Shown here piece after piece: positions 1 through 64,000 of a stretch of 64,000 bases of DNA. The stretch lies in assembly GCA_002500745.1 (NCBI GenBank), contig DLST01000012.1, positions 248,001 to 312,000 of the forward strand, given 5' to 3'. A model generated the notes under the pieces. The model had not been told where the DNA came from. It ran no database searches and saw nothing but the letters and a program-made list of their open reading frames with translations. The stretch's first letter is position 1. The number at the start of each line of letters is the position of its first letter. The translations under genes were made by a program, and so were the position numbers. Source of the DNA: Sphingobacterium sp. UBA7855. GTDB taxonomy: Bacteria; Bacteroidota; Bacteroidia; Sphingobacteriales; Sphingobacteriaceae.

Positions 1-2
1 TA

Positions 3-368
3 TTTTATGCTAAAATGATCTGTTCCGACGGCAACAAGATTGTAGAGATTGACGCACGCACTTCTGATGCTGTTGCCCTTGCAATACGCTTTGAAGCGCC
101 CTTGTATGCCTACGAATTTATTATGTCCTCTGCAGGAATTATTATTGAAGGACATGATTTCGCATTTTTGGAAAATATGGACAAATCCAACAAAGTCCAG
201 GATCCAAGTGTTGTTGAGGTCGAAGAAAAAACACCTTCAAAATCCCCACACAATCCTTTCTCCTCATTGACAAATGAGCAATTGGAACAAGCACTTAATC
301 AGGCATTGACCGAAGAAAACTACGAACGGGCGGCGTTGATTAGGGATGAGATTTCCAAAAGGAAATAG
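3..368 (+). CDS. Bifunctional nuclease family protein, 5' end missing
   Basis: The reading frame is open from the window edge, so the N-terminus lies outside; about 121 residues remain. The visible part, with ARTSDAVALAIRF and EAPLYAYEFIM, matches the C-terminal half of the bifunctional nuclease (BFN/DUF151) domain. After a polar linker the last 35 residues (LTNEQLEQAL...YERAALIRDEI) form a UvrB/UvrC-type motif, a helical hairpin often found at the C-terminus of Bacteroidota BFN proteins. The biochemical role in bacteria is uncertain (DNase/RNase activity was reported for plant homologues). The stop is 43 bases before the symporter gene on the same strand, and no promoter box is obvious in the gap, so the two may be co-transcribed. 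The internal ATG at position 15 is not the true start. Confidence 0.85.
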   Translation, partial: FYAKMICSDGNKIVEIDARTSDAVALAIRFEAPLYAYEFIMSSAGIIIEGHDFAFLENMDKSNKVQDPSVVEVEEKTPSKSPHNPFSSLTNEQLEQALNQALTEENYERAALIRDEISKRK

Positions 369-411
369 TGCCTTTCATTAGAGCAAAACAAAATTTTAAA
401 TAACATCATTT

Positions 412-1764
412 ATGTCTATTAAATTAAGATTGACCATCATGAGCTTCTTTCAGTTCTTCGTCTGGGGAGCATGGTTGATTACAATAGCGAACTATTGGTT
501 TGGCACAAAGCAATGGGATGGTACGCAATTTGGAGCCATTTTTGCAACAATGGGAATCGCATCTCTATTTATGCCTACACTAATGGGAATCATTGCCGAT
601 CGGTGGATAAATGCAGAAAGATTATATTTTATTCTTCACTTATGTTATGCTGGTGTTTTATTCTATTTACCTCAGGTAAATGATCCAAACACCTTTTTTT
701 ATGCGATGCTTGCGGCGATGTGTTTTTATATGCCGACTTTGGCGCTATCGAATTCCATCGCTTATACTGCACTAAATGAAAACAACTATGATCTGGTCAA
801 AGCATTTCCCCCTATCCGGGTGTTTGGCACAATCGGTTTCATCGTCGCGATGTGGATCACCAATTTAACGGGTAGCAAAGCAACGGCCTTTCAATTTTAT
901 ATCGCCGGAACTGCAGCCTTAGCTTTAAGTCTCTACGCGTTTACGTTACCAAAATGTCCTCCGAAAAAATTACAACAGGAAAATGCTTCTTGGACACAGC
1001 TATTGGGCTTAGAAGCGTTTAAACTTTTTGGAAATTATAAAATGGCTTTATTTTTTATTTTTTCCATGTTCTTAGGCGCAGCACTCCAGTTGACCAACGC
1101 CTACGGCGACGTATTTTTGGATGAATTTAAATTCTACCCCAAATTTGCAGAATCTTTCGTCGTGAAATATTCGACGATCATTATGTCAATTTCACAAATA
1201 TCCGAAACGCTCTTTATTCTTGCTATTCCATTCTTCCTGAAAAGATTTGGTATAAAAAAGGTGATGCTGATTTCGATGTTAGCTTGGGTTTTACGTTTTG
1301 GATTGTTCTCCTTTGGTGACCCTGCTGGCGGGCTTTGGATGATTGTATTATCCTGCATCGTATATGGCATGGCCTTTGATTTTTTTAATATTTCAGGCTC
1401 ACTGTTTGTCGAAACCTCCACAACCTCCAGTATACGCAGTTCTGCCCAAGGTTTGTTTATGATGATGACAAATGGCTTTGGCGCCGTGGTAGGCAGTTTT
1501 GCTTCTGGGTGGATCATTGATCAATACTTTACCAAAAGTTTTCAGCATAGCAAAGATTTAGCCCAATACCTGGACACAACAGTGGATAACACTCACTTTC
1601 TGCACTTCTTAAAGGAAAGAAACATTTCGATCTTACCTGACGGTGTTTTAAGCGGCAATCTTATGCTAAAAGACTGGCATGATATCTGGCTTGCATTTGC
1701 GCTCTACACGTTTGTTATCGCAATTCTTTTTGCTTTATTCTTTAGACATAAACACGAGCGTTAA
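412..1764 (+). CDS. Nucleoside:H+ symporter family MFS transporter
   Basis: This 450-residue inner-membrane protein has about 12 hydrophobic segments. Its N-terminus (RLTIMSFFQFFVWGAWLIT) and the ALSNSIAYTAL segment are typical of the nucleoside:H+ symporter branch of the major facilitator superfamily (NupG/XapB-like). It should import nucleosides using the proton gradient. The length is close to the family norm of 410-450. It follows the BFN gene by 43 bases and ends in a strong hairpin terminator. The family assignment is solid; the substrate is inferred, since some Bacteroidota relatives move other ribosides or sugars. Confidence 0.85.
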   Translation: MSIKLRLTIMSFFQFFVWGAWLITIANYWFGTKQWDGTQFGAIFATMGIASLFMPTLMGIIADRWINAERLYFILHLCYAGVLFYLPQVNDPNTFFYAMLAAMCFYMPTLALSNSIAYTALNENNYDLVKAFPPIRVFGTIGFIVAMWITNLTGSKATAFQFYIAGTAALALSLYAFTLPKCPPKKLQQENASWTQLLGLEAFKLFGNYKMALFFIFSMFLGAALQLTNAYGDVFLDEFKFYPKFAESFVVKYSTIIMSISQISETLFILAIPFFLKRFGIKKVMLISMLAWVLRFGLFSFGDPAGGLWMIVLSCIVYGMAFDFFNISGSLFVETSTTSSIRSSAQGLFMMMTNGFGAVVGSFASGWIIDQYFTKSFQHSKDLAQYLDTTVDNTHFLHFLKERNISILPDGVLSGNLMLKDWHDIWLAFALYTFVIAILFALFFRHKHER

Positions 1765-1780
1765 CCGCTAAGCTTAAAAT

Positions 1781-1811
1781 AAAAAAAGCCGCAATTAGCG
1801 GCTATTTTTTT
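1781..1811 (+). terminator. Rho-independent terminator after the symporter gene
   Basis: A perfect 6-bp stem AGCCGC/GCGGCT (1787-1792 with 1798-1803) has a 5-base loop. An A-run precedes it and a T-rich run follows, so it could work in both directions. Confidence 0.85.
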
Positions 1812-2118
1812 ATTTTAAAAAGACAAATCGTATGATTGGATCTTACTTTATTGCTATAGCTGTTTTTTAACAACATCAGCAGTCAGTTATAACACAATGT
1901 AAGCGAATGTTACGGTGAAGGGGTTAAAAATAGCGAAAGGTAATCTGGGGAGATTACCTTCACTTTAAAAACAAACTAAATTTTCAGACGTGTTTCACAA
2001 CAGATCTACACATTAACCCTAACTCTTTATGAATCAAAAATTACTCTATACAAATATAGGAGACATATGTTAAGTGTATCTTAAGCTATCTTTAAGCTTA
2101 AAACAACGCTAAAATGTT
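1812..2118. other. Non-coding stretch between convergent genes
   Basis: Apart from the hairpin at 1937-1960 I see no coding potential, tRNA or repeat here. It separates the converging symporter and phosphoesterase genes. Confidence 0.6.
1937..1960 (-). terminator. Hairpin downstream of the metallophosphoesterase gene
   Basis: A perfect 10-bp stem AAGGTAATCT/AGATTACCTT has a 4-base loop. Read on the minus strand it is followed by a T-rich stretch (TTTCGCTATTTTT), so it probably ends transcription of the phosphoesterase gene whose stop lies at 2119. The separation of about 160 bases is longer than usual, which lowers confidence. Confidence 0.5.
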
Positions 2119-3678
2119 TTATCTTACCTCTATAGTTTTCGTTGCAACATGCGTTCTATTGAAAAGATCGATCGCCTCAACCTCAATATGATATTTGCCT
2201 GCTTTAAGTTTTGGCAGATTAGCGACCCACAAATGACTGGATTTTTCAGGATTGGAAGGTCTACGAGTGTTCTTCAATTCAGTTGCTGTATCATATTTAG
2301 CCAACGAATTTAGAAATGCTGGATCGTTTTCATTTACAAAGTCCATTTCTTTCCATTCCCCCTGATTGATTCTATACCTGACCTTGTCGCCCTCCTTTCC
2401 TATAAAGAAATTAGCGTATATCGGATATCTTTTGCTGTACTTTTCCGGAATAACCGAAGCACCATATAAGTCAATCTGATACGTTGCCGGCTTATCGACA
2501 ACCTTGTAATCGAAACTGTATTGATTATCTTGAATTTTCAAAATAGCATATCCTTTTGGTGTACCATCCCGCATTGTAGAAACAGGAATTCCTTTTTCAT
2601 TCAACTCGCCAGAGTACCAATCACCCGATGTCGTGCCTACGTTATACTCGTGATGCGGCTTCTCTTGTTTCCATCCGTCTTTTTGCCCATAGAAATACTG
2701 CCGCTGAAAGTGTGTATGTGCCGATAAAGACAATGTATGCTTAAATGGAGCGAGCATATCAAAAAGACGTTGTCTATCTTCGTTACGAAAAACATCTGAG
2801 TTTTGATGGTATAAAGGAATATGGAACGCCAGCACAATTAATTTATCTTTAGCAACGTTTTTTAAGTCATTTTCCACAAACTCTAGCTGATCTTTACGAA
2901 ATCCACCTAAATAACCTTTTCCTGTGCGTGGATTCGGATAAATAATATTGTCTAGGATAATAAAATGCGCATTCCCATAGTTGAATGCATAATTGTTGGG
3001 ACCAAACGTTTTCTCGAATGATTCATCGGAGAGGCTATCTACTTTGGCATCATAGTTCATATCATGGTTTCCCATAACATTATACCAAGGCAATCCCATG
3101 GTAGAAATCACCGATTTATATTTTGGCTGTAGGGAAAGATCGTCGCCCACTAAATCGCCTAAGCTGATGCCAAATTTTGCAATTGTCTTATCCGAAATTC
3201 CGTTGATCACCCCGTTTTTGAAATAGGACAGTTCTTCCTCCGTGTAAGCCTGTGGATCACCGAAAACAAAAGCTGAAAAGTTTGGATCCTCTTCTTGCTG
3301 ATACAAAGCAAAATTTACCGCAGCAGGGATTTTCCCTGTGGCAGCTACGGCAGGGTATTTTGAAGCTGGACTGCCGTTCAATTTATGGATATAATAGAAT
3401 TTTGGATGATTATTTTCATCTAAAGGTACGGCATAACCTGCTGGTTTGACGACGAAAATGATATTGTCATTCCCAATGGGCAATTGATAATTACCATCTT
3501 TATCTGTGGTAGTTACCTCACGTCCGTTACTAACAGAAACAGACGCAATACCTTTCTCATTTTTATCTAATTTTCCGTTTTTGTTTACGTCCAAATAAAC
3601 CTTTCCTTTTGCAAAATCTTGTGCGTGCGTAGCATGTACGAATGCCCAGGAAATTGCTAATGCCAAAAATGTTTTCAT
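2119..3678 (-). CDS. Secreted calcineurin-like metallophosphoesterase
   Basis: The 519-residue protein starts with a signal peptide (about residues 1-19, cleavage after HATHA). Next comes a beta-sandwich N-domain (about 24-125), whose DVNKNGKLDKNEKG looks like an EF-hand-like calcium loop of the SdrD-B/MetallophosN type. The catalytic domain carries the calcineurin motifs: GD at 140-141, GD at 174-175, GNHD at 203-206, FHIPLYH, and a final H-T-H in SAHTHFQR. A C-terminal beta domain follows. This N/catalytic/C architecture is common in Bacteroidota periplasmic phosphoesterases. It should hydrolyse phosphomono- or diesters in the periplasm; the substrate is unknown. It appears monocistronic. 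Confidence 0.88.
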   Translation of the reverse strand: MKTFLALAISWAFVHATHAQDFAKGKVYLDVNKNGKLDKNEKGIASVSVSNGREVTTTDKDGNYQLPIGNDNIIFVVKPAGYAVPLDENNHPKFYYIHKLNGSPASKYPAVAATGKIPAAVNFALYQQEEDPNFSAFVFGDPQAYTEEELSYFKNGVINGISDKTIAKFGISLGDLVGDDLSLQPKYKSVISTMGLPWYNVMGNHDMNYDAKVDSLSDESFEKTFGPNNYAFNYGNAHFIILDNIIYPNPRTGKGYLGGFRKDQLEFVENDLKNVAKDKLIVLAFHIPLYHQNSDVFRNEDRQRLFDMLAPFKHTLSLSAHTHFQRQYFYGQKDGWKQEKPHHEYNVGTTSGDWYSGELNEKGIPVSTMRDGTPKGYAILKIQDNQYSFDYKVVDKPATYQIDLYGASVIPEKYSKRYPIYANFFIGKEGDKVRYRINQGEWKEMDFVNENDPAFLNSLAKYDTATELKNTRRPSNPEKSSHLWVANLPKLKAGKYHIEVEAIDLFNRTHVATKTIEVR

Positions 3679-3823
3679 ATGTTATTTTGTTTTGGCGCTA
3701 AAGTATTCCATTCAGGTTAAAGGAGTATAAAGAGAATATAAAGAATTCATCAAGAATCGAAGGGTATATCATGCAATCAACGTACTAATTAACACATATT
3801 TAATACTAAAGTAATAGGGATAT

Positions 3824-3854
3824 CATTCGTACTTTATACGTTTTCATACGAATG
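3824..3854. repeat. Inverted repeat CATTCGTA / TACGAATG
   Basis: Eight-base perfect arms (3824-3831 and 3847-3854) are separated by 15 bases and flanked by a run of seven Cs. It lies about 150 bases upstream of the phosphoesterase start and could be an operator or a hairpin. The function is unknown. Confidence 0.4.
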
Positions 3855-3970
3855 CCCCCCCTATTAGCTCCCTATAAAGTACCTGTTATATTAGGCTGTA
3901 TTAGTAGATTGACCTTTGTTCTTGCTTTGCAGTCTTTCATAAATGTTCCTAGAAAAAAGGAGTAGATACA

Positions 3971-4000
3971 AAAAAAGAGAAACCAATTGCTTAATTTCTC
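3971..4000 (-). terminator. Terminator after the small membrane-anchored protein gene
   Basis: On the minus strand GAGAAA pairs with TTTCTC, extended by two G:U and two A:U pairs around a GCAA (GNRA-type) loop, and is followed by seven Ts. It lies 26 bases past the stop at 4027. Confidence 0.8.
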
Positions 4001-4026
4001 CTTTTACCCTTAGGTCTATTTCTTAA

Positions 4027-4530
4027 TTACCTTGCCTGCGCGGTCGCCAACATGCGGTTGACTTCATCAATCATAGACTTTGCCGCGTCATGCATGCGCG
4101 GATTGCCTGCGAAATCGGCATCTAAAGTTACATGTTTGGATTTATCTTTGTAGTTGAACTCCAGATAAAAACGTGGAACCTTAGAATTTGTCGAATCCTG
4201 CTGCCATTCGGGACCTGTCATATCGGTATCCAAATTCCAAAAACCCAGCTCCATCGCTTTGCGATGTAAATATAATAAATCGTCTTTTGTAAATTTTACA
4301 GTATCGGTAATTAAAGAATCTTTTTTGTCTAAATATTTATAGATACGGGTTTTAGAATTGTACTCGTTGACCATGTGGTTTGGCTCGCCGTATTTGAATT
4401 CTATGGATTCAAAATCAGCAAAACGAAAAGGGGCATTTTTGATCATATTACTATAGTAATAAACACAATACATCAAAAACGGCACAATAATACAAAGGCC
4501 CAAAAAAATCTTCTTACTCTTTATTGTCAT
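4027..4530 (-). CDS. Hypothetical membrane-anchored protein
   Basis: This 167-residue protein has one N-terminal hydrophobic segment (about residues 8-26) after a basic start (MTIKSKK), then a soluble domain probably facing the periplasm. I do not recognise the family. The frame is open to an upstream ATG at 4596, but a consensus -7 box (TATTTTTG, 4546-4553) lies inside that extension, so the ATG at 4530 is chosen. The gene lies between a terminator and the NlpC/P60 gene on the same strand. The charged domain ends in a predicted helix (MHDAAKSMIDEVNRML). No catalytic motif is visible. Confidence 0.7.
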   Translation of the reverse strand: MTIKSKKIFLGLCIIVPFLMYCVYYYSNMIKNAPFRFADFESIEFKYGEPNHMVNEYNSKTRIYKYLDKKDSLITDTVKFTKDDLLYLHRKAMELGFWNLDTDMTGPEWQQDSTNSKVPRFYLEFNYKDKSKHVTLDADFAGNPRMHDAAKSMIDEVNRMLATAQAR

Positions 4531-4545
4531 TGCTATAAATTTTGA

Positions 4546-4553
4546 CAAAAATA
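4546..4553 (-). promoter_or_regulatory. -7 box of the small membrane protein gene
   Basis: TATTTTTG matches the Bacteroidota -7 consensus TAnnTTTG and would give a leader of about 10 bases before the ATG at 4530. No TTG sits at ideal -33 spacing. Confidence 0.6.
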
Positions 4554-4620
4554 AGGATTTATATAGGGTATAAAAGTTTATATCAAGATATGACATAAAA
4601 CCTACATGAGCTACTGCGAT

Positions 4621-5193
4621 CTAAATATTAGGAGAGCCTGCGTCAACAAAGGTCTTGGCATACCAGCTATCAGAAAGATCAGATATAATAACACCCTTGC
4701 GCGTTGATACATGTACAAACTTATTATTATGAAGGTATACACCAACATGATCTATCCCGCTACGCCCGAATGAAAAAAATACAAGATCCCCTTCTTGAAG
4801 TTTATCGACCTTTTTTCGCTTTACTACTCCTTCCATGTCACGAGAAGTGCGCGGTAAATTTCCTTTATAAACTTCCATGTAGAGCAGATTTACAAAGCCT
4901 GAACAATCCACACCGGATTTGCTCTGTCCGCCCATACGATGCGGTATGCCCATCCAGTCATCGATAAAAGAGTAAAGGTTTGGATTTAGCCTTTGAGGAC
5001 TCACGTTAAGCAAATTGGCATAACTGTCAAGCCGCGATCCCGAAAAGGACCTTCCTCGCGCTGAACTAGCATCTGTCAAAACACCACCCTTAGCAGGATA
5101 AGAATTAGCGATAAGTACCTTTTTCTTTGTTGAACAACTGCTCAAAAATAGAACTACACCCAAAAAGAAAACAAAATAAAATCTGACAATCAT
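4621..5193 (-). CDS. NlpC/P60 family peptidoglycan hydrolase, lipoprotein
   Basis: The 190-residue protein has a lipoprotein signal ending in LFLSSC (lipidated Cys20). A linker follows, then an NlpC/P60 domain (about 74-190). The catalytic Cys97 lies in DCSGF, the first His is H149 in DHVGVYL and the third polar residue is H161 in KFVHVST. Such proteins cut the D-Glu-DAP bond of peptidoglycan stem peptides, here probably from the inner face of the outer membrane. A longer frame reaches 5316, but the -7 box at 5220-5227 and the lipoprotein signal fix the start at 5193. Confidence 0.9.
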   Translation of the reverse strand: MIVRFYFVFFLGVVLFLSSCSTKKKVLIANSYPAKGGVLTDASSARGRSFSGSRLDSYANLLNVSPQRLNPNLYSFIDDWMGIPHRMGGQSKSGVDCSGFVNLLYMEVYKGNLPRTSRDMEGVVKRKKVDKLQEGDLVFFSFGRSGIDHVGVYLHNNKFVHVSTRKGVIISDLSDSWYAKTFVDAGSPNI

Positions 5194-5219
5194 GCTGTTC
5201 AATCTACGTTGTTGCCTAA

Positions 5220-5250
5220 CAAACTTAAGTAAATTGCTATTTATATGCAA
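5220..5250 (-). promoter_or_regulatory. Promoter of the NlpC/P60 gene
   Basis: On the minus strand a TTG (plus-strand CAA 5248-5250), 20 bases and then TAAGTTTG (5220-5227) match the -33/-7 pattern of the Bacteroidota primary sigma factor. The expected leader is about 20 bases. Confidence 0.75.
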
Positions 5251-5443
5251 CACATTTACCGTGTTGCTAAAACATTTTACAGTAAGAACCCCTTTTATCC
5301 ATCCATCGAAAACCATTCATTATTGGTGACATAATTTTCACCAATGAGGTCTCAGCTACAGCTATTCCAATGCGATATCCCAGTCGAAAGATTCCTTTTC
5401 TCGATAAGGATGTCAGAGCAGGAAAAGAATTGTTCAGAAATCG

Positions 5444-5451
5444 TAACTTTG
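5444..5451 (+). promoter_or_regulatory. -7 box of the EamA transporter gene
   Basis: TAACTTTG matches TAnnTTTG and lies 20 bases upstream of the ATG at 5471. Confidence 0.6.
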
Positions 5452-5470
5452 ACGCCTAATTTATTTGACA

Positions 5471-6367
5471 ATGGAAAAATTAAAAGGTGCATTGGCTGTC
5501 TTTTTAGGTGCAAGTAGTTTCGGAATACTATCAACATTTGTAAAAAAAGCTTACGGTAAAGGACTGACTTTAGGCGAAGTAACGGGAATCCAGGTATTGT
5601 TTGGCATGCTTATACTGTGGCTTATATATATTGTCATCAAACTCTTTTCGGCAAAGTCATTTCACGCTTCAAGCAAAAAATCTTCCTGGGTTAAGATATT
5701 GATCAGCGGTACATCTACCGGTTTGGTGAGTGTTCTCTATTATAAATGTGTTCAGCTCGTTCCCGCTTCATTAGCCATAGTCTTGCTAATGCAGTATATC
5801 TGGATCGGCGTGCTCATTGAGTTTATCTTTTTTAAGACAAAACCTTCAAAAAACAATTTGATCGGTATTGGAATTGTACTTGTTGCAACCTTATTAGCAA
5901 CGGGGCTCATTGAAAAAGGATTACAACAACTCAATTTAACGGGTGTGTTATTCGGTCTTTTGGCGGCGACTGCCTATTCGGTGTTCATGATTGTAAATGG
6001 GCGTGTAGGCAATGACTACCACCCCATTCAAAAAAGTGCTATTATGGTAACAGGTTCTTGTATCCTGATTTTCACTTTATTTCCACCGTCTTATTTATTT
6101 AATGGTCAATTTGATGATAATTTTTTCTATTTTGGATTGATACTTTCTTTATTTGGCACGGTCATTCCGCCTTTATTGTTTGCCTATGGTTTGCCCAAAA
6201 CTGGATTCTCCTTAGGAGGAATATTGAGTTCGGCCGAACTGCCTGTAGCCACCTGTATGTCATTTTTCATACTTCATGAAAGTGTATCGACTGTTCAATG
6301 GATTGGTGTGCTTTTGATCTTGGGTACCGTCATTTGGTTAAATGCAGCAAAGAGCAGTACACATTAG
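5471..6367 (+). CDS. EamA/DMT superfamily transporter
   Basis: This 298-residue protein has about ten hydrophobic segments arranged as two five-helix EamA repeats, the usual drug/metabolite transporter architecture and length. The start (MEKLKGALAVFLGASSFGIL) and the final repeat (LPVATCMSFFILHESV...LLILGTVIWLNA) are typical. It probably exports a small metabolite across the inner membrane; the substrate cannot be read from the sequence. The ATG at 5471 is chosen over a TTG at 5465. The gene is monocistronic and converges with mtaB through a shared terminator. Confidence 0.85.
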   Translation: MEKLKGALAVFLGASSFGILSTFVKKAYGKGLTLGEVTGIQVLFGMLILWLIYIVIKLFSAKSFHASSKKSSWVKILISGTSTGLVSVLYYKCVQLVPASLAIVLLMQYIWIGVLIEFIFFKTKPSKNNLIGIGIVLVATLLATGLIEKGLQQLNLTGVLFGLLAATAYSVFMIVNGRVGNDYHPIQKSAIMVTGSCILIFTLFPPSYLFNGQFDDNFFYFGLILSLFGTVIPPLLFAYGLPKTGFSLGGILSSAELPVATCMSFFILHESVSTVQWIGVLLILGTVIWLNAAKSSTH

Positions 6368-6515
6368 GGGTACCAATCACCTTTCGATCAGATAGCTGCA
6401 CTCAATTTGAGGATATCTATCCGAATACAGCAATCAAAACTTCGTGATGTCGTACACGCCAACAGCGACAAAAGCGAATAAAAGTCCTTTCTGGGCAATA
6501 AAAGCAGACAACTTT

Positions 6516-6561
6516 CATACAAAAAAGGCAATCTTATTAGAGAAGATTGCCTTTTTGTATG
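6516..6561. terminator. Long bidirectional terminator between the EamA gene and mtaB
   Basis: Arms at 6516-6535 and 6543-6561 (core AAGGCAATCTT / AAGATTGCC flanked by A and T runs) form a nearly 20-bp stem with one bulged A and a 7-base loop. It lies between convergent genes and serves both. Confidence 0.9.
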
Positions 6562-6579
6562 TTATAAATCTTTATTGAA

Positions 6580-7902
6580 CTAATGTGCCAATGTCTCTGG
6601 AATTTCTTCCACCTCGACTTCACAGGAGTCCGTTACTTCCATAAATTTAACCGGCACAACCTCATTTACCAATAAGGGATCGTACAAAGTCCGCACTTTA
6701 ACATAATTTTTAGAGAAACCATGCATGTAACCGTCTTTCTCATCAGCCTCAAACAATACGTCTCCGATTTCTCCTAATTGCGATTCATAGAAAGCACGAC
6801 GCTTCTTCTCAGAAAGGATATGCAGCATTTTGCTGCGATCGCTACGTTGCATTCCCGGTACTGCTCCATCCATTTGCGCGGCAATCGTATTTTCTCTTTC
6901 TGAATAGGTAAAGACATGCAGATAAGAGATGTTCATATCATTCAGGAAATTGTAGGTATCGATAAAATCTTCACGTGTTTCTCCTGGAAATCCAACAATG
7001 ACGTCAACACCGATGCAACAATTAGGCATTAAAGACTTGATATATGCCACACGCTCTGTGTAAAGCTCTCTTTTGTACCTTCTGCGCATTAAACTTAGAA
7101 TTTTATTGCTTCCAGACTGTAAAGGCATATGGAAATGTGGAACAAAACGTTTTGATTTTGCCACAAACTCAATAATATCATTGGAAAGCAGATTGGGTTC
7201 TATCGAAGAAATCCGAATCCTGTCGATACCTTCGACTTCATCCAAAGCCTTTACCAAATCCAAGAATCGGTCTTCACGTTTACCATCACGAATACCAAAA
7301 TCACCAATATTAACTCCTGTTAACACGATTTCCTTTACACCTGAAGCTGCAATTTCTTCCGCTTGACGCACAATATCTTCGATCTTACCGGAGCGGCTTC
7401 CGCCACGCGCTAGAGGGATTGTACAAAACGTGCACGAGTAATCACATCCATCCTGTACTTTTAGGAAAGTACGCGTACGATCACCAATTGAATAAGCAGA
7501 TACAAATTGATTGGTCTCATCGATCGGACCATTATAAACGATTGTCTTTTCCTGTTTGGTCAAATCATTGATATGCTCAATAATATTAAACTTTTCTGCA
7601 GCACCCAAAACCATATCTACACCAGGAATCTCGGCGATTTCTTTTGGTTTTAGCTGCGCATAACAACCAACAATCGTAATATAAGCATTGGGAGAGTGCT
7701 TTAAAGCTTCCTTAACCACTTTTCTACACTTCTTGTCAGCATTATCCGTTACCGAACATGTATTGATTACATAAACGTCCGCACGGCTATTGAACGCTGT
7801 GGTATCATAGCCCGCTTCTTTAAATAAACGACCAATGGACGATGTCTCCGAATAATTCAGTTTACATCCAAGTGTATAAAAAGCTACTTTTTTATTCTCC
7901 AT
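6580..7902 (-). CDS. mtaB: tRNA t6A37 methylthiotransferase MtaB
   Basis: The 440-residue radical-SAM enzyme converts t6A at position 37 of ANN-decoding tRNAs to ms2t6A. The N-terminal MTTase domain starts KKVAFYTLGCKLNYSET and holds three cluster cysteines (in GCK, NTCSVT and VGCYA). The radical-SAM triad C-x3-C-x2-C is in GCDYSCTFC. A TRAM-like RNA-binding domain ends the protein. GCKLN and the length point to the MtaB/YqeV branch rather than MiaB or RimO. The ATG at 7902 is preferred because the -7 box (7912-7919) overlaps the alternative TTG at 7914. The t6A-forming partners TsaB and TsaD are also in this window. Confidence 0.92.
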   Translation of the reverse strand: MENKKVAFYTLGCKLNYSETSSIGRLFKEAGYDTTAFNSRADVYVINTCSVTDNADKKCRKVVKEALKHSPNAYITIVGCYAQLKPKEIAEIPGVDMVLGAAEKFNIIEHINDLTKQEKTIVYNGPIDETNQFVSAYSIGDRTRTFLKVQDGCDYSCTFCTIPLARGGSRSGKIEDIVRQAEEIAASGVKEIVLTGVNIGDFGIRDGKREDRFLDLVKALDEVEGIDRIRISSIEPNLLSNDIIEFVAKSKRFVPHFHMPLQSGSNKILSLMRRRYKRELYTERVAYIKSLMPNCCIGVDVIVGFPGETREDFIDTYNFLNDMNISYLHVFTYSERENTIAAQMDGAVPGMQRSDRSKMLHILSEKKRRAFYESQLGEIGDVLFEADEKDGYMHGFSKNYVKVRTLYDPLLVNEVVPVKFMEVTDSCEVEVEEIPETLAH

Positions 7903-7911
7903 AATATTTTG

Positions 7912-7919
7912 CAAAATTA
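7912..7919 (-). promoter_or_regulatory. -7 box of mtaB
   Basis: TAATTTTG on the minus strand lies only 9 bases from the ATG at 7902, so the mRNA would be nearly leaderless. Confidence 0.6.
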
Positions 7920-8169
7920 CATTTTTTTTCAGTAACCACTCTTATCATTTTAAGTTTTGACTTTCTCGTTATAAGGATTTTCCTTAGTTTTGACTATCTT
8001 GAATGCTGAATGCACAGGCGGCTTATTATAGTCAAACGAAATTAGTCAGGACCTTGATGTATTCAGGTATTCCCCGATCGAGAATCAGACCCATAAAGTA
8101 GTGCTATACATTCTCATAGAGTTCGATAATAGCATTGATATTTGACATTTAAAAATTACTTTTTTACAG

Positions 8170-8991
8170 ATGAAACAATATTTAGATTTACTCAGACATG
8201 TATATACAGATGGTGTTGTAAAGACAGATCGTACAGGCACAGGCACCAAAAGTGTCTTTGGATATCAGATGCGTTTCAACCTCCAGGAAGGTTTTCCTTT
8301 GGTAACAACAAAGAAATTACACCTGCGATCCATTATACATGAGTTAATCTGGTTCCTAAAAGGCGAAACCAATATTCAGTATCTCAAAGAAAATGGCGTA
8401 AGTATTTGGGACGAATGGGCTGACGAACAAGGAAATTTGGGCCCTGTGTACGGATCGCAATGGCGGTCTTGGCCGACGCCCGACGGCCGTCATATTGATC
8501 AAATTGCACAAGTAATTAATCAGCTTAAAAGTTCGCCGGATTCCCGTCGTATTATTGTATCGGCATGGAATGTTGCTGAAATAGAACATATGGCATTACC
8601 GCCTTGTCATGCTTTTTTCCAATTTTATGTCGCTCCAGCGCAACCCGAAAAAGGAATTTTAAAGCCACAATTGTCCTGTCAACTCTATCAGCGTAGTGCG
8701 GATATATTTTTGGGTGTACCTTTTAACATTGCATCTTACGCACTTTTAACCATGATGGTTGCCCAAGTGTGTGATATGGAAGCGGCTGAATTTATTCATA
8801 CCCTAGGTGATGCGCATATTTATAGTAATCACTTTGAACAAACCGAACTTCAATTGAGCAGAGAACCTAAAGCGCTACCACAGATGAGCATTAACCCCGA
8901 TGTAAAAGATATTTTTGATTTCAAATTTGAAGATTTTGAATTATTGAACTACGAATCACATCCTCATATCAAAGCTCCGGTTGCTGTTTAA
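8170..8991 (+). CDS. thyA: Thymidylate synthase
   Basis: The 273-residue enzyme methylates dUMP to dTMP using methylene-tetrahydrofolate. Clear hallmarks are [12 protein letters not shown] (phosphate loop), [18 protein letters not shown] with the catalytic Cys, [14 protein letters not shown] and NIASYALL. It is about 9 residues longer than the 264-residue norm because of an insert ([11 protein letters not shown] region) after FQFYVA. The folate product dihydrofolate is recycled by DHFR encoded just downstream. A weak -7-like GATATTTG lies upstream but does not fit the consensus exactly. Confidence 0.97.
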
Positions 8992-9004
8992 TTATGATGG
9001 CACC

Positions 9005-9012
9005 TAATTTTG
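9005..9012 (+). promoter_or_regulatory. -7 box upstream of folA
   Basis: TAATTTTG matches TAnnTTTG just after the thyA stop, so folA may have its own promoter with a leader of about 40 bases. Confidence 0.5.
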
Positions 9013-9056
9013 CAACAACATTCTTTTAGCGGATAAATAATCACCTTATATCAACA

Positions 9057-9551
9057 ATGAGCAACCCAACGATCACATTAATTGTCGCTGCATCGGACAA
9101 CAATGCCATCGGAATCAACAACAAGATGCCTTGGCATTTACCAAACGACTTTAAATATTTCAAGAAAAATACTATTGAACATTCTGTACTGATGGGCAGA
9201 AAGACATTTGAGTCCATAGGTAAAGCATTACCGGAAAGAAGGAATATTGTCATCACACGCAACGCAGATTTTCAAGGTGAAGATATTGATGTCGCTAACA
9301 GTATTCAGGAAGCACTTTTATATTGTCGCGACGAGCGCGAAGTATTTATTATTGGTGGTGCAAACATCTATCAGCAGGCCCTTCCACTCGCCAACAAAGT
9401 ACTTTTAACACGGGTGCATACCACCGTCAAAGGAGATGCTTTCTTTCCTGCATTACCAGCCGAAGAATGGGAATTGGTTTCCTCAGATGCGCATCAGGTG
9501 GATGAAAAACATGCATTTGCTTATACCTTTGAAGTTTATTCAAGAAAATAG
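9057..9551 (+). CDS. folA: Dihydrofolate reductase
   Basis: The 164-residue enzyme reduces dihydrofolate to tetrahydrofolate with NADPH. Motifs: IGINNKMPWHLPNDFKYFK (active-site loop with the conserved Asp), MGRKTFESIGKALPERRNIV (cofactor binding) and EVFIIGGANIYQQAL. Length and order match chromosomal FolA. It lies 65 bases after thyA on the same strand, the standard functional pairing of the thymidylate cycle. Confidence 0.97.
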   Translation: MSNPTITLIVAASDNNAIGINNKMPWHLPNDFKYFKKNTIEHSVLMGRKTFESIGKALPERRNIVITRNADFQGEDIDVANSIQEALLYCRDEREVFIIGGANIYQQALPLANKVLLTRVHTTVKGDAFFPALPAEEWELVSSDAHQVDEKHAFAYTFEVYSRK

Positions 9552-9600
9552 TTCTGTGTTTACGAATTTCAAAACGCAATATATTGGAGCAAAAAGCTCC

Positions 9601-10206
9601 ATGATCCTATGGACATTACGTTTCGTAATTTTCTTACTGGGTACCTCGAACCGAGCTCTTGCACAATTTAGCCCGCCAACCACGATACGAACTCCAAGCG
9701 GGAACGTTACTTTACCGGGCGTATATACCCCCCGGTTCTATTCTTTCAATAGCGAACCGATAAGCAGTAGGTATAAATTTTATATTGTTTTGAAAAATGA
9801 CAGCACCGTTGTTGCAAAAACAAAAATAAAATTAAGAACCACAACAGCACCCAGTGAAATATCCTGGCGAGAAAAAGGCAAGAAACATACGGTAACGCCC
9901 GAGCAGACAAAAGAAATCTATCGGATAGATTATTGGAACAAGAAAATAAAAGGCATTCCACAGGACAGTTGCTGGTTATTTTTGGTCGACACTGTCAGTC
10001 ATGAACAGCGAATCCGCCGGTATAGCATGACCGCTGATATCAATCAGCCTACCATATCACATTTCAAAATGGAAAAGGCGAAGGAAATTTTACCACTGAA
10101 AAAAGAAACCTTGGAGCCTTATGTAGAGGGAAATGAAAAAGCAAAAAAGCTCCTGTCAAAAAACAAATTGTTAAAAGCTATAGAAGAGCTTAATAGACAG
10201 GACTAA
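9601..10206 (+). CDS. Hypothetical secreted protein
   Basis: This 201-residue product starts with a signal peptide (MILWTLRFVIFLL...ALAQ, cleavage near residue 22). A beta-rich central part and a lysine-rich helical C-terminus follow. I recognise no family. The frame runs open back into folA, but the ATG at 9601 is the first that gives a signal peptide and starts 49 bases after the folA stop. The next gene, an exported serine hydrolase, begins 28 bases downstream, so the two are probably an operon of envelope proteins. Confidence 0.65.
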   Translation: MILWTLRFVIFLLGTSNRALAQFSPPTTIRTPSGNVTLPGVYTPRFYSFNSEPISSRYKFYIVLKNDSTVVAKTKIKLRTTTAPSEISWREKGKKHTVTPEQTKEIYRIDYWNKKIKGIPQDSCWLFLVDTVSHEQRIRRYSMTADINQPTISHFKMEKAKEILPLKKETLEPYVEGNEKAKKLLSKNKLLKAIEELNRQD

Positions 10207-10234
10207 ACAAGCGCAACACTTGGATATAAAGCAC

Positions 10235-11479
10235 ATGTACAAATACTTTATCTTAATTTTCACCCTATTCATGTCAGACGCATACGCTCAAAAGATAGAT
10301 ACTGTTTACCTGGAAAAATTACTCCAGAGTCATCCTGATCTATTTCAAAACATATTGAGGCATCCGACTAAAAATGAGGTGCAGATTCTGTATACGCAAA
10401 TTGATCGTGACAAATCCAATATGCCGCATTTCAGATCCTATAGCTATCGAATGAATCCGAACTGGTATTTTTATCCAGCAAGTACCGTAAAGTTGCCGAC
10501 AGCAATTCTGGCCTTAGAAAAAATCAATGACCTACAGATTGCAGGTCTCAGCAAAGACACCCCCCTCCGTATTGATGCTGCATTTGAAAAGCAGACGAAG
10601 GTTCTTGTAGATGAGTCGGCAGCCAATGGGCTTCCTTCCGTGGCACAATATGTAAAAAAAATATTATTGACCAGCGACAACGATGCCCAGAACAGGCTTT
10701 TCGAATTTATTGGCCGTGCGGAGCTCAATAGAAAACTTAAAAAATATGGTACCCAATACAGCCGCATTGTCAACCGCCTCGCTATTGGTGACAAGGGCAT
10801 ATGGGCCAAACATACCAATCCTATAACCTTTTACAATGGGGAAAATAGTATTTATAAACAAGAGGCACAGTTCGACCCCAAAGACTATCCCATCAAGCTG
10901 GCCAATACCCTTCAGGGAAAAGGCTATATAAACGACAAAGATGAGCTAGTCCATGCCCCCTGGAGCTTTGAAGGATTAAATGTCTACGCTCTTCAAGATC
11001 AACAGCTCATCCTGCAGAAATTGTTATTTCCTGAAGCATTTCAGCCTAAAGATAGATTTAACCTGAAAAAAGATGACTACGCACTACTCTATGATTATAT
11101 GTCGCGCTATCCGTTTGAATCAGATTTCCCGAAATATGATCCAGCAGAATTCTGGCCAACGTATAGCAAGCTCCTTTTTTATGGCCGTGAAAAACATACG
11201 ACCCTAAATCCCAACATACGGATCTTCAACAAGTATGGTGATTCTTATGGCTATAACATTGATAATGCTTATATCGTCGACTTTGAACATGGGGTAGAAT
11301 TTATGCTCGCCGTTGTTGTGCAGTCCAATGAAAATGGTATCTACAACGATGGACGCTATGAATACGAAACAGTAACCTACCCCTTTTTAAAAAATATCGG
11401 GCAGGTAATCTATCAGGAGGAATTGAAAAGGGTAAAAAAGTTTAAACCCGATCTATCCAAATTTGATTTCAGAAAATAA
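10235..11479 (+). CDS. Exported class A beta-lactamase-like serine hydrolase
   Basis: The 414-residue protein has a signal peptide (about 1-18, DAYA). Two active-site motifs of the SxxK superfamily are visible: S83-T-V-K86 (in YPASTVKLPTA) and S147-D-N149 (in LLTSDNDAQNRLFEF). The usual KTG triad is not obvious; the best candidate is K333-Y-G335. It is longer than class A beta-lactamases (about 290) because of inserts and a C-terminal extension. It may be a peptidoglycan-acting hydrolase or esterase rather than an antibiotic-degrading enzyme. An ATG at 10235 is preferred over a TTG at 10220. A hairpin terminator follows. Confidence 0.75.
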   Translation: MYKYFILIFTLFMSDAYAQKIDTVYLEKLLQSHPDLFQNILRHPTKNEVQILYTQIDRDKSNMPHFRSYSYRMNPNWYFYPASTVKLPTAILALEKINDLQIAGLSKDTPLRIDAAFEKQTKVLVDESAANGLPSVAQYVKKILLTSDNDAQNRLFEFIGRAELNRKLKKYGTQYSRIVNRLAIGDKGIWAKHTNPITFYNGENSIYKQEAQFDPKDYPIKLANTLQGKGYINDKDELVHAPWSFEGLNVYALQDQQLILQKLLFPEAFQPKDRFNLKKDDYALLYDYMSRYPFESDFPKYDPAEFWPTYSKLLFYGREKHTTLNPNIRIFNKYGDSYGYNIDNAYIVDFEHGVEFMLAVVVQSNENGIYNDGRYEYETVTYPFLKNIGQVIYQEELKRVKKFKPDLSKFDFRK

Positions 11480-11484
11480 AATAC

Positions 11485-11521
11485 AAAAGACGGCTTTCAG
11501 AAAATTGAAAGCCGCCTTTTG
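11485..11521 (+). terminator. Terminator after the serine hydrolase gene
   Basis: Arms 11485-11498 and 11507-11520 pair with one A:C mismatch (core CGGCTTTC/GAAAGCCG), ending in CTTTTG. It may also act on readthrough from ddl on the other strand. Confidence 0.8.
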
Positions 11522-11603
11522 TTATCTTTAGTTACCACGTCTCATATTATTAACTTTAGCAACCGTCCCCCCTTCTATTCATATCCCCTGGAAAAGGACA
11601 ATA

Positions 11604-12611
11604 TTATTTCGACTGCAAGGCTGTTTCGATCAATTCTCCATAGAAATCACCTTCTTTCATTCCAAAAGCGCGTACTTGCTGCGGTATAAAACTTTGCGCC
11701 GTCTGCCCCGGAATGGTATTGATTTCAATAAAATAAAAGTTATCGGTTTCGTTTTCCAAAAAGAAATCTACACGTACCATACCTTTGCAATTCAATCTGA
11801 CATAAATCTCTTTCAAGATACGTGCAGCCCGTTCCTGCTGTTCGTTAGTCAGCTCTGCCGGCGTAATCTCTTCGGTCAGTCCAGGTATATATTTCGCTTC
11901 GTAGTCAAAAAATTCGCGCGTAGTCCGAACCTCCGTAGCAGGTAAAACAACAAGCTCGCCTTTTGAATTGCGAAAAATTCCTTCCGAAAACTCCCGTCCG
12001 GTAACAAATTCTTCGACAATGACCTGTTTACCTGTATTTTCTGCATCAAAAGCTTTGTCGATCGCTTCTTTTAACTGTGCAGATTCTTTCACCTTGGTCA
12101 TACCGATACTGCTCCCACCTGCATTAGGTTTCACAAAATAAGGCAGCGAAAGATTGCTTTCCACTATTTTGAGTGCCTCCGGGCGTTGCGATTCAAACAG
12201 TAGGACCGATTTTGCCAAATGCAGCTCTGGAATATCCGATAAAATCGCCTTTGTATACCCTTTATTCATCGTCAAGGCAGAAGTTAGCGCGTCACATGAC
12301 GTATAAGGAATATCTAATAAGTCAAAATAACTTTGGAGTCTCCCATCTTCTCCAGGCACACCGTGTACCATAATAAATGCCAAGTCAAAAACCAAAACAT
12401 CCCCATGCAATGAAAGCGTGAAATCTGCTTTCGAAATGGGATGCTGCTGACCATCTACATCTTCATAGTACCATGCTTCTTTGGTCACCGTAATCATATA
12501 CACATCGTATTTGTCGTGATCAAGCTGCGAATTGACGAAGGCTGAACTTTTAAAAGAAACTTCAGCTTCTCCTGTATAACCTCCAGTTATTAATGCTATT
12601 TTTGCTTTCAT
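11604..12611 (-). CDS. ddl: D-alanine--D-alanine ligase
   Basis: The 335-residue ATP-grasp enzyme makes the D-Ala-D-Ala dipeptide used by MurF. Visible motifs are IALITGGYTGEAEVS (N-terminal domain), HGVPGEDGRLQSYFDLL, the nucleotide-binding PYFVKPNAGGSSIG, and the metal-binding MVRVDFFLE...FIEINTIPGQT. The ATG at 12611 is favoured over the upstream one at 12653 because a -7 box lies at 12633-12640. It diverges from the PASTA-protein gene. This gene is outside the dcw cluster, unlike in enterobacteria. Confidence 0.95.
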   Translation of the reverse strand: MKAKIALITGGYTGEAEVSFKSSAFVNSQLDHDKYDVYMITVTKEAWYYEDVDGQQHPISKADFTLSLHGDVLVFDLAFIMVHGVPGEDGRLQSYFDLLDIPYTSCDALTSALTMNKGYTKAILSDIPELHLAKSVLLFESQRPEALKIVESNLSLPYFVKPNAGGSSIGMTKVKESAQLKEAIDKAFDAENTGKQVIVEEFVTGREFSEGIFRNSKGELVVLPATEVRTTREFFDYEAKYIPGLTEEITPAELTNEQQERAARILKEIYVRLNCKGMVRVDFFLENETDNFYFIEINTIPGQTAQSFIPQQVRAFGMKEGDFYGELIETALQSK

Positions 12612-12632
12612 AAATTTTAGCGATTCGAAGAG

Positions 12633-12640
12633 CAAATATA
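12633..12640 (-). promoter_or_regulatory. -7 box of ddl
   Basis: TATATTTG on the minus strand, about 21 bases upstream of the ATG at 12611. Confidence 0.6.
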
Positions 12641-12756
12641 ATTTGCTATACACGGAAAAACGAATAATTTTGTGACGAATAATTTTATTTAATCTTTCTG
12701 CAAACTTGGCTTTAATATTGCGGTTCTATGCAGAATTAATTTTTATTAACAGAAAA

Positions 12757-13722
12757 ATGTCCAAAGTAGTACAATATCTTCAGACCCCCACATTTAGGAA
12801 AAATCTTATTGCCGCTTTCATTGCGATAGTATGCCTATTCCTTTTCGTTTATATTGGTCTGAAAGTATATACCAAACATGATGAATCTATTGCGGTCCCT
12901 AAAGTCAAAGGACTTCATATCAGTGCCGCTATTCAGGCGCTGGAAAATGCGGGACTCGAATATCAAATTGATTCTGTCTATCAGATGGACGCAAAGCCTG
13001 GTATGGTCATCGAACAAGATCCTGAAGAAGGATTTCATGTAAAATCGGGTAGAACTATTTATTTGACCATTATCACACAGGTCGCACCTGAAGTTGCTTT
13101 TCCAAATATAAAGGATAAAACATTGATCGAAGCCACTGCCATTTTGAAAAATCATAACCTTCGAATAGGAGACACTTCGTATGTAGCGGACATCGCAAGA
13201 GATATCGTTTTGGATGCTCAATTCGCAGGACAGTCCATCCGTAATGGACGGATGATACCTAAAGGTTCGCGTATAGATCTCGTTTTGGGAAATGGATTGG
13301 GAGCAAATGAAGTGGAAATACCTAATTTAATTGGACTTCCGTTAAATGAAGCGAAGTTTGCGTTATCTGGAGCTGGACTAGGTCTGGGCACTGTAACGTA
13401 TGATCCAAATGTAACGGATACTGCTACCGCAGTAATCAGTGTACAATCACCAGGAATCGAAAAAGGCTTAACCAGCTTAGGCGCTAAAATTGATGTAACA
13501 CTTTCAATTACAGCACCAGCACCTATTACAGATGCTCCTGCAGGTGTTACAACAACACCTAAACCACAAGCAAACCAAACCCAAGCTAATCCGAATGCCC
13601 AATCGAAGCCTGCTGCACCGGCGAAGAGTACGACCACAAATACGCCGACAACGAAACCTGCAAATAACGCCGTGGGCCAAAAGAAAGATAAAGAAAACAA
13701 AGGTAATAGCCTTGGGTTCTAA
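12757..13722 (+). CDS. PASTA-domain membrane protein without kinase or transpeptidase
   Basis: This 321-residue protein has a short cytoplasmic tail, one membrane helix (about 19-40) and three extracytoplasmic PASTA repeats, recognisable by VPKVKGLHISAAIQALENAGL, FPNIKDKTLIEATAILKN and IPNLIGLPLNEAKFALSGAGL. A low-complexity tail rich in Pro, Thr, Gln, Asn and Ala follows. PASTA domains bind peptidoglycan fragments or beta-lactams in PknB-type kinases and PBPs; here no catalytic domain is attached. The ATG at 12757 fits the short basic N-terminus. It is upstream of mltG, suggesting a role in cell-wall metabolism. Confidence 0.85.
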   Translation: MSKVVQYLQTPTFRKNLIAAFIAIVCLFLFVYIGLKVYTKHDESIAVPKVKGLHISAAIQALENAGLEYQIDSVYQMDAKPGMVIEQDPEEGFHVKSGRTIYLTIITQVAPEVAFPNIKDKTLIEATAILKNHNLRIGDTSYVADIARDIVLDAQFAGQSIRNGRMIPKGSRIDLVLGNGLGANEVEIPNLIGLPLNEAKFALSGAGLGLGTVTYDPNVTDTATAVISVQSPGIEKGLTSLGAKIDVTLSITAPAPITDAPAGVTTTPKPQANQTQANPNAQSKPAAPAKSTTTNTPTTKPANNAVGQKKDKENKGNSLGF

Positions 13723-13766
13723 GGCTACGACCGTAAATTGAAATTGCATTGAATCACTGATAAAAG

Positions 13767-13904
13767 ATGCTAAAGTCTTTAAAGATTCAACACGATAAAC
13801 ATAAGAAAAAACTGCGTTTCATACGCGAGATTTTTCGAACATTGACCGCTAAAGGCTGCATGAATGCCATAAATAGCGAACAAAAAATGATTAAAAAATT
13901 TTAG
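13767..13904 (+). CDS. Possible small basic protein upstream of mltG
   Basis: An ATG-started frame of 45 codons, rich in Lys and Arg (begins MLKSLKIQHDKHKKKLRF), ends one base before the mltG ATG. That tight junction is what a translationally coupled gene would show. Codon choice is unremarkable and no family is recognised. It may be a chance frame in the 183-base gap after the PASTA gene. Confidence 0.3.
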   Translation: MLKSLKIQHDKHKKKLRFIREIFRTLTAKGCMNAINSEQKMIKKF

Positions 13905-13905
13905 A

Positions 13906-14946
13906 ATGAAAAATAAAAAGGGAATACCAAGTTGGTTAAAAATAATTGCTCTAATCGTTGTTGTCGTTGGAGCTTATTTTGCTTGGAAATTTTATAGCAC
14001 GTTTTATGCTTCGAATGTATCGGGAGATAAAAAGTACCTGTATATACACGAGGGTGAAAAGTATGAAGATGTACTGAAATCAATCAGCGATTCAAATCTA
14101 TTGGACGATATCGCTTCATTCCAGCGTGCAGCGCAATATAAAAAATATGAAAAGAGTGTAAAACCAGGTCGGTACTTATTGACACCTGGAATGAACAATA
14201 GACGTTTAGTTGGCAATTTAATGGGTGGCTACCAAGACCCCGTAAAATTCCGATTCGCCAATGTCCGATTAAAAGAAAATATGGCGGCGCTTCTTGGAAA
14301 AAGTTTCGAGGCTGATTCTGCGCAATTTATCGCTGTGCTGAATGATGAAGCTACGGCGCAGAAGTATGGATTTACGAAGGAAAATCTGATTACGATGTTT
14401 ATTCCTAATACGTACGAAATTTACTGGAACACTAGTCCTGAAAAGATAATCGCTCGTTTTGATGATGAATGGAAAAAATTCTGGAATACGGATCGCACGG
14501 CGAAAGCAAAAGCGCTTAATTTGACTCCACAGCAGATCAGCACGTTAGCTTCCATTGTCAAAGGGGAAGCGCTACATCAAGATGAAATGCCCATGATTGC
14601 GGGACTTTATTTAAACCGCCTTAAAAAAGGAATGTTATTACAGGCAGACCCAACAGTAATCTTTGCCAATAATGATTTTACAATCAGAAGGGTATTGAAT
14701 AAGCACCTAAGGACAGACAATCCCTACAATACATATATTTATAGAGGATTGCCCCCAGGCCCGATTTCTATTCCAAGCATCGCTGCTATTGATGCAGTGT
14801 TGAACTTCAAGCAGCACGATTACATCTATATGTGTGCGAAAGATGATTTCTCGGGTTACCATAATTTCGCAAAAACTGAAGCAGAGCATTTAATCAATGC
14901 GCGCAAATTTCAACAGGCTTTGGATGCTAGAAATATTAAAAAATAA
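13906..14946 (+). CDS. mltG: Endolytic murein transglycosylase MltG
   Basis: The 346-residue single-pass membrane protein (helix about 8-28) has a YceG-type domain. It cleaves nascent glycan strands in the periplasm and sets strand length. Motifs: a LysM-like subdomain (EGEKYEDVLKSISDSNLL), IPNTYEIYWNTSPEKII, the catalytic glutamate region LASIVKGEA, LQADPTVIFA and NPYNTYIYRGLPPGPISIPS. The length matches the family. Its stop overlaps the next start by one base (TAATG), so it is coupled to the thioesterase gene. Confidence 0.95.
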   Translation: MKNKKGIPSWLKIIALIVVVVGAYFAWKFYSTFYASNVSGDKKYLYIHEGEKYEDVLKSISDSNLLDDIASFQRAAQYKKYEKSVKPGRYLLTPGMNNRRLVGNLMGGYQDPVKFRFANVRLKENMAALLGKSFEADSAQFIAVLNDEATAQKYGFTKENLITMFIPNTYEIYWNTSPEKIIARFDDEWKKFWNTDRTAKAKALNLTPQQISTLASIVKGEALHQDEMPMIAGLYLNRLKKGMLLQADPTVIFANNDFTIRRVLNKHLRTDNPYNTYIYRGLPPGPISIPSIAAIDAVLNFKQHDYIYMCAKDDFSGYHNFAKTEAEHLINARKFQQALDARNIKK

Positions 14947-15353
14947 TGTTTGTATTTGATCATCAGATTCGCGTTCGCTATGCAGAAACAGACCAGATGG
15001 GCTATGTCTATTATGGCAATTACGCTGCGTTTTATGAAATAGCTCGAACTGAAATGCTGCGGAGTACAGGGATCTCATACCGAGAACTGGAAGAAATGGG
15101 GGTCATGCTCCCTGTCACAGAGATGAAGACCAAATATCTAAAACCAGGCAAATATGATGACCTGATTACAATACGTGTAACCATCCGAAAGAAACCTGCT
15201 GTTCGTATTGTCTTCGAATATGAGCTTTTCAATGAGAATGGAGAGCTACTTAATCAAGGAGAAACGACATTGGTCTTTGTCAATATGGAGAAAAATAGAC
15301 CTTGTATGCCACCGCAAGTTTTCTTGGATAAGATGAGTAAATATTTTAATTAA
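14946..15353 (+). CDS. YbgC/FadM-type acyl-CoA thioesterase
   Basis: This 135-residue hot-dog fold protein has the 4HBT active-site segment ETDQMGYVYYGNYAAFYEIARTE, with the catalytic Asp in TDQMG. Family members cleave short- or medium-chain acyl-CoA thioesters in the cytoplasm; the true substrate is unknown. It starts on the mltG stop (TAATG) and is followed after one base by the YihY-type gene, giving a compact operon. The link to envelope genes resembles the YbgC-Tol association in Proteobacteria, but this is only an analogy. Confidence 0.9.
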   Translation: MFVFDHQIRVRYAETDQMGYVYYGNYAAFYEIARTEMLRSTGISYRELEEMGVMLPVTEMKTKYLKPGKYDDLITIRVTIRKKPAVRIVFEYELFNENGELLNQGETTLVFVNMEKNRPCMPPQVFLDKMSKYFN

Positions 15354-15354
15354 A

Positions 15355-16320
15355 ATGGGGAAAATCCACCAATGGCTATTAAATTTTGAACCTTATTTTA
15401 GATTGATCGAATGGAGTAAACGGGTCGTTCTACCTGGGTTTGGGTCGCTCCCTCTTTACACCGTAGCTGTATTTTTCTTTCAGGAAATTTCCAAAGACTC
15501 CATTATTAGCAAAGCTTCTTCCCTTTCCTACAGCTTTCTATTAGCTATTTTTCCAGGCATCATCTTTTTATTTACGTTAATCCCATATATTCCAATAAAT
15601 AATTTTCAAGAGCAATTGTTGGATTTTCTTGCTGTGGTTATTCCTAAAAATGCATTTCTCGTTGTTGAAACAACTTTGGAAGATATTATCAAAAACCAAA
15701 ATGGCGGATTGCTGTCCTTCGGTTTTGTGTTTGCAGCCTATTTTGCCACCAACGGCATGGCCTCCCTCATGAATGCATTCAATAAAGCATCGTTAATGAC
15801 AGAAAAACGGCCTTGGATCAAAAAACGACTGTTGGCCTTAGCTTTGGCCTTCTTAATTATCTTTGCCCTGACTGTTGGAATGACGATTTTTACGATTGCT
15901 GGCATTACGATAGACTATCTTAAAGAAACGACGGGTATTAAATCAAGCTTCTGGGCGATATTGCTTAAGATAGCCCGATGGTTGATTATATTCGCTATCT
16001 ATTTTTTCACAGTGAGTTGTATCTACAAATTTGGTCCTTCAACCTCCAATAAGTGGAAACTCTTTAGTGCAGGAGCATCGATGGCCACCATTCTGGCAAT
16101 ATTGACTTTTTCGATATTCACTTTTTATATCAATCACTTCGGTGCGTACAACAAATTGTATGGCTCTATCGGAACTTTAATTGTCATTATGCTCTGGATT
16201 TATTTGAATACGCTTATTTTATTATTGGGTTATGAGCTCAATGCTGCTATTGCGCTGTCCAAACAAACCATTGTTATTGCCAAACCACGTATTTTCAATT
16301 CGTTTAAGAGAGAAGATTAA
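15355..16320 (+). CDS. YihY/BrkB family inner-membrane protein
   Basis: The 321-residue protein has six predicted membrane helices and the family signature KASSLSYSFLLAIFPGIIFLF, later NGMASLMNAFNKA and YGSIGTLIVIMLWIYLNTLILLLGYELNA. It is related to UPF0761/BrkB proteins once called ribonuclease BN; the molecular function is unsettled, probably transport or envelope integrity. It begins one base after the thioesterase stop and is the last gene of the PASTA-mltG cluster. Confidence 0.88.
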   Translation: MGKIHQWLLNFEPYFRLIEWSKRVVLPGFGSLPLYTVAVFFFQEISKDSIISKASSLSYSFLLAIFPGIIFLFTLIPYIPINNFQEQLLDFLAVVIPKNAFLVVETTLEDIIKNQNGGLLSFGFVFAAYFATNGMASLMNAFNKASLMTEKRPWIKKRLLALALAFLIIFALTVGMTIFTIAGITIDYLKETTGIKSSFWAILLKIARWLIIFAIYFFTVSCIYKFGPSTSNKWKLFSAGASMATILAILTFSIFTFYINHFGAYNKLYGSIGTLIVIMLWIYLNTLILLLGYELNAAIALSKQTIVIAKPRIFNSFKRED

Positions 16321-16480
16321 GTCTTTTAAGCAGTTTAACTTATGCTTTCTAAGAAAGGAATTTCAGCAAATAAAGTCGATAAATAACAGAGTCAACGTTC
16401 AATTAATACCTTGGACATCTTGAGCTATAAAAACATCCCTATAACTGAAAGTATTTCAATAAAATAAGAAAAATAAAGTT

Positions 16481-16508
16481 TTGCATTTAAAGTTTTTTTG
16501 TACCTTTG
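16481..16508 (+). promoter_or_regulatory. Strong promoter of rpsA
   Basis: TTG at 16481-16483 (within TTTTG), a 17-base spacer and TACCTTTG at 16501-16508 match the Bacteroidota sigma consensus closely, as expected for a ribosomal protein gene. Transcription should start near 16514. Confidence 0.85.
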
Positions 16509-16511
16509 CAA

Positions 16512-16535
16512 CTCCTACAAAGTAGGAAAAAGGAG
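16512..16535 (+). promoter_or_regulatory. rpsA leader: Shine-Dalgarno and small hairpin
   Basis: AGGAG at 16531-16535, 11 bases before the ATG, is a strong Shine-Dalgarno, unusual in a phylum that mostly does without. TCCTAC (16513-16518) pairs with GTAGGA (16522-16527), while CTCCT (16512-16516) could instead pair with AGGAG. The start of the transcript is not known exactly, so CTCCT may be only partly present. Confidence 0.5.
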
Positions 16536-16546
16536 AAAATTAATTA

Positions 16547-18478
16547 ATGGCAAAAAAACAAGAAGCAGAAAAAGAATTAGCAGCGAAAAACGCAGAGCTA
16601 CAAGGTGCTGACACTAAAGTAGTGAAAGACACTGAACAAATTGAATCAGAAGCTGATTCAAACTTAATCGACGAAATCAAATCAAACACTTGGATCACAC
16701 CAGAAGGTGAATTTGACTGGGATGCAAATGATAAAGGTTTCGGAAATTATAGCGAAGCTGAACGCGCTAAACTTGAAGCACAATACGCAGATACTTTTAA
16801 CCAAGTTAATCAAGGTGAAATTATCGAAGGTACTGTAGTTTCTATCAACAACAAAGACGTAGTCTTAAATGTTGGTTTCAAATCTGACGGTTTAGTTTCT
16901 TTATCAGAATTCCGTGACTTACCAGAATTAAAAGTTGGTGATAAAGTTGACGTATTCGTTGAATCTCAAGAAGATGCTAACGGTCAATTAGTACTTTCTC
17001 GCAAACGTGCTAAAACTCAAAAATCTTGGGAAGCTATCAATGAAGCATTAGAAAATGATGCAATCATTACTGGTTTCGTTAAGAGCCGTACTAAAGGTGG
17101 TCTTATCGTTGACATCAAAGGTGTTGAAGCATTCTTACCTGGATCTCAAATCGATATCAAACCTATCCGTGACTACGATGTATACGTAGGTAAAACAATG
17201 GAATTCAAAGTTGTAAAAATTAACCACGAATTCAAAAACGTTGTTGTATCGCACAAAGTCTTAATTGAAAACGACTTAGAAAACCAAAAATCTGAGATCG
17301 TAGCTAAATTAGAAAAAGGTCAAGTATTAGAAGGAACTGTTAAAAATATCACTGACTTCGGTGTGTTCATCGACTTAGGTGGTGTTGACGGTTTGTTGCA
17401 TATCACAGATATCTCTTGGGGTCGTATCGAGCATCCAAAAGAAGTTTTATCACTAGATCAAACGATCAACGTTGTTGTATTAGATTTTGATGATGAGAAA
17501 AAACGTATTGCTTTAGGCTTGAAACAATTATCTGAACATCCTTGGGAATCTTTAGACACAGCATTAGAAGTTGGATCTAAAGTTAAAGGTAAAATCGTAA
17601 CAGTTGCTGATTACGGTGCTTTCTTAGAAATCATCCCAGGTGTTGAAGGTTTGATCCACGTTTCTGAAATGTCTTGGTCACAAAACTTACGTTCTCCACA
17701 AGAGTTCTTGAAAGTTGGTGATGAGATCGAAGCACAAATCTTAACATTAGATCGCGATGAGCGTAAAATGAGCTTAGGTATCAAACAATTGACTCCAGAT
17801 CCTTGGAAAAACATCACTGAGCGTTACCCTGTAGGTTCTAAACAAACAGCTGTTGTTAAAAACATGACTAACTTCGGTGTATTCGTTGAGTTAGAAGAAG
17901 GTATCGACGGTTTGATCCACATCTCTGATTTATCTTGGTCTAAAAAAATCAACCACCCTAACGAATTCACTAAAGTTGGTGAAACATTAGACGTAGTTGT
18001 TTTAGAATTAGACGAAGAAAACCGTAAATTATCTTTAGGTCACAAACAATTGGAAGAAAACCCTTGGGATACTTTCGAAACAATCTTTACTGAAGGTTCT
18101 ATTCACGAAGGTACTGTGATCAAAGTTGGTGATAAAGGTGATATCGTAGCTTTACAATATGGTGTTGAAGGTTTCTGTCCTTCTAAACACTCTGTTAAAG
18201 AAGACGGTTCTTCATTGAAAGTTGATGAAGTTACTTCATTCAAAATTATTGAGTTCAACAAAGAGAACAAACGTTTAGTAATTTCTCACTCTCGTATCTG
18301 GGAAGAAGAGAAAGAAGAAGCTCGCAAAGAAGAGTCTAGCAACCGTAAAAAAGACGCTAAAGCTGAGTCTTCAGCTGTTAAAAAAGTAAAAGATTCTGTT
18401 GAAAAATCTACTTTAGGCGATTTAGACGTGTTAGCTCAATTGAAAGAGCAAATGGAAAATGATAAAAACGCTAAGTAA
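16547..18478 (+). CDS. rpsA: 30S ribosomal protein S1
   Basis: The 643-residue protein recruits mRNA to the 30S subunit. After an acidic N-terminal extension of about 85 residues come six S1 (OB-fold) repeats, each starting with a G-x-V pattern: IIEGTVVSI, IITGFVKSR, VLEGTVKNITDFGVFIDLGG, KVKGKIVTVADYGAFLE, KQTAVVKNMTNFGVFVEL and IHEGTVIKVGDKG. A Lys/Glu-rich tail follows. Codon use is strongly biased (GGT, GTT, CGT, TTA, AAA), typical of a highly expressed gene and visibly different from its neighbours. It has its own promoter and terminator. Confidence 0.97.
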   Translation: MAKKQEAEKELAAKNAELQGADTKVVKDTEQIESEADSNLIDEIKSNTWITPEGEFDWDANDKGFGNYSEAERAKLEAQYADTFNQVNQGEIIEGTVVSINNKDVVLNVGFKSDGLVSLSEFRDLPELKVGDKVDVFVESQEDANGQLVLSRKRAKTQKSWEAINEALENDAIITGFVKSRTKGGLIVDIKGVEAFLPGSQIDIKPIRDYDVYVGKTMEFKVVKINHEFKNVVVSHKVLIENDLENQKSEIVAKLEKGQVLEGTVKNITDFGVFIDLGGVDGLLHITDISWGRIEHPKEVLSLDQTINVVVLDFDDEKKRIALGLKQLSEHPWESLDTALEVGSKVKGKIVTVADYGAFLEIIPGVEGLIHVSEMSWSQNLRSPQEFLKVGDEIEAQILTLDRDERKMSLGIKQLTPDPWKNITERYPVGSKQTAVVKNMTNFGVFVELEEGIDGLIHISDLSWSKKINHPNEFTKVGETLDVVVLELDEENRKLSLGHKQLEENPWDTFETIFTEGSIHEGTVIKVGDKGDIVALQYGVEGFCPSKHSVKEDGSSLKVDEVTSFKIIEFNKENKRLVISHSRIWEEEKEEARKEESSNRKKDAKAESSAVKKVKDSVEKSTLGDLDVLAQLKEQMENDKNAK

Positions 18479-18498
18479 TTAGCAATCTAAATCCATAA

Positions 18499-18535
18499 AA
18501 AGCGGCTGTTCCAAAAGAACAGCCGCTTTGTTTTT
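18499..18535 (+). terminator. rpsA terminator
   Basis: A 13-bp perfect stem (AAAGCGGCTGTTC / GAACAGCCGCTTT) has a 5-base loop and ends in a T-run. The TTTG at its end (18527-18530) is also the likely -33 element of the next gene. Confidence 0.9.
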
Positions 18536-18558
18536 ACAGGGATGCTTTTGTAATTTTG
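18527..18558 (+). promoter_or_regulatory. Promoter of the sulfurtransferase gene
   Basis: TTTG at 18527-18530, a 20-base spacer and TAATTTTG at 18551-18558. The -33 element lies in the 3' arm of the rpsA terminator. Confidence 0.65.
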
Positions 18559-18578
18559 CAGCAATAAACGTTATTGTT

Positions 18579-19418
18579 ATGTCATTCAAATCAGCCTTAA
18601 TCAACCCCACCGAACTTCTGGAATCATTGGGACAGCATACTGACATTGTCCTCCTCGATTGCACCATAGACAAAGTTGGCCAATCGATTAAAGATGTCAA
18701 GCTTGAAATACTTCCCCATTCTCATTTTTTTGACATCGAAGGAAAACTATCGGATCCTCATTCTAAATTGCCACATACCCTCGTTTCGCCCGAAGTATTC
18801 GAGCGCGAAATGCAAAATTTGGGGATTAATCAGGATAGCACAGTCGTGTTATATGACAGATGGGGCGTTTATTCCAGCCCAAGGGCCTGGTGGATGTTTA
18901 AGGTGATGGGATTTGCACAGGTCTTTGTTTTAAATGGCGGTGCTCCCGCCTGGAAAAACAATAAACTGCCACTCGTAGACCAGTATACAACCGCTGCAAG
19001 TCGCGGTAACTTTAAAGCCCAATTTCAAGCAAACCTGTATGCCGATAAAGCGTATATCTTAGCTCATTATCGGGATGCACTGGTAAATATTTTTGATGCC
19101 AGAAGCAAAGGTCGATTTAGTGGTTTAGTAGCTGAACCCCGAAAAGGCCTTCATGGTGGGCATATCCCCCATTCTAAAAATCTCCCTTTCGAAGAATTAT
19201 TTGACGGAATAGTCTATAAACCCGTTGATGAACTGAAACAGCAATTTGATCATTTTAATGCGACCGGAAATGAATATGTATTTTCGTGTGGGTCGGGTAT
19301 CACGGCCTCAATCTTAGCATTTGCTGCTCATCTTACCGGTCACGAGCAAATCCGTGTATACGATGGTTCTTGGTCAGAGTGGGGCCGTGAAGAACTCAAT
19401 CTTCCAATCGAAAAATAA
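18579..19418 (+). CDS. Rhodanese-type sulfurtransferase (SseA-like)
   Basis: This 279-residue protein has two rhodanese domains. The N-terminal one lacks a catalytic Cys (YDRWGVYSSPRAWWMFK). The C-terminal one has the active-site loop SCGSGITA with Cys237; the CG[S/T]G[V/I]TA form is typical of 3-mercaptopyruvate sulfurtransferases rather than thiosulfate-specific rhodaneses. It moves sulfane sulfur to thiophilic acceptors. The ATG at 18579 follows the -7 box by 20 bases; the longer frame from 18528 would start inside the terminator. It converges with recQ, with one base between the stops. Confidence 0.9.
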   Translation: MSFKSALINPTELLESLGQHTDIVLLDCTIDKVGQSIKDVKLEILPHSHFFDIEGKLSDPHSKLPHTLVSPEVFEREMQNLGINQDSTVVLYDRWGVYSSPRAWWMFKVMGFAQVFVLNGGAPAWKNNKLPLVDQYTTAASRGNFKAQFQANLYADKAYILAHYRDALVNIFDARSKGRFSGLVAEPRKGLHGGHIPHSKNLPFEELFDGIVYKPVDELKQQFDHFNATGNEYVFSCGSGITASILAFAAHLTGHEQIRVYDGSWSEWGREELNLPIEK

Positions 19419-19419
19419 G

Positions 19420-21321
19420 TCAAAATAAAGTATTCCAAGAATAGAGATTATCCTCCAGGCGGATTTTTTCCGCATCCAGCAGATCACGAATAATCTCTAT
19501 TCTTTGCTTTTCCGTACCTAATGTTAAACTACCCACCAAATCATGGATATTCTTCGCACCGGCAAGTAAACTGCTCTTTATTTCGGCTTTTATATTTGTC
19601 CGTTGCTTTGCCTGATGATTACGGATCAGGCATAAATCACATACTTCACAGAACCCCGCATTTTTCTCACCAAAATACAATAACAACGATTGACTACGGC
19701 AATTGCTTCGCTCGATATAATTAATCATGCCATTGACCTCCTCTTCCTTCACCTGATGGCGATCCCGAATAAAGACATGGTCGATATGCAGATGTTTATA
19801 ATCGACCCGATTCTGTAGGAATGTCAATTGCGGTGAATCTGTAGAAGGCAAATAAGTCGCTATTTCCAACGTTTCTAACGACTTCAATAACTCTACTACA
19901 CGACCGTATGGTATACCTAACTTTCCTGCAAACTCGTATTCATTGATTAATATGAAATTCTCAAATACGCCGCCGTAGCTACGTAAAATAGCCTTGACGA
20001 GCTTATCATATTTTGCATACTGAACCTGAAATTTATATAGCTCAGAACTGTCAATCTCAAATTTAAAGCGAGAAGGGATTGTAACAGCCTCCGACAAGAC
20101 CAGCCAAGTATCCCTTTCTAAAAATTTCAGTGCACTCATCACTGGCACCAAGGGTAACTGATATTTTTTAGCAAATGTAACGACATCAAAATCCACTGTC
20201 ACCCCCTCTCCAGAACCATAGGGAATCTGAAAATGATTACAAAGGTAGTGATAGGTTTGTTGAATAAAGGAAATATCTGGAAAACTAGCTTGCAGATTAT
20301 CCAGTAGTTTCTGCTCATCTGCTTTTTGATAAAGAATAACAGGATAGGCCTTCTTGCCATCTCTTCCTGCTCTACCGGCTTCTTGATAATAGGCCTCCAG
20401 CGAATCCGGCAAATCGAGATGAATCACAAAGCGCACATCTGGTTTATCAATCCCCATTCCAAAGGCATTTGTAGCGACGATAACACGAACAATATTTGTC
20501 ATCCACCCATGCTGCTTCTGATCCCGCTCTTGCCCAGAAAGTCCCGCATGGTAATAATCCGCCGAAATGCCATTATTGACTAAAATACGGGCTACTTCTT
20601 GTGTTTCGCGACGGTTTCTGACATAAACAATACCGCATCCGCCCAATTTATGGATGATGCGTACCATGCGGCCCATCTTATCTTCCTCTTCAATAGCCAT
20701 ATAAGCTAGATTATCCCGAAGAAAGCTTTTGACGAATACATTTTCTTTCGAAAAATCGAGTTTCTGCTGAATATCGGTTATCACACGCGGCGTTGCAGTG
20801 GCCGTAAGAGCCAAAAAAGGCACTTTGGGATGTAATTCACGTAATTTAGCTAACTCTAAATAAGGCGGCCTAAAATCATATCCCCATTGGGAAATACAAT
20901 GCGCTTCATCAATGGCAAATAGATTGACATTCATAAATCGTATACGTTCTCTTACGATGTCATTGTATAACCTTTCAGGAGAGAGATAGAGAAATTTTAT
21001 TTTTCCATAAACGCAGTTATCCAAGGTAATATCTACCTCTCTCTTCTTCATACCCGAGTAAATTGCGACCGCCTGAATTCCATTTCTTTTCAAATGTTCA
21101 ACCTGGTCTTTCATCAACGCAATGAGTGGTGTAACCACAATACAAATTCCTTCTAGCATCAATGCAGGTACTTGAAAACAAATCGATTTTCCCCCACCTG
21201 TCGGCAATAAAGCCAAGGTATCTTTACCAGAAATGACAGATTGAATAATTTCTTCCTGCAGGGGTCTAAATGAGTCAAATCCCCAGTATTGCCTTAAGAT
21301 TGATATACTATCTTGCGTCAT
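19420..21321 (-). CDS. recQ: RecQ family ATP-dependent DNA helicase
   Basis: The 633-residue 3'-5' helicase has motif 0 (RQYWGFDSFRPLQEEII), Walker A (LLPTGGGKSICFQ), DEAH (AIDEAHCISQWGYDFRP), the aromatic-loop region and motif VI (YYQEAGRAGRDG). A RecQ zinc-binding segment carries cysteines (CRSQSLLLYFGEKNAGFCEVCDLC region). No clear HRDC domain is present, so it belongs to the shorter Bacteroidota RecQ type. It unwinds DNA in repair and recombination. Its ATG overlaps the comEC stop (ATGA), so it is the third gene of a coupled operon with the HhH-barrel and ComEC genes. Confidence 0.93.
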   Translation of the reverse strand: MTQDSISILRQYWGFDSFRPLQEEIIQSVISGKDTLALLPTGGGKSICFQVPALMLEGICIVVTPLIALMKDQVEHLKRNGIQAVAIYSGMKKREVDITLDNCVYGKIKFLYLSPERLYNDIVRERIRFMNVNLFAIDEAHCISQWGYDFRPPYLELAKLRELHPKVPFLALTATATPRVITDIQQKLDFSKENVFVKSFLRDNLAYMAIEEEDKMGRMVRIIHKLGGCGIVYVRNRRETQEVARILVNNGISADYYHAGLSGQERDQKQHGWMTNIVRVIVATNAFGMGIDKPDVRFVIHLDLPDSLEAYYQEAGRAGRDGKKAYPVILYQKADEQKLLDNLQASFPDISFIQQTYHYLCNHFQIPYGSGEGVTVDFDVVTFAKKYQLPLVPVMSALKFLERDTWLVLSEAVTIPSRFKFEIDSSELYKFQVQYAKYDKLVKAILRSYGGVFENFILINEYEFAGKLGIPYGRVVELLKSLETLEIATYLPSTDSPQLTFLQNRVDYKHLHIDHVFIRDRHQVKEEEVNGMINYIERSNCRSQSLLLYFGEKNAGFCEVCDLCLIRNHQAKQRTNIKAEIKSSLLAGAKNIHDLVGSLTLGTEKQRIEIIRDLLDAEKIRLEDNLYSWNTLF

Positions 21322-23402
21322 AAGTTCTCCTTATTCCAAACATACGCAAAATTATCTTTCATGAGATAATTTTGTATCCCCAAACTATCCAGCATACGTT
21401 GCGTAAGCAGACACTTTTCCATTGAGTTGGACCCATCCAGCACAACAAGTTTTGGTCTAATTTGCTTTAATACATCTGGTAAACCATAAAAAAAATTTTT
21501 TCGAATAATGACAATATCAGCCGGTGACATCGTTCCTTTCGGATGGGACAAAATAGCGATTTTGCCTAAAGGAAGCGTAACAAAATAGTTCTTTCTATCC
21601 CGCCCATTTAATGGCACAAATTGAACTTCACCTGTCGATAACAATCCAATTTCCCTTCCACATGCATATTGTAATCCTTTGGCCTGCAAAGAATCAAAAG
21701 TGCTATAAACAATTCCGCGACCAGCTTTGAAATACCCCATAGTCAATTCATGTTTTGTATTGTAAATACGAAAGCGTTCTAAATCATTACTTTCTAACCG
21801 TTTTTTCCCAATGATTAGCGACATCCCAATTCCACAATATAGCCCCAGCCATACGTACCTTTTATCCTTCCACTGAAAAGCATATAAAAAAGAGAAAACT
21901 GCAAAATAGGCCAAAAATAAAACACTAAATTCCATAGTGCTTATCTTTATAGTCGAAAGAGGTAAATGGCCAATAAATTTCAAACATGATAGTATAAAAT
22001 GAATGAGATTTTCTAAAAGAAAACCTAAAATCTCATTTAGCCAGTCGACAGGGCTAATGGTCATAATAAAACCAGCATACATCACTAGCGTGGAAGGAAT
22101 ATCGACAAGTAAATTGGCAATCAGAAAATAAGTGGGGAACTGTCCAAAATAATAAAGACTTAGCGGTGTTGTCAGTATCTGTGCTGCAATAGAAACTGTT
22201 AATAAATCTCTTACAAATCGGAATATAGAACTTTTGATCGGCAAAAGTACATTCACCAACGGTGCACATAATATCATACCCAAAACTGCTAAAAAAGACA
22301 ATTGGAAACCAACGTCGTAAATAGCCCGGGGCGCAAACAATAGAATCAATACAGCAGCAATAATAAGCGAATTCAAGCTTGAAAAACTTCGTTTAAAATA
22401 TTGTGCACATAGAACAAAACTAATCATAATAGCTGCGCGTGTAATTGGTGCATCAAGCCCTGCTATAAAGGCATATATCCAGATCGTGCTCCATAATAAA
22501 ATTAATGGTAGCCACTTCAGATAAAGTGGCCATGCTATTTGTTTGATAATAAGAGATAAAAACCCAAATAAAACAGCAACGTGCATCCCCGATACACTTA
22601 AGATATGTACAGTTCCTGTATTCGTGAAAGCCTCCATACTACCGGTACTGATCTCGCTTCGAAAACCGTATAACAATGCCGATGCAATAGCAAAATTTTC
22701 ATCCCCTTTGAGATGGCTACGGAGCTTAACTAAAAAATACTTTCTCGTTTGCAAAGCAGCTTCAAACACAGAAAACTCCCTTGTTGCTTGCCAACTGATC
22801 ACCCTATAGTAAGCAGATTTTACAAAAACTTCATGATATATTAAGTACTTTCTCATATACTCCCTATAATCAAACTCCATCGGATTACGTGGCGGAGCTA
22901 TTCTCTTCACATCCCCTTTTAACCACAGGAAGTTACCAAATTGAAGGAAGTTTTTCGCACTCAATTTTAGGGTTATCATCAATCGACCGGAAGTTTGTAC
23001 AAACTCACCTTGCCTATATACACCGATCACTTCTGCAGAAAAACGGGTAATATGCTGCTTTATCTGAGGTTCCTCTATTATTTTCACTACATAACTCTCT
23101 GCATCGATCTGAGAGAAATGGTTTGCGATAACTATAGGGTCATTGCGCCAATAGTGAAAGATTCCAAACAGTATAACAGTTAGGTAATACCCGAACAAAT
23201 AACCATATTTGCGAATTTTACCCCTAAAAAAATAGCAACACATGGTTAGCAGGGCCATTACAATCAACGCCTGTTGTAAATATTGAAATATTGGGCGAGA
23301 AATTGGTAATGTAGGAGCCAAAAGAAGCATCAAAATATATAGGATTGCAATTTTAAGAATGGGAATTCGCTCTAATCTTTGGAGAAAACTTAACTCATTC
23401 AT
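21318..23402 (-). CDS. comEC: ComEC/Rec2 family DNA internalisation protein
   Basis: The 694-residue polytopic inner-membrane protein has an N-terminal DUF4131-type region (OB-fold between membrane segments), the ComEC core (TNTGTVHILSVSGMHVAVLFGFL, a family signature, then LDAPITRAAIMI), and a short C-terminal soluble part. That part corresponds to only a reduced metallo-beta-lactamase-like region, as in many Bacteroidota. ComEC forms the channel for single-stranded DNA entry in transformation. The ATG at 23402 overlaps the upstream stop as ATGA; an in-frame ATG at 23411 is the alternative. Confidence 0.9.
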   Translation of the reverse strand: MNELSFLQRLERIPILKIAILYILMLLLAPTLPISRPIFQYLQQALIVMALLTMCCYFFRGKIRKYGYLFGYYLTVILFGIFHYWRNDPIVIANHFSQIDAESYVVKIIEEPQIKQHITRFSAEVIGVYRQGEFVQTSGRLMITLKLSAKNFLQFGNFLWLKGDVKRIAPPRNPMEFDYREYMRKYLIYHEVFVKSAYYRVISWQATREFSVFEAALQTRKYFLVKLRSHLKGDENFAIASALLYGFRSEISTGSMEAFTNTGTVHILSVSGMHVAVLFGFLSLIIKQIAWPLYLKWLPLILLWSTIWIYAFIAGLDAPITRAAIMISFVLCAQYFKRSFSSLNSLIIAAVLILLFAPRAIYDVGFQLSFLAVLGMILCAPLVNVLLPIKSSIFRFVRDLLTVSIAAQILTTPLSLYYFGQFPTYFLIANLLVDIPSTLVMYAGFIMTISPVDWLNEILGFLLENLIHFILSCLKFIGHLPLSTIKISTMEFSVLFLAYFAVFSFLYAFQWKDKRYVWLGLYCGIGMSLIIGKKRLESNDLERFRIYNTKHELTMGYFKAGRGIVYSTFDSLQAKGLQYACGREIGLLSTGEVQFVPLNGRDRKNYFVTLPLGKIAILSHPKGTMSPADIVIIRKNFFYGLPDVLKQIRPKLVVLDGSNSMEKCLLTQRMLDSLGIQNYLMKDNFAYVWNKENL

Positions 23403-25432
23403 AATTGCCATTTCAACTGTAATTTAACCTCAGATTTTATGTTACCGTCGATCTGATCCAATCCTGTTCCAATAGTCTCTCTTCCGGGATAATAATATAT
23501 TCCGTACTTCGCCCATACTCGAAGATGGCGGCTTAAGCGATAGTTTAGATTGAGGTAGGTTCTCCATCCCTTTGTATTGTACATGCCGAAACCAGCTGCG
23601 TACAGTACATCTTGCTCATAAGCATAGATTCTATTGTCATAGCTAGCCGCGTCAAAATATGCGATCCGCATATTTGACTGTAACTTTCCAGCTGCCGACT
23701 TCCAGAATACATCCTGAAAAAACATATATCCGAAACTGTTTTCCTGATACTCTTTTTGGAACATATTGGCTTCTGCGCGTGAACGAATAGTCCACCGGGA
23801 ACTAAGACGATAATGAAATTCTACCCTTAACTGCTGCTTAACTGTATTCACAAGCCCATGCTCGGTCTGTCCCTCTCCTGTGTAGTTAACTTGTTTTAAT
23901 CGGTTGCGATAACGCAAGGAAAGTTGCCCCTTTTTATACCACATGTAACTTAGCTGACTGAAGAAATCAGCTCCTGTAGATAGTGTATCAGCCTGATACT
24001 TTGCTCCCGGAAAACGGAATACATCAGCATAATTAGACCAGAGTAGTTTTCTTCCAAGTTGGTACGTTAATCCCAAATATCCCCCCTGCTCATTTGACGT
24101 ATCACCCGATTCACCAAATCCATGTCCATAAAAAGTATGAAAATTCTTCTTGTAGTCGCGAAGTGAAAGGACCGTAGACAATCGCGGATGTAAACTGATT
24201 ATCGCGCCTGCTAATAACGCGGAACCGCCATCCATGCTGTTGGCATATTCGCCGAACACATAGATATTTCGAATCGTATAGTTTGTATACAAACTTATGT
24301 TTCGCAGAAAATCTCCTTCAAAATCAGCTTGCTGTCGTATTCCCTTTCCCTTGATTTTAAAGACATCTAACTGGGTCTCGTTAAAATGAACACCTGCTTT
24401 GAACCGTTTATAGCGCCACAATAGATTCAATCCATAGGCCATTTGAGATGCAGCACCACGATATTTCTGTTCGGTTGGAGTGCGATGTAAACCAGTACTT
24501 GCAATCGTTGAAATCGTTGCCGGAAAAGTTGTACGGTCAACATTTCCGTCAATAGATCGATAAGAAAAATAAGGTGTAATTTCTATATGTTTAATCTGCA
24601 AAGTTCCGGCAATACCACGCATAAAATTAACCTCATTTAACGAAGTGTAGGATTTTACACCAATCCCTTGTCTTGCGGCATGCTGTACCAATCCTCCTTT
24701 TCCGAAATTCAAACCATTCCACATACTGAGCCCCTGTCCAAACTGCAAGGCATAGTCGCCGATGACGATATTCCTGAAACGGCCAAAATTTTTTATCGAC
24801 AAACTCAAGCTATAGAAATCAAACCCCATTTTTTGCCGATCTCTAAAAAAGGGTTCCCCGGCATCTTTTTTCATATTAACGGCGAGTTGGATTCTATCGT
24901 TCAATTGAGCTCTGTACCTCAGCGCATAGCGATTAGCATCGCCGAGATACCTGGATCGCGTTGTATCAGTGATACGATAGCCTTTCGATTTTTCGAGCGT
25001 CCGAGCATACCGCAACATAATTTCTTGCTTAAATTTCCTTAACTTAAGGACGCTTAACGGTGATTCAGAGCCTATTTGTACAAAAGGCAGCAATAAATGG
25101 ACAATTCGTTCATTAAATCCTTCGATGGCCTGTAGTTCCAGTATATTGATAAATTTCCCTGATATAGCCCTATGCTCAAGCAGGTGATCAATTAATAAAG
25201 GATTTAGAAATTGTAACTCAGCGAGTTCGCTACCATCAGTTTTATTGAGATCGATGGGGTGTTTGAGGTAATGATGCCACTTTTCAGTCAGTTCGCTCAA
25301 ATCAGCATCCTCGGGAAGATCTTCCGATAAACTTTCAAATAAATCTTGGAGATCGATTTTTTCATTTGTCTGCGCCATACAGGTTCCAATAAAACAACCT
25401 ATAAAGAGCAAAATTTTGCTACAATATTTCAT
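23399..25432 (-). CDS. Helix-hairpin-helix domain outer-membrane beta-barrel protein
   Basis: The 677-residue protein has a signal peptide (1-20), an acidic segment and a ComEA-like helix-hairpin-helix region (about 59-120, HPIDLNKTDGSELAEL...EGFNERIVHLLLPF). The remaining 550 residues are rich in alternating aromatic/polar strands and end in an aromatic-containing strand (VKLQLKWQL), as expected for an outer-membrane barrel. HhH motifs bind DNA without sequence preference. It is translationally coupled to comEC and recQ downstream. A role as outer-membrane DNA receptor or pore is an attractive inference but not shown. Confidence 0.8.
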   Translation of the reverse strand: MKYCSKILLFIGCFIGTCMAQTNEKIDLQDLFESLSEDLPEDADLSELTEKWHHYLKHPIDLNKTDGSELAELQFLNPLLIDHLLEHRAISGKFINILELQAIEGFNERIVHLLLPFVQIGSESPLSVLKLRKFKQEIMLRYARTLEKSKGYRITDTTRSRYLGDANRYALRYRAQLNDRIQLAVNMKKDAGEPFFRDRQKMGFDFYSLSLSIKNFGRFRNIVIGDYALQFGQGLSMWNGLNFGKGGLVQHAARQGIGVKSYTSLNEVNFMRGIAGTLQIKHIEITPYFSYRSIDGNVDRTTFPATISTIASTGLHRTPTEQKYRGAASQMAYGLNLLWRYKRFKAGVHFNETQLDVFKIKGKGIRQQADFEGDFLRNISLYTNYTIRNIYVFGEYANSMDGGSALLAGAIISLHPRLSTVLSLRDYKKNFHTFYGHGFGESGDTSNEQGGYLGLTYQLGRKLLWSNYADVFRFPGAKYQADTLSTGADFFSQLSYMWYKKGQLSLRYRNRLKQVNYTGEGQTEHGLVNTVKQQLRVEFHYRLSSRWTIRSRAEANMFQKEYQENSFGYMFFQDVFWKSAAGKLQSNMRIAYFDAASYDNRIYAYEQDVLYAAGFGMYNTKGWRTYLNLNYRLSRHLRVWAKYGIYYYPGRETIGTGLDQIDGNIKSEVKLQLKWQL

Positions 25433-25531
25433 AATAGGTTTTAATTAATATTGGCTAGATGTTAGGCGATGAAGCTTTTATCCCGGCAGAAAAAAGACTC
25501 ATTAGCATGAAAATAGGAAATATAAATGAAT

Positions 25532-25564
25532 AAAAAAAGCCTGATGAGAAATTCATCAGGCTTT
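25532..25564 (-). terminator. gyrB terminator
   Basis: A 12-bp perfect stem AAAGCCTGATGA/TCATCAGGCTTT with a 5-base loop is followed on the minus strand by seven Ts. It lies 40 bases past the gyrB stop. Confidence 0.9.
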
Positions 25565-25604
25565 GCTATTCATTTATGTACACTTCCGTTAGGCTAAACT
25601 TACA

Positions 25605-27563
25605 TTAAATATCAATTTTAGCATAACGTGCATTTTTTTCAATAAATTCACGACGCGGAGCAACTTCGTCTCCCATTAACATGGAGAAAATACGGTCACA
25701 TTCCGCCGCATTCTCAATAGTTACTTGCCTCAAGGTACGCGTTTCAGGATTCATAGTCGTATCCCATAGCTGTTCAGCATTCATCTCTCCAAGACCTTTG
25801 TAACGCTGTACGTGCACACTATCCTCTTTACCAGCTCCCTTCAAACGCTGAATAGCATTAATACGTTGATCTTCATTCCAAGCATATTCATGTTCTTTTC
25901 CTTTTTTGACCAGGTATAGCGGCGGCGTTGCAATATAAACATATCCTCTTTCGATCAATTCCTTCATATATCTGAAATAGAATGTCAAGATTAATGTTGT
26001 AATGTGGGATCCATCCACATCGGCATCCGTCATGATGATGATGCGGTGATAACGTAGCTTTTCAAGATTCAGTGCTTTAGCATCCTCGGCAGTACCTACA
26101 CTCACGCCCAAAGCAGTAAACATATTTTTGATCTCCTCATTTTCGTAGATCTTATGTTCCATCGCTTTTTCGACGTTTAAGATTTTACCACGTAAAGGCA
26201 TGATCGCCTGATGTTTTCTATCACGGCCAGACTTAGCTGTACCACCCGCAGAATCACCCTCGACAAAATAGATCTCACATTTCGTAGGATCGTTGTCTTG
26301 ACAGTCGGCCAATTTACCCGGAAGTCCAGAGCCCCCCATTACGGTTTTACGTTGGACCAAATCACGGGCTTTACGAGCCGCAGCACGTGCTTGAGCTGCA
26401 ATGACAACCTTTTGCACGATAGCTTTTGCTTCACGTGGATTCTCTTCCAAATAAACACCTAAGATCTCACCAACAGCAACATCTACAGCCCCCATCACCT
26501 CGGAATTACCGAGTTTAGTTTTTGTCTGTCCTTCAAATTGAGGTTCTGCAACTTTCACTGAAATTACAGCCGTCAATCCTTCACGGAAGTCATCACCCGT
26601 AATTTCAACTTTCAAATTCTTAAGCAAACCAGACTTGTCCGCGTAAGCCTTCAATGTACGGGTCAAACCACGACGGAAACCAGCAACATGCGACCCACCT
26701 TCAATGGTATTAATGTTATTCACATAAGAATGCACATTTTCAGAATACGTATCATTATATTGTAAAGCCAGTTCGACAGGAATACCTTGCTTTATACCTT
26801 CCACATAGATTGGATCTGGAATCAACGCCTGACGGTTTCCATCTAAAAATTTAACAAACTCCTTAAGACCTCCCTCAGAATGGAATGTTTCTTTTTTCTC
26901 AGAACCGTCCTCATTTGTCTCACGTTCGTCATTCAACGTCAAACTCACCCCTTTATTTAAAAAAGCAAGCTCACGAAGACGATTTGCCAAAGTATCGTAA
27001 TTATACACCGTAGTCTGCGTGAAAATCGTAGGGTCTGGATGAAATGTTACAATTGTACCAGTCTTATCAGATACCCCAACTTCTTTCACATCATACAAAG
27101 GCTTACCAATTTGATATTCCTGCTGAAAAACCTTCCCGTCACGATGAACCTCGGCCTTCAGAAGAGTAGATAATGCATTTACACAGGACACACCTACACC
27201 ATGCAAACCGCCAGAAACCTTATATGTATCTTTATCAAACTTACCCCCAGCATGCAATACTGTCATTACAAGCTCTAAGGCAGATTTATTTTCCTTTTTG
27301 TTGATTCCTGTAGGAATACCACGACCGTTATCCCGAACAGAAATCGAATTATCTTTATGGATAGTTACAAAAATGTCTGTACAATATCCTGCAACAGCTT
27401 CATCGATTGAATTGTCAACTACCTCGTATACCAAATGGTGTAGCCCTTTTACACCGGTATCACCAATATACATGGATGGACGCTTACGAACCGCCTCTAA
27501 ACCCTCTAATACCTGGATATTATCGGCGGAATAGGTGGATGCATTTTTATTTTCTTCGCTCAT
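25605..27563 (-). CDS. gyrB: DNA gyrase subunit B
   Basis: The 652-residue ATPase subunit of gyrase introduces negative supercoils with GyrA. In order: the GHKL ATPase domain (EAVRKRPSMYIGDTG, VVDNSIDEA, DNGRGIP, GGLHGVGVSCVNALS), the transducer domain, and TOPRIM (YFVEGDSAGGTAKSGRDRKHQA, LRGKILNVEKA, MTDADVDGSHI). It ends YKGLGEMNAEQLWDTTMNPETRTL. The length and LRGKILNVEKA context fit GyrB better than ParE. The start at 27563 is set by the promoter at 27588-27618; the longer frame would begin in the promoter. Confidence 0.95.
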   Translation of the reverse strand: MSEENKNASTYSADNIQVLEGLEAVRKRPSMYIGDTGVKGLHHLVYEVVDNSIDEAVAGYCTDIFVTIHKDNSISVRDNGRGIPTGINKKENKSALELVMTVLHAGGKFDKDTYKVSGGLHGVGVSCVNALSTLLKAEVHRDGKVFQQEYQIGKPLYDVKEVGVSDKTGTIVTFHPDPTIFTQTTVYNYDTLANRLRELAFLNKGVSLTLNDERETNEDGSEKKETFHSEGGLKEFVKFLDGNRQALIPDPIYVEGIKQGIPVELALQYNDTYSENVHSYVNNINTIEGGSHVAGFRRGLTRTLKAYADKSGLLKNLKVEITGDDFREGLTAVISVKVAEPQFEGQTKTKLGNSEVMGAVDVAVGEILGVYLEENPREAKAIVQKVVIAAQARAAARKARDLVQRKTVMGGSGLPGKLADCQDNDPTKCEIYFVEGDSAGGTAKSGRDRKHQAIMPLRGKILNVEKAMEHKIYENEEIKNMFTALGVSVGTAEDAKALNLEKLRYHRIIIMTDADVDGSHITTLILTFYFRYMKELIERGYVYIATPPLYLVKKGKEHEYAWNEDQRINAIQRLKGAGKEDSVHVQRYKGLGEMNAEQLWDTTMNPETRTLRQVTIENAAECDRIFSMLMGDEVAPRREFIEKNARYAKIDI

Positions 27564-27587
27564 TGAAAACCTCTTAAATGTAATATC

Positions 27588-27618
27588 CAAAAATACGAAA
27601 TTTTGCCCGATTTATCAA
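27588..27618 (-). promoter_or_regulatory. gyrB promoter
   Basis: On the minus strand a TTG (plus-strand CAA 27616-27618), a 20-base spacer and TATTTTTG (27588-27595). The leader is about 20 bases. Confidence 0.75.
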
Positions 27619-27682
27619 GCCCACAAACAAGTATCAAGCGGATATCTAGAATTGTCAGAACATCGGATAATTTTACTTTTTT

Positions 27683-27699
27683 ATTCTAAAAATTAGAAT
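27683..27699. repeat. Palindrome ATTCTAA-AAA-TTAGAAT
   Basis: Seven-base perfect arms with a 3-base spacer lie between the divergent gyrB and OmpH-like genes, close to where the -33 region of the latter should be. It could be a regulator site; no regulator is known. Confidence 0.35.
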
Positions 27700-27715
27700 T
27701 TCAATTTTTTTGTGG

Positions 27716-27723
27716 TAGGTTTG
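27716..27723 (+). promoter_or_regulatory. -7 box of the OmpH-like lipoprotein gene
   Basis: TAGGTTTG matches TAnnTTTG, giving a leader of about 27 bases to the ATG at 27756. Confidence 0.5.
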
Positions 27724-27755
27724 TTTTCAGTAATAATTTGCAAAAAAACAAAATA

Positions 27756-28373
27756 ATGAATACTATATCTTCAATTGTATCTAAAGTGCCCTTTGCCCTT
27801 TTGTTGGCTGGATCGATTGCATCATGTAATCAAGGTACAAAAACAGCAAGCGAGCCTGCAAAAAATGATTCCAATACCGTAAAAAAGGAAAATCGGGGAA
27901 GTAATAAAGATAAAATTGTCTATTTAAACTCCGATTCTCTTTCAGAAAAATATCAATATTTTAAGGATATTAAATCAAAGCTTGAAAATAAAGTAAAGAA
28001 AGCACAAACGGACCTGCAATCCAAAAGTACGGCCTTCCAACGTGAAGTTGCCGAATACCAAAAAAATGCAGCAACAATGTCGGCTGCTGATCGACAAGCT
28101 ACCGAACAAAAATTAGCACGAAAACAAGATGAGCTTGCACGCTTGGACCAGACAGCGTCTTCCTCGATAGCAAAAGACGAATCTGAAGAATTCAACAATG
28201 TTTATAACAAAATAACTGAATTCCTAAAAAAACATGCGGCTGAAAATGGATATAAGTTAGTGTTGACCTATTCAAAAACCAATCCTACAGTCTTATATGC
28301 TGATCCTTCTTTGGAGATCACCAATGAAGTAATCAAACAATTAAACGAAGAATATAAATCGTCTAAAAAATAG
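27756..28373 (+). CDS. OmpH/Skp family lipoprotein
   Basis: The 205-residue protein has a lipoprotein signal (LLAGSIASC). The mature part is a long Lys/Glu/Gln/Ala-rich coiled coil (about 60-145), followed by a C-terminal segment (VYNKITEFLKKHAAENGYKL) typical of OmpH/Skp proteins, which chaperone outer-membrane proteins in the periplasm. Lipidation suggests a membrane-tethered version. It diverges from gyrB and ends in a clear terminator. The family is confident; the client proteins are unknown. Confidence 0.85.
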   Translation: MNTISSIVSKVPFALLLAGSIASCNQGTKTASEPAKNDSNTVKKENRGSNKDKIVYLNSDSLSEKYQYFKDIKSKLENKVKKAQTDLQSKSTAFQREVAEYQKNAATMSAADRQATEQKLARKQDELARLDQTASSSIAKDESEEFNNVYNKITEFLKKHAAENGYKLVLTYSKTNPTVLYADPSLEITNEVIKQLNEEYKSSKK

Positions 28374-28392
28374 AAGATTACAATAATCTAGG

Positions 28393-28422
28393 AAGCCATC
28401 AACTGAGTTGATGGCTTTTTTT
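28393..28422 (+). terminator. Terminator after the OmpH-like gene
   Basis: An 11-bp stem AAGCCATCAAC/GTTGATGGCTT with a 3-base loop is followed by a T-run. Confidence 0.9.
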
Positions 28423-28459
28423 ATTTTCTTTCTTATCTTGTCCTTACAAAATTAGATTT

Positions 28460-29365
28460 ATGGTCAGAACGATTGTTGAAAAGGAAATCGCAAACTACGA
28501 ATGGATAGATATAGCTGAGCCAACCTCAGAAGACTTCAATTTTATTAAACAGCGTTTTAATTTAAATGAAGCTTCGATCAAGGACTCTAAAGAGCCAGAA
28601 CATCTGCCTAAAATTGAAGAATTTGACAATTATACCTTTGTTATACTCCGCGTCATGTCAGACAATTTCAAAGAGAATTCAGACAGTATCGGAGAAATCA
28701 CCGACCGCCTTACCATCTTCTACGGAAGTGATTTTGTAATTACTGTACACAAACGTCGCATCGAATTTCTAGAAAAGCTCAAGAATATTGAATTCACATC
28801 TATCAAAACAAAAAACAGCCGTAAACTGGCTGTTTTTATCACGACTGCGGCGGTATTTACTTTTAGCCAAACCTTGGAGCAACTTTCAACACGCATCGAT
28901 GCATACGAAGAATTGATATTCCTGAAACGCATGCGACAACAGCCAGTATTGAAAAATCTCTATTTTATCAAAAGACAAATTGATGTTGCACGTAAAGTGA
29001 TCTTTCTCTACAAAGAGGTTGTTGAGCATTTTCATTCATCTTCAAAAAAAGATGTATACACACGGGATCTTAAAGATCTACAGGTTCGAACAGCGACATT
29101 ATATGAAAACTTATCTGAAAATGTAGCTCAGCTACTGAATGTATACTTCAATATCTCGTCCAATCACACCAACGAAATCATGCGCATCCTCACAATTTTC
29201 TCCGTATTTTTTATGCCAATTACATTTGTTGCAGGAATTTATGGTATGAATTTTAAAAACATGCCCGAACTCGAATGGTACTACGGATATCCGATTGCCA
29301 TAGCGATCATGATCGCCATATCTCTTGCGATCTATCTCTGGTTCAAAAGAAAAGGTTGGTTATGA
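28460..29365 (+). CDS. corA: CorA family divalent cation transporter
   Basis: The 301-residue protein has a cytoplasmic alpha/beta funnel domain, a long stalk helix and two C-terminal membrane helices. The signature GMN sits in GIYGMNFKNMPE between the helices, followed by a second helix and a basic C-terminus (KRKGWL). CorA pentamers move Mg2+ (also Co2+/Ni2+) into the cell. The last bases converge and overlap with tsaB, and the shared terminator includes both stop codons. Confidence 0.92.
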   Translation: MVRTIVEKEIANYEWIDIAEPTSEDFNFIKQRFNLNEASIKDSKEPEHLPKIEEFDNYTFVILRVMSDNFKENSDSIGEITDRLTIFYGSDFVITVHKRRIEFLEKLKNIEFTSIKTKNSRKLAVFITTAAVFTFSQTLEQLSTRIDAYEELIFLKRMRQQPVLKNLYFIKRQIDVARKVIFLYKEVVEHFHSSSKKDVYTRDLKDLQVRTATLYENLSENVAQLLNVYFNISSNHTNEIMRILTIFSVFFMPITFVAGIYGMNFKNMPELEWYYGYPIAIAIMIAISLAIYLWFKRKGWL

Positions 29366-29380
29366 TAAGCCAACCTTTTT
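29351..29380. terminator. Bidirectional terminator inside the corA and tsaB ends
   Basis: AAAGGTTGG (29351-29359) pairs with CCAACCTTT (29370-29378). The loop contains the corA stop (29363-29365) and the tsaB stop (29360-29362). Its arms code for the last residues of both proteins and T-runs are present on both sides. Confidence 0.8.
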
Positions 29381-30067
29381 CTTTGCAGTAGTCACTACAA
29401 AATCTTTAAGATAGAATGGCTCAAAATAAGCAACATCCTCAAATAGCTTCCGCTCAAATTTTTCAAATGCCAATGGTGATAAAAAAGCCGCAGAATCTTT
29501 GAAACCACTTAAAATATTTACTCGCTCCGTTGAACTGAACAAAGTTTCAAATTTATCGGCTCCCGCACCAAACAATTGGACACGATCGTAGTCTAACAAC
29601 AATCCATTGAAATAATCTATATCGATAATCTCCGCTGAGGTTGCTCTTACTAACGTAGCATCATGATCGTAAACAGCTGTATAGACTTCCATACGACGTG
29701 CATCGAGCATCGGAAGATAAGCCTCACCTACTGTTAGACCAAATTGACTTCTATACCCTACAAATAAAGCTTCCAATGTATTAATAGCAATTAACGGAAT
29801 ATCTAAGGCATAGCAGAGACCTTTGGCGGTAGACACTCCTATACGAAGTCCAGTATAAGAGCCCGGTCCCATACTCACCGCAACCGCATTCAAATCCTGC
29901 ATATTTCGACCGGTTTGTTTGAGAATTTCCTCGATCAAAATAGTTAGTTTGGCTGCATGTGCATTCGGTTCATCGAGATTGATAACATGTAATGTTTGAC
30001 CATTTTCACTCAGGGCAACCGAACATACAGTCGTTGATGTATCTATCTGTAAAATTAAATTATTCAT
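29360..30067 (-). CDS. tsaB: t6A synthesis protein TsaB
   Basis: The 235-residue ASKHA-fold protein pairs with TsaD to attach threonylcarbamoyl to A37 of ANN-decoding tRNAs. Motifs: NLILQIDTSTTVCSVAL, the helix with ALFVGY, MGPGSYTGLRIGVSTAKGL (the most typical TsaB segment) and PMLDARRMEVY. It lacks the metal-binding histidines of TsaD. The ATG at 30067 gives the normal N-terminus; a TTG overlapping the yidD stop at 30085 is possible. It is the last gene of rpmH-rnpA-yidD-tsaB. Confidence 0.93.
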   Translation of the reverse strand: MNNLILQIDTSTTVCSVALSENGQTLHVINLDEPNAHAAKLTILIEEILKQTGRNMQDLNAVAVSMGPGSYTGLRIGVSTAKGLCYALDIPLIAINTLEALFVGYRSQFGLTVGEAYLPMLDARRMEVYTAVYDHDATLVRATSAEIIDIDYFNGLLLDYDRVQLFGAGADKFETLFSSTERVNILSGFKDSAAFLSPLAFEKFERKLFEDVAYFEPFYLKDFVVTTAKKKVGLS

Positions 30068-30081
30068 CGTCTTTATAGAAA

Positions 30082-30336
30082 TCAAGGTACAGGATCATGC
30101 CCGTGACCACCCCAGGGGTTGCAACGTGCTATTCGTTTCAAAGCCATCCAACCACCTTTAAAAGGACCGTATTTTATAATAGCTTCCTTACCGTACTGAG
30201 AACAGGTAGGCGTATATCGACAACTGGCGCCTAAAAATGGCGAAATGAAAACTTGATAGAAACGAATAATAATTAAGAAAATAAAACTAAACAAGGGGCT
30301 AATCCCCTTTTTCCAAATAAGCTTCAGCACATTCAT
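30082..30336 (-). CDS. yidD: Membrane protein insertion efficiency factor YidD
   Basis: This 84-residue protein has a hydrophobic amphipathic N-terminal half ([30 protein letters not shown]), the family signature with conserved Cys residues, and ends in [17 protein letters not shown]. It helps YidC insert proteins into the inner membrane. Its start overlaps the end of rnpA by 38 bases, the usual arrangement. Confidence 0.95.
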
Positions 30337-30715
30337 CCTGCAATTTTTTCAGCATTTTATTCATTGCGATACGAAACACATCATATGCTAAGATCTGCTT
30401 GCCCACATATTGAATAGCTAAATACAAAGTTACATTATGTTTCAACAAAAATGGAATCAAATCATTCGATTTTTGCAAACGGTAACTTTCACGCATCATC
30501 CGCTTAATTGAATTGCGATCAATTGCTCTTTTAAACCTACGTTTGGATACAGAAATTATTGACTGACAAGAAGGGTAATGGTCAGCTATATTGTTTTTCT
30601 CAAAAATAAAAACAATTTTAAAGGGATACAAAACAAAAGAAGAACCGCTTTTAAAAAGCGCATCAATACGTCTTTTTGCACATAACCGTTCTTCTTTTGT
30701 AAATGTATTTTTCAT
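30299..30715 (-). CDS. rnpA: Ribonuclease P protein component
   Basis: The 138-residue basic protein binds RNase P RNA and helps cut 5' leaders from tRNA precursors. It shows [20 protein letters not shown] at the start and the RNR-type motif in [23 protein letters not shown]. It lies 61 bases after rpmH and overlaps yidD, the classical order. No terminator is seen between it and rpmH. Confidence 0.94.
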
Positions 30716-30776
30716 ACGATGACTTAATCTTATTTAGAAAAAGCTCTTATAAGTGGCCACCGATCTTTGTCAAAGA

Positions 30777-30935
30777 TTAACCTTTGTGACGGTATTCGTC
30801 AGACACTGTAAGACGTTTTCTACCTTTGGCTCTACGTGAAGCTAATACTCTTCTACCGTTTGCAGAGCTCATACGCTCTCTAAAACCGTGTTTGTTTCTT
30901 CTTTTTCTTTGCGATGGCTGAAATGTTCTTTTCAT
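30777..30935 (-). CDS. rpmH: 50S ribosomal protein L34
   Basis: A 52-residue highly basic protein, read directly: it starts [20 protein letters not shown], continues [22 protein letters not shown], then a short tail [10 protein letters not shown]. The start and the RMSS..GR..L..RR.KGR pattern are the L34 signature, and the tail is slightly longer than in E. coli (46 residues). It is the first gene of the rnpA-yidD-tsaB operon with its own strong promoter. Confidence 0.97.
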
Positions 30936-30994
30936 GACGCTATTATGCTAATTTGTTCTTACTTCAATTAATACAAAACTCCCCAAGAGGAATG

Positions 30995-31026
30995 CAAAAG
31001 TAAAGTTTATTTTAGACAAAAACAAA
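30995..31026 (-). promoter_or_regulatory. rpmH operon promoter
   Basis: TACTTTTG (30995-31002) with TTTG (plus-strand CAAA 31023-31026) and a 20-base spacer, about 60 bases upstream of rpmH. Confidence 0.75.
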
Positions 31027-31110
31027 CAATATTCAGAACATTTAAAGTTAATATGTAGTCAGCAGGCTAAACTATTCAGCTACAGGGGAAAAAAACACCT
31101 TTCAATGTTC

Positions 31111-31148
31111 AAAAAATAAAAACAACAGCACGATCCGAGCGCGCTGCT
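31111..31148 (-). terminator. mscL terminator
   Basis: Arms 31124-31132 and 31140-31148 pair over 9 positions with two G:U pairs and a 7-base loop. On the minus strand a TGTTTTTATTTTTT run follows. It lies 28 bases past the mscL stop. Confidence 0.7.
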
Positions 31149-31175
31149 TTTTAAGAATATAACCCGTCAGTGAAA

Positions 31176-31583
31176 CTATTTATTTTTTAAAATATCTCTG
31201 ATTTCTGTCAACAGTGTTTCTTCCTTACTTGGAGCTGCCGGTGCAGCAGGCTTTGCTTCTTCCTTACGTTTCAATGCATTTAAAGCCTTGATAACACAAA
31301 AAATACAGAATGCGACTATTAAAAATTGAATAACTACGTTGATAAAATTTCCGTAATTAATGGATACCTCTGCTTGTTTTGTAGCCTCATCAGCGGCCTT
31401 CAAAATCAATTTTTTGGATGAAAAATCAACACCACCAGTTAAATACCCTATCGGTGGCATGATGATATCGTCGACCAATGAGGTAACGATCTTACCAAAA
31501 GCTCCACCTATGATAACACCGACAGCCAAATCGACTACACTGCCGCGCATTGCAAACTCTTTAAACTCTTTTAGAAATCCCAT
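31176..31583 (-). CDS. mscL: Large-conductance mechanosensitive channel
   Basis: The 135-residue protein opens as a pentamer pore under membrane tension and releases solutes in osmotic downshock. The N-terminus [29 protein letters not shown] covers the amphipathic helix and TM1 pore. TM2 ([22 protein letters not shown]) and the cytoplasmic helical bundle with KRKEE follow. Length and order match the family. It is monocistronic, with a -7 box at 31613-31620. Confidence 0.95.
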
Positions 31584-31612
31584 ATTTAATTTTTTTAGTG
31601 TATTAATATTAA

Positions 31613-31620
31613 CAAAACTA
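31613..31620 (-). promoter_or_regulatory. -7 box of mscL
   Basis: TAGTTTTG on the minus strand, about 30 bases from the ATG at 31583. Confidence 0.55.
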
Positions 31621-31762
31621 GTAATTGTGACATAAATCTAATTAAAATATGCTAATTTTTTATCGTTAAACTAACATTAACCTGTATTAATTAAGTTTAC
31701 ATCCATTTTTCATAAAAATGCGCCCAATTTACCGCTACCCAATTTTTATTAACTTAATTTCT

Positions 31763-31770
31763 TATATTTG
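31763..31770 (+). promoter_or_regulatory. -7 box of the response regulator gene
   Basis: TATATTTG fits TAnnTTTG. The leader would be about 85 bases, longer than for other genes here. No clear -33 TTG. Confidence 0.5.
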
Positions 31771-31861
31771 CACGTTAACTAGTAAAATATCAAGATATAC
31801 TGATTATTGTTAGTACGTTATTTCATACGGTAATTAAAGCCCAGCATCAGAAAGCAAATCT

Positions 31862-32503
31862 ATGAAAAAGATTCTTATAGCAGACGACCACGGCATTGTA
31901 CGGTTAGGAGCCTCCGTTATTATTAAAGAAACTCTTCAGAAAGCAGAAATATTCCAAGCTGAAACCTTTGACGAGGTTCTCGACAAGATAAAGGTAGAAG
32001 ATTTCGACCTACTATTGCTGGATATTAATATGCCTGGAGGAAATAATATACGCGTTGTTGAGGAAATCCTTCAAATTCGTCCAAGCATCAAGATTTTAAT
32101 TTTTTCATCTTATGACGAATCGCTATATGCCTTACGCTATATTGAAGCTGGGGCAGTAGGCTATCTCAATAAAACAACAGCTATGGCTGAACTTTCGAAT
32201 GCTATTTTGGCTATTCAGGATAGAGGAAAGTATATGTCGAGCAACGTACAGGATTTATATATTCAGAAATTGACACAAAGTAAATCTGAGCTGACGAAAT
32301 TAAACCCTTTGGCACGTTTGTCAAATAGAGAGGTGGATGTCGCTAAGCAATTGATCAAAGGACTTGGCATCATTGAAGTATCTGGCTTATTGGAGTTAAG
32401 CCCATCAACCGTAAGCACGTATAAAAGCAGAATATTCGAAAAACTTAATGTCTCTAATATCCCTGAACTGATCGAACTTTTTAGAATACACTCCAACAAT
32501 TAG
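31862..32503 (+). CDS. LuxR/NarL-type response regulator
   Basis: The 213-residue regulator has a receiver domain (ILIADDHGIVRLG acidic pocket, phospho-acceptor Asp in LLLLDINMPGG, the Ser position in FSSYDE, Lys in YLNKTT). A C-terminal LuxR-type helix-turn-helix follows (LSNREVDVAKQLIKG...LSPSTVSTYKSRIFEKL). It should bind DNA as a dimer after phosphorylation. No histidine kinase gene is next to it, so it is an orphan here. Its terminator begins inside the last codons. Targets are unknown. Confidence 0.92.
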   Translation: MKKILIADDHGIVRLGASVIIKETLQKAEIFQAETFDEVLDKIKVEDFDLLLLDINMPGGNNIRVVEEILQIRPSIKILIFSSYDESLYALRYIEAGAVGYLNKTTAMAELSNAILAIQDRGKYMSSNVQDLYIQKLTQSKSELTKLNPLARLSNREVDVAKQLIKGLGIIEVSGLLELSPSTVSTYKSRIFEKLNVSNIPELIELFRIHSNN

Positions 32504-32526
32504 TGATGTTGTTGGAGTGCTTTTTT
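32489..32526 (+). terminator. Terminator overlapping the response regulator stop
   Basis: CACTCCAACAA (32489-32499) pairs with TTGTTGGAGTG (32509-32519) and is followed by T6. The stop codon at 32501-32503 lies in the loop. Confidence 0.9.
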
Positions 32527-32532
32527 AGCATA

Positions 32533-33675
32533 TTAGCTCAATTTGTCCATCGTAACAACCGGAATATCCCTTACATTTAAATCTTTTAAAGGCTCACATT
32601 TCTTGTAAGAATATCCCACTTCTGCTTCTAAATCCCACAACATCGGTGCTAAAAAATTGAGGCAGGTAGTGAATCCTTGAACCGTAGCTGAGAAATCACC
32701 CGTATCTTTCGAATTCTTAGCTTCATTTTCTATCTCAAACGGACCACTGAAACCACGTTCTTGCAATAGGTCGACAAATCCTCGCCAATCCATACTGTCA
32801 GAACCGCCAAAGCCAGGCAACATCGCTTCGTAATGATGTCTATCCCAATCATGCCCTGGAATACTTACATTGGCTTTTTTAGCCAATTCCATATCCACAT
32901 GTTGCATTGGATACATACCGCCCCAATCAATACGTGCGGCTGTCTGTAAATTACGTGTGGTCTTCACATGTATACGCTGCAGACGTGCAATATCCGTATT
33001 ACGGATTACCTCAATTGGATTTGTGTTTTGCCACACATCATGTGAAGGATCATAGATCTCGCCATGAGCCTTACTTGGTATCATCGCATACATTAATTTT
33101 CGTGCGGCCAACACAGCTGGCAGATTATTGTAGGTTGAGCTATAACGTGATGATCGCCATCCCTCCATGGGGCAATTCTCATAAAGAATGGTTACGCCCA
33201 AACTTTCTGCATAGTCAATAATGGGATCAAATACGCGTTTGTATTCTTCGAGATTTTTTTGAAATCCATCAATTTGATTGCCCAGTTCGTGGTTATAGCC
33301 TACAAATGTTCCTACCTTGACGTTATTTTCATCGCCACCAAGCAAATGTGCAATACGGATCAATTTCAGTAAATGATTTTGATTCTTCACGCGTTGTTCA
33401 GGGTCGCCTCCAATCATATTTTCAAAAGCACCAAGCGAAAGTTTTAAGTCAGCTTGATTGAACAGATCGATAATTTCCCTCGCTTTTGCGGGAGTAAAAT
33501 CTTCATAATCCAAGTGAGTCGCTGTATGGTCTTCGCGGGTACCATCTTTTCTAAAGACACAAAGGTCTATACCACCGGCTCCTATTCTCTTGGTTGTTTG
33601 AATCAACTCCGGTAAGGATAATTTATCAAATGCAGAACTCATCACCCATACAGGGTTATTTAATTTTGTCGTCAT
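32533..33675 (-). CDS. Sugar phosphate isomerase/epimerase family TIM-barrel protein
   Basis: This 380-residue protein belongs to the AP-endonuclease-2-like (xylose isomerase-like) TIM-barrel group. Conserved metal-site features are visible: GIDLCVFR early in the barrel, ILYENCPMEGW (Glu), YDPSHDVW (His/Asp), HVKTT (His) and PFEIENEAK (C-terminal Glu). No signal peptide is seen, so it is cytoplasmic. Relatives isomerise or epimerise keto-sugars or inositols; the substrate is not deducible. It stands alone, next to the ftsZ terminator. Confidence 0.85.
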   Translation of the reverse strand: MTTKLNNPVWVMSSAFDKLSLPELIQTTKRIGAGGIDLCVFRKDGTREDHTATHLDYEDFTPAKAREIIDLFNQADLKLSLGAFENMIGGDPEQRVKNQNHLLKLIRIAHLLGGDENNVKVGTFVGYNHELGNQIDGFQKNLEEYKRVFDPIIDYAESLGVTILYENCPMEGWRSSRYSSTYNNLPAVLAARKLMYAMIPSKAHGEIYDPSHDVWQNTNPIEVIRNTDIARLQRIHVKTTRNLQTAARIDWGGMYPMQHVDMELAKKANVSIPGHDWDRHHYEAMLPGFGGSDSMDWRGFVDLLQERGFSGPFEIENEAKNSKDTGDFSATVQGFTTCLNFLAPMLWDLEAEVGYSYKKCEPLKDLNVRDIPVVTMDKLS

Positions 33676-33708
33676 AGCTTATATAGTTGTCTTTCGATAT
33701 TTAAAGAT

Positions 33709-33738
33709 ACTAAAAAAGCCGTCTTTTTGGACGGCTTT
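33709..33738 (-). terminator. Terminator of the dcw cluster after ftsZ
   Basis: AAAGCCGTC/GACGGCTTT (33715-33723 with 33730-33738) is followed on the minus strand by T6, 22 bases past the ftsZ stop. Confidence 0.88.
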
Positions 33739-33760
33739 GTATTATTTAATAGCGAATCAA

Positions 33761-35461
33761 TTAATCTACATTATCATGTAGAAAAGAATTATTCGGTCGA
33801 ATTTCGGTATTTCCATCTTCAAAAGAAAGTGTGAAACGAGACACCTGAGACTGTGAAGAATGCGGCGTGTCTTCCAATGACATTTGCTTTCTTTTATAAG
33901 CAGGCTCATTTTCTAACTCGTGAAGACCATTAGAAGATTTTAGCTTCATACTTAACTCCTTTAAACGTAGAATTCGCTCTTTAGTGCGCACCAATTGATC
34001 TTCAAATGAAACCTGTTCTTCTTCAACCTGAGGAACTTCGACCTGTTCATTTGTCGTACTTGATGAAAATGTCGGCTTCTCCTCATATGCTGACGCTGAA
34101 GGGGTAGTATACGAATCAAAAACTGTTGGCATCTGGAATTGAAAGACAGATGGTGAAGTTTTCAATTGAAAGTCAGTATCTCCAAATGGCGTTTCTTCTT
34201 CATAATCATTATCAAATCCTAAGTCATGACGTATAACCTGTGGTTCTTCTACAGCAACATGCTGTTGTTGTACGGCATTTCTTGGTGAAGTGAACAAATC
34301 AGATTGCAAATTATTTGGAGTTGGCGTATTTGAAGAAGGAACTGGTGTATCCACACGTTGAACCGGAGTCACGAAACTATTCGTAGCTGGAACTTCTTTT
34401 GGTGCTACCTGAGAAACAGGTTTAATAAAGGAATTAGCCGGTTCAGCAGTTAAGGGCATGGACACCTTTGTATTTTCACGTTCTTTATCGCGCTCTTCAG
34501 ATGTCTGAAAACCAGTAGCAATAATTGTTACCGACAACTCATCCTCAAAGTTCTCATCAATACAGTTACCCCAAATTAAATCAGCTGACAAACCAGCTTT
34601 TTCCTGAATATAATCAGTAATGATTGCAACCTCATCCATAGTTACCTCTTTTGTCCCAGAAGTAATATTCAACAAAATATAGCGAGCTCCCTCAATTTCA
34701 TTATCTTTCAACAGCGGTGAGGCCAAAGCACCCTCAACAGCGCGCAATGCTCGGTCTTCACCTTCAGCAACAGCATTTCCCATAATGGCAACGCCACTAT
34801 CATTCATTACCGTGCGTACATCCTTAAAATCCACGTTTACATAACCGGGGATTGTGATAATTTCGGCAATACCTTTTGCTGCTGTTGTTAAAATATCGTC
34901 CGCTTTCGCGAAAGCCGCAGTCATCGTTAAATTACCAAAAATTTCGCGAAGGCGATCATTCGAGATGACCAAATAAGAGTCTACATATTTACGTAACTCA
35001 GACAACCCTTCTTCAGCTTGTGAACGACGACGTTTGCCTTCAAATGTAAATGGTGTAGTGACAATAGCAACAGTTAAAATACCCAACTCTTTAGCTGCCT
35101 TGGCCAACACAGGACTAGCGCCTGTACCGGTACCACCGCCCATACCAGCTGTTATAAATAGCATCTTTGTATTGGTACCAAGCATACGCTTGATATCCTC
35201 AATACTTTCGATCGCCGAATTTTCTCCAACATCAGGATCCGCACCAGCTCCCATACCTTCGGTTAGACTTATTCCCAATTGAACTTTATTAGGAATCGGG
35301 CTCAATTCTAATGCCTGTGCATCAGTATTACACACGATAAAATCTACCCCACTAATTCCTTGTTTATACATGTGGTTTACGGCATTACCGCCACCGCCAC
35401 CAACCCCAATAACCTTGATTATTGAAGATTGTTCTTTTAACATTTCAAACTGTATTGACAT
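33761..35461 (-). CDS. ftsZ: Cell division GTPase FtsZ
   Basis: The tubulin-like GTPase polymerises into the Z-ring at midcell. The N-terminal domain has IKVIGVGGGGGNAVNHM, NTDAQAL, the T4 signature AGMGGGTGTGASP and the T7 loop region (NVDFKDVRTVM). The GTPase core ends near residue 320; an unusually long acidic/Pro/Thr/Gln linker of over 200 residues leads to a helical segment (TKERILRLKELSMKL) and a degenerate C-terminal peptide (NNSFLHDNVD). At 566 residues it is much longer than E. coli FtsZ (383), as in other Bacteroidota. Its 140-base upstream gap to ftsA holds repeated motifs but no exact -7 box. Confidence 0.97.
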   Translation of the reverse strand: MSIQFEMLKEQSSIIKVIGVGGGGGNAVNHMYKQGISGVDFIVCNTDAQALELSPIPNKVQLGISLTEGMGAGADPDVGENSAIESIEDIKRMLGTNTKMLFITAGMGGGTGTGASPVLAKAAKELGILTVAIVTTPFTFEGKRRRSQAEEGLSELRKYVDSYLVISNDRLREIFGNLTMTAAFAKADDILTTAAKGIAEIITIPGYVNVDFKDVRTVMNDSGVAIMGNAVAEGEDRALRAVEGALASPLLKDNEIEGARYILLNITSGTKEVTMDEVAIITDYIQEKAGLSADLIWGNCIDENFEDELSVTIIATGFQTSEERDKERENTKVSMPLTAEPANSFIKPVSQVAPKEVPATNSFVTPVQRVDTPVPSSNTPTPNNLQSDLFTSPRNAVQQQHVAVEEPQVIRHDLGFDNDYEEETPFGDTDFQLKTSPSVFQFQMPTVFDSYTTPSASAYEEKPTFSSSTTNEQVEVPQVEEEQVSFEDQLVRTKERILRLKELSMKLKSSNGLHELENEPAYKRKQMSLEDTPHSSQSQVSRFTLSFEDGNTEIRPNNSFLHDNVD

Positions 35462-35550
35462 AACTTATCCCTATTTAACTTACAATGAAGATGATATCAA
35501 AATGAACCAAACCCACTATACGTAATGTAATAATAATATAATTTCAACAA

Positions 35551-35603
35551 AAGTTTTCCACATTTGTTAAATTGTGGAAAACTTCGACTTTTGTGGAAAA
35601 CTT
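35551..35603. repeat. Three copies of AAGTTTTCCACA between ftsA and ftsZ
   Basis: Perfect copies lie at 35551-35562 (plus), 35573-35584 (minus) and 35592-35603 (minus, touching the ftsA stop). Copies 1 and 2 form an inverted repeat with a 10-base spacer. The core TTTTCCACA fits the relaxed E. coli DnaA-box consensus TTWTNCACA. A fourth copy lies upstream of mraZ at 49642-49653. Confidence 0.75.
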
Positions 35604-36978
35604 ATTTTTTATCTAAAAAAGTTGCATCATCGATTTCGTTACCATCTTTGATAAAACGTTTAAACCATGATAGCAATCCTTGCTCTTTTTGTTGTTGCTC
35701 TGAAACCTCTTTTGTTGTCATCGTAGCTGTCTGCACTTTTTTCGACGGGGCGTGCATTTCTCTGCGGCTGTCTTCTTCATCCTCATGGGATTGAATTCCC
35801 TTAATCAACAAACCAATACTTGTTGCATACAAAGGACTTTTCAATTCTTCAAACAACGGTTTCGGTAAAACCTCATTCTTAGAAAGATATTCATTCGGAA
35901 AGCCGATACGACAATCTATTCCGGTAATATATTCAACAAGTTGTACTAAATGCTTTAACTGAGCACCACCACCGGTGATAACAATACCACCAATCAGTTT
36001 ATTCTCGTATCCGGAAGATTTGATTTCATAGTATACATGTTCGATAATTTCCTCCATTCTAGCTTGAATAATATATGCCAAATTTTTAACGGAAATCTCT
36101 TTGGGTTCCCGACCTTTCAATCCTGGCACACAAATCACCTCATTTTCCTTATTTTCATCAGCTAGAGCCGATCCGAAACGAGTTTTCAACAATTCAGCCT
36201 GCGAACGCAAAACAGAACATCCCTGACGGATATCTTCCGTTACAATATTACCGCCTAAAGGAATCACTGCAGTGTGACGAATAATTCCTTCATGGAAGAT
36301 GGCAACATCCGTGGTTCCACCACCAATATCTACTAATACAACACCAGCATTTTTTTCGTCTTCATCCAATACAGCTTCAGAAGACGCTAGAGGCTCGAGA
36401 ATCAATTCTGCAACTTCCAGATTGGAATTATCAATACATTTTTTGATGTTTTTAATATCAGTTACCCGACCCGATATAATATGGAAATTCGCTTCAATAC
36501 GACGACCAGCCATACCAATTGGTTCGCGAATACCCGGTTCGTTATCTACCGTAAACTCTTGAGGTAAAACATGTATAATTTCTTCTCCTGGAGGCAGTAC
36601 CAGTTTATACATATCCGAAATCAATCGTTCAATATCGCGTCGAACGATTTCATCATCACCATCAGTTTTGGTAAATATTCCACGGTGTTGAATACTTTTG
36701 ATGTGTTGTCCAGCAATTCCCACATTCACTACTTTAATATCCACATTAGACTGTGCTTCGGCTATCTCGACAGCCTCTAAAATACTTCCCACAGTTTTTT
36801 GGATATTAGCCACCACTCCACGGCTTACACCCGCAGAATCAGCTTTCCCCACACCTAATAATTCAATTTTGTTTCCTGAGCTACGTCTCCCAACCGTAAC
36901 ACAAATTTTGGTAGTACCAATATCGAGTCCCACGATAATTGGGTTTTCTCTTTCAATTTCTGCTGCCTTTGAGTTCAT
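35602..36978 (-). CDS. ftsA: Cell division protein FtsA
   Basis: The 458-residue actin-like ATPase anchors FtsZ to the membrane. It shows IIVGLDIGTTKICVTVGRR (phosphate 1), the SHS2 insertion, VVLVDIGGGTTDVAIFH (phosphate 2) and GGIVITGGGAQLKHL (adenosine). Near the C-terminus GLLSWFKRFIKD looks like the membrane-targeting amphipathic helix, followed by an acidic end. The stop lies 140 bases before ftsZ; the ftsQ stop is 25 bases upstream. Confidence 0.96.
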   Translation of the reverse strand: MNSKAAEIERENPIIVGLDIGTTKICVTVGRRSSGNKIELLGVGKADSAGVSRGVVANIQKTVGSILEAVEIAEAQSNVDIKVVNVGIAGQHIKSIQHRGIFTKTDGDDEIVRRDIERLISDMYKLVLPPGEEIIHVLPQEFTVDNEPGIREPIGMAGRRIEANFHIISGRVTDIKNIKKCIDNSNLEVAELILEPLASSEAVLDEDEKNAGVVLVDIGGGTTDVAIFHEGIIRHTAVIPLGGNIVTEDIRQGCSVLRSQAELLKTRFGSALADENKENEVICVPGLKGREPKEISVKNLAYIIQARMEEIIEHVYYEIKSSGYENKLIGGIVITGGGAQLKHLVQLVEYITGIDCRIGFPNEYLSKNEVLPKPLFEELKSPLYATSIGLLIKGIQSHEDEEDSRREMHAPSKKVQTATMTTKEVSEQQQKEQGLLSWFKRFIKDGNEIDDATFLDKK

Positions 36979-37003
36979 AATTTCCTGTATTGTTGCTGTA
37001 TTA

Positions 37004-37840
37004 CTATAATGTATTATTTGCTATTTTTTTTGTTTGATCATCCGAAAAACTCCAGTTTCCACGCTTTTCACAGATAATCTGACCACTATATTTTACGTTG
37101 ACAACACCATAAGCGTTTATACCCACCTTTGGCATGATCTGCGTATAAAAGGTCTTTAATAATTCAAATTTTTGTGCTAAAGAATCTGCCGATCCAACAA
37201 TCAACTGTTGCGTCCCTATGCGTGGTACAAGTTCAATATCCTTATCTCCATTAACATATATCTGCACCACTTGATTAGTCCATAACTCATCGTTTTTTAT
37301 AAATTCAACTACCTTCACCAAATCCTTAACCAATGGAGTTGAGATGGTATCTAGTGCTTCATTATATCCTTCAGCGATGTTGCCGGTAGCAACCATAATG
37401 TGTGGGATATATTTCAACGTTGTCGGTATCTTTAAACCATTAGGATCGACATAAAACTCCTTTCCATTTTTATTGATGACCCGCATGACAGCCTCGCGCT
37501 GACTAATATTAATTCTAATCGTACCATCCATATCGGCATGTATACTGGCATTGGAAACATAAGGTAGTTGACGCAAGGTTTTTTCAACCTTATGAAAAGG
37601 GATTTCATTCACTTTCTTTCCAACGAAACTACCATAGTTCTGTTCGATCAATTTGGAGATATCAGCCTGATCTATAAAAGCCTCGGTTCCTTCAATAACA
37701 ATTTTTATATCTTTGCAAAGCTGTTGTTCATCACGTTTACCCACAATATTCATAATCACGACGACGACTATTACACCAATAAAGAACAGCGTAAAGTACA
37801 GTACACGATTCCATTGTATGTCACGTAATCTTTTAAGCAT
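37004..37840 (-). CDS. ftsQ: Cell division protein FtsQ/DivIB
   Basis: The 278-residue bitopic protein has a basic start (MLKRLRDIQWNR), one membrane helix (about 14-34) and a periplasmic POTRA domain (CKDIKIVIEGTEAFIDQADISKLI...) followed by a beta domain (VSNASIHADMDGTIRINISQREAVMRV). It links early and late divisome proteins. The ATG at 37840 overlaps the murC stop by 8 bases; a longer frame to 37903 would lie entirely inside murC. Confidence 0.9.
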   Translation of the reverse strand: MLKRLRDIQWNRVLYFTLFFIGVIVVVVIMNIVGKRDEQQLCKDIKIVIEGTEAFIDQADISKLIEQNYGSFVGKKVNEIPFHKVEKTLRQLPYVSNASIHADMDGTIRINISQREAVMRVINKNGKEFYVDPNGLKIPTTLKYIPHIMVATGNIAEGYNEALDTISTPLVKDLVKVVEFIKNDELWTNQVVQIYVNGDKDIELVPRIGTQQLIVGSADSLAQKFELLKTFYTQIMPKVGINAYGVVNVKYSGQIICEKRGNWSFSDDQTKKIANNTL

Positions 37841-39188
37841 GCTCCAAAATTGTCTGTAACGGTTTAACCAATTTGTCAATATCACCCGCCCCCACTGTAA
37901 CAATCAGCTCTGGATTTTCATTGCGTGCAAAATCCAAGACCTCTTCGGGAGTCACAATGCGCTTTTTCTCAGCTGTAATTTTATTTAACAACCAGCTGGA
38001 GTTTATGCCTTCAATCGGATTCTCCCGTGCTGGATAGATTTCCATTAACAACAGATTGTCTGCCATGGATAACACCTCTGCAAAACCATCTACAAAATCG
38101 CGCGTACGCGTAAATAAGTGCGGCTGAAAGACCACATTTAGTTTTTTTGTAGGATACAATTTACGCATCGAAGTTAAAAATGCACGCAGTTCCTCTGGAT
38201 GGTGCGCATAGTCATCGATATACACCGTTCCAGGTTTACGGACAATATATTCAAACCTTCTTTTTACGCCTTTGAATGTTGTCAATGCCTTCTTTATCGC
38301 TTCATTTTCAATCCCAAGTAAACGGGCTACTGCAATCGCGGCTACCGCATTTTCAACATTGTGAGTTCCAGGAATACCTAAATGGATATCATGTATCCGC
38401 CCGTTGGTATCTTGGTAGTCAAAAAAGAATTCTCCATCGCGTACATGCACATTGGAAGCATATGCATCAGCGATTTCATGGCCTGAATAACTGATTTGCC
38501 CAGCAAACTCAAGGTCCTTTCTTATAATACGTGTACCTCCTTCAACTACTTTATCCAAGAACAATTGGAATGATTCGAGCAGATGGCTGCGATCGCCATA
38601 AATGTCCAAATGATCCGCATCAGAAGAAGTTACTATTGCGATATTGGGGTGAAGCGTCAGAAATGACCGATCAAACTCATCAGCCTCAACCACAACTGTA
38701 TTATTATTTCCATAAAGCACATTGGTACCGTAGTTAGAACTGATTCCACCTAAAAAGGCAGAACAGTCATAACCCGAATCCTTCAATACATGTGCCACCA
38801 TTGTAGAAGTTGTCGTTTTACCATGTGTACCGGCAACAGCGACCGTAAATCTACTCTCACTAATGATCCCCAAAACCTGCGATCTCTTATATAGTATATG
38901 TCCTTGAGATTCCAAAAAAGCTTTGATCCTTGAATCTTTCGGAATGGCTGGTGTAAAAATGACTAATGTCTCCGCTGTAGGTACGTGAAAAATAGCATCA
39001 ATCGTATTGATATCATCCTGATATGAGATCGCGATTCCTTCCTTGACTAAGGTTTTAGTCAGCTCAGTTTCTGTACGGTCATAGCCATTCACCTCACAGC
39101 CCAAATGCTTAAAATAGCGCGCAAGACCACTCATGCCTATCCCACCTATTCCGATCAAGTAAACTTGTTTTATTGCATCTAGATTCAT
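37833..39188 (-). CDS. murC: UDP-N-acetylmuramate--L-alanine ligase
   Basis: The 451-residue Mur ligase adds L-Ala to UDP-MurNAc, the first step of the stem peptide. Motifs: VYLIGIGGIGMSGLARYFKHLG (UDP-binding domain), the ATP loop VAGTHGKTTTSTMVAH, VVEADEFDRSFL, and DDYAHHPEELRAFL of the C-terminal domain. It lies 9 bases after murG and overlaps ftsQ. Confidence 0.97.
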   Translation of the reverse strand: MNLDAIKQVYLIGIGGIGMSGLARYFKHLGCEVNGYDRTETELTKTLVKEGIAISYQDDINTIDAIFHVPTAETLVIFTPAIPKDSRIKAFLESQGHILYKRSQVLGIISESRFTVAVAGTHGKTTTSTMVAHVLKDSGYDCSAFLGGISSNYGTNVLYGNNNTVVVEADEFDRSFLTLHPNIAIVTSSDADHLDIYGDRSHLLESFQLFLDKVVEGGTRIIRKDLEFAGQISYSGHEIADAYASNVHVRDGEFFFDYQDTNGRIHDIHLGIPGTHNVENAVAAIAVARLLGIENEAIKKALTTFKGVKRRFEYIVRKPGTVYIDDYAHHPEELRAFLTSMRKLYPTKKLNVVFQPHLFTRTRDFVDGFAEVLSMADNLLLMEIYPARENPIEGINSSWLLNKITAEKKRIVTPEEVLDFARNENPELIVTVGAGDIDKLVKPLQTILEHA

Positions 39189-39197
39189 ACGCTTCCT

Positions 39198-40301
39198 CTA
39201 TTTTTTATTTACCAATTTATACACCTCCTCGGCAATCTGCACGTCAGCATTCAACTTACCGAGTTTTTTAATATTTTCACTTAATTGTGCGACATGATCT
39301 GCATCTTTCAATAAAGTTAAAGCAGCAGGCACCAAGTCTTTTTTTGCATCACTATCCTTAACCAATAACGCAGCCCCCTTATTGACCAATGCCATTGCAT
39401 TTTTGGTCTGATGGTCTTCGGCCACATTAGGTGAAGGCACAAGAATAACAGGCTTACCGACTACACAGAGCTCAGAAATCGTACCCGCTCCAGCGCGGCT
39501 AATAATTAAATCTGCTGCAGCATACGCATAATCCATACGCTGTAAAAAGGCCAACATCTTAATGTTGTCGGGCAGCTGACCTGTTAACTCTTCCCGTAAC
39601 TTTTCAACGTAGAAACTACCGCATTGCCAAATTACTTGGACGTCCTCTCCCTTTAACTCATTAAGGTAAGCAACGACACTTTCATTTAATGTTTTAGCCC
39701 CCAAACTACCGCCGAGCACCAAAATTGTCTTTTTGTGTGGATCTAACCCAAAGAACGTTAAAGCTTCTTCTCTTTTCCCCGCTATTGCAATGGACTCGCG
39801 TCTTATTGGGTTCCCGGTAAGTAATACTTTCTCAGCAGGAAAAAATTGCTCCATCCCCTCATAGGCGACACATATCTTTGCTGCCTTTGCCCCAACTTTT
39901 TTATTGGTCACCCCTGCATAGGAATTTTGTTCCTGCACAACTGTTGGTATACCCAATTTATTCGCCATCATTAACAATGGACCCGAAGCAAAACCTCCTA
40001 CGCCTACGGCTACATCAGGTCTAAATTCTTTAATTACACTCTTCGCCTTATTCAAACTTTTCATCAGCTTAAACGGCAAAAAAATATTCTTCCAAAGTTG
40101 CTTTCTATTGATCCCTTGGATATCAAGTCCAACAATACGATATCCCGCAGCTGGTACTTTATCCATTTCCATCCGACCATTAGCACCTACAAATAGAATT
40201 TCATTTGCAGGATCCATCGCCTTCAGTGCATTTGCAATTGAAATCGCCGGAAAGATATGTCCTCCGGTTCCACCTCCACTAATAATTACACGAATTGCCA
40301 T
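39198..40301 (-). CDS. murG: UDP-GlcNAc--lipid I GlcNAc transferase
   Basis: The 367-residue GT28 glycosyltransferase makes lipid II on the inner leaflet. It shows ISGGGTGGHIFPAISIANAL, GVGGFASGPLLMMA, EQNSYAGVTNKKVG, the GNPIRRE segment and the donor site ISRAGAGTISELCVVGKPVILVPSP. The ATG at 40301 is chosen over an in-frame TTG at 40307. It follows ftsW by 13 bases. Confidence 0.96.
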   Translation of the reverse strand: MAIRVIISGGGTGGHIFPAISIANALKAMDPANEILFVGANGRMEMDKVPAAGYRIVGLDIQGINRKQLWKNIFLPFKLMKSLNKAKSVIKEFRPDVAVGVGGFASGPLLMMANKLGIPTVVQEQNSYAGVTNKKVGAKAAKICVAYEGMEQFFPAEKVLLTGNPIRRESIAIAGKREEALTFFGLDPHKKTILVLGGSLGAKTLNESVVAYLNELKGEDVQVIWQCGSFYVEKLREELTGQLPDNIKMLAFLQRMDYAYAAADLIISRAGAGTISELCVVGKPVILVPSPNVAEDHQTKNAMALVNKGAALLVKDSDAKKDLVPAALTLLKDADHVAQLSENIKKLGKLNADVQIAEEVYKLVNKK

Positions 40302-40314
40302 GCTCAATTTTTTA

Positions 40315-41514
40315 TTATGCTGGAATTGATCCTATAACCACTTTTTTCGGTTTAGGCTTTTCATCCAGCTCTTCTTTACCTTTTAATTCTTCAATATTTC
40401 TGCTCACGCTAAGAATTATTCCAAGCGCCACGCTCGTAAATAAAATAGAAGTTCCTCCCATACTAACCAACGGAAGCGGAACTCCTGTAACCGGACCTAA
40501 ACCTACAGCAACAGCCATATTCGCTAAAGCTTGGATAGTCAAACTAAATCCTAAACCAGCAGCGAGAAAGGTACCGAAAGCTTTAGGACTCATCGTGACA
40601 ATACGGATACATCGATACATAAAGGCCAAATACAGAAATAGTAAGATTACTCCTCCTACAGTACCATACTCCTCAATGATGATCGCATAAATAAAATCGG
40701 AATAAGGATGTGGCAACACGTTACGCTGTACACTATTTCCCGGCCCTTTTCCAAAAAGCCCTCCCGTTGCTATCGCAATTTTCGCATTGTTTGCCTGATA
40801 ATTTTTATCATCCTGGAAGGATACCGTTTTATCAACCTTTTCAGTATGAAAAAAAGATTTTACCCGACTGATATAGGTTGCCCTACGTGGACCAAAAAAG
40901 ATAACCATCATCAGAAGAATACCACCACCACAGCAGACGATAGCGATTTGCTTAAAACTAATCCGACCGATCAAGAGCAATAAAACACTCACACCAAACA
41001 GCATCAATGCGGTGGATAAATTGGCCAGAGCGATCAAAATAAATACACCACATACCGATCCCATAATAGGTAAGAACGATTTTTTCACATCTTTGATCTC
41101 TTCCTGTTTCCGGGATAACATCCGCGCAAGAAAGACAATGAGTGACAATTTTGCCAAATCCGATGTTTGAAACGTTAAACCGATACCGGGTATGGTCAAC
41201 CAACGACTGGCCTCATTAACTTTACTACCAAATAAGAGCGTAAACAACAACAAAGGGATTGTAATGCCCATCATAATTTTGGATATACCAGCGTAATACC
41301 GATAATCCAGCTTATGAGAAAGATACATGAGAATAAACCCAACAGCTATGATAGAAAAGTGCTTTAGCAAATACATTTCTGTTCCCTTCCCTTCTTTATA
41401 CGCCAACGTACCCACCGAGCTGTATACAGCCAAAAGTGACCATCCCGATAAGATAATCACAATGATCCATATCCATCGATCACCCTTCAATTTAGACATT
41501 ATATTCTGTAGCAT
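40315..41514 (-). CDS. ftsW: SEDS peptidoglycan polymerase FtsW
   Basis: The 399-residue protein has about ten membrane helices. SEDS signatures are visible: RWLTIPGIGLTFQTSDLAKLSLIVFLA, the large loop with HPYSDFIYAIIIEEYG, and VTGVPLPLVSMGGTSILFT. It polymerises glycan at the septum with its partner PBP (FtsI, same cluster). An AGGAGG lies 6 bases before the ATG at 41514, unusual for this phylum, and supports that start over the ATG at 41499. Confidence 0.95.
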   Translation of the reverse strand: MLQNIMSKLKGDRWIWIIVIILSGWSLLAVYSSVGTLAYKEGKGTEMYLLKHFSIIAVGFILMYLSHKLDYRYYAGISKIMMGITIPLLLFTLLFGSKVNEASRWLTIPGIGLTFQTSDLAKLSLIVFLARMLSRKQEEIKDVKKSFLPIMGSVCGVFILIALANLSTALMLFGVSVLLLLIGRISFKQIAIVCCGGGILLMMVIFFGPRRATYISRVKSFFHTEKVDKTVSFQDDKNYQANNAKIAIATGGLFGKGPGNSVQRNVLPHPYSDFIYAIIIEEYGTVGGVILLFLYLAFMYRCIRIVTMSPKAFGTFLAAGLGFSLTIQALANMAVAVGLGPVTGVPLPLVSMGGTSILFTSVALGIILSVSRNIEELKGKEELDEKPKPKKVVIGSIPA

Positions 41515-41543
41515 ATACTTCCTCCTTTATTGGGTTATACCTT

Positions 41544-42920
41544 TTATAATTCCATGACAGCAGCCTTAAATTTATCGCCACGGTCTTCATAGTTCTTGAA
41601 CCAATCAAAACTGGCACATGCCGGGGACAACAATACGGTATCACCTTTCTGCGCCAAATGCGAAGCCAACACCACCGCATCTTGCATAGAGGTGCTATTG
41701 ACAATAATCTCCACATCTTGTTCAAATGCCGTATGAATTGCAGCAGTATCTTTACCCAGACAGACAATAGCGCGCACTTTGTTTTTCACCAAATCAGCAA
41801 GCATACTGTAATCATTTCCTTTATCCACACCGCCCAAAAGCAATACAATTGGTGTAGAGAAACTTTCCAAAGCATACCAAACTGAATTGACATTCGTTGC
41901 CTTTGAATCGTTAATGTAATTTATACCGCCGATACAGGCCACATGCTCAAGCCGATGTGGAATGTTCACATACGACCCCATGCTCTCCTTCATCACTTGA
42001 TTTCTCAATTCCTGCACTTTCGCGATTAGCCCGGAAGCCATGCTATTATAAATATTATGCTTCCCCTGCAATGACAATTCCTCAGCTCTCATAGTGAATG
42101 TATCGTTATTTGGTGTATTGATAATTATTGTCTTATTGGCATTCAAATAAGCGCCCAACTCGACAAGTTGTTCTTGCGTAAAAGGCAAATAAGTCCCTTT
42201 ACTACGATGTCTTTCCAATCCTTTAATTGTTTCTGGATCGTCTAGACAGTATATAAAATAATCCTTCTCCGTTTGATTCTGAATCATCCTGAATTTTGAA
42301 TCCACATAATTTTCCATTTTATGGTCATAGCGATCCAAATGATCAGGCGTAATATTCAATATAACAGCAACATCTGCTCTAAAATGGTACATATCGTCCA
42401 GCATAAAGCTCGATATTTCCAGTACATAACAATCAAATTGTTCTTTAGCTACCTGAAGCGCAAAGCTCTTTCCAATATTACCGGCCAATCCAACATTTAA
42501 GCCACCGTGCTTAAGCATTTCATAAGTCAACATCGTCGTCGTAGACTTTCCGTTTGATCCTGTAATACAGATTAACTTTGCGTCGGTATATTGTGCCGCA
42601 AATTCAATTTCTGCAATCACGGGTATATTCTTTGCTTTCAATGCGACAACCAAAGGCACCGTCTCTGGAATACCGGGACTCTTCACAACCAAATCCGCAT
42701 TTAATATACGCTCCTCATCATGATTACCTTCTTCAAATGCTATCCCCTCAGCTTTCAACTGTTCCTTATAATGATCCGCTATAAGCCCTTTATCTGAGAC
42801 AAATACATCAAATCCTTTTTCTTTTGAGAGAATAGCCGTTCCAACGCCACTTTCGCCTGCGCCTAAAACGACCAAACTTCCAGATTGAGGATAATATGTT
42901 GTTGCAATGTTTGACATCAT
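41544..42920 (-). CDS. murD: UDP-MurNAc-L-alanine--D-glutamate ligase
   Basis: The 458-residue Mur ligase adds D-Glu to UDP-MurNAc-L-Ala. Motifs: LVVLGAGESGVGTAILSKEKG, ATP loop CITGSNGKSTTTMLTYEML, ILNITPDHLDRYDHKMENY, NDSKATNVNSVWYAL and LLLGGVDKGNDYS. Its ATG overlaps the mraY stop by one base (TAATG), so the two are coupled. Confidence 0.97.
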   Translation of the reverse strand: MMSNIATTYYPQSGSLVVLGAGESGVGTAILSKEKGFDVFVSDKGLIADHYKEQLKAEGIAFEEGNHDEERILNADLVVKSPGIPETVPLVVALKAKNIPVIAEIEFAAQYTDAKLICITGSNGKSTTTMLTYEMLKHGGLNVGLAGNIGKSFALQVAKEQFDCYVLEISSFMLDDMYHFRADVAVILNITPDHLDRYDHKMENYVDSKFRMIQNQTEKDYFIYCLDDPETIKGLERHRSKGTYLPFTQEQLVELGAYLNANKTIIINTPNNDTFTMRAEELSLQGKHNIYNSMASGLIAKVQELRNQVMKESMGSYVNIPHRLEHVACIGGINYINDSKATNVNSVWYALESFSTPIVLLLGGVDKGNDYSMLADLVKNKVRAIVCLGKDTAAIHTAFEQDVEIIVNSTSMQDAVVLASHLAQKGDTVLLSPACASFDWFKNYEDRGDKFKAAVMEL

Positions 42921-44164
42921 TATCTAATTTTCAATGTTACAATAGTAAGAATGGCCAATATGATTCCTACAATAACAAAACGTGTTACGATTTTTGCTTC
43001 GTGATACCCCTTCTTCTGAAAATGGTGATGTAATGGCGACATCAGGAAGATCCTTCTGCCCTCACCATATTTCTTTTTCGTGTATTTGAAATACGACACT
43101 TGAAGAATAACCGAAAGGTTTTCCAAAAGAAATACACCACACAAGATCGGAATCAACAATTCTTTCCGGATCAGGATAGCGAAAGCAGCAATAATACCTC
43201 CTATAGCCAAACTTCCCGTATCACCCATAAAAACTTGAGCAGGAAATGTATTATACCATAAGAAACCAACGCAAGCCCCTACAAATGCTCCGGCGAAAAT
43301 CACGAGTTCTCCCGAATTAGGGATATACATGATATTGAGATAATCTGAAAAAATCACGTTACCAGACACATACGCTAGAATCGCTAGCGTGACACCGATT
43401 ATAGCTGAAGTACTCGTGGCCAAACCATCAATACCATCCGTTATATTCGCACCGTTTGACACAGCCGTCACGATGAAGATTACCACAACTAAAAAAACAA
43501 AAAAAGTTAAATAGTCACTCTGCAATCCAAACATCTTAAACACCTTGGCATAATCAAACTCGTTGTTTTTATAAAAAGGTATATTTGTCTTCGAGGATTT
43601 GACGTTTTCTGCATAGGTCTTCTCACCAGTACCTTCGTTGATAACCACTTCAACGGGTTTGGTGGAAGTAGGTTTATCTACTCCTTTTCGAACAACAATA
43701 TCAGGATGAAAGTACATCGTACAAGCAATAATCGCTCCCAATCCAACTTGTCCAACAACCTTAAACTTACCGGCCAGACCTTCTTTATTATTTTTAAAAA
43801 CCTTGATATAATCATCCAAAAAACCAATTGCTCCCATCCATAATGTGGTTACTATCATGATAATTACATAGATATTCGTCAATTTTGCAAATAATAAAGT
43901 GGGAATAAGAATACCTGCGATAATGATAATACCACCCATAGTCGGTGTACCAGCTTTCTTTTTTTCTCCTTCCAGTCCCAAATCACGAATTGTTTCTCCA
44001 ACTTGCTTATTATGTAAGAATTGAATCAATTTCCCCCCAAAAACCGTGGTAATGATCAATGAAACAATTACAGCCATAGATGTCCGGAAGGAGATGTACT
44101 GAAACAAACCTCCTCCTGGTATATGAATGTATTCACTAAGCCACGTAAAAAGATGGTACAACAT
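42920..44164 (-). CDS. mraY: Phospho-MurNAc-pentapeptide translocase MraY
   Basis: The 414-residue polytopic enzyme forms lipid I from UDP-MurNAc-pentapeptide and undecaprenyl phosphate. It has [14 protein letters not shown], the catalytic [35 protein letters not shown] and [14 protein letters not shown], then [12 protein letters not shown]. It is longer than E. coli MraY (360) because of an insert (about 155-200) that is likely periplasmic or cytoplasmic loop. murF, usually before mraY, is absent from this cluster. Confidence 0.96.
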
Positions 44165-44168
44165 ATTT

Positions 44169-45629
44169 CTATTTTTCGTTAAATGTATTCTCTAAAACTT
44201 CCTTATCATCGAAATGATGCTTCACACCATTTATATCTTGATACTTCTCATGTCCTTTTCCCGCCACCAGGATAATATCGCCCGGATTCGCCAGCTGATA
44301 AGCCACCCTTATCGCTTCCTTACGATCCGCTATAGAAAGCGTCTTCGCCTTTTGATCTGATGCCACACCAGCTTCGATATCTCTAATAATCTGATAAGGA
44401 TCTTCCGTCCGCGGATTATCAGATGTAATTAAAAAACGGTCACTATAACGCAGAGCCGCCTCTGCCATTTCAGGTCTTTTGGTCTTATCCCGATCGCCAC
44501 CGCATCCTAACACCGTAATGATTTTTTGCTCTGGACGTCTCAAGGCGCTGATCGTTTTGAGTACATTTTCCACAGCATCAGGCGTGTGTGCATAGTCTAC
44601 AATTCCAAAAATACCCGTAGCCGATTTCAGTGTTTCAAATCTTCCTTCTGCCCCTTTCAACGTACTGAGTGCAGTCAACACTTTCACCGTTTCCTGCTCA
44701 AGTAAGATCGCAGCAGTATATACCGCCAAAAGATTGTATGCATTAAAATCACCGGTCAATTTTACCCACACTTCCTGTCCGTCAACACTCATCAGCATAC
44801 CATCGAAATGGCTTTCAATAACTTTTGCTTTAAAATCCGCACCTGAACGTAAGCCGTAGCTTTTCCGATGTGCCACCGTATTTTGAAGCATGACCTGACC
44901 GTTTCGATCATCCGCATTGGTCAAAGCAAAAGCATTTGCATCTAAATCGTCAAAAAACTTCTTCTTTGCTTTAATATAATGATCGAACGTTCCATGAAAA
45001 TCCAGGTGATCATGCGTAATATTCGTGAATATAGCACCCGCAAACACTAAACCTGCGATACGTTCCTGAACTACAGCGTGTGAGCTAACCTCCATAAAGG
45101 CATAATCACAGCCATCATTAACCATATCATGCAGCAACTGATTCAGTTGAATAGGATCTGGGGTGGTATGCGTTGCAGGTATAATCTTTGTTCCAATCTG
45201 ATTTTGCACGGTAGATAAAAGCCCCACATGGTACCCCAATTCAGTAAACAACTGAAACAACAAGGTAGCAACTGTCGTTTTACCATTTGTGCCCGTGACA
45301 CCGACCAGCTTGAGTTGTTCCGAAGGATTTCCGTAAAAATTAGCTGCGGCTACACCTAATGCATAAGCAGAATCGGCGACTAAAATATACGCTACAGAGT
45401 CTAATATATCATTTGGCAACTCCTCGACAATAACGGCTCTTGCTCCCGAAGTAATTGCCTTGTCTATATATAAGTGACCATCTGTCTGAACACCACGCAC
45501 TGCGATAAACAAACTTCCCAACTCCACTTTTCTGGAATCAAAGCACAAAGAGTGCACATCAACCTCTTCAAGGTTTCCTACAACCTGTTGTACAGGGATA
45601 GCATGCAATACTTTTTTTAAATCCATCAT
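44169..45629 (-). CDS. murE: UDP-MurNAc-tripeptide synthetase MurE
   Basis: The 486-residue Mur ligase adds the third stem-peptide residue. ATP loop [51 protein letters not shown], and the substrate motif [10 protein letters not shown]. The DNPR form indicates meso-diaminopimelate as the added residue, the usual stem chemistry in Bacteroidota. The start overlaps the ftsI stop by one base. Confidence 0.97.
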
Positions 45630-47746
45630 TACTTAAGTTCTAAATTTATCGCCGTCCCAAAAGGCAGTTTCTGCCCAGCTACGAGTGACTGTATTCCCAC
45701 TCTCCCTTTTCCAGTCACGTGTGCTTTAAAGCCTGCGTTTTCTACCACATATAGGGCATCCATCAATCCCATTCCAACAACATTCGGAACAATTCCTTCT
45801 CTATATTTCAAGTCTACAAACGGCACTCCCCGCGTAGATGTATCCACTTCTCCCCGCGCAATTGTATCCCAATTCACCGTATTAATTCCCAACCTATCGT
45901 ACACTTTTTTACTCGCTTCTCTCGACCCTTGTAAAGTCAACGGCATTCTTCCACCTACATTGACCGCTTTAAACGTCTTTTTTCCTTTCATCTCCATATC
46001 GTTCGCGTACACCATATCGGCAAGCTCTTTAAATACAGGCCCTGCAACTGATCCACCATAATATCCATTTCTCGGGTTACGGATCACCACAATAATGGAA
46101 TATTTCGGATCCTCAGCTGGAAAGTACCCTGCAAAGGAAGATTGGTAGCGTCGTGCACCATATCCTCTCGAACCATCTGCCATCTGGGCAGTACCAGTTT
46201 TTCCACCAGAACTATACAGCGGGCTCGCTACGCTTTTACCTGTCCCTTCAGTCATCACCCCTTCCATCATTCCCCTCACTTCTGATAAAGCATGGTCTGA
46301 AGCTATCTTTTCATTGAGGACTTTAGCCTTAAACGTTTGAATCGTATTCCCCAAATGCCGAATTTCCTTAACAAAAAGTGGCGCTATCAATTTACCGTTA
46401 TTTGCAACAGCATTATAAAATGTCAACGTTTGCAACGGGGTAATCTTCATTTCATAGCCATAAGCCATCTGCACCAAAGACAATCCACTCCAGCTCTTGC
46501 TCTTCGACGATTTTACCAGAGGTACTCCTTCTCCCGGAATCTGCAGACCTAGTGTTTTCCCGAAACCGAAAGAATGCAGCTTCGAGGTAAATTGGTCTGG
46601 ATTATCTTTATACGCTTGGTAAACAAATTTAGTAACCCCCACATTCGACGATTCCTCAAAAGCTCTTTTAGCCGAAATTACCGACTTCTTGGGCGCATGT
46701 GAATCACGAATGGTATGTTTGTAAATTGGCCAGTTACCATTACCAATATTTACAGTTGTACTCGAGTCAATTTTTTTATCATCAATCAAAGCTAGATAAG
46801 AAGCTAGCTTAAACGTTGACCCCGGATCTGCACTTTGCGCAATGGCAAGATTGAACTTTTCACGATAGACCCCATCTTTATCGCGCATAAAGTTGGCCAC
46901 CGCACGCACCTCCCCTGTTTTCACCTCCATCATCACAACACAACCTTCATCTGCATTACTCGTAATCATCTGCTTCTCTAGCGCCCTTTGCGCCATATCT
47001 TGCATATTTACATCAATGGTAGAGATAATATCAGACCCATCAACTGGAGCAACTTCGATATCTTTGTTAACAGGAATCCATACACCTCCTGCGATGCGCT
47101 GCATCAATCTTTTCCCACTTTTTCCGTCGATATATTCTCCATATGCACCTTCCAGTCCAACATGAATATTTTCTTTCACGTTTTTATAACCGATGGTTCT
47201 AGCAGCAAGATTGACAAAAGGCAAAATACGTTTGTTTTGGCGATCTGTAATCAAACAACTTGGAAAACGCTCCTTATTGACGCGAGCAGATTTAAGCAGT
47301 GGAAATTGCTTTACTCTTTTCAAATCCTGATGCGATACATTACGTTTAAGCAGCAAATAGCGTTGCTTTTTATTCCGTGCTTGTTTTAATAATGTCAAAT
47401 ACTGCCGAGATGATTTATCTTTAAAGAAATCAGCAAGCTTAATCGCCAAGGAGTCAACTTTTAAGTTGAAATACTCTTCATCCTCTTCTGGAATAGCCAT
47501 GGCGTCGAAACGAAGCTCATACTCAGGCACTGAAGTAGCCAGCAAACTCCCGTCGTTTGAATAAATATTCCCACGAGCAGCTTCCACCTCCCGTTCCTGA
47601 ATAGAAAGGCTATCCGCTAGAGCTTTCCAATGCTGTCCATCGACATACTGCAACTTTGCCATTTTTCCAAACACCAAAAACGCAAGCAACACGATAAGCC
47701 CAAAAGCAAAGTAGACACGAACAAGAATCGTATTTCTGATACTCAT
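45629..47746 (-). CDS. ftsI: Division penicillin-binding protein FtsI with C-terminal PASTA
   Basis: The 705-residue class B PBP crosslinks septal peptidoglycan. It has a single N-terminal membrane helix (about 10-28), a pedestal domain, and the transpeptidase domain with STFK (in DPGSTFKLASY), SSN (in FEESSNVGV) and KTG (in SSGGKTGTAQ). One PASTA domain closes the protein (VPNVVGMGLMDALYVVENAGF), as in Spo-type PBPs; E. coli FtsI lacks it. It lies 8 bases after ftsL. Confidence 0.95.
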   Translation of the reverse strand: MSIRNTILVRVYFAFGLIVLLAFLVFGKMAKLQYVDGQHWKALADSLSIQEREVEAARGNIYSNDGSLLATSVPEYELRFDAMAIPEEDEEYFNLKVDSLAIKLADFFKDKSSRQYLTLLKQARNKKQRYLLLKRNVSHQDLKRVKQFPLLKSARVNKERFPSCLITDRQNKRILPFVNLAARTIGYKNVKENIHVGLEGAYGEYIDGKSGKRLMQRIAGGVWIPVNKDIEVAPVDGSDIISTIDVNMQDMAQRALEKQMITSNADEGCVVMMEVKTGEVRAVANFMRDKDGVYREKFNLAIAQSADPGSTFKLASYLALIDDKKIDSSTTVNIGNGNWPIYKHTIRDSHAPKKSVISAKRAFEESSNVGVTKFVYQAYKDNPDQFTSKLHSFGFGKTLGLQIPGEGVPLVKSSKSKSWSGLSLVQMAYGYEMKITPLQTLTFYNAVANNGKLIAPLFVKEIRHLGNTIQTFKAKVLNEKIASDHALSEVRGMMEGVMTEGTGKSVASPLYSSGGKTGTAQMADGSRGYGARRYQSSFAGYFPAEDPKYSIIVVIRNPRNGYYGGSVAGPVFKELADMVYANDMEMKGKKTFKAVNVGGRMPLTLQGSREASKKVYDRLGINTVNWDTIARGEVDTSTRGVPFVDLKYREGIVPNVVGMGLMDALYVVENAGFKAHVTGKGRVGIQSLVAGQKLPFGTAINLELK

Positions 47747-47754
47747 AACTCTTC

Positions 47755-48168
47755 CTATTTATCTTCTTTATTCTCTATAACTTCGATCTTGATCGGTGGT
47801 TCCACTCGCTCTTTCAAACCCAAAGAATCTACACGCTTAGCAATTTCTGTTTGTGTAGACATTTTCATCAGTTCAGCGGAAAGAGACTTATGATCCCACC
47901 CCAATTCTTTCACCTCTTTACTCACTTTATCGATACTCCGAATAGTTCGCTCGGCAAAATGACGATTGGAAATATACAACATCATCAGAAAGGCTATAAA
48001 CGCTCCAAATGGCAAGTAATGCAATATTCTGTTTAACGATAGGTCTCCAACGGTAAAAAGCGTTTTAATAAACGCTTCTGTTTGTTCGGCCTTTTCTTCG
48101 ACAGTTTCTTGCAGTTCCTCTTGAACCTCTTCGCTCAACTCTTTCTGTCTTATGGTATTTCTGCTCAT
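47755..48168 (-). CDS. ftsL: FtsL-like divisome protein
   Basis: This 137-residue bitopic protein has an acidic, Glu/Gln-rich cytoplasmic tail (about 60 residues), one membrane helix (LPFGAFIAFLMMLYISN) and a periplasmic coiled coil (HFAERTIRSIDKVSKEVKEL). Size, topology and position between rsmH and ftsI fit the Bacteroidota FtsL_2 family. Sequence identity to E. coli FtsL is not visible, so the assignment rests on context and topology. FtsL activates FtsWI. Confidence 0.85.
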   Translation of the reverse strand: MSRNTIRQKELSEEVQEELQETVEEKAEQTEAFIKTLFTVGDLSLNRILHYLPFGAFIAFLMMLYISNRHFAERTIRSIDKVSKEVKELGWDHKSLSAELMKMSTQTEIAKRVDSLGLKERVEPPIKIEVIENKEDK

Positions 48169-48183
48169 CCTCTCGCTCCATTT

Positions 48184-49098
48184 TTAAGACACACCCAACT
48201 TTTCAGCAATACGCAGTTTCGCACTGCGCGATCTATTATTTAAAGCCAGCTCCTCCGCAGAAGCCGTAATCGCTTTACGGCTAACCACAAGAAATGGCTT
48301 AATTTCATTTCCAAAAAAATCTTTCTCAACCTCTCCTTTAAACTTACCTTTAGCCATAAAATTTTTAACCAAACGATCCTCCAAAGAATGATAGGACATC
48401 ACCGCCAATCGACCTTCAACATGTAGCACATCAACTGTTTGCAACAAAAATTCCTGTAAGGCTTCCAGCTCGCGATTCACTTCTATACGAAGCGCCTGAA
48501 AAACCTGCGCATGATACTTATGTTCTTTACCTTTCGGAACCATCCGTTGAATTACCTCTTTCAATTCGGCAACAGTCTGGATCGGTTGCGCTAAACGCGC
48601 AGTAACAATTGTTTTTGCAAGCGACTTAGCATTCATGATTTCACCATACATCCCAAAAATGCGGTGAAGATCCTCCTCCGAATAGGTCGCCAAAAGCGAC
48701 TTCGCATCTAAATCACCAACTTGATCCATACGCATATCCAGATCCGCGTCAAAGCGAATAGAAAACCCACGATCAGCCGCATCAAATTGATGCGAAGAAA
48801 CACCTAAATCTGCCAAAATCCCGTCTACTGAACGCACACCTTCCAAACGAAGACTATTTTTTAAAAACCTAAAGTTCTGATGTATCAATGTAAAGCGAGG
48901 GTCGTCGATCGCATTCTTCAATGCATCCGGATCCTGATCAAAAGCAAATAACTTCCCTTCTGGCCCCAATCTCTTTAAAATCTCTCGAGAATGACCACCA
49001 CCACCAAAAGTCACATCCACATATATGCCATTCGGCTTAATCGCCAAAGCATCCATGCACTCTTGTAACATAACCGGAACATGATAGACATTTTCCAT
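48184..49098 (-). CDS. rsmH: 16S rRNA m4C1402 methyltransferase RsmH
   Basis: The 304-residue SAM-dependent enzyme N4-methylates C1402 of 16S rRNA. Motifs: YHVPVMLQECMDAL, YVDVTFGGGGHSREIL (SAM loop), LADLGVSSHQFDAADRGFSIRFDADLDMRM and SYHSLEDRLVKNFM. The ATG at 49098 starts 4 bases after the mraZ stop. Its position as second gene of the dcw cluster is standard (mraW). Confidence 0.97.
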   Translation of the reverse strand: MENVYHVPVMLQECMDALAIKPNGIYVDVTFGGGGHSREILKRLGPEGKLFAFDQDPDALKNAIDDPRFTLIHQNFRFLKNSLRLEGVRSVDGILADLGVSSHQFDAADRGFSIRFDADLDMRMDQVGDLDAKSLLATYSEEDLHRIFGMYGEIMNAKSLAKTIVTARLAQPIQTVAELKEVIQRMVPKGKEHKYHAQVFQALRIEVNRELEALQEFLLQTVDVLHVEGRLAVMSYHSLEDRLVKNFMAKGKFKGEVEKDFFGNEIKPFLVVSRKAITASAEELALNNRSRSAKLRIAEKLGVS

Positions 49099-49102
49099 AC
49101 GC

Positions 49103-49564
49103 TTATAGTCCAAAATTAATATCCCCCATTACCTCTGCCGCCAAAGATGATATATCCTCTACTCCGCCATCACCCATCAATTCCTCATATCCTTCTTTTG
49201 ACCAAACCTCAATCTTATTAAACTGACAAGCCAAAACCAATTCAGTGCTTATGCCAGCAAATTCCAACAAACTTTTTGGTAACAAAACACGCCCCGCAGC
49301 ATCCAACGTTAATTCCGTAGCGCCACGCGTAAAAGCACGCACAAACGCCCGTACTTTAGGATCGAATTGATTCAATTTCGCCAGCTTAGCCGTCATCAAA
49401 TCCCACTCTTCTCTTGGATAAAATACCAGATGTTTCTCAAAACCGCGATTCACAACAAGACCATCCCGCTCTACATGAGGCATTTGCCTCTTGAGCGCAG
49501 CTGGCAACACCATCCTTCCTTTGGCGTCTAGCTTGCATTCGAATTCTCCGATCAACTGAGTCAT
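49103..49564 (-). CDS. mraZ: Transcriptional regulator MraZ
   Basis: The 153-residue AbrB-like protein has two DNA-binding motifs (IGEFECKLDAKGRMVLPAALKRQM and TLDAAGRVLLPKSLLEFAG), each with the typical D-A-x-G-R. It binds direct repeats upstream of the dcw cluster and represses it in E. coli. Exactly such repeats lie 38-62 bases upstream of its ATG. It is the first gene of the cluster. Confidence 0.96.
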   Translation of the reverse strand: MTQLIGEFECKLDAKGRMVLPAALKRQMPHVERDGLVVNRGFEKHLVFYPREEWDLMTAKLAKLNQFDPKVRAFVRAFTRGATELTLDAAGRVLLPKSLLEFAGISTELVLACQFNKIEVWSKEGYEELMGDGGVEDISSLAAEVMGDINFGL

Positions 49565-49594
49565 ATCGTCAATTATCCTATTCTAATTTAAATG

Positions 49595-49602
49595 TAAAAG
49601 TA
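49595..49602 (-). promoter_or_regulatory. Probable -7 element of the dcw promoter
   Basis: TACTTTTA on the minus strand matches TAnnTTTG at seven of eight... i.e. all fixed positions except the last. It lies directly next to the MraZ boxes and about 31 bases from the mraZ ATG. Confidence 0.45.
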
Positions 49603-49626
49603 TACACTTTCTCCCACTTTCCCCCA
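49602..49626 (-). promoter_or_regulatory. MraZ operator upstream of mraZ
   Basis: On the minus strand TGGGG, 5-base spacer GAAAG, TGGGA, spacer GAAAG, and a degenerate TGTAT sit exactly 10 bases apart (plus-strand 49622-49626, 49612-49616, 49602-49606). TGGGN repeats with 5-base spacers are the known MraZ site in E. coli. The position over the expected -33 region fits autorepression. Confidence 0.8.
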
Positions 49627-49641
49627 CTTTATAACATAAAA

Positions 49642-49653
49642 AAGTTTTCCACA
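49642..49653 (+). repeat. Fourth copy of AAGTTTTCCACA upstream of mraZ
   Basis: Identical to the motif found three times between ftsA and ftsZ; with flanks it shares 15 bases (AAAAGTTTTCCACAT) with the copy at 35551. It lies 16 bases upstream of the MraZ boxes. Confidence 0.7.
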
Positions 49654-49965
49654 TCAATAAATAGCTACAACAGACAAAATCTTCTTTGAAAGAAAAATGC
49701 TGCAAAACCTAATTTACAAGCAGTTAAATCCATATTAACTTATAAATACCCCATGTTATAGCACAGTTTATTGTCCATACTTTTCTCTAATAAATTTGAA
49801 ATGAATTGTAAAAATCTTGGGCCTATCCACTTAATTTCGACCATTTTTTTAGTAAAAGAAGATAAAGTGGGAGCCATAAAAAAGACGAAAGAGCATTGTG
49901 GAAGAAAGTGGGAGGAGGCTATTCAAATAACCCAAGCAGAATTCGTTATTGTCGAGTAAAACCAA
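49654..49965. other. Non-coding region between divergent mraZ and aspS
   Basis: Besides the sites listed separately, this stretch is AT-rich and has no convincing gene; a frame at 49801-49959 has no family features or start signal. It carries the second set of MraZ-like boxes (49868-49913). Confidence 0.5.
49868..49913 (+). promoter_or_regulatory. Second MraZ-like operator on the aspS side
   Basis: TGGAA (49899-49903), spacer GAAAG, TGGGA (49909-49913) has the same period and the same spacer as the mraZ operator, on the opposite strand. A further single AAAGTGGGAG lies 41 bases upstream (49864-49873). It is 50-100 bases before the aspS -7 box. Confidence 0.5.
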
Positions 49966-49973
49966 TAATTTTG
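49966..49973 (+). promoter_or_regulatory. -7 box of aspS
   Basis: TAATTTTG matches TAnnTTTG, 25 bases before the ATG at 49999. Confidence 0.65.
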
Positions 49974-49998
49974 CGTCAAATATAATTTTCATAACGAT

Positions 49999-51750
49999 AT
50001 GCACAGAACACACACTTGTGGCGAATTGACACTAGCTGACTTAGGGAAGACGGTTACCCTAAGTGGATGGGTTCAAAAATCCCGCGATTTAGGCGGTATG
50101 ACTTTCATCGATGTTAGAGACCGATATGGTATCACACAATTAACGTTCAATGCAGATGATGATGCGTCTTTACGCGCCAGTGCCCGCGAACTCGGAAGAG
50201 AATATGTCATCAAGGTAACTGGAGAGGTTATCGAACGCTCTAATAAAAATGCTAAAATCCCCACTGGAGATATTGAAATCAAGGTTTTAAATCTTGAAAT
50301 ACTAAATGCCGCAAAATTACCCCCATTTACAATAGAAGATGAAACAGATGGTGGCGATGATATTCGAATGAAGTATAGATACTTGGATTTACGCCGTAAC
50401 CCCGTGCGCGAAAACCTTATTTTACGCCATAAAACTTCACAAGAAATTCGCCGTTATCTTGACTCCCAAAATTTTTTGGAAGTTGAAACCCCTTATCTAA
50501 TTAAATCAACTCCAGAGGGAGCACGTGATTTTGTAGTCCCTTCTCGGATGAATCCAGGAGAGTTTTATGCGTTACCACAATCACCTCAAACCTTTAAGCA
50601 ACTCTTGATGGTCTCAGGTTTTGACCGCTATTTTCAGATTGTAAAATGCTTCCGTGATGAAGATCTACGTGCAGATCGCCAACCAGAATTTACACAAATA
50701 GATTGCGAAATGTCGTTTGTGGAGCAAGAAGATGTTCTAAATATCTTCGAAGGGCTTGCAAAACACATATTCAAAACAATCAAGGGGATCGACCTAGGTA
50801 CTGTTCCCCGTATGACTTACGCAGACGCGATGCGTCTCTACGGATCCGACAAACCGGATATCCGTTTCGGAATGCAGTTTGTCGAACTAAACGATGTTGC
50901 CAAAGGAAAAGGTTTCCCCGTATTTGATGCCGCGGAATTAGTGGTGGGAATAAATGCTGAAAACTGTGCTCATTACACCAGAAAACAATTGGATGCACTG
51001 ACAGATTTCATCAAACGTCCACAAATCGGCGCAACCGGATTGGTCTATGCGCGTGTTAATGAAGATGGTTCAGTCAAGTCCTCTGTGGATAAATTCTTCA
51101 CCCCAGAACAACTTAGTGCAATCGCGACAGCGTTCCACGCGAAACCGGGCGATCTTTTACTAATTATGGCAGGAGGAACAGATAAAGTTCGCAAACAACT
51201 CAATGAATTACGCCTTGAAGTTGCGTCACAACTCGGTTTTCGTAACAAAGAAACCTTTGCTCCATTATGGGTCGTTGACTTCCCGCTATTGGAATGGGAC
51301 GAAGAAAACGGTCGTTACCACGCCATGCACCACCCGTTCACTTCACCAAAACCGGAAGATATACCGCTTTTAGATACCAACCCCGGAGAAGTAAGGGCAA
51401 ATGCTTATGACTTTGTATTAAATGGCGTAGAAGTAGGTGGTGGTTCAATCCGTATCCACGACAGAGAACTTCAATCGCTCATGTTCAAACATTTAGGATT
51501 CAGCTCCGAAGATGCAAAAAAACAATTTGGATTCTTAATGGAGGCCTTTACATTTGGTGCTCCCCCACATGGCGGATTGGCTTTTGGCTTTGACCGACTA
51601 GTATCCTTATTGGCAGGCTTAGACTCTATCCGCGACGTCATCGCCTTCCCAAAAAATAATTCGGGAAGAGATGTTATGATTGACGCTCCGTCAACCATTC
51701 ACCAAGAGCAGCTGGATGAACTCAACTTAAATATTGCGATAAATTCATAA
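49999..51750 (+). CDS. aspS: Aspartyl-tRNA synthetase
   Basis: The 583-residue class IIb synthetase charges tRNA-Asp. It has the N-terminal anticodon-binding OB fold ([30 protein letters not shown]), motif 1-2 regions ([44 protein letters not shown]), the bacterial GAD insertion domain and motif 3 ([17 protein letters not shown]). Length and GAD domain mark the bacterial type. It is divergent from the dcw cluster. Confidence 0.97.
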
Positions 51751-51796
51751 ATTATGTAACTCGGTTTTCGAGAAACAATTTATTAACAGTATATTT

Positions 51797-51828
51797 AAAA
51801 GTTGGTAATTTTTACCAACTTTTTTTGT
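51797..51828 (+). terminator. aspS terminator
   Basis: A 12-bp perfect stem AAAAGTTGGTAA/TTACCAACTTTT with a 3-base loop and a T-run, 46 bases past the stop. Confidence 0.88.
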
Positions 51829-51846
51829 GAAAAATTAGCAGATTAG

Positions 51847-53235
51847 ATGGCAGAGAGTACCGCTAATGCATTTATTGAGGAAAGTGCACGAAAAGCATTT
51901 GATACCAAACACCGCGATATTATCAATTACAATATCGACAAATACAGCATGGCTTTCGAAAAAGGCAAGAGCAAATTTGCAAATCTTGAAAATAGCAAGA
52001 TAAAAGCCAATTTGATCAAGTGGAAGGTTATGGAAAATCTCGACCATTATCTGTTGCAGTTTGAAGCAAATTTCACTGCACGAGGTGGAAAAGTCATCTG
52101 GGCAAACGACGCCACAGAAGCACTGGAAGAGATCTATACAATTATTCAGCGTAAAAAGGCAAAGTCTGTAGTCAAGTCCAAATCGATGGCAACAGAAGAG
52201 ATTGAGCTCAATCATTTTCTGGCTTCCAAAAATATTGATGCAATAGAAACCGATCTAGGGGAATATATTATTCAGCTGCTCGATCAAAAACCCTATCATT
52301 TTGTTACCCCAGCCATGCACTTGAGCCTGGAAGATATTGCCAAGCTTTTTCATGAGAAATTTGATACCCCATTAGATGCTTCCGCAGAACAACTGACGAT
52401 GAAAGCGCGTGAATTACTTCGTGATCGCTACTTATCAGCTGAAGTCGGAATTACTGGGGCCAATTTTCTGATTGCTGAAACTGGCAGCCTAGCGATTACC
52501 GAAAATGAAGGAAATGCCCGATTGACATCGACGTTCCCCAAAACACATATCGCTGTAGTTGGAATAGAGAAAATAATACCCAACTTACAGGACTTAGACC
52601 TATTTTGGCCGCTTTTATCTACACACGGTACTGGTCAGAATTTAACGGTTTACAATACACTACTTACAGGGCCTAAACAAGCTTACGAATCCGACGGTCC
52701 CGAAGAGATGTATGTCATTCTGCTAGACAATGGCCGAAGCAAACTGCTTGCTGAAAAAGAACAGCGTCAAGGCTTGTATTGCATCCGTTGCGGAGCCTGC
52801 CTCAATGTATGCCCAATCTATCAGAACATCGGCGGCCATACTTATGAAACAACTTATCAAGGCCCAATTGGATCGCTCATATCGCCGCATCTAAATGGAA
52901 TGAAGGAATTTAAACACCTGAGCTACGCGTCTACACTCTGTGGAAAATGTACTGAGGTCTGTCCGGTTGGTATTGACATACAACGCATGCTCCTTGTGAA
53001 CAGAAAAGATTCAGTTGATCAAGGTCTAGCTTCAAAAACGGAGGAAAAAGCTTGGCAGTGGTTCACTTATGGAATTATGCGAAGAAAATTGGTCGATTTT
53101 TTCGGTGGAAAATTCAAAAATTTTTTCATCCGAAAACTCTTTCAGAAAACTTGGGGTGATCAACGGGAGTTACCAAAATTGGCTGACAAATCGTTCTCCA
53201 AACAGTGGAAAGAACATCAAAAAAATAAAGAATAA
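51847..53235 (+). CDS. lutB: LutB-type iron-sulfur protein of lactate utilisation
   Basis: The 462-residue cytoplasmic protein has an N-terminal LUD domain (about 60-290, with VGITGANFLIAETGSLAITENEGNARL) and a C-terminal ferredoxin-like region with two clusters, CIRCGACLNVCP and LCGKCTEVCPVGID. It matches LutB, part of the LutABC lactate dehydrogenase complex that feeds electrons from L-lactate. lutA and lutC are not adjacent in this window. The ATG at 51847 follows the aspS terminator by about 20 bases; no clean promoter box is seen in that short gap. Confidence 0.9.
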   Translation: MAESTANAFIEESARKAFDTKHRDIINYNIDKYSMAFEKGKSKFANLENSKIKANLIKWKVMENLDHYLLQFEANFTARGGKVIWANDATEALEEIYTIIQRKKAKSVVKSKSMATEEIELNHFLASKNIDAIETDLGEYIIQLLDQKPYHFVTPAMHLSLEDIAKLFHEKFDTPLDASAEQLTMKARELLRDRYLSAEVGITGANFLIAETGSLAITENEGNARLTSTFPKTHIAVVGIEKIIPNLQDLDLFWPLLSTHGTGQNLTVYNTLLTGPKQAYESDGPEEMYVILLDNGRSKLLAEKEQRQGLYCIRCGACLNVCPIYQNIGGHTYETTYQGPIGSLISPHLNGMKEFKHLSYASTLCGKCTEVCPVGIDIQRMLLVNRKDSVDQGLASKTEEKAWQWFTYGIMRRKLVDFFGGKFKNFFIRKLFQKTWGDQRELPKLADKSFSKQWKEHQKNKE

Positions 53236-53247
53236 TAAAACAAGAAA

Positions 53248-53268
53248 GAGGGAACCGATGGTTCCCTC
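53248..53268 (-). terminator. Terminator between lutB and the DUF4890-like gene
   Basis: GAGGGAACC/GGTTCCCTC with a 3-base loop. On the minus strand a T-rich run (TTTCTTGTTTTATT) follows, favouring the minus-strand gene; it may also slow lutB transcription. Confidence 0.65.
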
Positions 53269-53319
53269 CTCTACTAACACTCACCAATATTTAATATGAA
53301 AACTAACCTTTTTTAATGT

Positions 53320-53826
53320 TTATGATGCTTTTACATCGGCGTCATTTGTTTTATTCACTTCTCCTTTTCTAAAGTCTTTTCTTTTGAGCTGTCTGTCTTT
53401 TTTCCAATGCTCTTTGTGCATTTTTCGATTTTCAGCATAAGAATCTTTTAACGTTTTTTGCTGCTCTGGGGTTAACATTCCCATCATTTTTTCATGCTCC
53501 GCCAAACGTTGCTTTCTCATTTTTGCACGATGTTCCTTCCGTTCAGCGGCCATTTTCTGATGATCCTGTGCTTGCTTCAAATTAAAGGCATAGATATCTT
53601 TACGCTGTTTATCTGTAAATTTTAGCTTCTGATCCATGCGATCAGTTTTCATCTTAGCTACTTCCTCAGGAGTTTTATTTTTAAAACCATCTTGCATCCT
53701 TCCACCTCTATGTTTATGCAATGAAGTTTGCATTTCTTTTAATTCTGGTTTAACATCTTTTTTTTCTTGAGCGAAACCGGCTAACATCAATCCAGATAGA
53801 GCCAAACTTAACATCAATTTTTTCAT
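53320..53826 (-). CDS. Periplasmic DUF4890/Spy-like protein
   Basis: The 168-residue protein has a signal peptide (MKKLMLSLALSGLMLAGFAQ). The mature part is a very basic, Met/His/Lys-rich helical chain with the Spy/CpxP-like LTPEQQKTL motif and a second related copy (KFTDKQRKDIYAFNLKQ). This pattern is common in Bacteroidota DUF4890 proteins of unknown function; a chaperone or metal-buffer role is possible by analogy with Spy/CpxP. The ATG at 53826 begins the signal peptide; an upstream frame to 53856 is unlikely. Confidence 0.75.
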   Translation of the reverse strand: MKKLMLSLALSGLMLAGFAQEKKDVKPELKEMQTSLHKHRGGRMQDGFKNKTPEEVAKMKTDRMDQKLKFTDKQRKDIYAFNLKQAQDHQKMAAERKEHRAKMRKQRLAEHEKMMGMLTPEQQKTLKDSYAENRKMHKEHWKKDRQLKRKDFRKGEVNKTNDADVKAS

Positions 53827-53955
53827 TTCTTTATTTTTTTTAAAACCAACAATCATTTTTTTAATAAGTACTCTTTTTCAACTTATTTATTAGTAAGAGC
53901 GATATCGGCTATCAAAAGTTTAATTGATGATTTGTTAAATAAAGTTAAGAAAAGC

Positions 53956-54864
53956 TTATTGGCTTACAGCACTTAAACGGATCGGTAACGTATACGCCAC
54001 ACGTACTTTAAGTCCATTCTGTACCCCAGGCTTCCATTTTTTCGCCTTCTTCAATAAGTTTATAGCAGCCTCCCCAGTACCAAATTTCATGTCACGTTTG
54101 ACAACAATATCTGTTAATGACCCATCTTTCTCAACGACAAAAGAAACCTCTATAATACCAGATACCCCCTGATCTAAAGCCTCTTGCGGAAAGCTATAAT
54201 TCTCGGCAATCCATTTCATAAACGCGGGTAACCCTCCTATAGGTATTGGCATAATCTCCACCGATGTAAATGTATTGTTAGCATCACCATTGGTTCCACC
54301 GCTGGATACCGAACCAATCCCGTAGCCAGTAATATCACCATCTCTTTTCGAAGAACCAAATTCACCGCGCGCAATGTACGTTCCTGATGGACTTGCTTTC
54401 AATGTAATCCTTGAAGTCATTGTATTGGGATTCTTCAGCTCATCCTGACGCACAAGTTCTTCCGTAACTTGATTGGCTTTGGCCACTTTTATATCAGGCA
54501 TTCTCACCAGATCAAATTTGGATACATCTTGGGCAACCTGCTGCGGGGCTTTCTCATGCATCGTTACCGCTTCTTCAGGAACCGCCTCTTTTTCCTCTAC
54601 CTTTTTTTGAATTTCTTCCAGCATGTCGGGTCCGATATCTTTTACCGTATAAATCACGGCTGGAACAGTTTGCTTAAAATATGTATTATAGGCATAGGAT
54701 CCTCCTATCAGCAAAACTGCAAAAGAAACAACAATTCCTAAACCTACATTTGTTGCTTTATCAGAGAGATTTCGCAACTCGTAAGCACCATACATTTTGT
54801 TACGACCAGCAAAAATAACGTCCAGCCATTCTTTGCGGTAGATATTCAATTTAGAGTTCATCAT
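53956..54864 (-). CDS. tonB: Energy transducer TonB
   Basis: The 302-residue protein has an N-terminal cytoplasmic segment with the Bacteroidota pattern (WLDVIFAGRNKMYGAYELR), one membrane helix (about 42-62), an acidic/Pro-containing periplasmic spacer and a C-terminal TonB domain (about 215-298: FPQEALDQGVSGIIEVSFVVEKDGSLTDIVV...KKWKPG). It couples the proton-motive force via ExbBD to outer-membrane receptors. No exbBD or receptor gene is next to it. It is one of probably several TonBs of the genome. Confidence 0.92.
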   Translation of the reverse strand: MMNSKLNIYRKEWLDVIFAGRNKMYGAYELRNLSDKATNVGLGIVVSFAVLLIGGSYAYNTYFKQTVPAVIYTVKDIGPDMLEEIQKKVEEKEAVPEEAVTMHEKAPQQVAQDVSKFDLVRMPDIKVAKANQVTEELVRQDELKNPNTMTSRITLKASPSGTYIARGEFGSSKRDGDITGYGIGSVSSGGTNGDANNTFTSVEIMPIPIGGLPAFMKWIAENYSFPQEALDQGVSGIIEVSFVVEKDGSLTDIVVKRDMKFGTGEAAINLLKKAKKWKPGVQNGLKVRVAYTLPIRLSAVSQ

Positions 54865-54930
54865 AACATTAAAGTTTAAATCTTTTCATTATGATGCGCG
54901 AAAGCCTTATATTTCACAAAAAAAATATAG

Positions 54931-55758
54931 ATGCTTATGAAGTCATTTTTTTTAGCTATTTTTCTACTTACATTATATGCTTGTGGCAACAATCAACATC
55001 AATCCAAGACTGCAGTTAAGCATGAAAATACGGAAGAAAGAATTTCACCCTATTTTGGTTTTTTAAACCAGCAGAGGGACTCACTTATCGCTCTTCCGAT
55101 GGATCAAGCAATGGAAAGTCCCGAAAAATATAATTATGTTATTGTAGAAAACCAAGTCAGCCCCCTTGAGTTTGTTCAAAATAAAACAGATAGTAAGGAG
55201 AGCAACGGTAGACAGACCGCACAGAACTTTGCAAATAGTGAAGGTTCATTATTTAAAATTAGCGCTGCAATTAAATCCGGCGAATTTGGTATGCTTGTCA
55301 ACAAAGCTTTTATAGATCAGTATAAGATCGAGAAGTTTACACAAGTTCAAAGAGAAACTTCCCCAAATATTAGGGAGCAACTTGAAAAAAAATACAACAG
55401 AAAGATTAACAAAAGTACAACTGTTGCCACCCTTAGCGACGAGTCCGAGTTTAACCTTACCGTGTTTGAAAATCAACAAGACTCTGCTTTAGCTGTATTT
55501 TCCTACGCAAAGGATGAACAGCTGATCAATTTGGATTTCCCGGCTTTATACGATGATATCAGCACTTGGCGTGTTGATGACGGCGGTCAGTTTGATAACG
55601 AGGCTTTTCAAATACTAACAGTATTGCGCTCTAAGCAAGGAATTGGTTTTATCAGTATCTTTTGGGGAGCTGAAGGTTATGAACTGAATTTCTACCAGCC
55701 TAAGAAAAACGTATTTACTTCGGCGGCACAAGCCTATGGATATAGCTCGCCATTGTAA
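54931..55758 (+). CDS. Hypothetical lipoprotein
   Basis: This 275-residue product starts with a lipoprotein signal (FLLTLYACGN), so it should be lipid-anchored in the envelope. The mature part is polar with predicted alternating helices and strands (for example GFISIFWGAEGYELNFYQP); I recognise no family. ATGs at 54931 and 54937 are both possible. It diverges from tonB with 66 bases between and converges with tsaD. Confidence 0.7.
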   Translation: MLMKSFFLAIFLLTLYACGNNQHQSKTAVKHENTEERISPYFGFLNQQRDSLIALPMDQAMESPEKYNYVIVENQVSPLEFVQNKTDSKESNGRQTAQNFANSEGSLFKISAAIKSGEFGMLVNKAFIDQYKIEKFTQVQRETSPNIREQLEKKYNRKINKSTTVATLSDESEFNLTVFENQQDSALAVFSYAKDEQLINLDFPALYDDISTWRVDDGGQFDNEAFQILTVLRSKQGIGFISIFWGAEGYELNFYQPKKNVFTSAAQAYGYSSPL

Positions 55759-55773
55759 ACTAGTAACTCTGCT

Positions 55774-55811
55774 AAGTTTCCCAAGCACAACGAAATTGCC
55801 GTGGGAAACTT
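55774..55811. repeat. Inverted repeat between convergent genes
   Basis: AAGTTTCCCA (55774-55783) and TGGGAAACTT (55802-55811) form a perfect 10-bp stem around an 18-base loop, without a T-run on either side. Possibly a factor-assisted terminator between the lipoprotein gene and tsaD. Confidence 0.5.
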
Positions 55812-55826
55812 GAAAAACCTACTTGA

Positions 55827-56828
55827 TTATAGATGCATTCTAGCCATAGGAGCCACATCCTGACCCACAAAATCTTTCTTTAAAAATTTATGGTAACCCG
55901 CAATCGCAATCATCGCTGCATTATCAGTACAATATTCAAATTTTGGTATGAAGACCCTCCAATTGTATTTTTCACCCATTTCAATCAAGCTGTGTCGGAG
56001 ACCAGAATTAGCCGAAACGCCACCTGCGATAGCGATATCCTTTACACCAATTTCCTTTGCCACTTTCTTTAATTTATTCAACAGAATAGATACAATACGC
56101 GATTGTACACTGGCACACAAGTCGGCTATATTGTCTGTCAGAAAATCTGGATTCAGCTTCAATTGGTCTTGAACCAAATAGAGTATTGCGGTTTTCAATC
56201 CTGAAAAACTAAAATTTAAACCAGGGATCTGTGGTTCAGGAAGCCTATAAGCGTTCGGATTTCCATCTTTAGCATATTTATCTATAAGCGGTCCACCCGG
56301 ATAAGGAAGATTTAAGATTTTAGCTGTCTTATCAAAAGCCTCCCCCGCTGCGTCATCCAACGTCTCCCCCAAAAGTTCCATTTCAAAATAATCTTTCACC
56401 AATACAATTTGTGTATGACCACCGGAAACTGTAAGACATAAAAAAGGAAAGTTTGGCTTCGGATCTTCAATAAAATGAGCTAAAATATGCGCCTGCATAT
56501 GGTTTATATCAATTAAGGGTATATTTTGCGCTAGTGCAAATGACTTAGCAAAAGACGTTCCTACCAAAAGTGCACCTAATAATCCCGGCCCACGTGTAAA
56601 ACTCACTGCATCTATTTGATTTTTGCTTACTTTTGCTTGGCGAATGGCTTCGTCCACTGTTGGAATAATATTTTGTTGATGAGCGCGAGAGGCCAACTCG
56701 GGAACTACTCCACCATATTTTGCGTGGATTGCCTGAGTGGCGATAACATTTGAGCGGATTTCACCGTTTATACAAATAGAAGCGGAGGTTTCATCACAAG
56801 AGGACTCGATCCCTAAAATAATAGCCAT
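55827..56828 (-). CDS. tsaD: tRNA threonylcarbamoyltransferase TsaD
   Basis: The 333-residue catalytic subunit transfers threonylcarbamoyl from TC-AMP to A37 of tRNA. It has ILGIESSCDETSASIC, the metal-binding HMQAH pair (HMQAHILAH), LTVSGGHTQIVLV, GEAFDKTAK and the C-terminal IAGGVSANSGLR with CTDNAAMIAIAG. Length and motifs are standard. It needs TsaB (also in this window) and TsaE. A -7 box (TACTTTTG, 56853-56860) gives a leader of about 20 bases. Confidence 0.97.
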   Translation of the reverse strand: MAIILGIESSCDETSASICINGEIRSNVIATQAIHAKYGGVVPELASRAHQQNIIPTVDEAIRQAKVSKNQIDAVSFTRGPGLLGALLVGTSFAKSFALAQNIPLIDINHMQAHILAHFIEDPKPNFPFLCLTVSGGHTQIVLVKDYFEMELLGETLDDAAGEAFDKTAKILNLPYPGGPLIDKYAKDGNPNAYRLPEPQIPGLNFSFSGLKTAILYLVQDQLKLNPDFLTDNIADLCASVQSRIVSILLNKLKKVAKEIGVKDIAIAGGVSANSGLRHSLIEMGEKYNWRVFIPKFEYCTDNAAMIAIAGYHKFLKKDFVGQDVAPMARMHL

Positions 56829-56852
56829 AGCTGGAGGTAATAAATTTTAATA

Positions 56853-56860
56853 CAAAAGTA
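56853..56860 (-). promoter_or_regulatory. -7 box of tsaD
   Basis: TACTTTTG on the minus strand. It overlaps the likely first codon of the divergent tamB gene. Confidence 0.55.
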
Positions 56861-59800
56861 TCAAAAAAATAATTAAAATAGTATCAATAGTCCTGGGTAG
56901 TATAGTCATTATACTGCTTGCATTGGCATTGTCCCTGCAATTGAAGCCCGTACAAAACTATGTTGCACAAAAAGCTGTAGACTATTTATCAAAGGAACTA
57001 AATACCAAAATAAGTCTCAAGAGCATCTATTTTAAGCCCTTCAAATCTATTGTCGTAGAAGATTTTCAACTCTATAGTCCGCAAGGAAAAAAAATAATAC
57101 ATTCAGGCAAGCTAGAAGCTAATGTCAACCTTTCTGAGTTCATTGAGTCGAACAAGATTGTAATCAATAAATTAACCATTGAAGACACTGAAGCTTCCTT
57201 CGAACAATTTCAGGACAGCAGTAATATTTCATTTTTAATTCGATATTTCAACCCACCAAAAAAAGAAAAAAAGAAAAGTTCAAAAAAACTCATCTTTGCG
57301 ATCAAAGAAGTTATTATCAAAAACAATGCGTTCAACTACATTGACCACAAACGTAAGCATTACAATAAAGTGGTTGATTTTGGAGATTTAAGAATATCTA
57401 AATTAAACGCTCATCTTGATAATATTAAAATGGATTCCAATCAATTTTCAGCAGATATTAAGACATTTAACCTGCATGAAAAGAAAGGATTGGTTATTAA
57501 AGGTCTTCTTGCACGTACGACGATAAGCAATACGGCTATTGAACTCAGTGAACTGATGTTGGCAACCAACCGTTCTACATTCAAGAATTATGTCAAACTT
57601 AGCTACAACAGCTTTGACGATTTTTCGGACTTCATCAACAAAGTTCAGGTAAAACTACGTGCACGGGACTCCCGTATTCACTCTGAGGATATTGCTTTCT
57701 TTTCCTCCCCCATGCACCAGGTCAAATTTGACGTTAATATAAAACGTGCAAATCTAGAAGGAACTGTATCTTCCATCAACGCTTCACAAGTCGATTTAAC
57801 AATTGGTAAGAAAACGAGTTTAACAGGTGATCTACAAATTATTGGGCTCCCTGACATCGATAAAACAGATTTCATCATTCCACAGGTAGCAATTTCATCC
57901 GAATATCAAGACTTAAATCGGGTTATTGCCGATTTAGGAAATCTAAAAAACTTTAAACTCCCGGAAATTGTTCAGCTTTTCAATAGATTTTCTTTCAAAG
58001 GAAGTCTAAATGGACTGTACAATAAATTTAAAACAAAGGGAATTTTCGCGACCGATATTGGTGATGTTACAGCAGATGGATTGCTGGATATCCAGAAAGA
58101 AACTAGATATGCAGGTAGCTTCCAATCAAAAAAATTCGATATCGGAGCGATTACAAAAGTAAAAGATTTAGGAACAACAGGGTTCAATCTACAAGTAGAC
58201 GGAACAGGCACCGAACCAAAAAAGCTCGCATTAAAGATAAAGGGAAATCTGACAAATTTCAACTTCAAAAATTACAGTTACCAAGATGTACAGATTGAAG
58301 GAAATGCAGCCAAACAACTGTTCCTTGGCTCCGGAAAAATATCCGATCCAAATTTAAAATTACAGTTTACAACAGATATTGACTGGTCCGCCACCCCCAA
58401 TTATCATTTAGATGCTGACATTCAGCAAGCTAATCTAAAAAAAATCAATTTCTTTCAAGGAGATTCCATCAACATTACAAATACAAAATTCCATACCAGC
58501 CTAATTGGGGATAATATCAATAACATTACCGGTGAGTTTAAATCAGACAGTGTAAGCTTCACCTCTTCGAAGGGGCAATTTGTTATACGGAACATCAACT
58601 TTCTAGCAGAAGGAGATGAAAATGCCCGATCGTTAACCTTGCAGTCGGCTATCGGACATATCGACCTCAAAGGAAGAATAGATCTTAATACGATAGTTCC
58701 CTATTTTAAAGCTTTAGCGATGCGCTATGCCCCAGCTATTGGTTTTGAGAAGGATATGTTTACCCGTCAAGACTTTGACCTCAATATTAATATTACTTAT
58801 TTCAAGCCTATCGCAACGTTCTTTAAAAAAGATATCGCGCTGGACAGCGGTGCAACATTGAACGCCAAATTTGAAAGTGAAAAACAAACGGCTAATTTTA
58901 ATTTTTACGCACCTGAATTAAAATACAATGGTATCCGACTCACTCACCTGATTATCGATCAAAATGCCAATTTGAGAAATATGGAACTGCAGACCTCCAT
59001 TGATCGAATTAACTTTACCGACAGTACCTATATTAAAAACGTCAATATTTCAAACACGCTGGCAAACGATAGTTTACAATTCAACATCAAAATGTCGGAA
59101 CTAGAGGCAAGCAACAGTCTAGATCTGAATGGAGTCATCCGTTTTGCTCATGCCAAACCTGCCTATATCAATTTCTATCCGTCGAATATCTTGATCAATA
59201 GAGAGAGCTGGCTAGTCAATAAAGATGCACAGCTGAAAATATCGAAAGGAAAATGGTACTTTGAAAAACTAACGCTAAGTCATGATAACCAAAAGGTCCA
59301 CATTGACGGTATACTTTCCAATGAAGAAAGTGATCAGATCAATCTTAAATTCCAAGACTTTAACCTCACTTCGTTAAATGGTATAACCAAGCCTTACGGC
59401 ATCAATCTCTCTGGGAATATGAATGGAAATATCGAAGTTAATGCTGTGTTTAAATCTCCCTTTGTGGTAGCCAATATAAAGACTTCTCCTATTCTTTATA
59501 ACAATATTCCCATCGGTTCACTGGCGCTTAGTGCTAATTATGACCCCGAAAATCAACACGTGAAATTGGATAGCAAGATTGAAGAAGGTAATAAATTGAT
59601 TCAGCTACAAGGTTCTTATAATCACTTAAATGAAAATAATAAGCTTAATCTTAAGGCCAAACTAGCAAATACAGATGTATTTATTTTCCAGCCATTTTTA
59701 CGAAGTTTAGTATCCAATATCCAGGGAAAAGTGAACGCAAATCTTACTATTGAAGGTGACATTCTAAACCCCAAAATTACAGGCGACGGCAAATTGGAAA

Positions 59801-61260
59801 ATGCTTCGATGATTATCAATTATCTCAAAACCCCCTATCGGCTTTCTGATAAAATTGAGCTTAATAACAATCGAATCTTTCTAAAAGGATTAAAAGTATA
59901 TGATCCAAAAAACAATGTAGCGACCATTGATGGGGTTGTCGACCTCAACAAATTAAGTGACCCTGATATCGATATTACCGCAGAAGCCAAGAATTTTTTA
60001 GTATTAAATACCACAATTAAAGACAACGACATCTACTACGGAACGGCTTACGCCTCGGGCAATTTCAAGTTTAAGGGACTTACCTCAGCAATGAATATCA
60101 ACATCCGTGCTAAATCCGAAGAAAATACTGTTATCAATATCCCTTTCAACAACGCGAGCACCATATCAGATACCGACTTTATTTACTTTATCGAGAAAGA
60201 CTCCACAAAAATCAAGAAAACCACAAAAAAACGAGATTTCAACGGTCTGACCATGAATATGGATCTCCTAATAAACCCCAATGCAGAGATCAATTTATTC
60301 TCCAGTATGGGCGAATTATCGGGTCGGGGAAATAGCAATCTTAATATGCGAATATCCTCTTTGGGAGATTTTGAAATGTTTGGTGATTTTATCATCAACA
60401 GTGGAAAATTTAATTTCACCGCCCAAGATTATATCAATAAGATCTTTGATCTCAAAGAGGGTGGAACCGTGCGATGGGCTGGAAATCCTACAGAAGCCAA
60501 TATCAATATCAACGCCATCTATCAACAAAGAACGAGCTTAGCACCGCTTTATAATGCAGCCGGACGTGAAGAAAATCCCGAACGCGTATTGGCACAGGCC
60601 GATATGATCTTAAAAGGTCAATTAAGTCAGCCTGAGATTACCTTCGACATCAATTTTCCGCAGAATCCCGGCGTAAAGGATGAGTTGCAAGGTTATTTTT
60701 CGGATGCTAACAATGTCAATCAACAAGCACTCAGTCTGATCGTGCGAAGGAGTTTTACACCCGGTACACAAACTGACTTCGGTAAAGAAGTCAACAACAC
60801 TTTGCTATCTGCGGGAACTGAATTAGCATTCAACCAAATCAACAACATCATAGCCCAATCGCTTAACATCAACTTCTTTGATATTAATATCAAATCTTTA
60901 AATGATGCTTCCGCTTCGCTACGTTTATTTAATGACAGACTTGTCTTGACCGGGGGGATCTCGGATCGAAGAAGTCAAGCCCTTACGGATTTAAATGTTT
61001 TTTCAGATCGGGTTTCTACCGATGCCGAAGCGATGTTTTATTTAAGAAAAGATGGCCGTTTAGTCCTTCGGGCCTCAAATAGATTAAACACCCGGAATTT
61101 TCTTCTTAGCCCCAACGATGGCGAGTATATAAGCGCTTTTGGATTACTGTATAGACAGGAATTCAACAGCTTCTCCGAGTTCTTAAAACGGCTATTTCCA
61201 TTTGGCAAGAAAACGATTACGACAGCCCCTACCGAAACAAATAAAAGCAAGGTCAATTAA
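56860..61260 (+). CDS. tamB: TamB-like translocation/assembly module protein
   Basis: A very large (about 1466-residue) protein with an N-terminal membrane anchor, a long chain of amphipathic beta strands and a C-terminal TamB (DUF490) domain (FDINFPQNPGVKDELQGYF...NQQALSLIVRRSF, then LFNDRLVLTGGISDRRS). Such AsmA-like proteins bridge the periplasm and help outer-membrane protein assembly or lipid transport. The frame is open from 56851. The first ATG/GTG/TTG is a TTG at 56923, which would cut the anchor in half, whereas an ATC at 56860 gives the family-typical start K-K-I-I-K-I followed by a full membrane helix. The start is therefore uncertain. Confidence 0.88.
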   Translation: MKKIIKIVSIVLGSIVIILLALALSLQLKPVQNYVAQKAVDYLSKELNTKISLKSIYFKPFKSIVVEDFQLYSPQGKKIIHSGKLEANVNLSEFIESNKIVINKLTIEDTEASFEQFQDSSNISFLIRYFNPPKKEKKKSSKKLIFAIKEVIIKNNAFNYIDHKRKHYNKVVDFGDLRISKLNAHLDNIKMDSNQFSADIKTFNLHEKKGLVIKGLLARTTISNTAIELSELMLATNRSTFKNYVKLSYNSFDDFSDFINKVQVKLRARDSRIHSEDIAFFSSPMHQVKFDVNIKRANLEGTVSSINASQVDLTIGKKTSLTGDLQIIGLPDIDKTDFIIPQVAISSEYQDLNRVIADLGNLKNFKLPEIVQLFNRFSFKGSLNGLYNKFKTKGIFATDIGDVTADGLLDIQKETRYAGSFQSKKFDIGAITKVKDLGTTGFNLQVDGTGTEPKKLALKIKGNLTNFNFKNYSYQDVQIEGNAAKQLFLGSGKISDPNLKLQFTTDIDWSATPNYHLDADIQQANLKKINFFQGDSINITNTKFHTSLIGDNINNITGEFKSDSVSFTSSKGQFVIRNINFLAEGDENARSLTLQSAIGHIDLKGRIDLNTIVPYFKALAMRYAPAIGFEKDMFTRQDFDLNINITYFKPIATFFKKDIALDSGATLNAKFESEKQTANFNFYAPELKYNGIRLTHLIIDQNANLRNMELQTSIDRINFTDSTYIKNVNISNTLANDSLQFNIKMSELEASNSLDLNGVIRFAHAKPAYINFYPSNILINRESWLVNKDAQLKISKGKWYFEKLTLSHDNQKVHIDGILSNEESDQINLKFQDFNLTSLNGITKPYGINLSGNMNGNIEVNAVFKSPFVVANIKTSPILYNNIPIGSLALSANYDPENQHVKLDSKIEEGNKLIQLQGSYNHLNENNKLNLKAKLANTDVFIFQPFLRSLVSNIQGKVNANLTIEGDILNPKITGDGKLENASMIINYLKTPYRLSDKIELNNNRIFLKGLKVYDPKNNVATIDGVVDLNKLSDPDIDITAEAKNFLVLNTTIKDNDIYYGTAYASGNFKFKGLTSAMNINIRAKSEENTVINIPFNNASTISDTDFIYFIEKDSTKIKKTTKKRDFNGLTMNMDLLINPNAEINLFSSMGELSGRGNSNLNMRISSLGDFEMFGDFIINSGKFNFTAQDYINKIFDLKEGGTVRWAGNPTEANININAIYQQRTSLAPLYNAAGREENPERVLAQADMILKGQLSQPEITFDINFPQNPGVKDELQGYFSDANNVNQQALSLIVRRSFTPGTQTDFGKEVNNTLLSAGTELAFNQINNIIAQSLNINFFDINIKSLNDASASLRLFNDRLVLTGGISDRRSQALTDLNVFSDRVSTDAEAMFYLRKDGRLVLRASNRLNTRNFLLSPNDGEYISAFGLLYRQEFNSFSEFLKRLFPFGKKTITTAPTETNKSKVN

Positions 61261-61503
61261 CCCTTTCCGTTTAATTCTTTAGGTAGTTCAACCGGTCTCT
61301 TCAAACTCAAGAAAACCTCTTTCAATTCCAACAGCCCCAACTCCCATTCCAACCGCATTGTCCCTATTCCATGAATTCATGTCGATTGCAACAGCATCGC
61401 TTTTGTATTTCAGCTCCATATAACTGCCGACTCAGGCGATTTGCGGATGATCTGAACAATAAAAACTAGTGTAAAAAAGCTGCGGCCGCGCTGCGAAGAC
61501 AAT

Positions 61504-61542
61504 AAAAAAAGTCCCTTCAGTAGATTGAAGGGACTTTTTTTT
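61504..61542. terminator. Terminator between tamB and tig
   Basis: A 10-bp stem AGTCCCTTCA/TGAAGGGACT with a 6-base loop, flanked by A7 and T8, works in both directions. It is 14 bases past the tig stop. Confidence 0.92.
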
Positions 61543-61555
61543 ATTTAAAAATCGC

Positions 61556-62881
61556 TTAGGATAATTTCTCGAATTCTTTGTATTCGATTTCTTCCGGATT
61601 CAATTTAACTAAACCCTTCAAGTGATCAAATACCTTCAAAGCTTTAGCTTCTTCGAACAAACGATTACCTTGTTCGCGATCTTGCAATAATTGAATTGCA
61701 AATTGGTTTAACTGCTCATCAGAAGGCTCCTCATTGATGTTATACATCTTGATTTGCGCATAGATGCGTTCTTTCGCTAAATTGATCACCTCATCATATT
61801 TAACTTCAAGACCGTTTTCCGTAACCACACGATTTTCAATGATCGTCCATTTTAAGTTGTTTAAGAAATCGGCAAATCCTTCGTTTAATTCTTCTTCAGA
61901 AATACTTGGATTAGTTGCTTTCAACCATCTTTTTAAGAACTCTTCAGGGAACGCTACATCAACCTTTTCCATACCAAAAGTATACATGTCATTACGTAAC
62001 TTTTGATCAGAATTTTGTTTGAATAAGTTTTCGACTTCTTCTCTCACTTTTTCTGTGAATTGAGCTTCTTCCGTCACTTCACCTTCAGTAAATAATTTAT
62101 CGAAAAATTCTTGATTAAGATCAGCTTCCTCTAGACGGTTGATATTCTTAACAGTCAACTCAAATTTAGTGACGTCCAAAGCAGTTGCTTCCTCTTCGGT
62201 AATACCTAATATCCGTGCTAAATCTTCTGTTTTAAATGCTTTCTTAACATCAATCTTAACGACATCGTCCTTTTTAAGACCAACCAAAGATTTTTTGACC
62301 TTAGCATCTTCTACAATATCAGTACGTATAGAAGTTGTTTTCTCTAAGCCATCCTCTTTATCTTGTTTCAATGTTGCATACAATACATCACCTTCTTCAG
62401 ATACTTCTGGATTAGTCATTTTTCCATAGCTACGACGCAAGTTCTTGATACGATCTGCCAATGTTTCTTCATCAGCTTTGATTTCGTAAGAAGTAAATTC
62501 AGTCTCAGCAGTGAAAGGCAATTCAAATGCCGGAGCAAGACCAATTTCATATTTAAAGTTGAAATTGTCTTTATAATCCCAGCTGTACTGCGCATCATCT
62601 TCCAAAGGAAGTGGCTGACCTAAAACTTCTAATTTATTTTCAGTAATGTAATTGGTGATTTTTTCATTCACTAATTTATTGACCTCATCAAATAAAATAG
62701 ACTTACCATAAGTACGTCTGATATGTCCAACAGGAACTTGACCTGGACGGAACCCTGGCAATTTTGCTTTTTTAGCTTGCGCTTTAATCTCTTTGTCGAC
62801 TTGAGGATTATAATCTTCAGGTGCTAATGCGACGTTGACTACCGCATTGATTGCATCTACATTCTCGTGTGAAATATTCAT
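61556..62881 (-). CDS. tig: Trigger factor chaperone
   Basis: This 441-residue ribosome-associated chaperone has the N-terminal ribosome-binding domain with the signature FRPGQVPVGHIRRTYGKS (GFRxGxxP motif), a central region in the place of the PPIase domain, which keeps little FKBP signature, and a long helical C-terminal substrate cradle rich in Glu/Lys. The sequence is acidic and high in conserved Bacteroidota residues. It lies just after the tRNA-Leu gene and its terminator; no own -7 box is seen in the 26-base gap. Confidence 0.95.
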   Translation of the reverse strand: MNISHENVDAINAVVNVALAPEDYNPQVDKEIKAQAKKAKLPGFRPGQVPVGHIRRTYGKSILFDEVNKLVNEKITNYITENKLEVLGQPLPLEDDAQYSWDYKDNFNFKYEIGLAPAFELPFTAETEFTSYEIKADEETLADRIKNLRRSYGKMTNPEVSEEGDVLYATLKQDKEDGLEKTTSIRTDIVEDAKVKKSLVGLKKDDVVKIDVKKAFKTEDLARILGITEEEATALDVTKFELTVKNINRLEEADLNQEFFDKLFTEGEVTEEAQFTEKVREEVENLFKQNSDQKLRNDMYTFGMEKVDVAFPEEFLKRWLKATNPSISEEELNEGFADFLNNLKWTIIENRVVTENGLEVKYDEVINLAKERIYAQIKMYNINEEPSDEQLNQFAIQLLQDREQGNRLFEEAKALKVFDHLKGLVKLNPEEIEYKEFEKLS

Positions 62882-62907
62882 ACTCTTTTTAGCTATATCG
62901 CATTCAT

Positions 62908-62942
62908 AAAAAAATCCTCCCGAGGTTTTAAGTTCGGGAGGA
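62908..62942 (-). terminator. Terminator after tRNA-Leu
   Basis: On the minus strand TCCTCCCGA pairs with TCGGGAGGA (62934-62942 and 62915-62923) and is followed by T7, 8 bases past the tRNA. Confidence 0.9.
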
Positions 62943-62949
62943 CATCAAG

Positions 62950-63031
62950 TGCGGAAGAAGGGACTCGAACCCCCACGCCTTGCGGCGCCAGATCCTAAGT
63001 CTGGTGCGGCTACCAATTACGCCACTTCCGC
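62950..63031 (-). tRNA. tRNA-Leu (anticodon UAG)
   Basis: The cloverleaf reads on the minus strand: acceptor GCGGAAG/CTTCCGC, D-arm with TAATTGGTAG, anticodon stem CCAGA/TCTGG around loop CTTAGGA (anticodon TAG, decoding CUA and by wobble other CUN codons), a class II variable arm (CGCCGCAAGGCG) and T-arm GGGGGTTCGAGTCCC. The discriminator base is A. No CCA is encoded. The length of 82 and the long variable arm fit leucine. Confidence 0.97.
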
Positions 63032-63053
63032 ATTAGGATTTCTTTTGATGCCA

Positions 63054-63084
63054 CAAAGATAGAAACCAAACGTATATCCTGCAA
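63054..63084 (-). promoter_or_regulatory. Promoter of tRNA-Leu
   Basis: TATCTTTG (63054-63061) with TTG (plus-strand CAA 63082-63084) 20 bases upstream, 22 bases before the tRNA. Confidence 0.75.
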
Positions 63085-63179
63085 GTATTTTCTTCTCTTT
63101 TTTTATTTTTTTTCAATATTCCGCTAACCTCTTGCATAATTCATTATTATTCATTTACTTTGAATATCAAAGTACTTTT

Positions 63180-63791
63180 ATGGAACAGAAAGATTTATAT
63201 AAAGAGCTTGGGCAGATCAGATTATTAATGGAAAAATCATCCAAATTTGTTTCAATAAGCGGATTATCGGGCGTCCTTATGGGCTGCTATGCGCTCGTGG
63301 GAACCCTAATAGGATACTATATTATATATCAACCTCAAGGTGCCGAACTATTCGGAAGCGAGCATTTGGAAAGATCCCAAGTGCTTTTGATCATTGCGCT
63401 GACCATTTTATTCTTATCCTTAGTGACTGGATGTGTTATGGCGCGTAGAAAGGCTAGAAAAAGTAAACAGTCCATTTGGAATATGACAAGTAAATCACTT
63501 TTATTTGCAGTTTCAATTCCACTGCTTGCAGGTGGCTTCGTATCGGCACTGTTTTTTATCCAGGGGCACTACCAGATGGTTGCCGCTATGCTGCTTATAT
63601 TCTATGGACTGGCATTGACTGCAGGGAGTATTTATACTTTTTCCGAAGTGAAAGCACTAGGTATAATAGAAATCTGCCTTGGCTTGATCGTACTAGTTTT
63701 TCCGGATAAAGGATTACTTTTGTGGGGATTGGGATTTGGTGTGTTACACATCATCTATGGTTTTATCGTTTACAAAAAATACGAATCGTGA
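63180..63791 (+). CDS. Hypothetical multi-pass membrane protein
   Basis: The 203-residue protein has a soluble helical start (MEQKDLYKELGQIRLLMEKSS) and about six membrane helices (two near 20-75, four after residue 105). I do not recognise a named family; similar proteins are often found beside a winged-helix regulator, as here. The ATG at 63180 follows a near-consensus -7 box (TTACTTTG, 63155-63162). Its last codons overlap the next start (GTGA), so the two are coupled. Confidence 0.75.
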   Translation: MEQKDLYKELGQIRLLMEKSSKFVSISGLSGVLMGCYALVGTLIGYYIIYQPQGAELFGSEHLERSQVLLIIALTILFLSLVTGCVMARRKARKSKQSIWNMTSKSLLFAVSIPLLAGGFVSALFFIQGHYQMVAAMLLIFYGLALTAGSIYTFSEVKALGIIEICLGLIVLVFPDKGLLLWGLGFGVLHIIYGFIVYKKYES

Positions 63792-64000
63792 AATTAGATC
63801 TTTCTCTATATGACAAAATATTTGAAAACAGAGTGCGACTCCAGATAATGAGTGTTCTCGCGGCAAATGAGGAATACGATTTCAATTCTTTGAAAGAATT
63901 GTTGGAGGTAACTGATGGTAACCTTGCCTCCAATCTGAAAACGTTGGAAAAGGAAGAATATATTGTTGTAGAGAAAAGCTTTGTCGAACGTAAGCCAAAT
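63788..64000 (+). CDS. Winged-helix transcriptional regulator, 3' end missing
   Basis: The first 71 residues are present, read directly: (M)KLDLSLYDKIFENRVRLQI, then MSVLAANEEYDFNSLKELL and VTDGNLASNLKTLEKEEYI. This is the HTH_34-type winged-helix fold of small Bacteroidota/Firmicutes regulators (MarR-like). The start is a GTG overlapping the stop of the upstream membrane protein gene. It probably controls that gene. The window ends inside the frame. Confidence 0.85.
   Translation, partial: MKLDLSLYDKIFENRVRLQIMSVLAANEEYDFNSLKELLEVTDGNLASNLKTLEKEEYIVVEKSFVERKPN

Follow-up and report, generated by a model that had tools for sequence, protein, structure and literature searches.

Predicted DnaA boxes at the ftsZ and mraZ promoters of Sphingobacteriaceae, and at the mraZ promoter of other Bacteroidia

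How bacteria tie cell division to replication is largely an open question. In Caulobacter crescentus, CtrA and GcrA are the partners of DnaA at ftsZ, and in Bacillus subtilis the division gene ftsL is located in the dcw cluster. The C. crescentus ftsZ promoter carries two DnaA boxes and is activated by DnaA, according to work with promoter fusions and DnaA variants (Hottes 2005, as cited; Fernandez-Fernandez 2011, PMC3193534), and chromatin immunoprecipitation placed DnaA at the B. subtilis ftsL promoter (Goranov 2005, as cited in PMC8203912). Escherichia coli has DnaA boxes within ftsQA, upstream of ftsZ, which are judged inactive for ftsZ (PMC8203912, PMC3193534). At the E. coli mioC promoter the sites for MraZ and DnaA are adjacent or overlapping (PMC4446571), and the 9-mer TTTTCCACA has been reported as the DnaA box of cyanobacterial origins (PMC4674748). 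While DnaA is already known at ftsZ in Caulobacter and at ftsL in B. subtilis, no report of DnaA boxes at mraZ or ftsZ in Bacteroidota was found in those portions of the open-access literature that were searched, and the sites described below appear to be new.

These sites resemble the Caulobacter case in that DnaA boxes, here predicted ones, lie at the ftsZ promoter, and differ from it in forming a conserved array, in having mraZ as a second target, in belonging to another phylum and in being known from sequence alone. They share with E. coli a position upstream of ftsZ in the same gene cluster, and with B. subtilis the predicted presence of DnaA at the promoter of a division gene, though of a different one. 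In contrast to mioC, the promoter involved is that of mraZ itself and the arrangement is kept across much of a class, and the 9-mer identical to the cyanobacterial box is found at the mraZ, ftsZ and dnaA promoters as well as at a predicted origin.

The window, i.e., the whole 64-kb stretch of Sphingobacterium DNA that was analyzed, has its dcw cluster on the minus strand. The relevant features are as follows.

33761..35461, minus strand: ftsZ (NCBIfam TIGR00065, E 6e-117)
35527..35535, minus strand: putative -7 element of the ftsZ promoter, TATTATTAC, at a fixed distance from box C
35541..35549, plus strand: box D, inverted and weak, ATTTCAACA, 13 bp from box C, first base off consensus
35554..35562, plus strand: box C, inverted, TTTTCCACA, within the 12-mer copy 35551-35562
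35573..35581, minus strand: box B, TTTTCCACA, within the 12-mer copy 35573-35584
35592..35600, minus strand: box A, TTTTCCACA, within the 12-mer copy 35592-35603
35602..36978, minus strand: ftsA (NCBIfam TIGR01174, E 5.4e-112)
49103..49564, minus strand: mraZ (NCBIfam TIGR00242, E 2.3e-32)
49594..49602, minus strand: putative -7 element of the mraZ promoter, TACTTTTAC; a similar block is seen in relatives by eye
49605..49630, minus strand: GTGGG-type repeats with a 10-bp period, the expected MraZ operator (from the sequence)
49645..49653, plus strand: mraZ-promoter box, TTTTCCACA, within the 12-mer copy 49642-49653

The 12-mer AAGTTTTCCACA has four exact copies in the window, at 35551 (+), 35573 (-) and 35592 (-) in the gap between ftsA and ftsZ and at 49642 (+) upstream of mraZ, just as the initial annotation had described; the copy at 35592-35603, the third on the ftsZ side, shares two bases with the end of the ftsA frame. 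In 100 dinucleotide shuffles the mean was 0.02 copies per window and the maximum 1, and with two mismatches allowed there is a small excess (19 in the window versus a shuffle mean of 11.09). The 15 bases said to be common to the copies at 35551 and mraZ are AAAAGTTTTCCACAT. The 9-mer core TTTTCCACA occurs seven times in the window (shuffle mean 1.43; one shuffle in 100 got to seven), including the sites at 2870, 44566 and 52939 that had been listed before. It fits the DnaA-box consensus TTWTNCACA at boxes A, B and C and at mraZ, as had been proposed, while the window's box D (ATTTCAACA) and a variant common in relatives (TTTTCAACA) do not. Box D (35541-35549) and the promoter-like element (35527-35535) are additional to the motif first noted; the match of TATTATTAC to TAnnTTTG is loose, and the promoter element is a prediction.

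Genome-wide counts of the 12-mer refer to G001, the nearest genome compared, which has 80% of the window's sampled 31-mers, and not to the window's own genome. AAGTTTTCCACA has eight copies in the 5.35 Mb of G001, three at ftsZ, one at mraZ and four scattered, compared with a single copy of the reversed pattern. Two of the scattered copies lie within open reading frames (L001, L003), one is upstream of an oxygenase-like gene (L002) and one is just beyond the end of a frame (L008). The earlier statement that the 12-mer was seen only at the two gaps is therefore true of the window and not of the genome. Spread at random through the genome, which would have counted against the motif, is not what is found, with four of the eight copies at the two gaps and one copy of the control. 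The boxes themselves are modestly enriched in G001 (565 versus 358 for the reversed pattern), where close direct pairs number 10 versus 0 and inverted pairs 5 versus 3 (36 versus 18 across 18 Sphingobacterium genomes).

From the best 80 of 268 ftsZ relatives, 78 loci with an upstream region were obtained (the contigs of L011 and L020 lack the region upstream of ftsZ and were excluded; the ftsZ of G110 is partial). The layout is shared by nearly all 78. Boxes A and B face forward, with B 18-19 bases beyond A; the inverted box C follows B by 19-20 bases, the weaker and also inverted box D follows C by 13, and a TAnTATTAC block comes last. Upstream of ftsZ, 77 of the 78 loci have three boxes within 80 bp, a grouping seen nowhere else in their 1.61 Mb; box pairs away from ftsZ number four in the same 1.61 Mb and zero in 400 kb of G001 samples. 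Across the family, in a sample of 61 Sphingobacteriaceae genomes (60 readable), at least two boxes lie within 90 bp in 48 of the 60 upstream regions and at least three in 38, and the array is present in 20 of 25 genera. No TTWTCMACA box was found before ftsZ in 10 of the 60 (five genera) and only one in another 2, and in genera g34 and g37 only A and B are left, in the same direction and without an inverted partner. The two-box array was seen before ftsZ in none of 29 genomes of other Bacteroidia families, and one box in two of them.

The 78 loci and the family-wide sample share species, and their 138 upstream regions gave 122 arrays, 104 of them distinct. The finder behind the 122 arrays gave preference to TTTTCCACA, to spacings within a set range, to ATTAC at +31 and to D at +13, so the letter and spacing counts from it are to some extent predetermined. 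A spacing test free of that preference, on 102 distinct loci chosen only for having an exact inverted pair, agrees with it: the inner gap of the pair is 10 or 11 bp in 95 loci, and in 94 the first ATTAC after box C begins at +31; 95 loci have a box-like A at -18 or -19 relative to B, and 46 have a box-like D at offset 13, with none at any of the other offsets from 10 to 25. The TA and T that precede ATTAC are conserved at 1.0, 1.0 and 0.96 in 95 sequences preselected for ATTAC. The array is position-specific and not due to chance, and the fixed position of the boxes relative to the predicted promoter element, kept in relatives, is that expected of a DnaA-regulated promoter.

With the finder's preference for TTTTCCACA in mind, box A reads TTTTCAACA in 54 of the 122 arrays, TTTTCCACA in 40, TTATCAACA in 11 and TTATCCACA in 8, box B reads TTTTCCACA in 109, and box C reads TTTTCCACA in 106 and TTATCCACA in 11. 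Box D fits TTWTNMACA in 60 of 122 arrays and adds the variants TTTTACACA and TTTTGCACA. Positions 1, 2, 4, 7, 8 and 9 of boxes A-C are nearly fixed, and the variation is at positions 3 (T/A), 5 (mostly C, some T) and 6 (C/A). Variants in relatives' arrays that fit TTWTNCACA are TTATCCACA, TTATTCACA, TTTTACACA and TTTTGCACA. Judged by its letters, the box word is the DnaA-box consensus TTWTNCACA relaxed at position 6.

At mraZ, direct GTGG-type repeats with a 10-bp period, as expected of an MraZ operator, are found at 49605-49630 and not at the 12-mer sites, and they resemble the AAAGTG[T/G] direct repeats of Mollicutes MraZ (PMC8475190). The box beside these repeats is TTTTCCACA in all 29 readable Sphingobacterium loci, which were drawn from 30 of 40 genomes. 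It is present in all 30 loci of a family-wide set that includes four Sphingobacterium, as TTTTCAACA (16), TTTTCCACA (10), TTATTAACA (3) or TTATCAACA (1). Together with the ftsZ array in 20 of 25 genera, this removes the objection, raised at the outset, that the sites might not be conserved in related Sphingobacteriaceae. Box and GTGG are 7 bases apart in 21 of the 30 family loci; in the genus set, 26 of the 29 loci have a distance of 7 or 17. In other Bacteroidia families the box was found in 22 of 26 mraZ loci (shuffled mean 0.89, maximum 5, 1000 shuffles), and 20 of these 22 are forward and end 1-4 or 12-13 bases before the GTGG of the MraZ repeats, opposite to the backward box of Sphingobacteriaceae. 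Orientation flips and place is kept, as expected of a protein site. A phylum search found the box in 3 of 21 loci outside the class, so it is not claimed beyond Bacteroidia; of six further class members drawn in that search, four have it. Nine matches without a locus were left out of the search, L184 begins 103 bases before mraZ, and L216 has only about 165 upstream bases. G083, an otherwise complete Sphingobacteriaceae genome, gave no MraZ match. In E. coli MG1655 (L396) there is a single TTTTCCACA 244 bases upstream of mraZ, a different position.

The initial annotation had tentatively suggested a common factor, possibly DnaA, and a comparison with the boxes at the origin. The GC skew of G001, read in 20 sampled 20-kb stretches, is negative in all stretches to 1.225 Mb and from 4.0 Mb, and positive in all from 1.265 to 3.72 Mb, some barely so (0.002 at 1.93 Mb). 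The sign switches at about 1.245 Mb, within an AT-rich gap that borders a nadB-like gene; dnaA is about 8 kb away. This 2.9-kb gap, between nadB-like and nadA-like genes (by eye; L136 2897-5787), is the probable origin of the Sphingobacterium group. The nadB side of the gap, retrieved as 30 loci from 40 genus genomes, has one to four boxes in 29 of the 30, mostly at four recurring places. The origin-side 1500-bp flanks hold 96 boxes in 45.0 kb, 95 of them in the first 500 bases, and since the nadB genes themselves carry 73 boxes in 46.5 kb, the enrichment is limited to those first 500 bases of the gap. When 29 gaps were aligned (without L146), TTWTNMACA was matched by 107 of the 116 cells at these four places, which were more conserved than the surrounding gap (0.914 versus 0.725). 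Their words are TTTTCCACA, TTATCCACA, TTTTCAACA, TTATTCACA, TTATTAACA, TTTTGCACA and TTATACACA, the same alphabet as the ftsZ boxes. Clustering at the organism's origin, a mark of DnaA boxes, is thus seen at the predicted origin. In one genome (G051:C1:4719782-4721383) nadB is divided among several frames and contains stops, because the gene is broken or because of errors in sequencing.

The dnaA search gave 22 loci (L112-L133), of which 12 Sphingobacterium and 8 non-Sphingobacterium ones were read for promoter boxes. TTWTNMACA boxes stand at recurring places in 11 of the 12 Sphingobacterium promoters, and in the twelfth (L113) boxes are present when read from another zero point. Variable positions 3, 5 and 6 are the same at ftsZ, at the predicted origin and at the dnaA promoter of Sphingobacterium; since origin and dnaA-promoter boxes share this form, the ftsZ/mraZ word equals that of the predicted origin, and recurrence of the degenerate box at the skew-defined origin and at dnaA supports DnaA as the probable common factor. 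DnaA is present in G001, and the C-terminal domain of the host DnaA aligns to DnaA chain 1j1v (E 3.7e-17), presumably the box-bound domain IV of E. coli DnaA. In G006:C2:816104-817493, from a genome with 7% contamination, the dnaA match extends over two frames, perhaps a sequencing error in an essential gene.

Outside Sphingobacterium, these boxes are absent from the dnaA promoter in 7 of the 8 genomes read, and the DnaA reading of the class-wide mraZ box therefore rests on the box sequence and on one possible, weakly evidenced origin. The latter is in G170, of another family (perhaps Flavobacteriaceae, a guess), which has its cumulative skew minimum at 850-873 kb and, at 862.8-863.3 kb, an AT-rich gap between rpiB-like and rnr-like genes (by eye) with two copies each of TTATCAACA and TTATTAACA. 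It gives weak support, because two more three-box groups occur in the same 410 kb and the mraZ promoter of G170 itself has no box.

From the sites, their arrangement, their conservation and their match to the origin and dnaA boxes, we infer DnaA as the bound protein and a change in transcription as its effect. The motif is quite probably a DnaA box, with DnaA binding the ftsZ array and the mraZ box and tuning their transcription with replication initiation; that DnaA binds and regulates mraZ and ftsZ is the most likely reading of these sequences. DnaA would occupy the ordered array (A and B forward, C and the weaker D inverted) that covers the ftsZ core promoter in the ftsA-ftsZ gap, and the single box directly upstream of the MraZ operator of mraZ, and its level or nucleotide state would modulate how strongly ftsZ and the division cluster are transcribed, in time with replication initiation. 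Bacteroidota promoters have TAnnTTTG at -7, with TTTG near -33 in B. fragilis, and in F. johnsoniae a -33 motif was not identified (PMC7366714, PMC9723704). If TAnTATTAC is the -7 element of ftsZ, box C would roughly cover the -33 region and box D would sit in the spacer; DnaA at C/D could then block RNA polymerase or, as an activator, replace the upstream promoter contact. With the sign undecided by sequence, there is a slight lean towards ftsZ being repressed or gated and then released once DnaA is titrated or converted after initiation. The mraZ box lies on the upstream side of the MraZ repeats, and DnaA there could either help MraZ or compete with it. Several points speak against DnaA. The box is only modestly enriched genome-wide, some members of the family have no ftsZ array, as do the other Bacteroidia families sampled, and outside Sphingobacterium the dnaA promoters read mostly lack these boxes. 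TTTTCAACA violates the strict E. coli consensus at position 6, yet sits at the origin here, and a consensus-fitting box D is present in just about half of the arrays.

A broader scenario is offered tentatively, in which the Bacteroidia mraZ promoter would be an old, composite DnaA-MraZ operator to which Sphingobacteriaceae added the array over the ftsZ core promoter, coupling being by way of DnaA as a transcription factor. If true, FtsZ synthesis would read DnaA activity directly in Sphingobacteriaceae, and across the class Bacteroidia the replication initiator would be wired directly to the start of the division cluster. Among the sampled Bacteroidia families, most have retained a DnaA-like box within the mraZ operator and one has a phased ftsZ array. 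The results suggest a direct, testable link between DNA copying and division, with concrete bases to mutate in free-living species, for instance type strains of Pedobacter or Sphingobacterium. For Sphingobacterium they also give a workable definition of the DnaA box and a predicted location of the origin.

The boxes could instead be sites that hold or recharge DnaA, similar to datA or DARS, their place beside division genes being incidental, but this is unlikely. Inverted or multi-box groups do occur elsewhere in G001 (485970, 519786 and 740217), and because two of them recur in relatives, multi-box elements with other roles probably exist. At ftsZ, however, the distance between box C and the promoter-like element is fixed (94/102), while a solitary mraZ box would make a poor reservoir and adjoins the MraZ repeats across families, and the sites remain with mraZ and ftsZ.

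Reading of the motif at both gaps by some other regulator, or by MraZ itself, would account for the mraZ box abutting the MraZ repeats, and recalls the E. coli MraZ site that overlaps a DnaA box in the mioC promoter (PMC4446571). It is improbable given that the motif is also at the origin and the dnaA promoter, that the box is mostly out of register with the 10-bp MraZ repeats (7 bases to GTGG in 21 of 30 family loci) and that its orientation flips between families. The box also varies from GTGG to GTTG where the MraZ repeats mostly hold GTGG (by eye), and the ftsZ array has no GTGGG repeats.

An RNA hairpin formed by the inverted pair B-C in the ftsA-ftsZ transcript, acting as a terminator, attenuator or processing site, was considered because the window strand folds well, into a 12-13 bp stem (z -4.5), and was rejected because matched changes are lacking inside the boxes. 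The words of B and C are unequal in 23 of 122 arrays (21 of 104 after removal of duplicates), and none has both arms altered to match within the 9-mers, so the compensatory changes expected of a stem are not seen; because B and C change independently, they are better seen as separate protein sites than as a paired stem. The flanks give a mixed picture. Over the 104 distinct arrays, outward pairing continues beyond the 9-mer for a mean of 0.85 versus 0.62 bases, more than in all 2000 shuffles (relatedness uncontrolled), four lineages have at least four extra pairs and one flank position correlates (z 4.5), but in 67 of the 104 pairing stops at the 9-mer, and the innermost flank shows anticorrelation (z -5.2). 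The excess of matching flanks is modest and could come from shared descent or from quasi-palindrome correction. With two genera holding A and B in the same direction without an inverted partner, and the same box solitary at mraZ and present also at the origin and dnaA, a hairpin is very unlikely. Chance or a low-complexity repeat, for which the AT-rich genome, the 9-mers elsewhere in the window and the one shuffle in 100 equalling the 9-mer count might be cited, is refuted by conservation and by the 12-mer shuffles, and its probability is negligible.

Other box clusters were also noticed. Just upstream of a leuB-like gene (by eye) in G001 (C1:740217-740261; L135 3001-3045) is a DnaA-like triple of TTATCCACA, TTTTCCACA and an inverted TTTTCCACA, and similar triples are found in three relatives (L092, L099, L102). 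A conserved inverted box pair around GTTATTAACA (G001:C1:519786-519818; L134 2001-2033) lies in a long stretch without large reading frames and with no Rfam match, and recurs in three relatives (L110, L141, L143). A near-perfect palindrome with four box-like sites lies near a fabH-like frame (by eye) in G011 (C3:48608-48654; L140 2609-2655).
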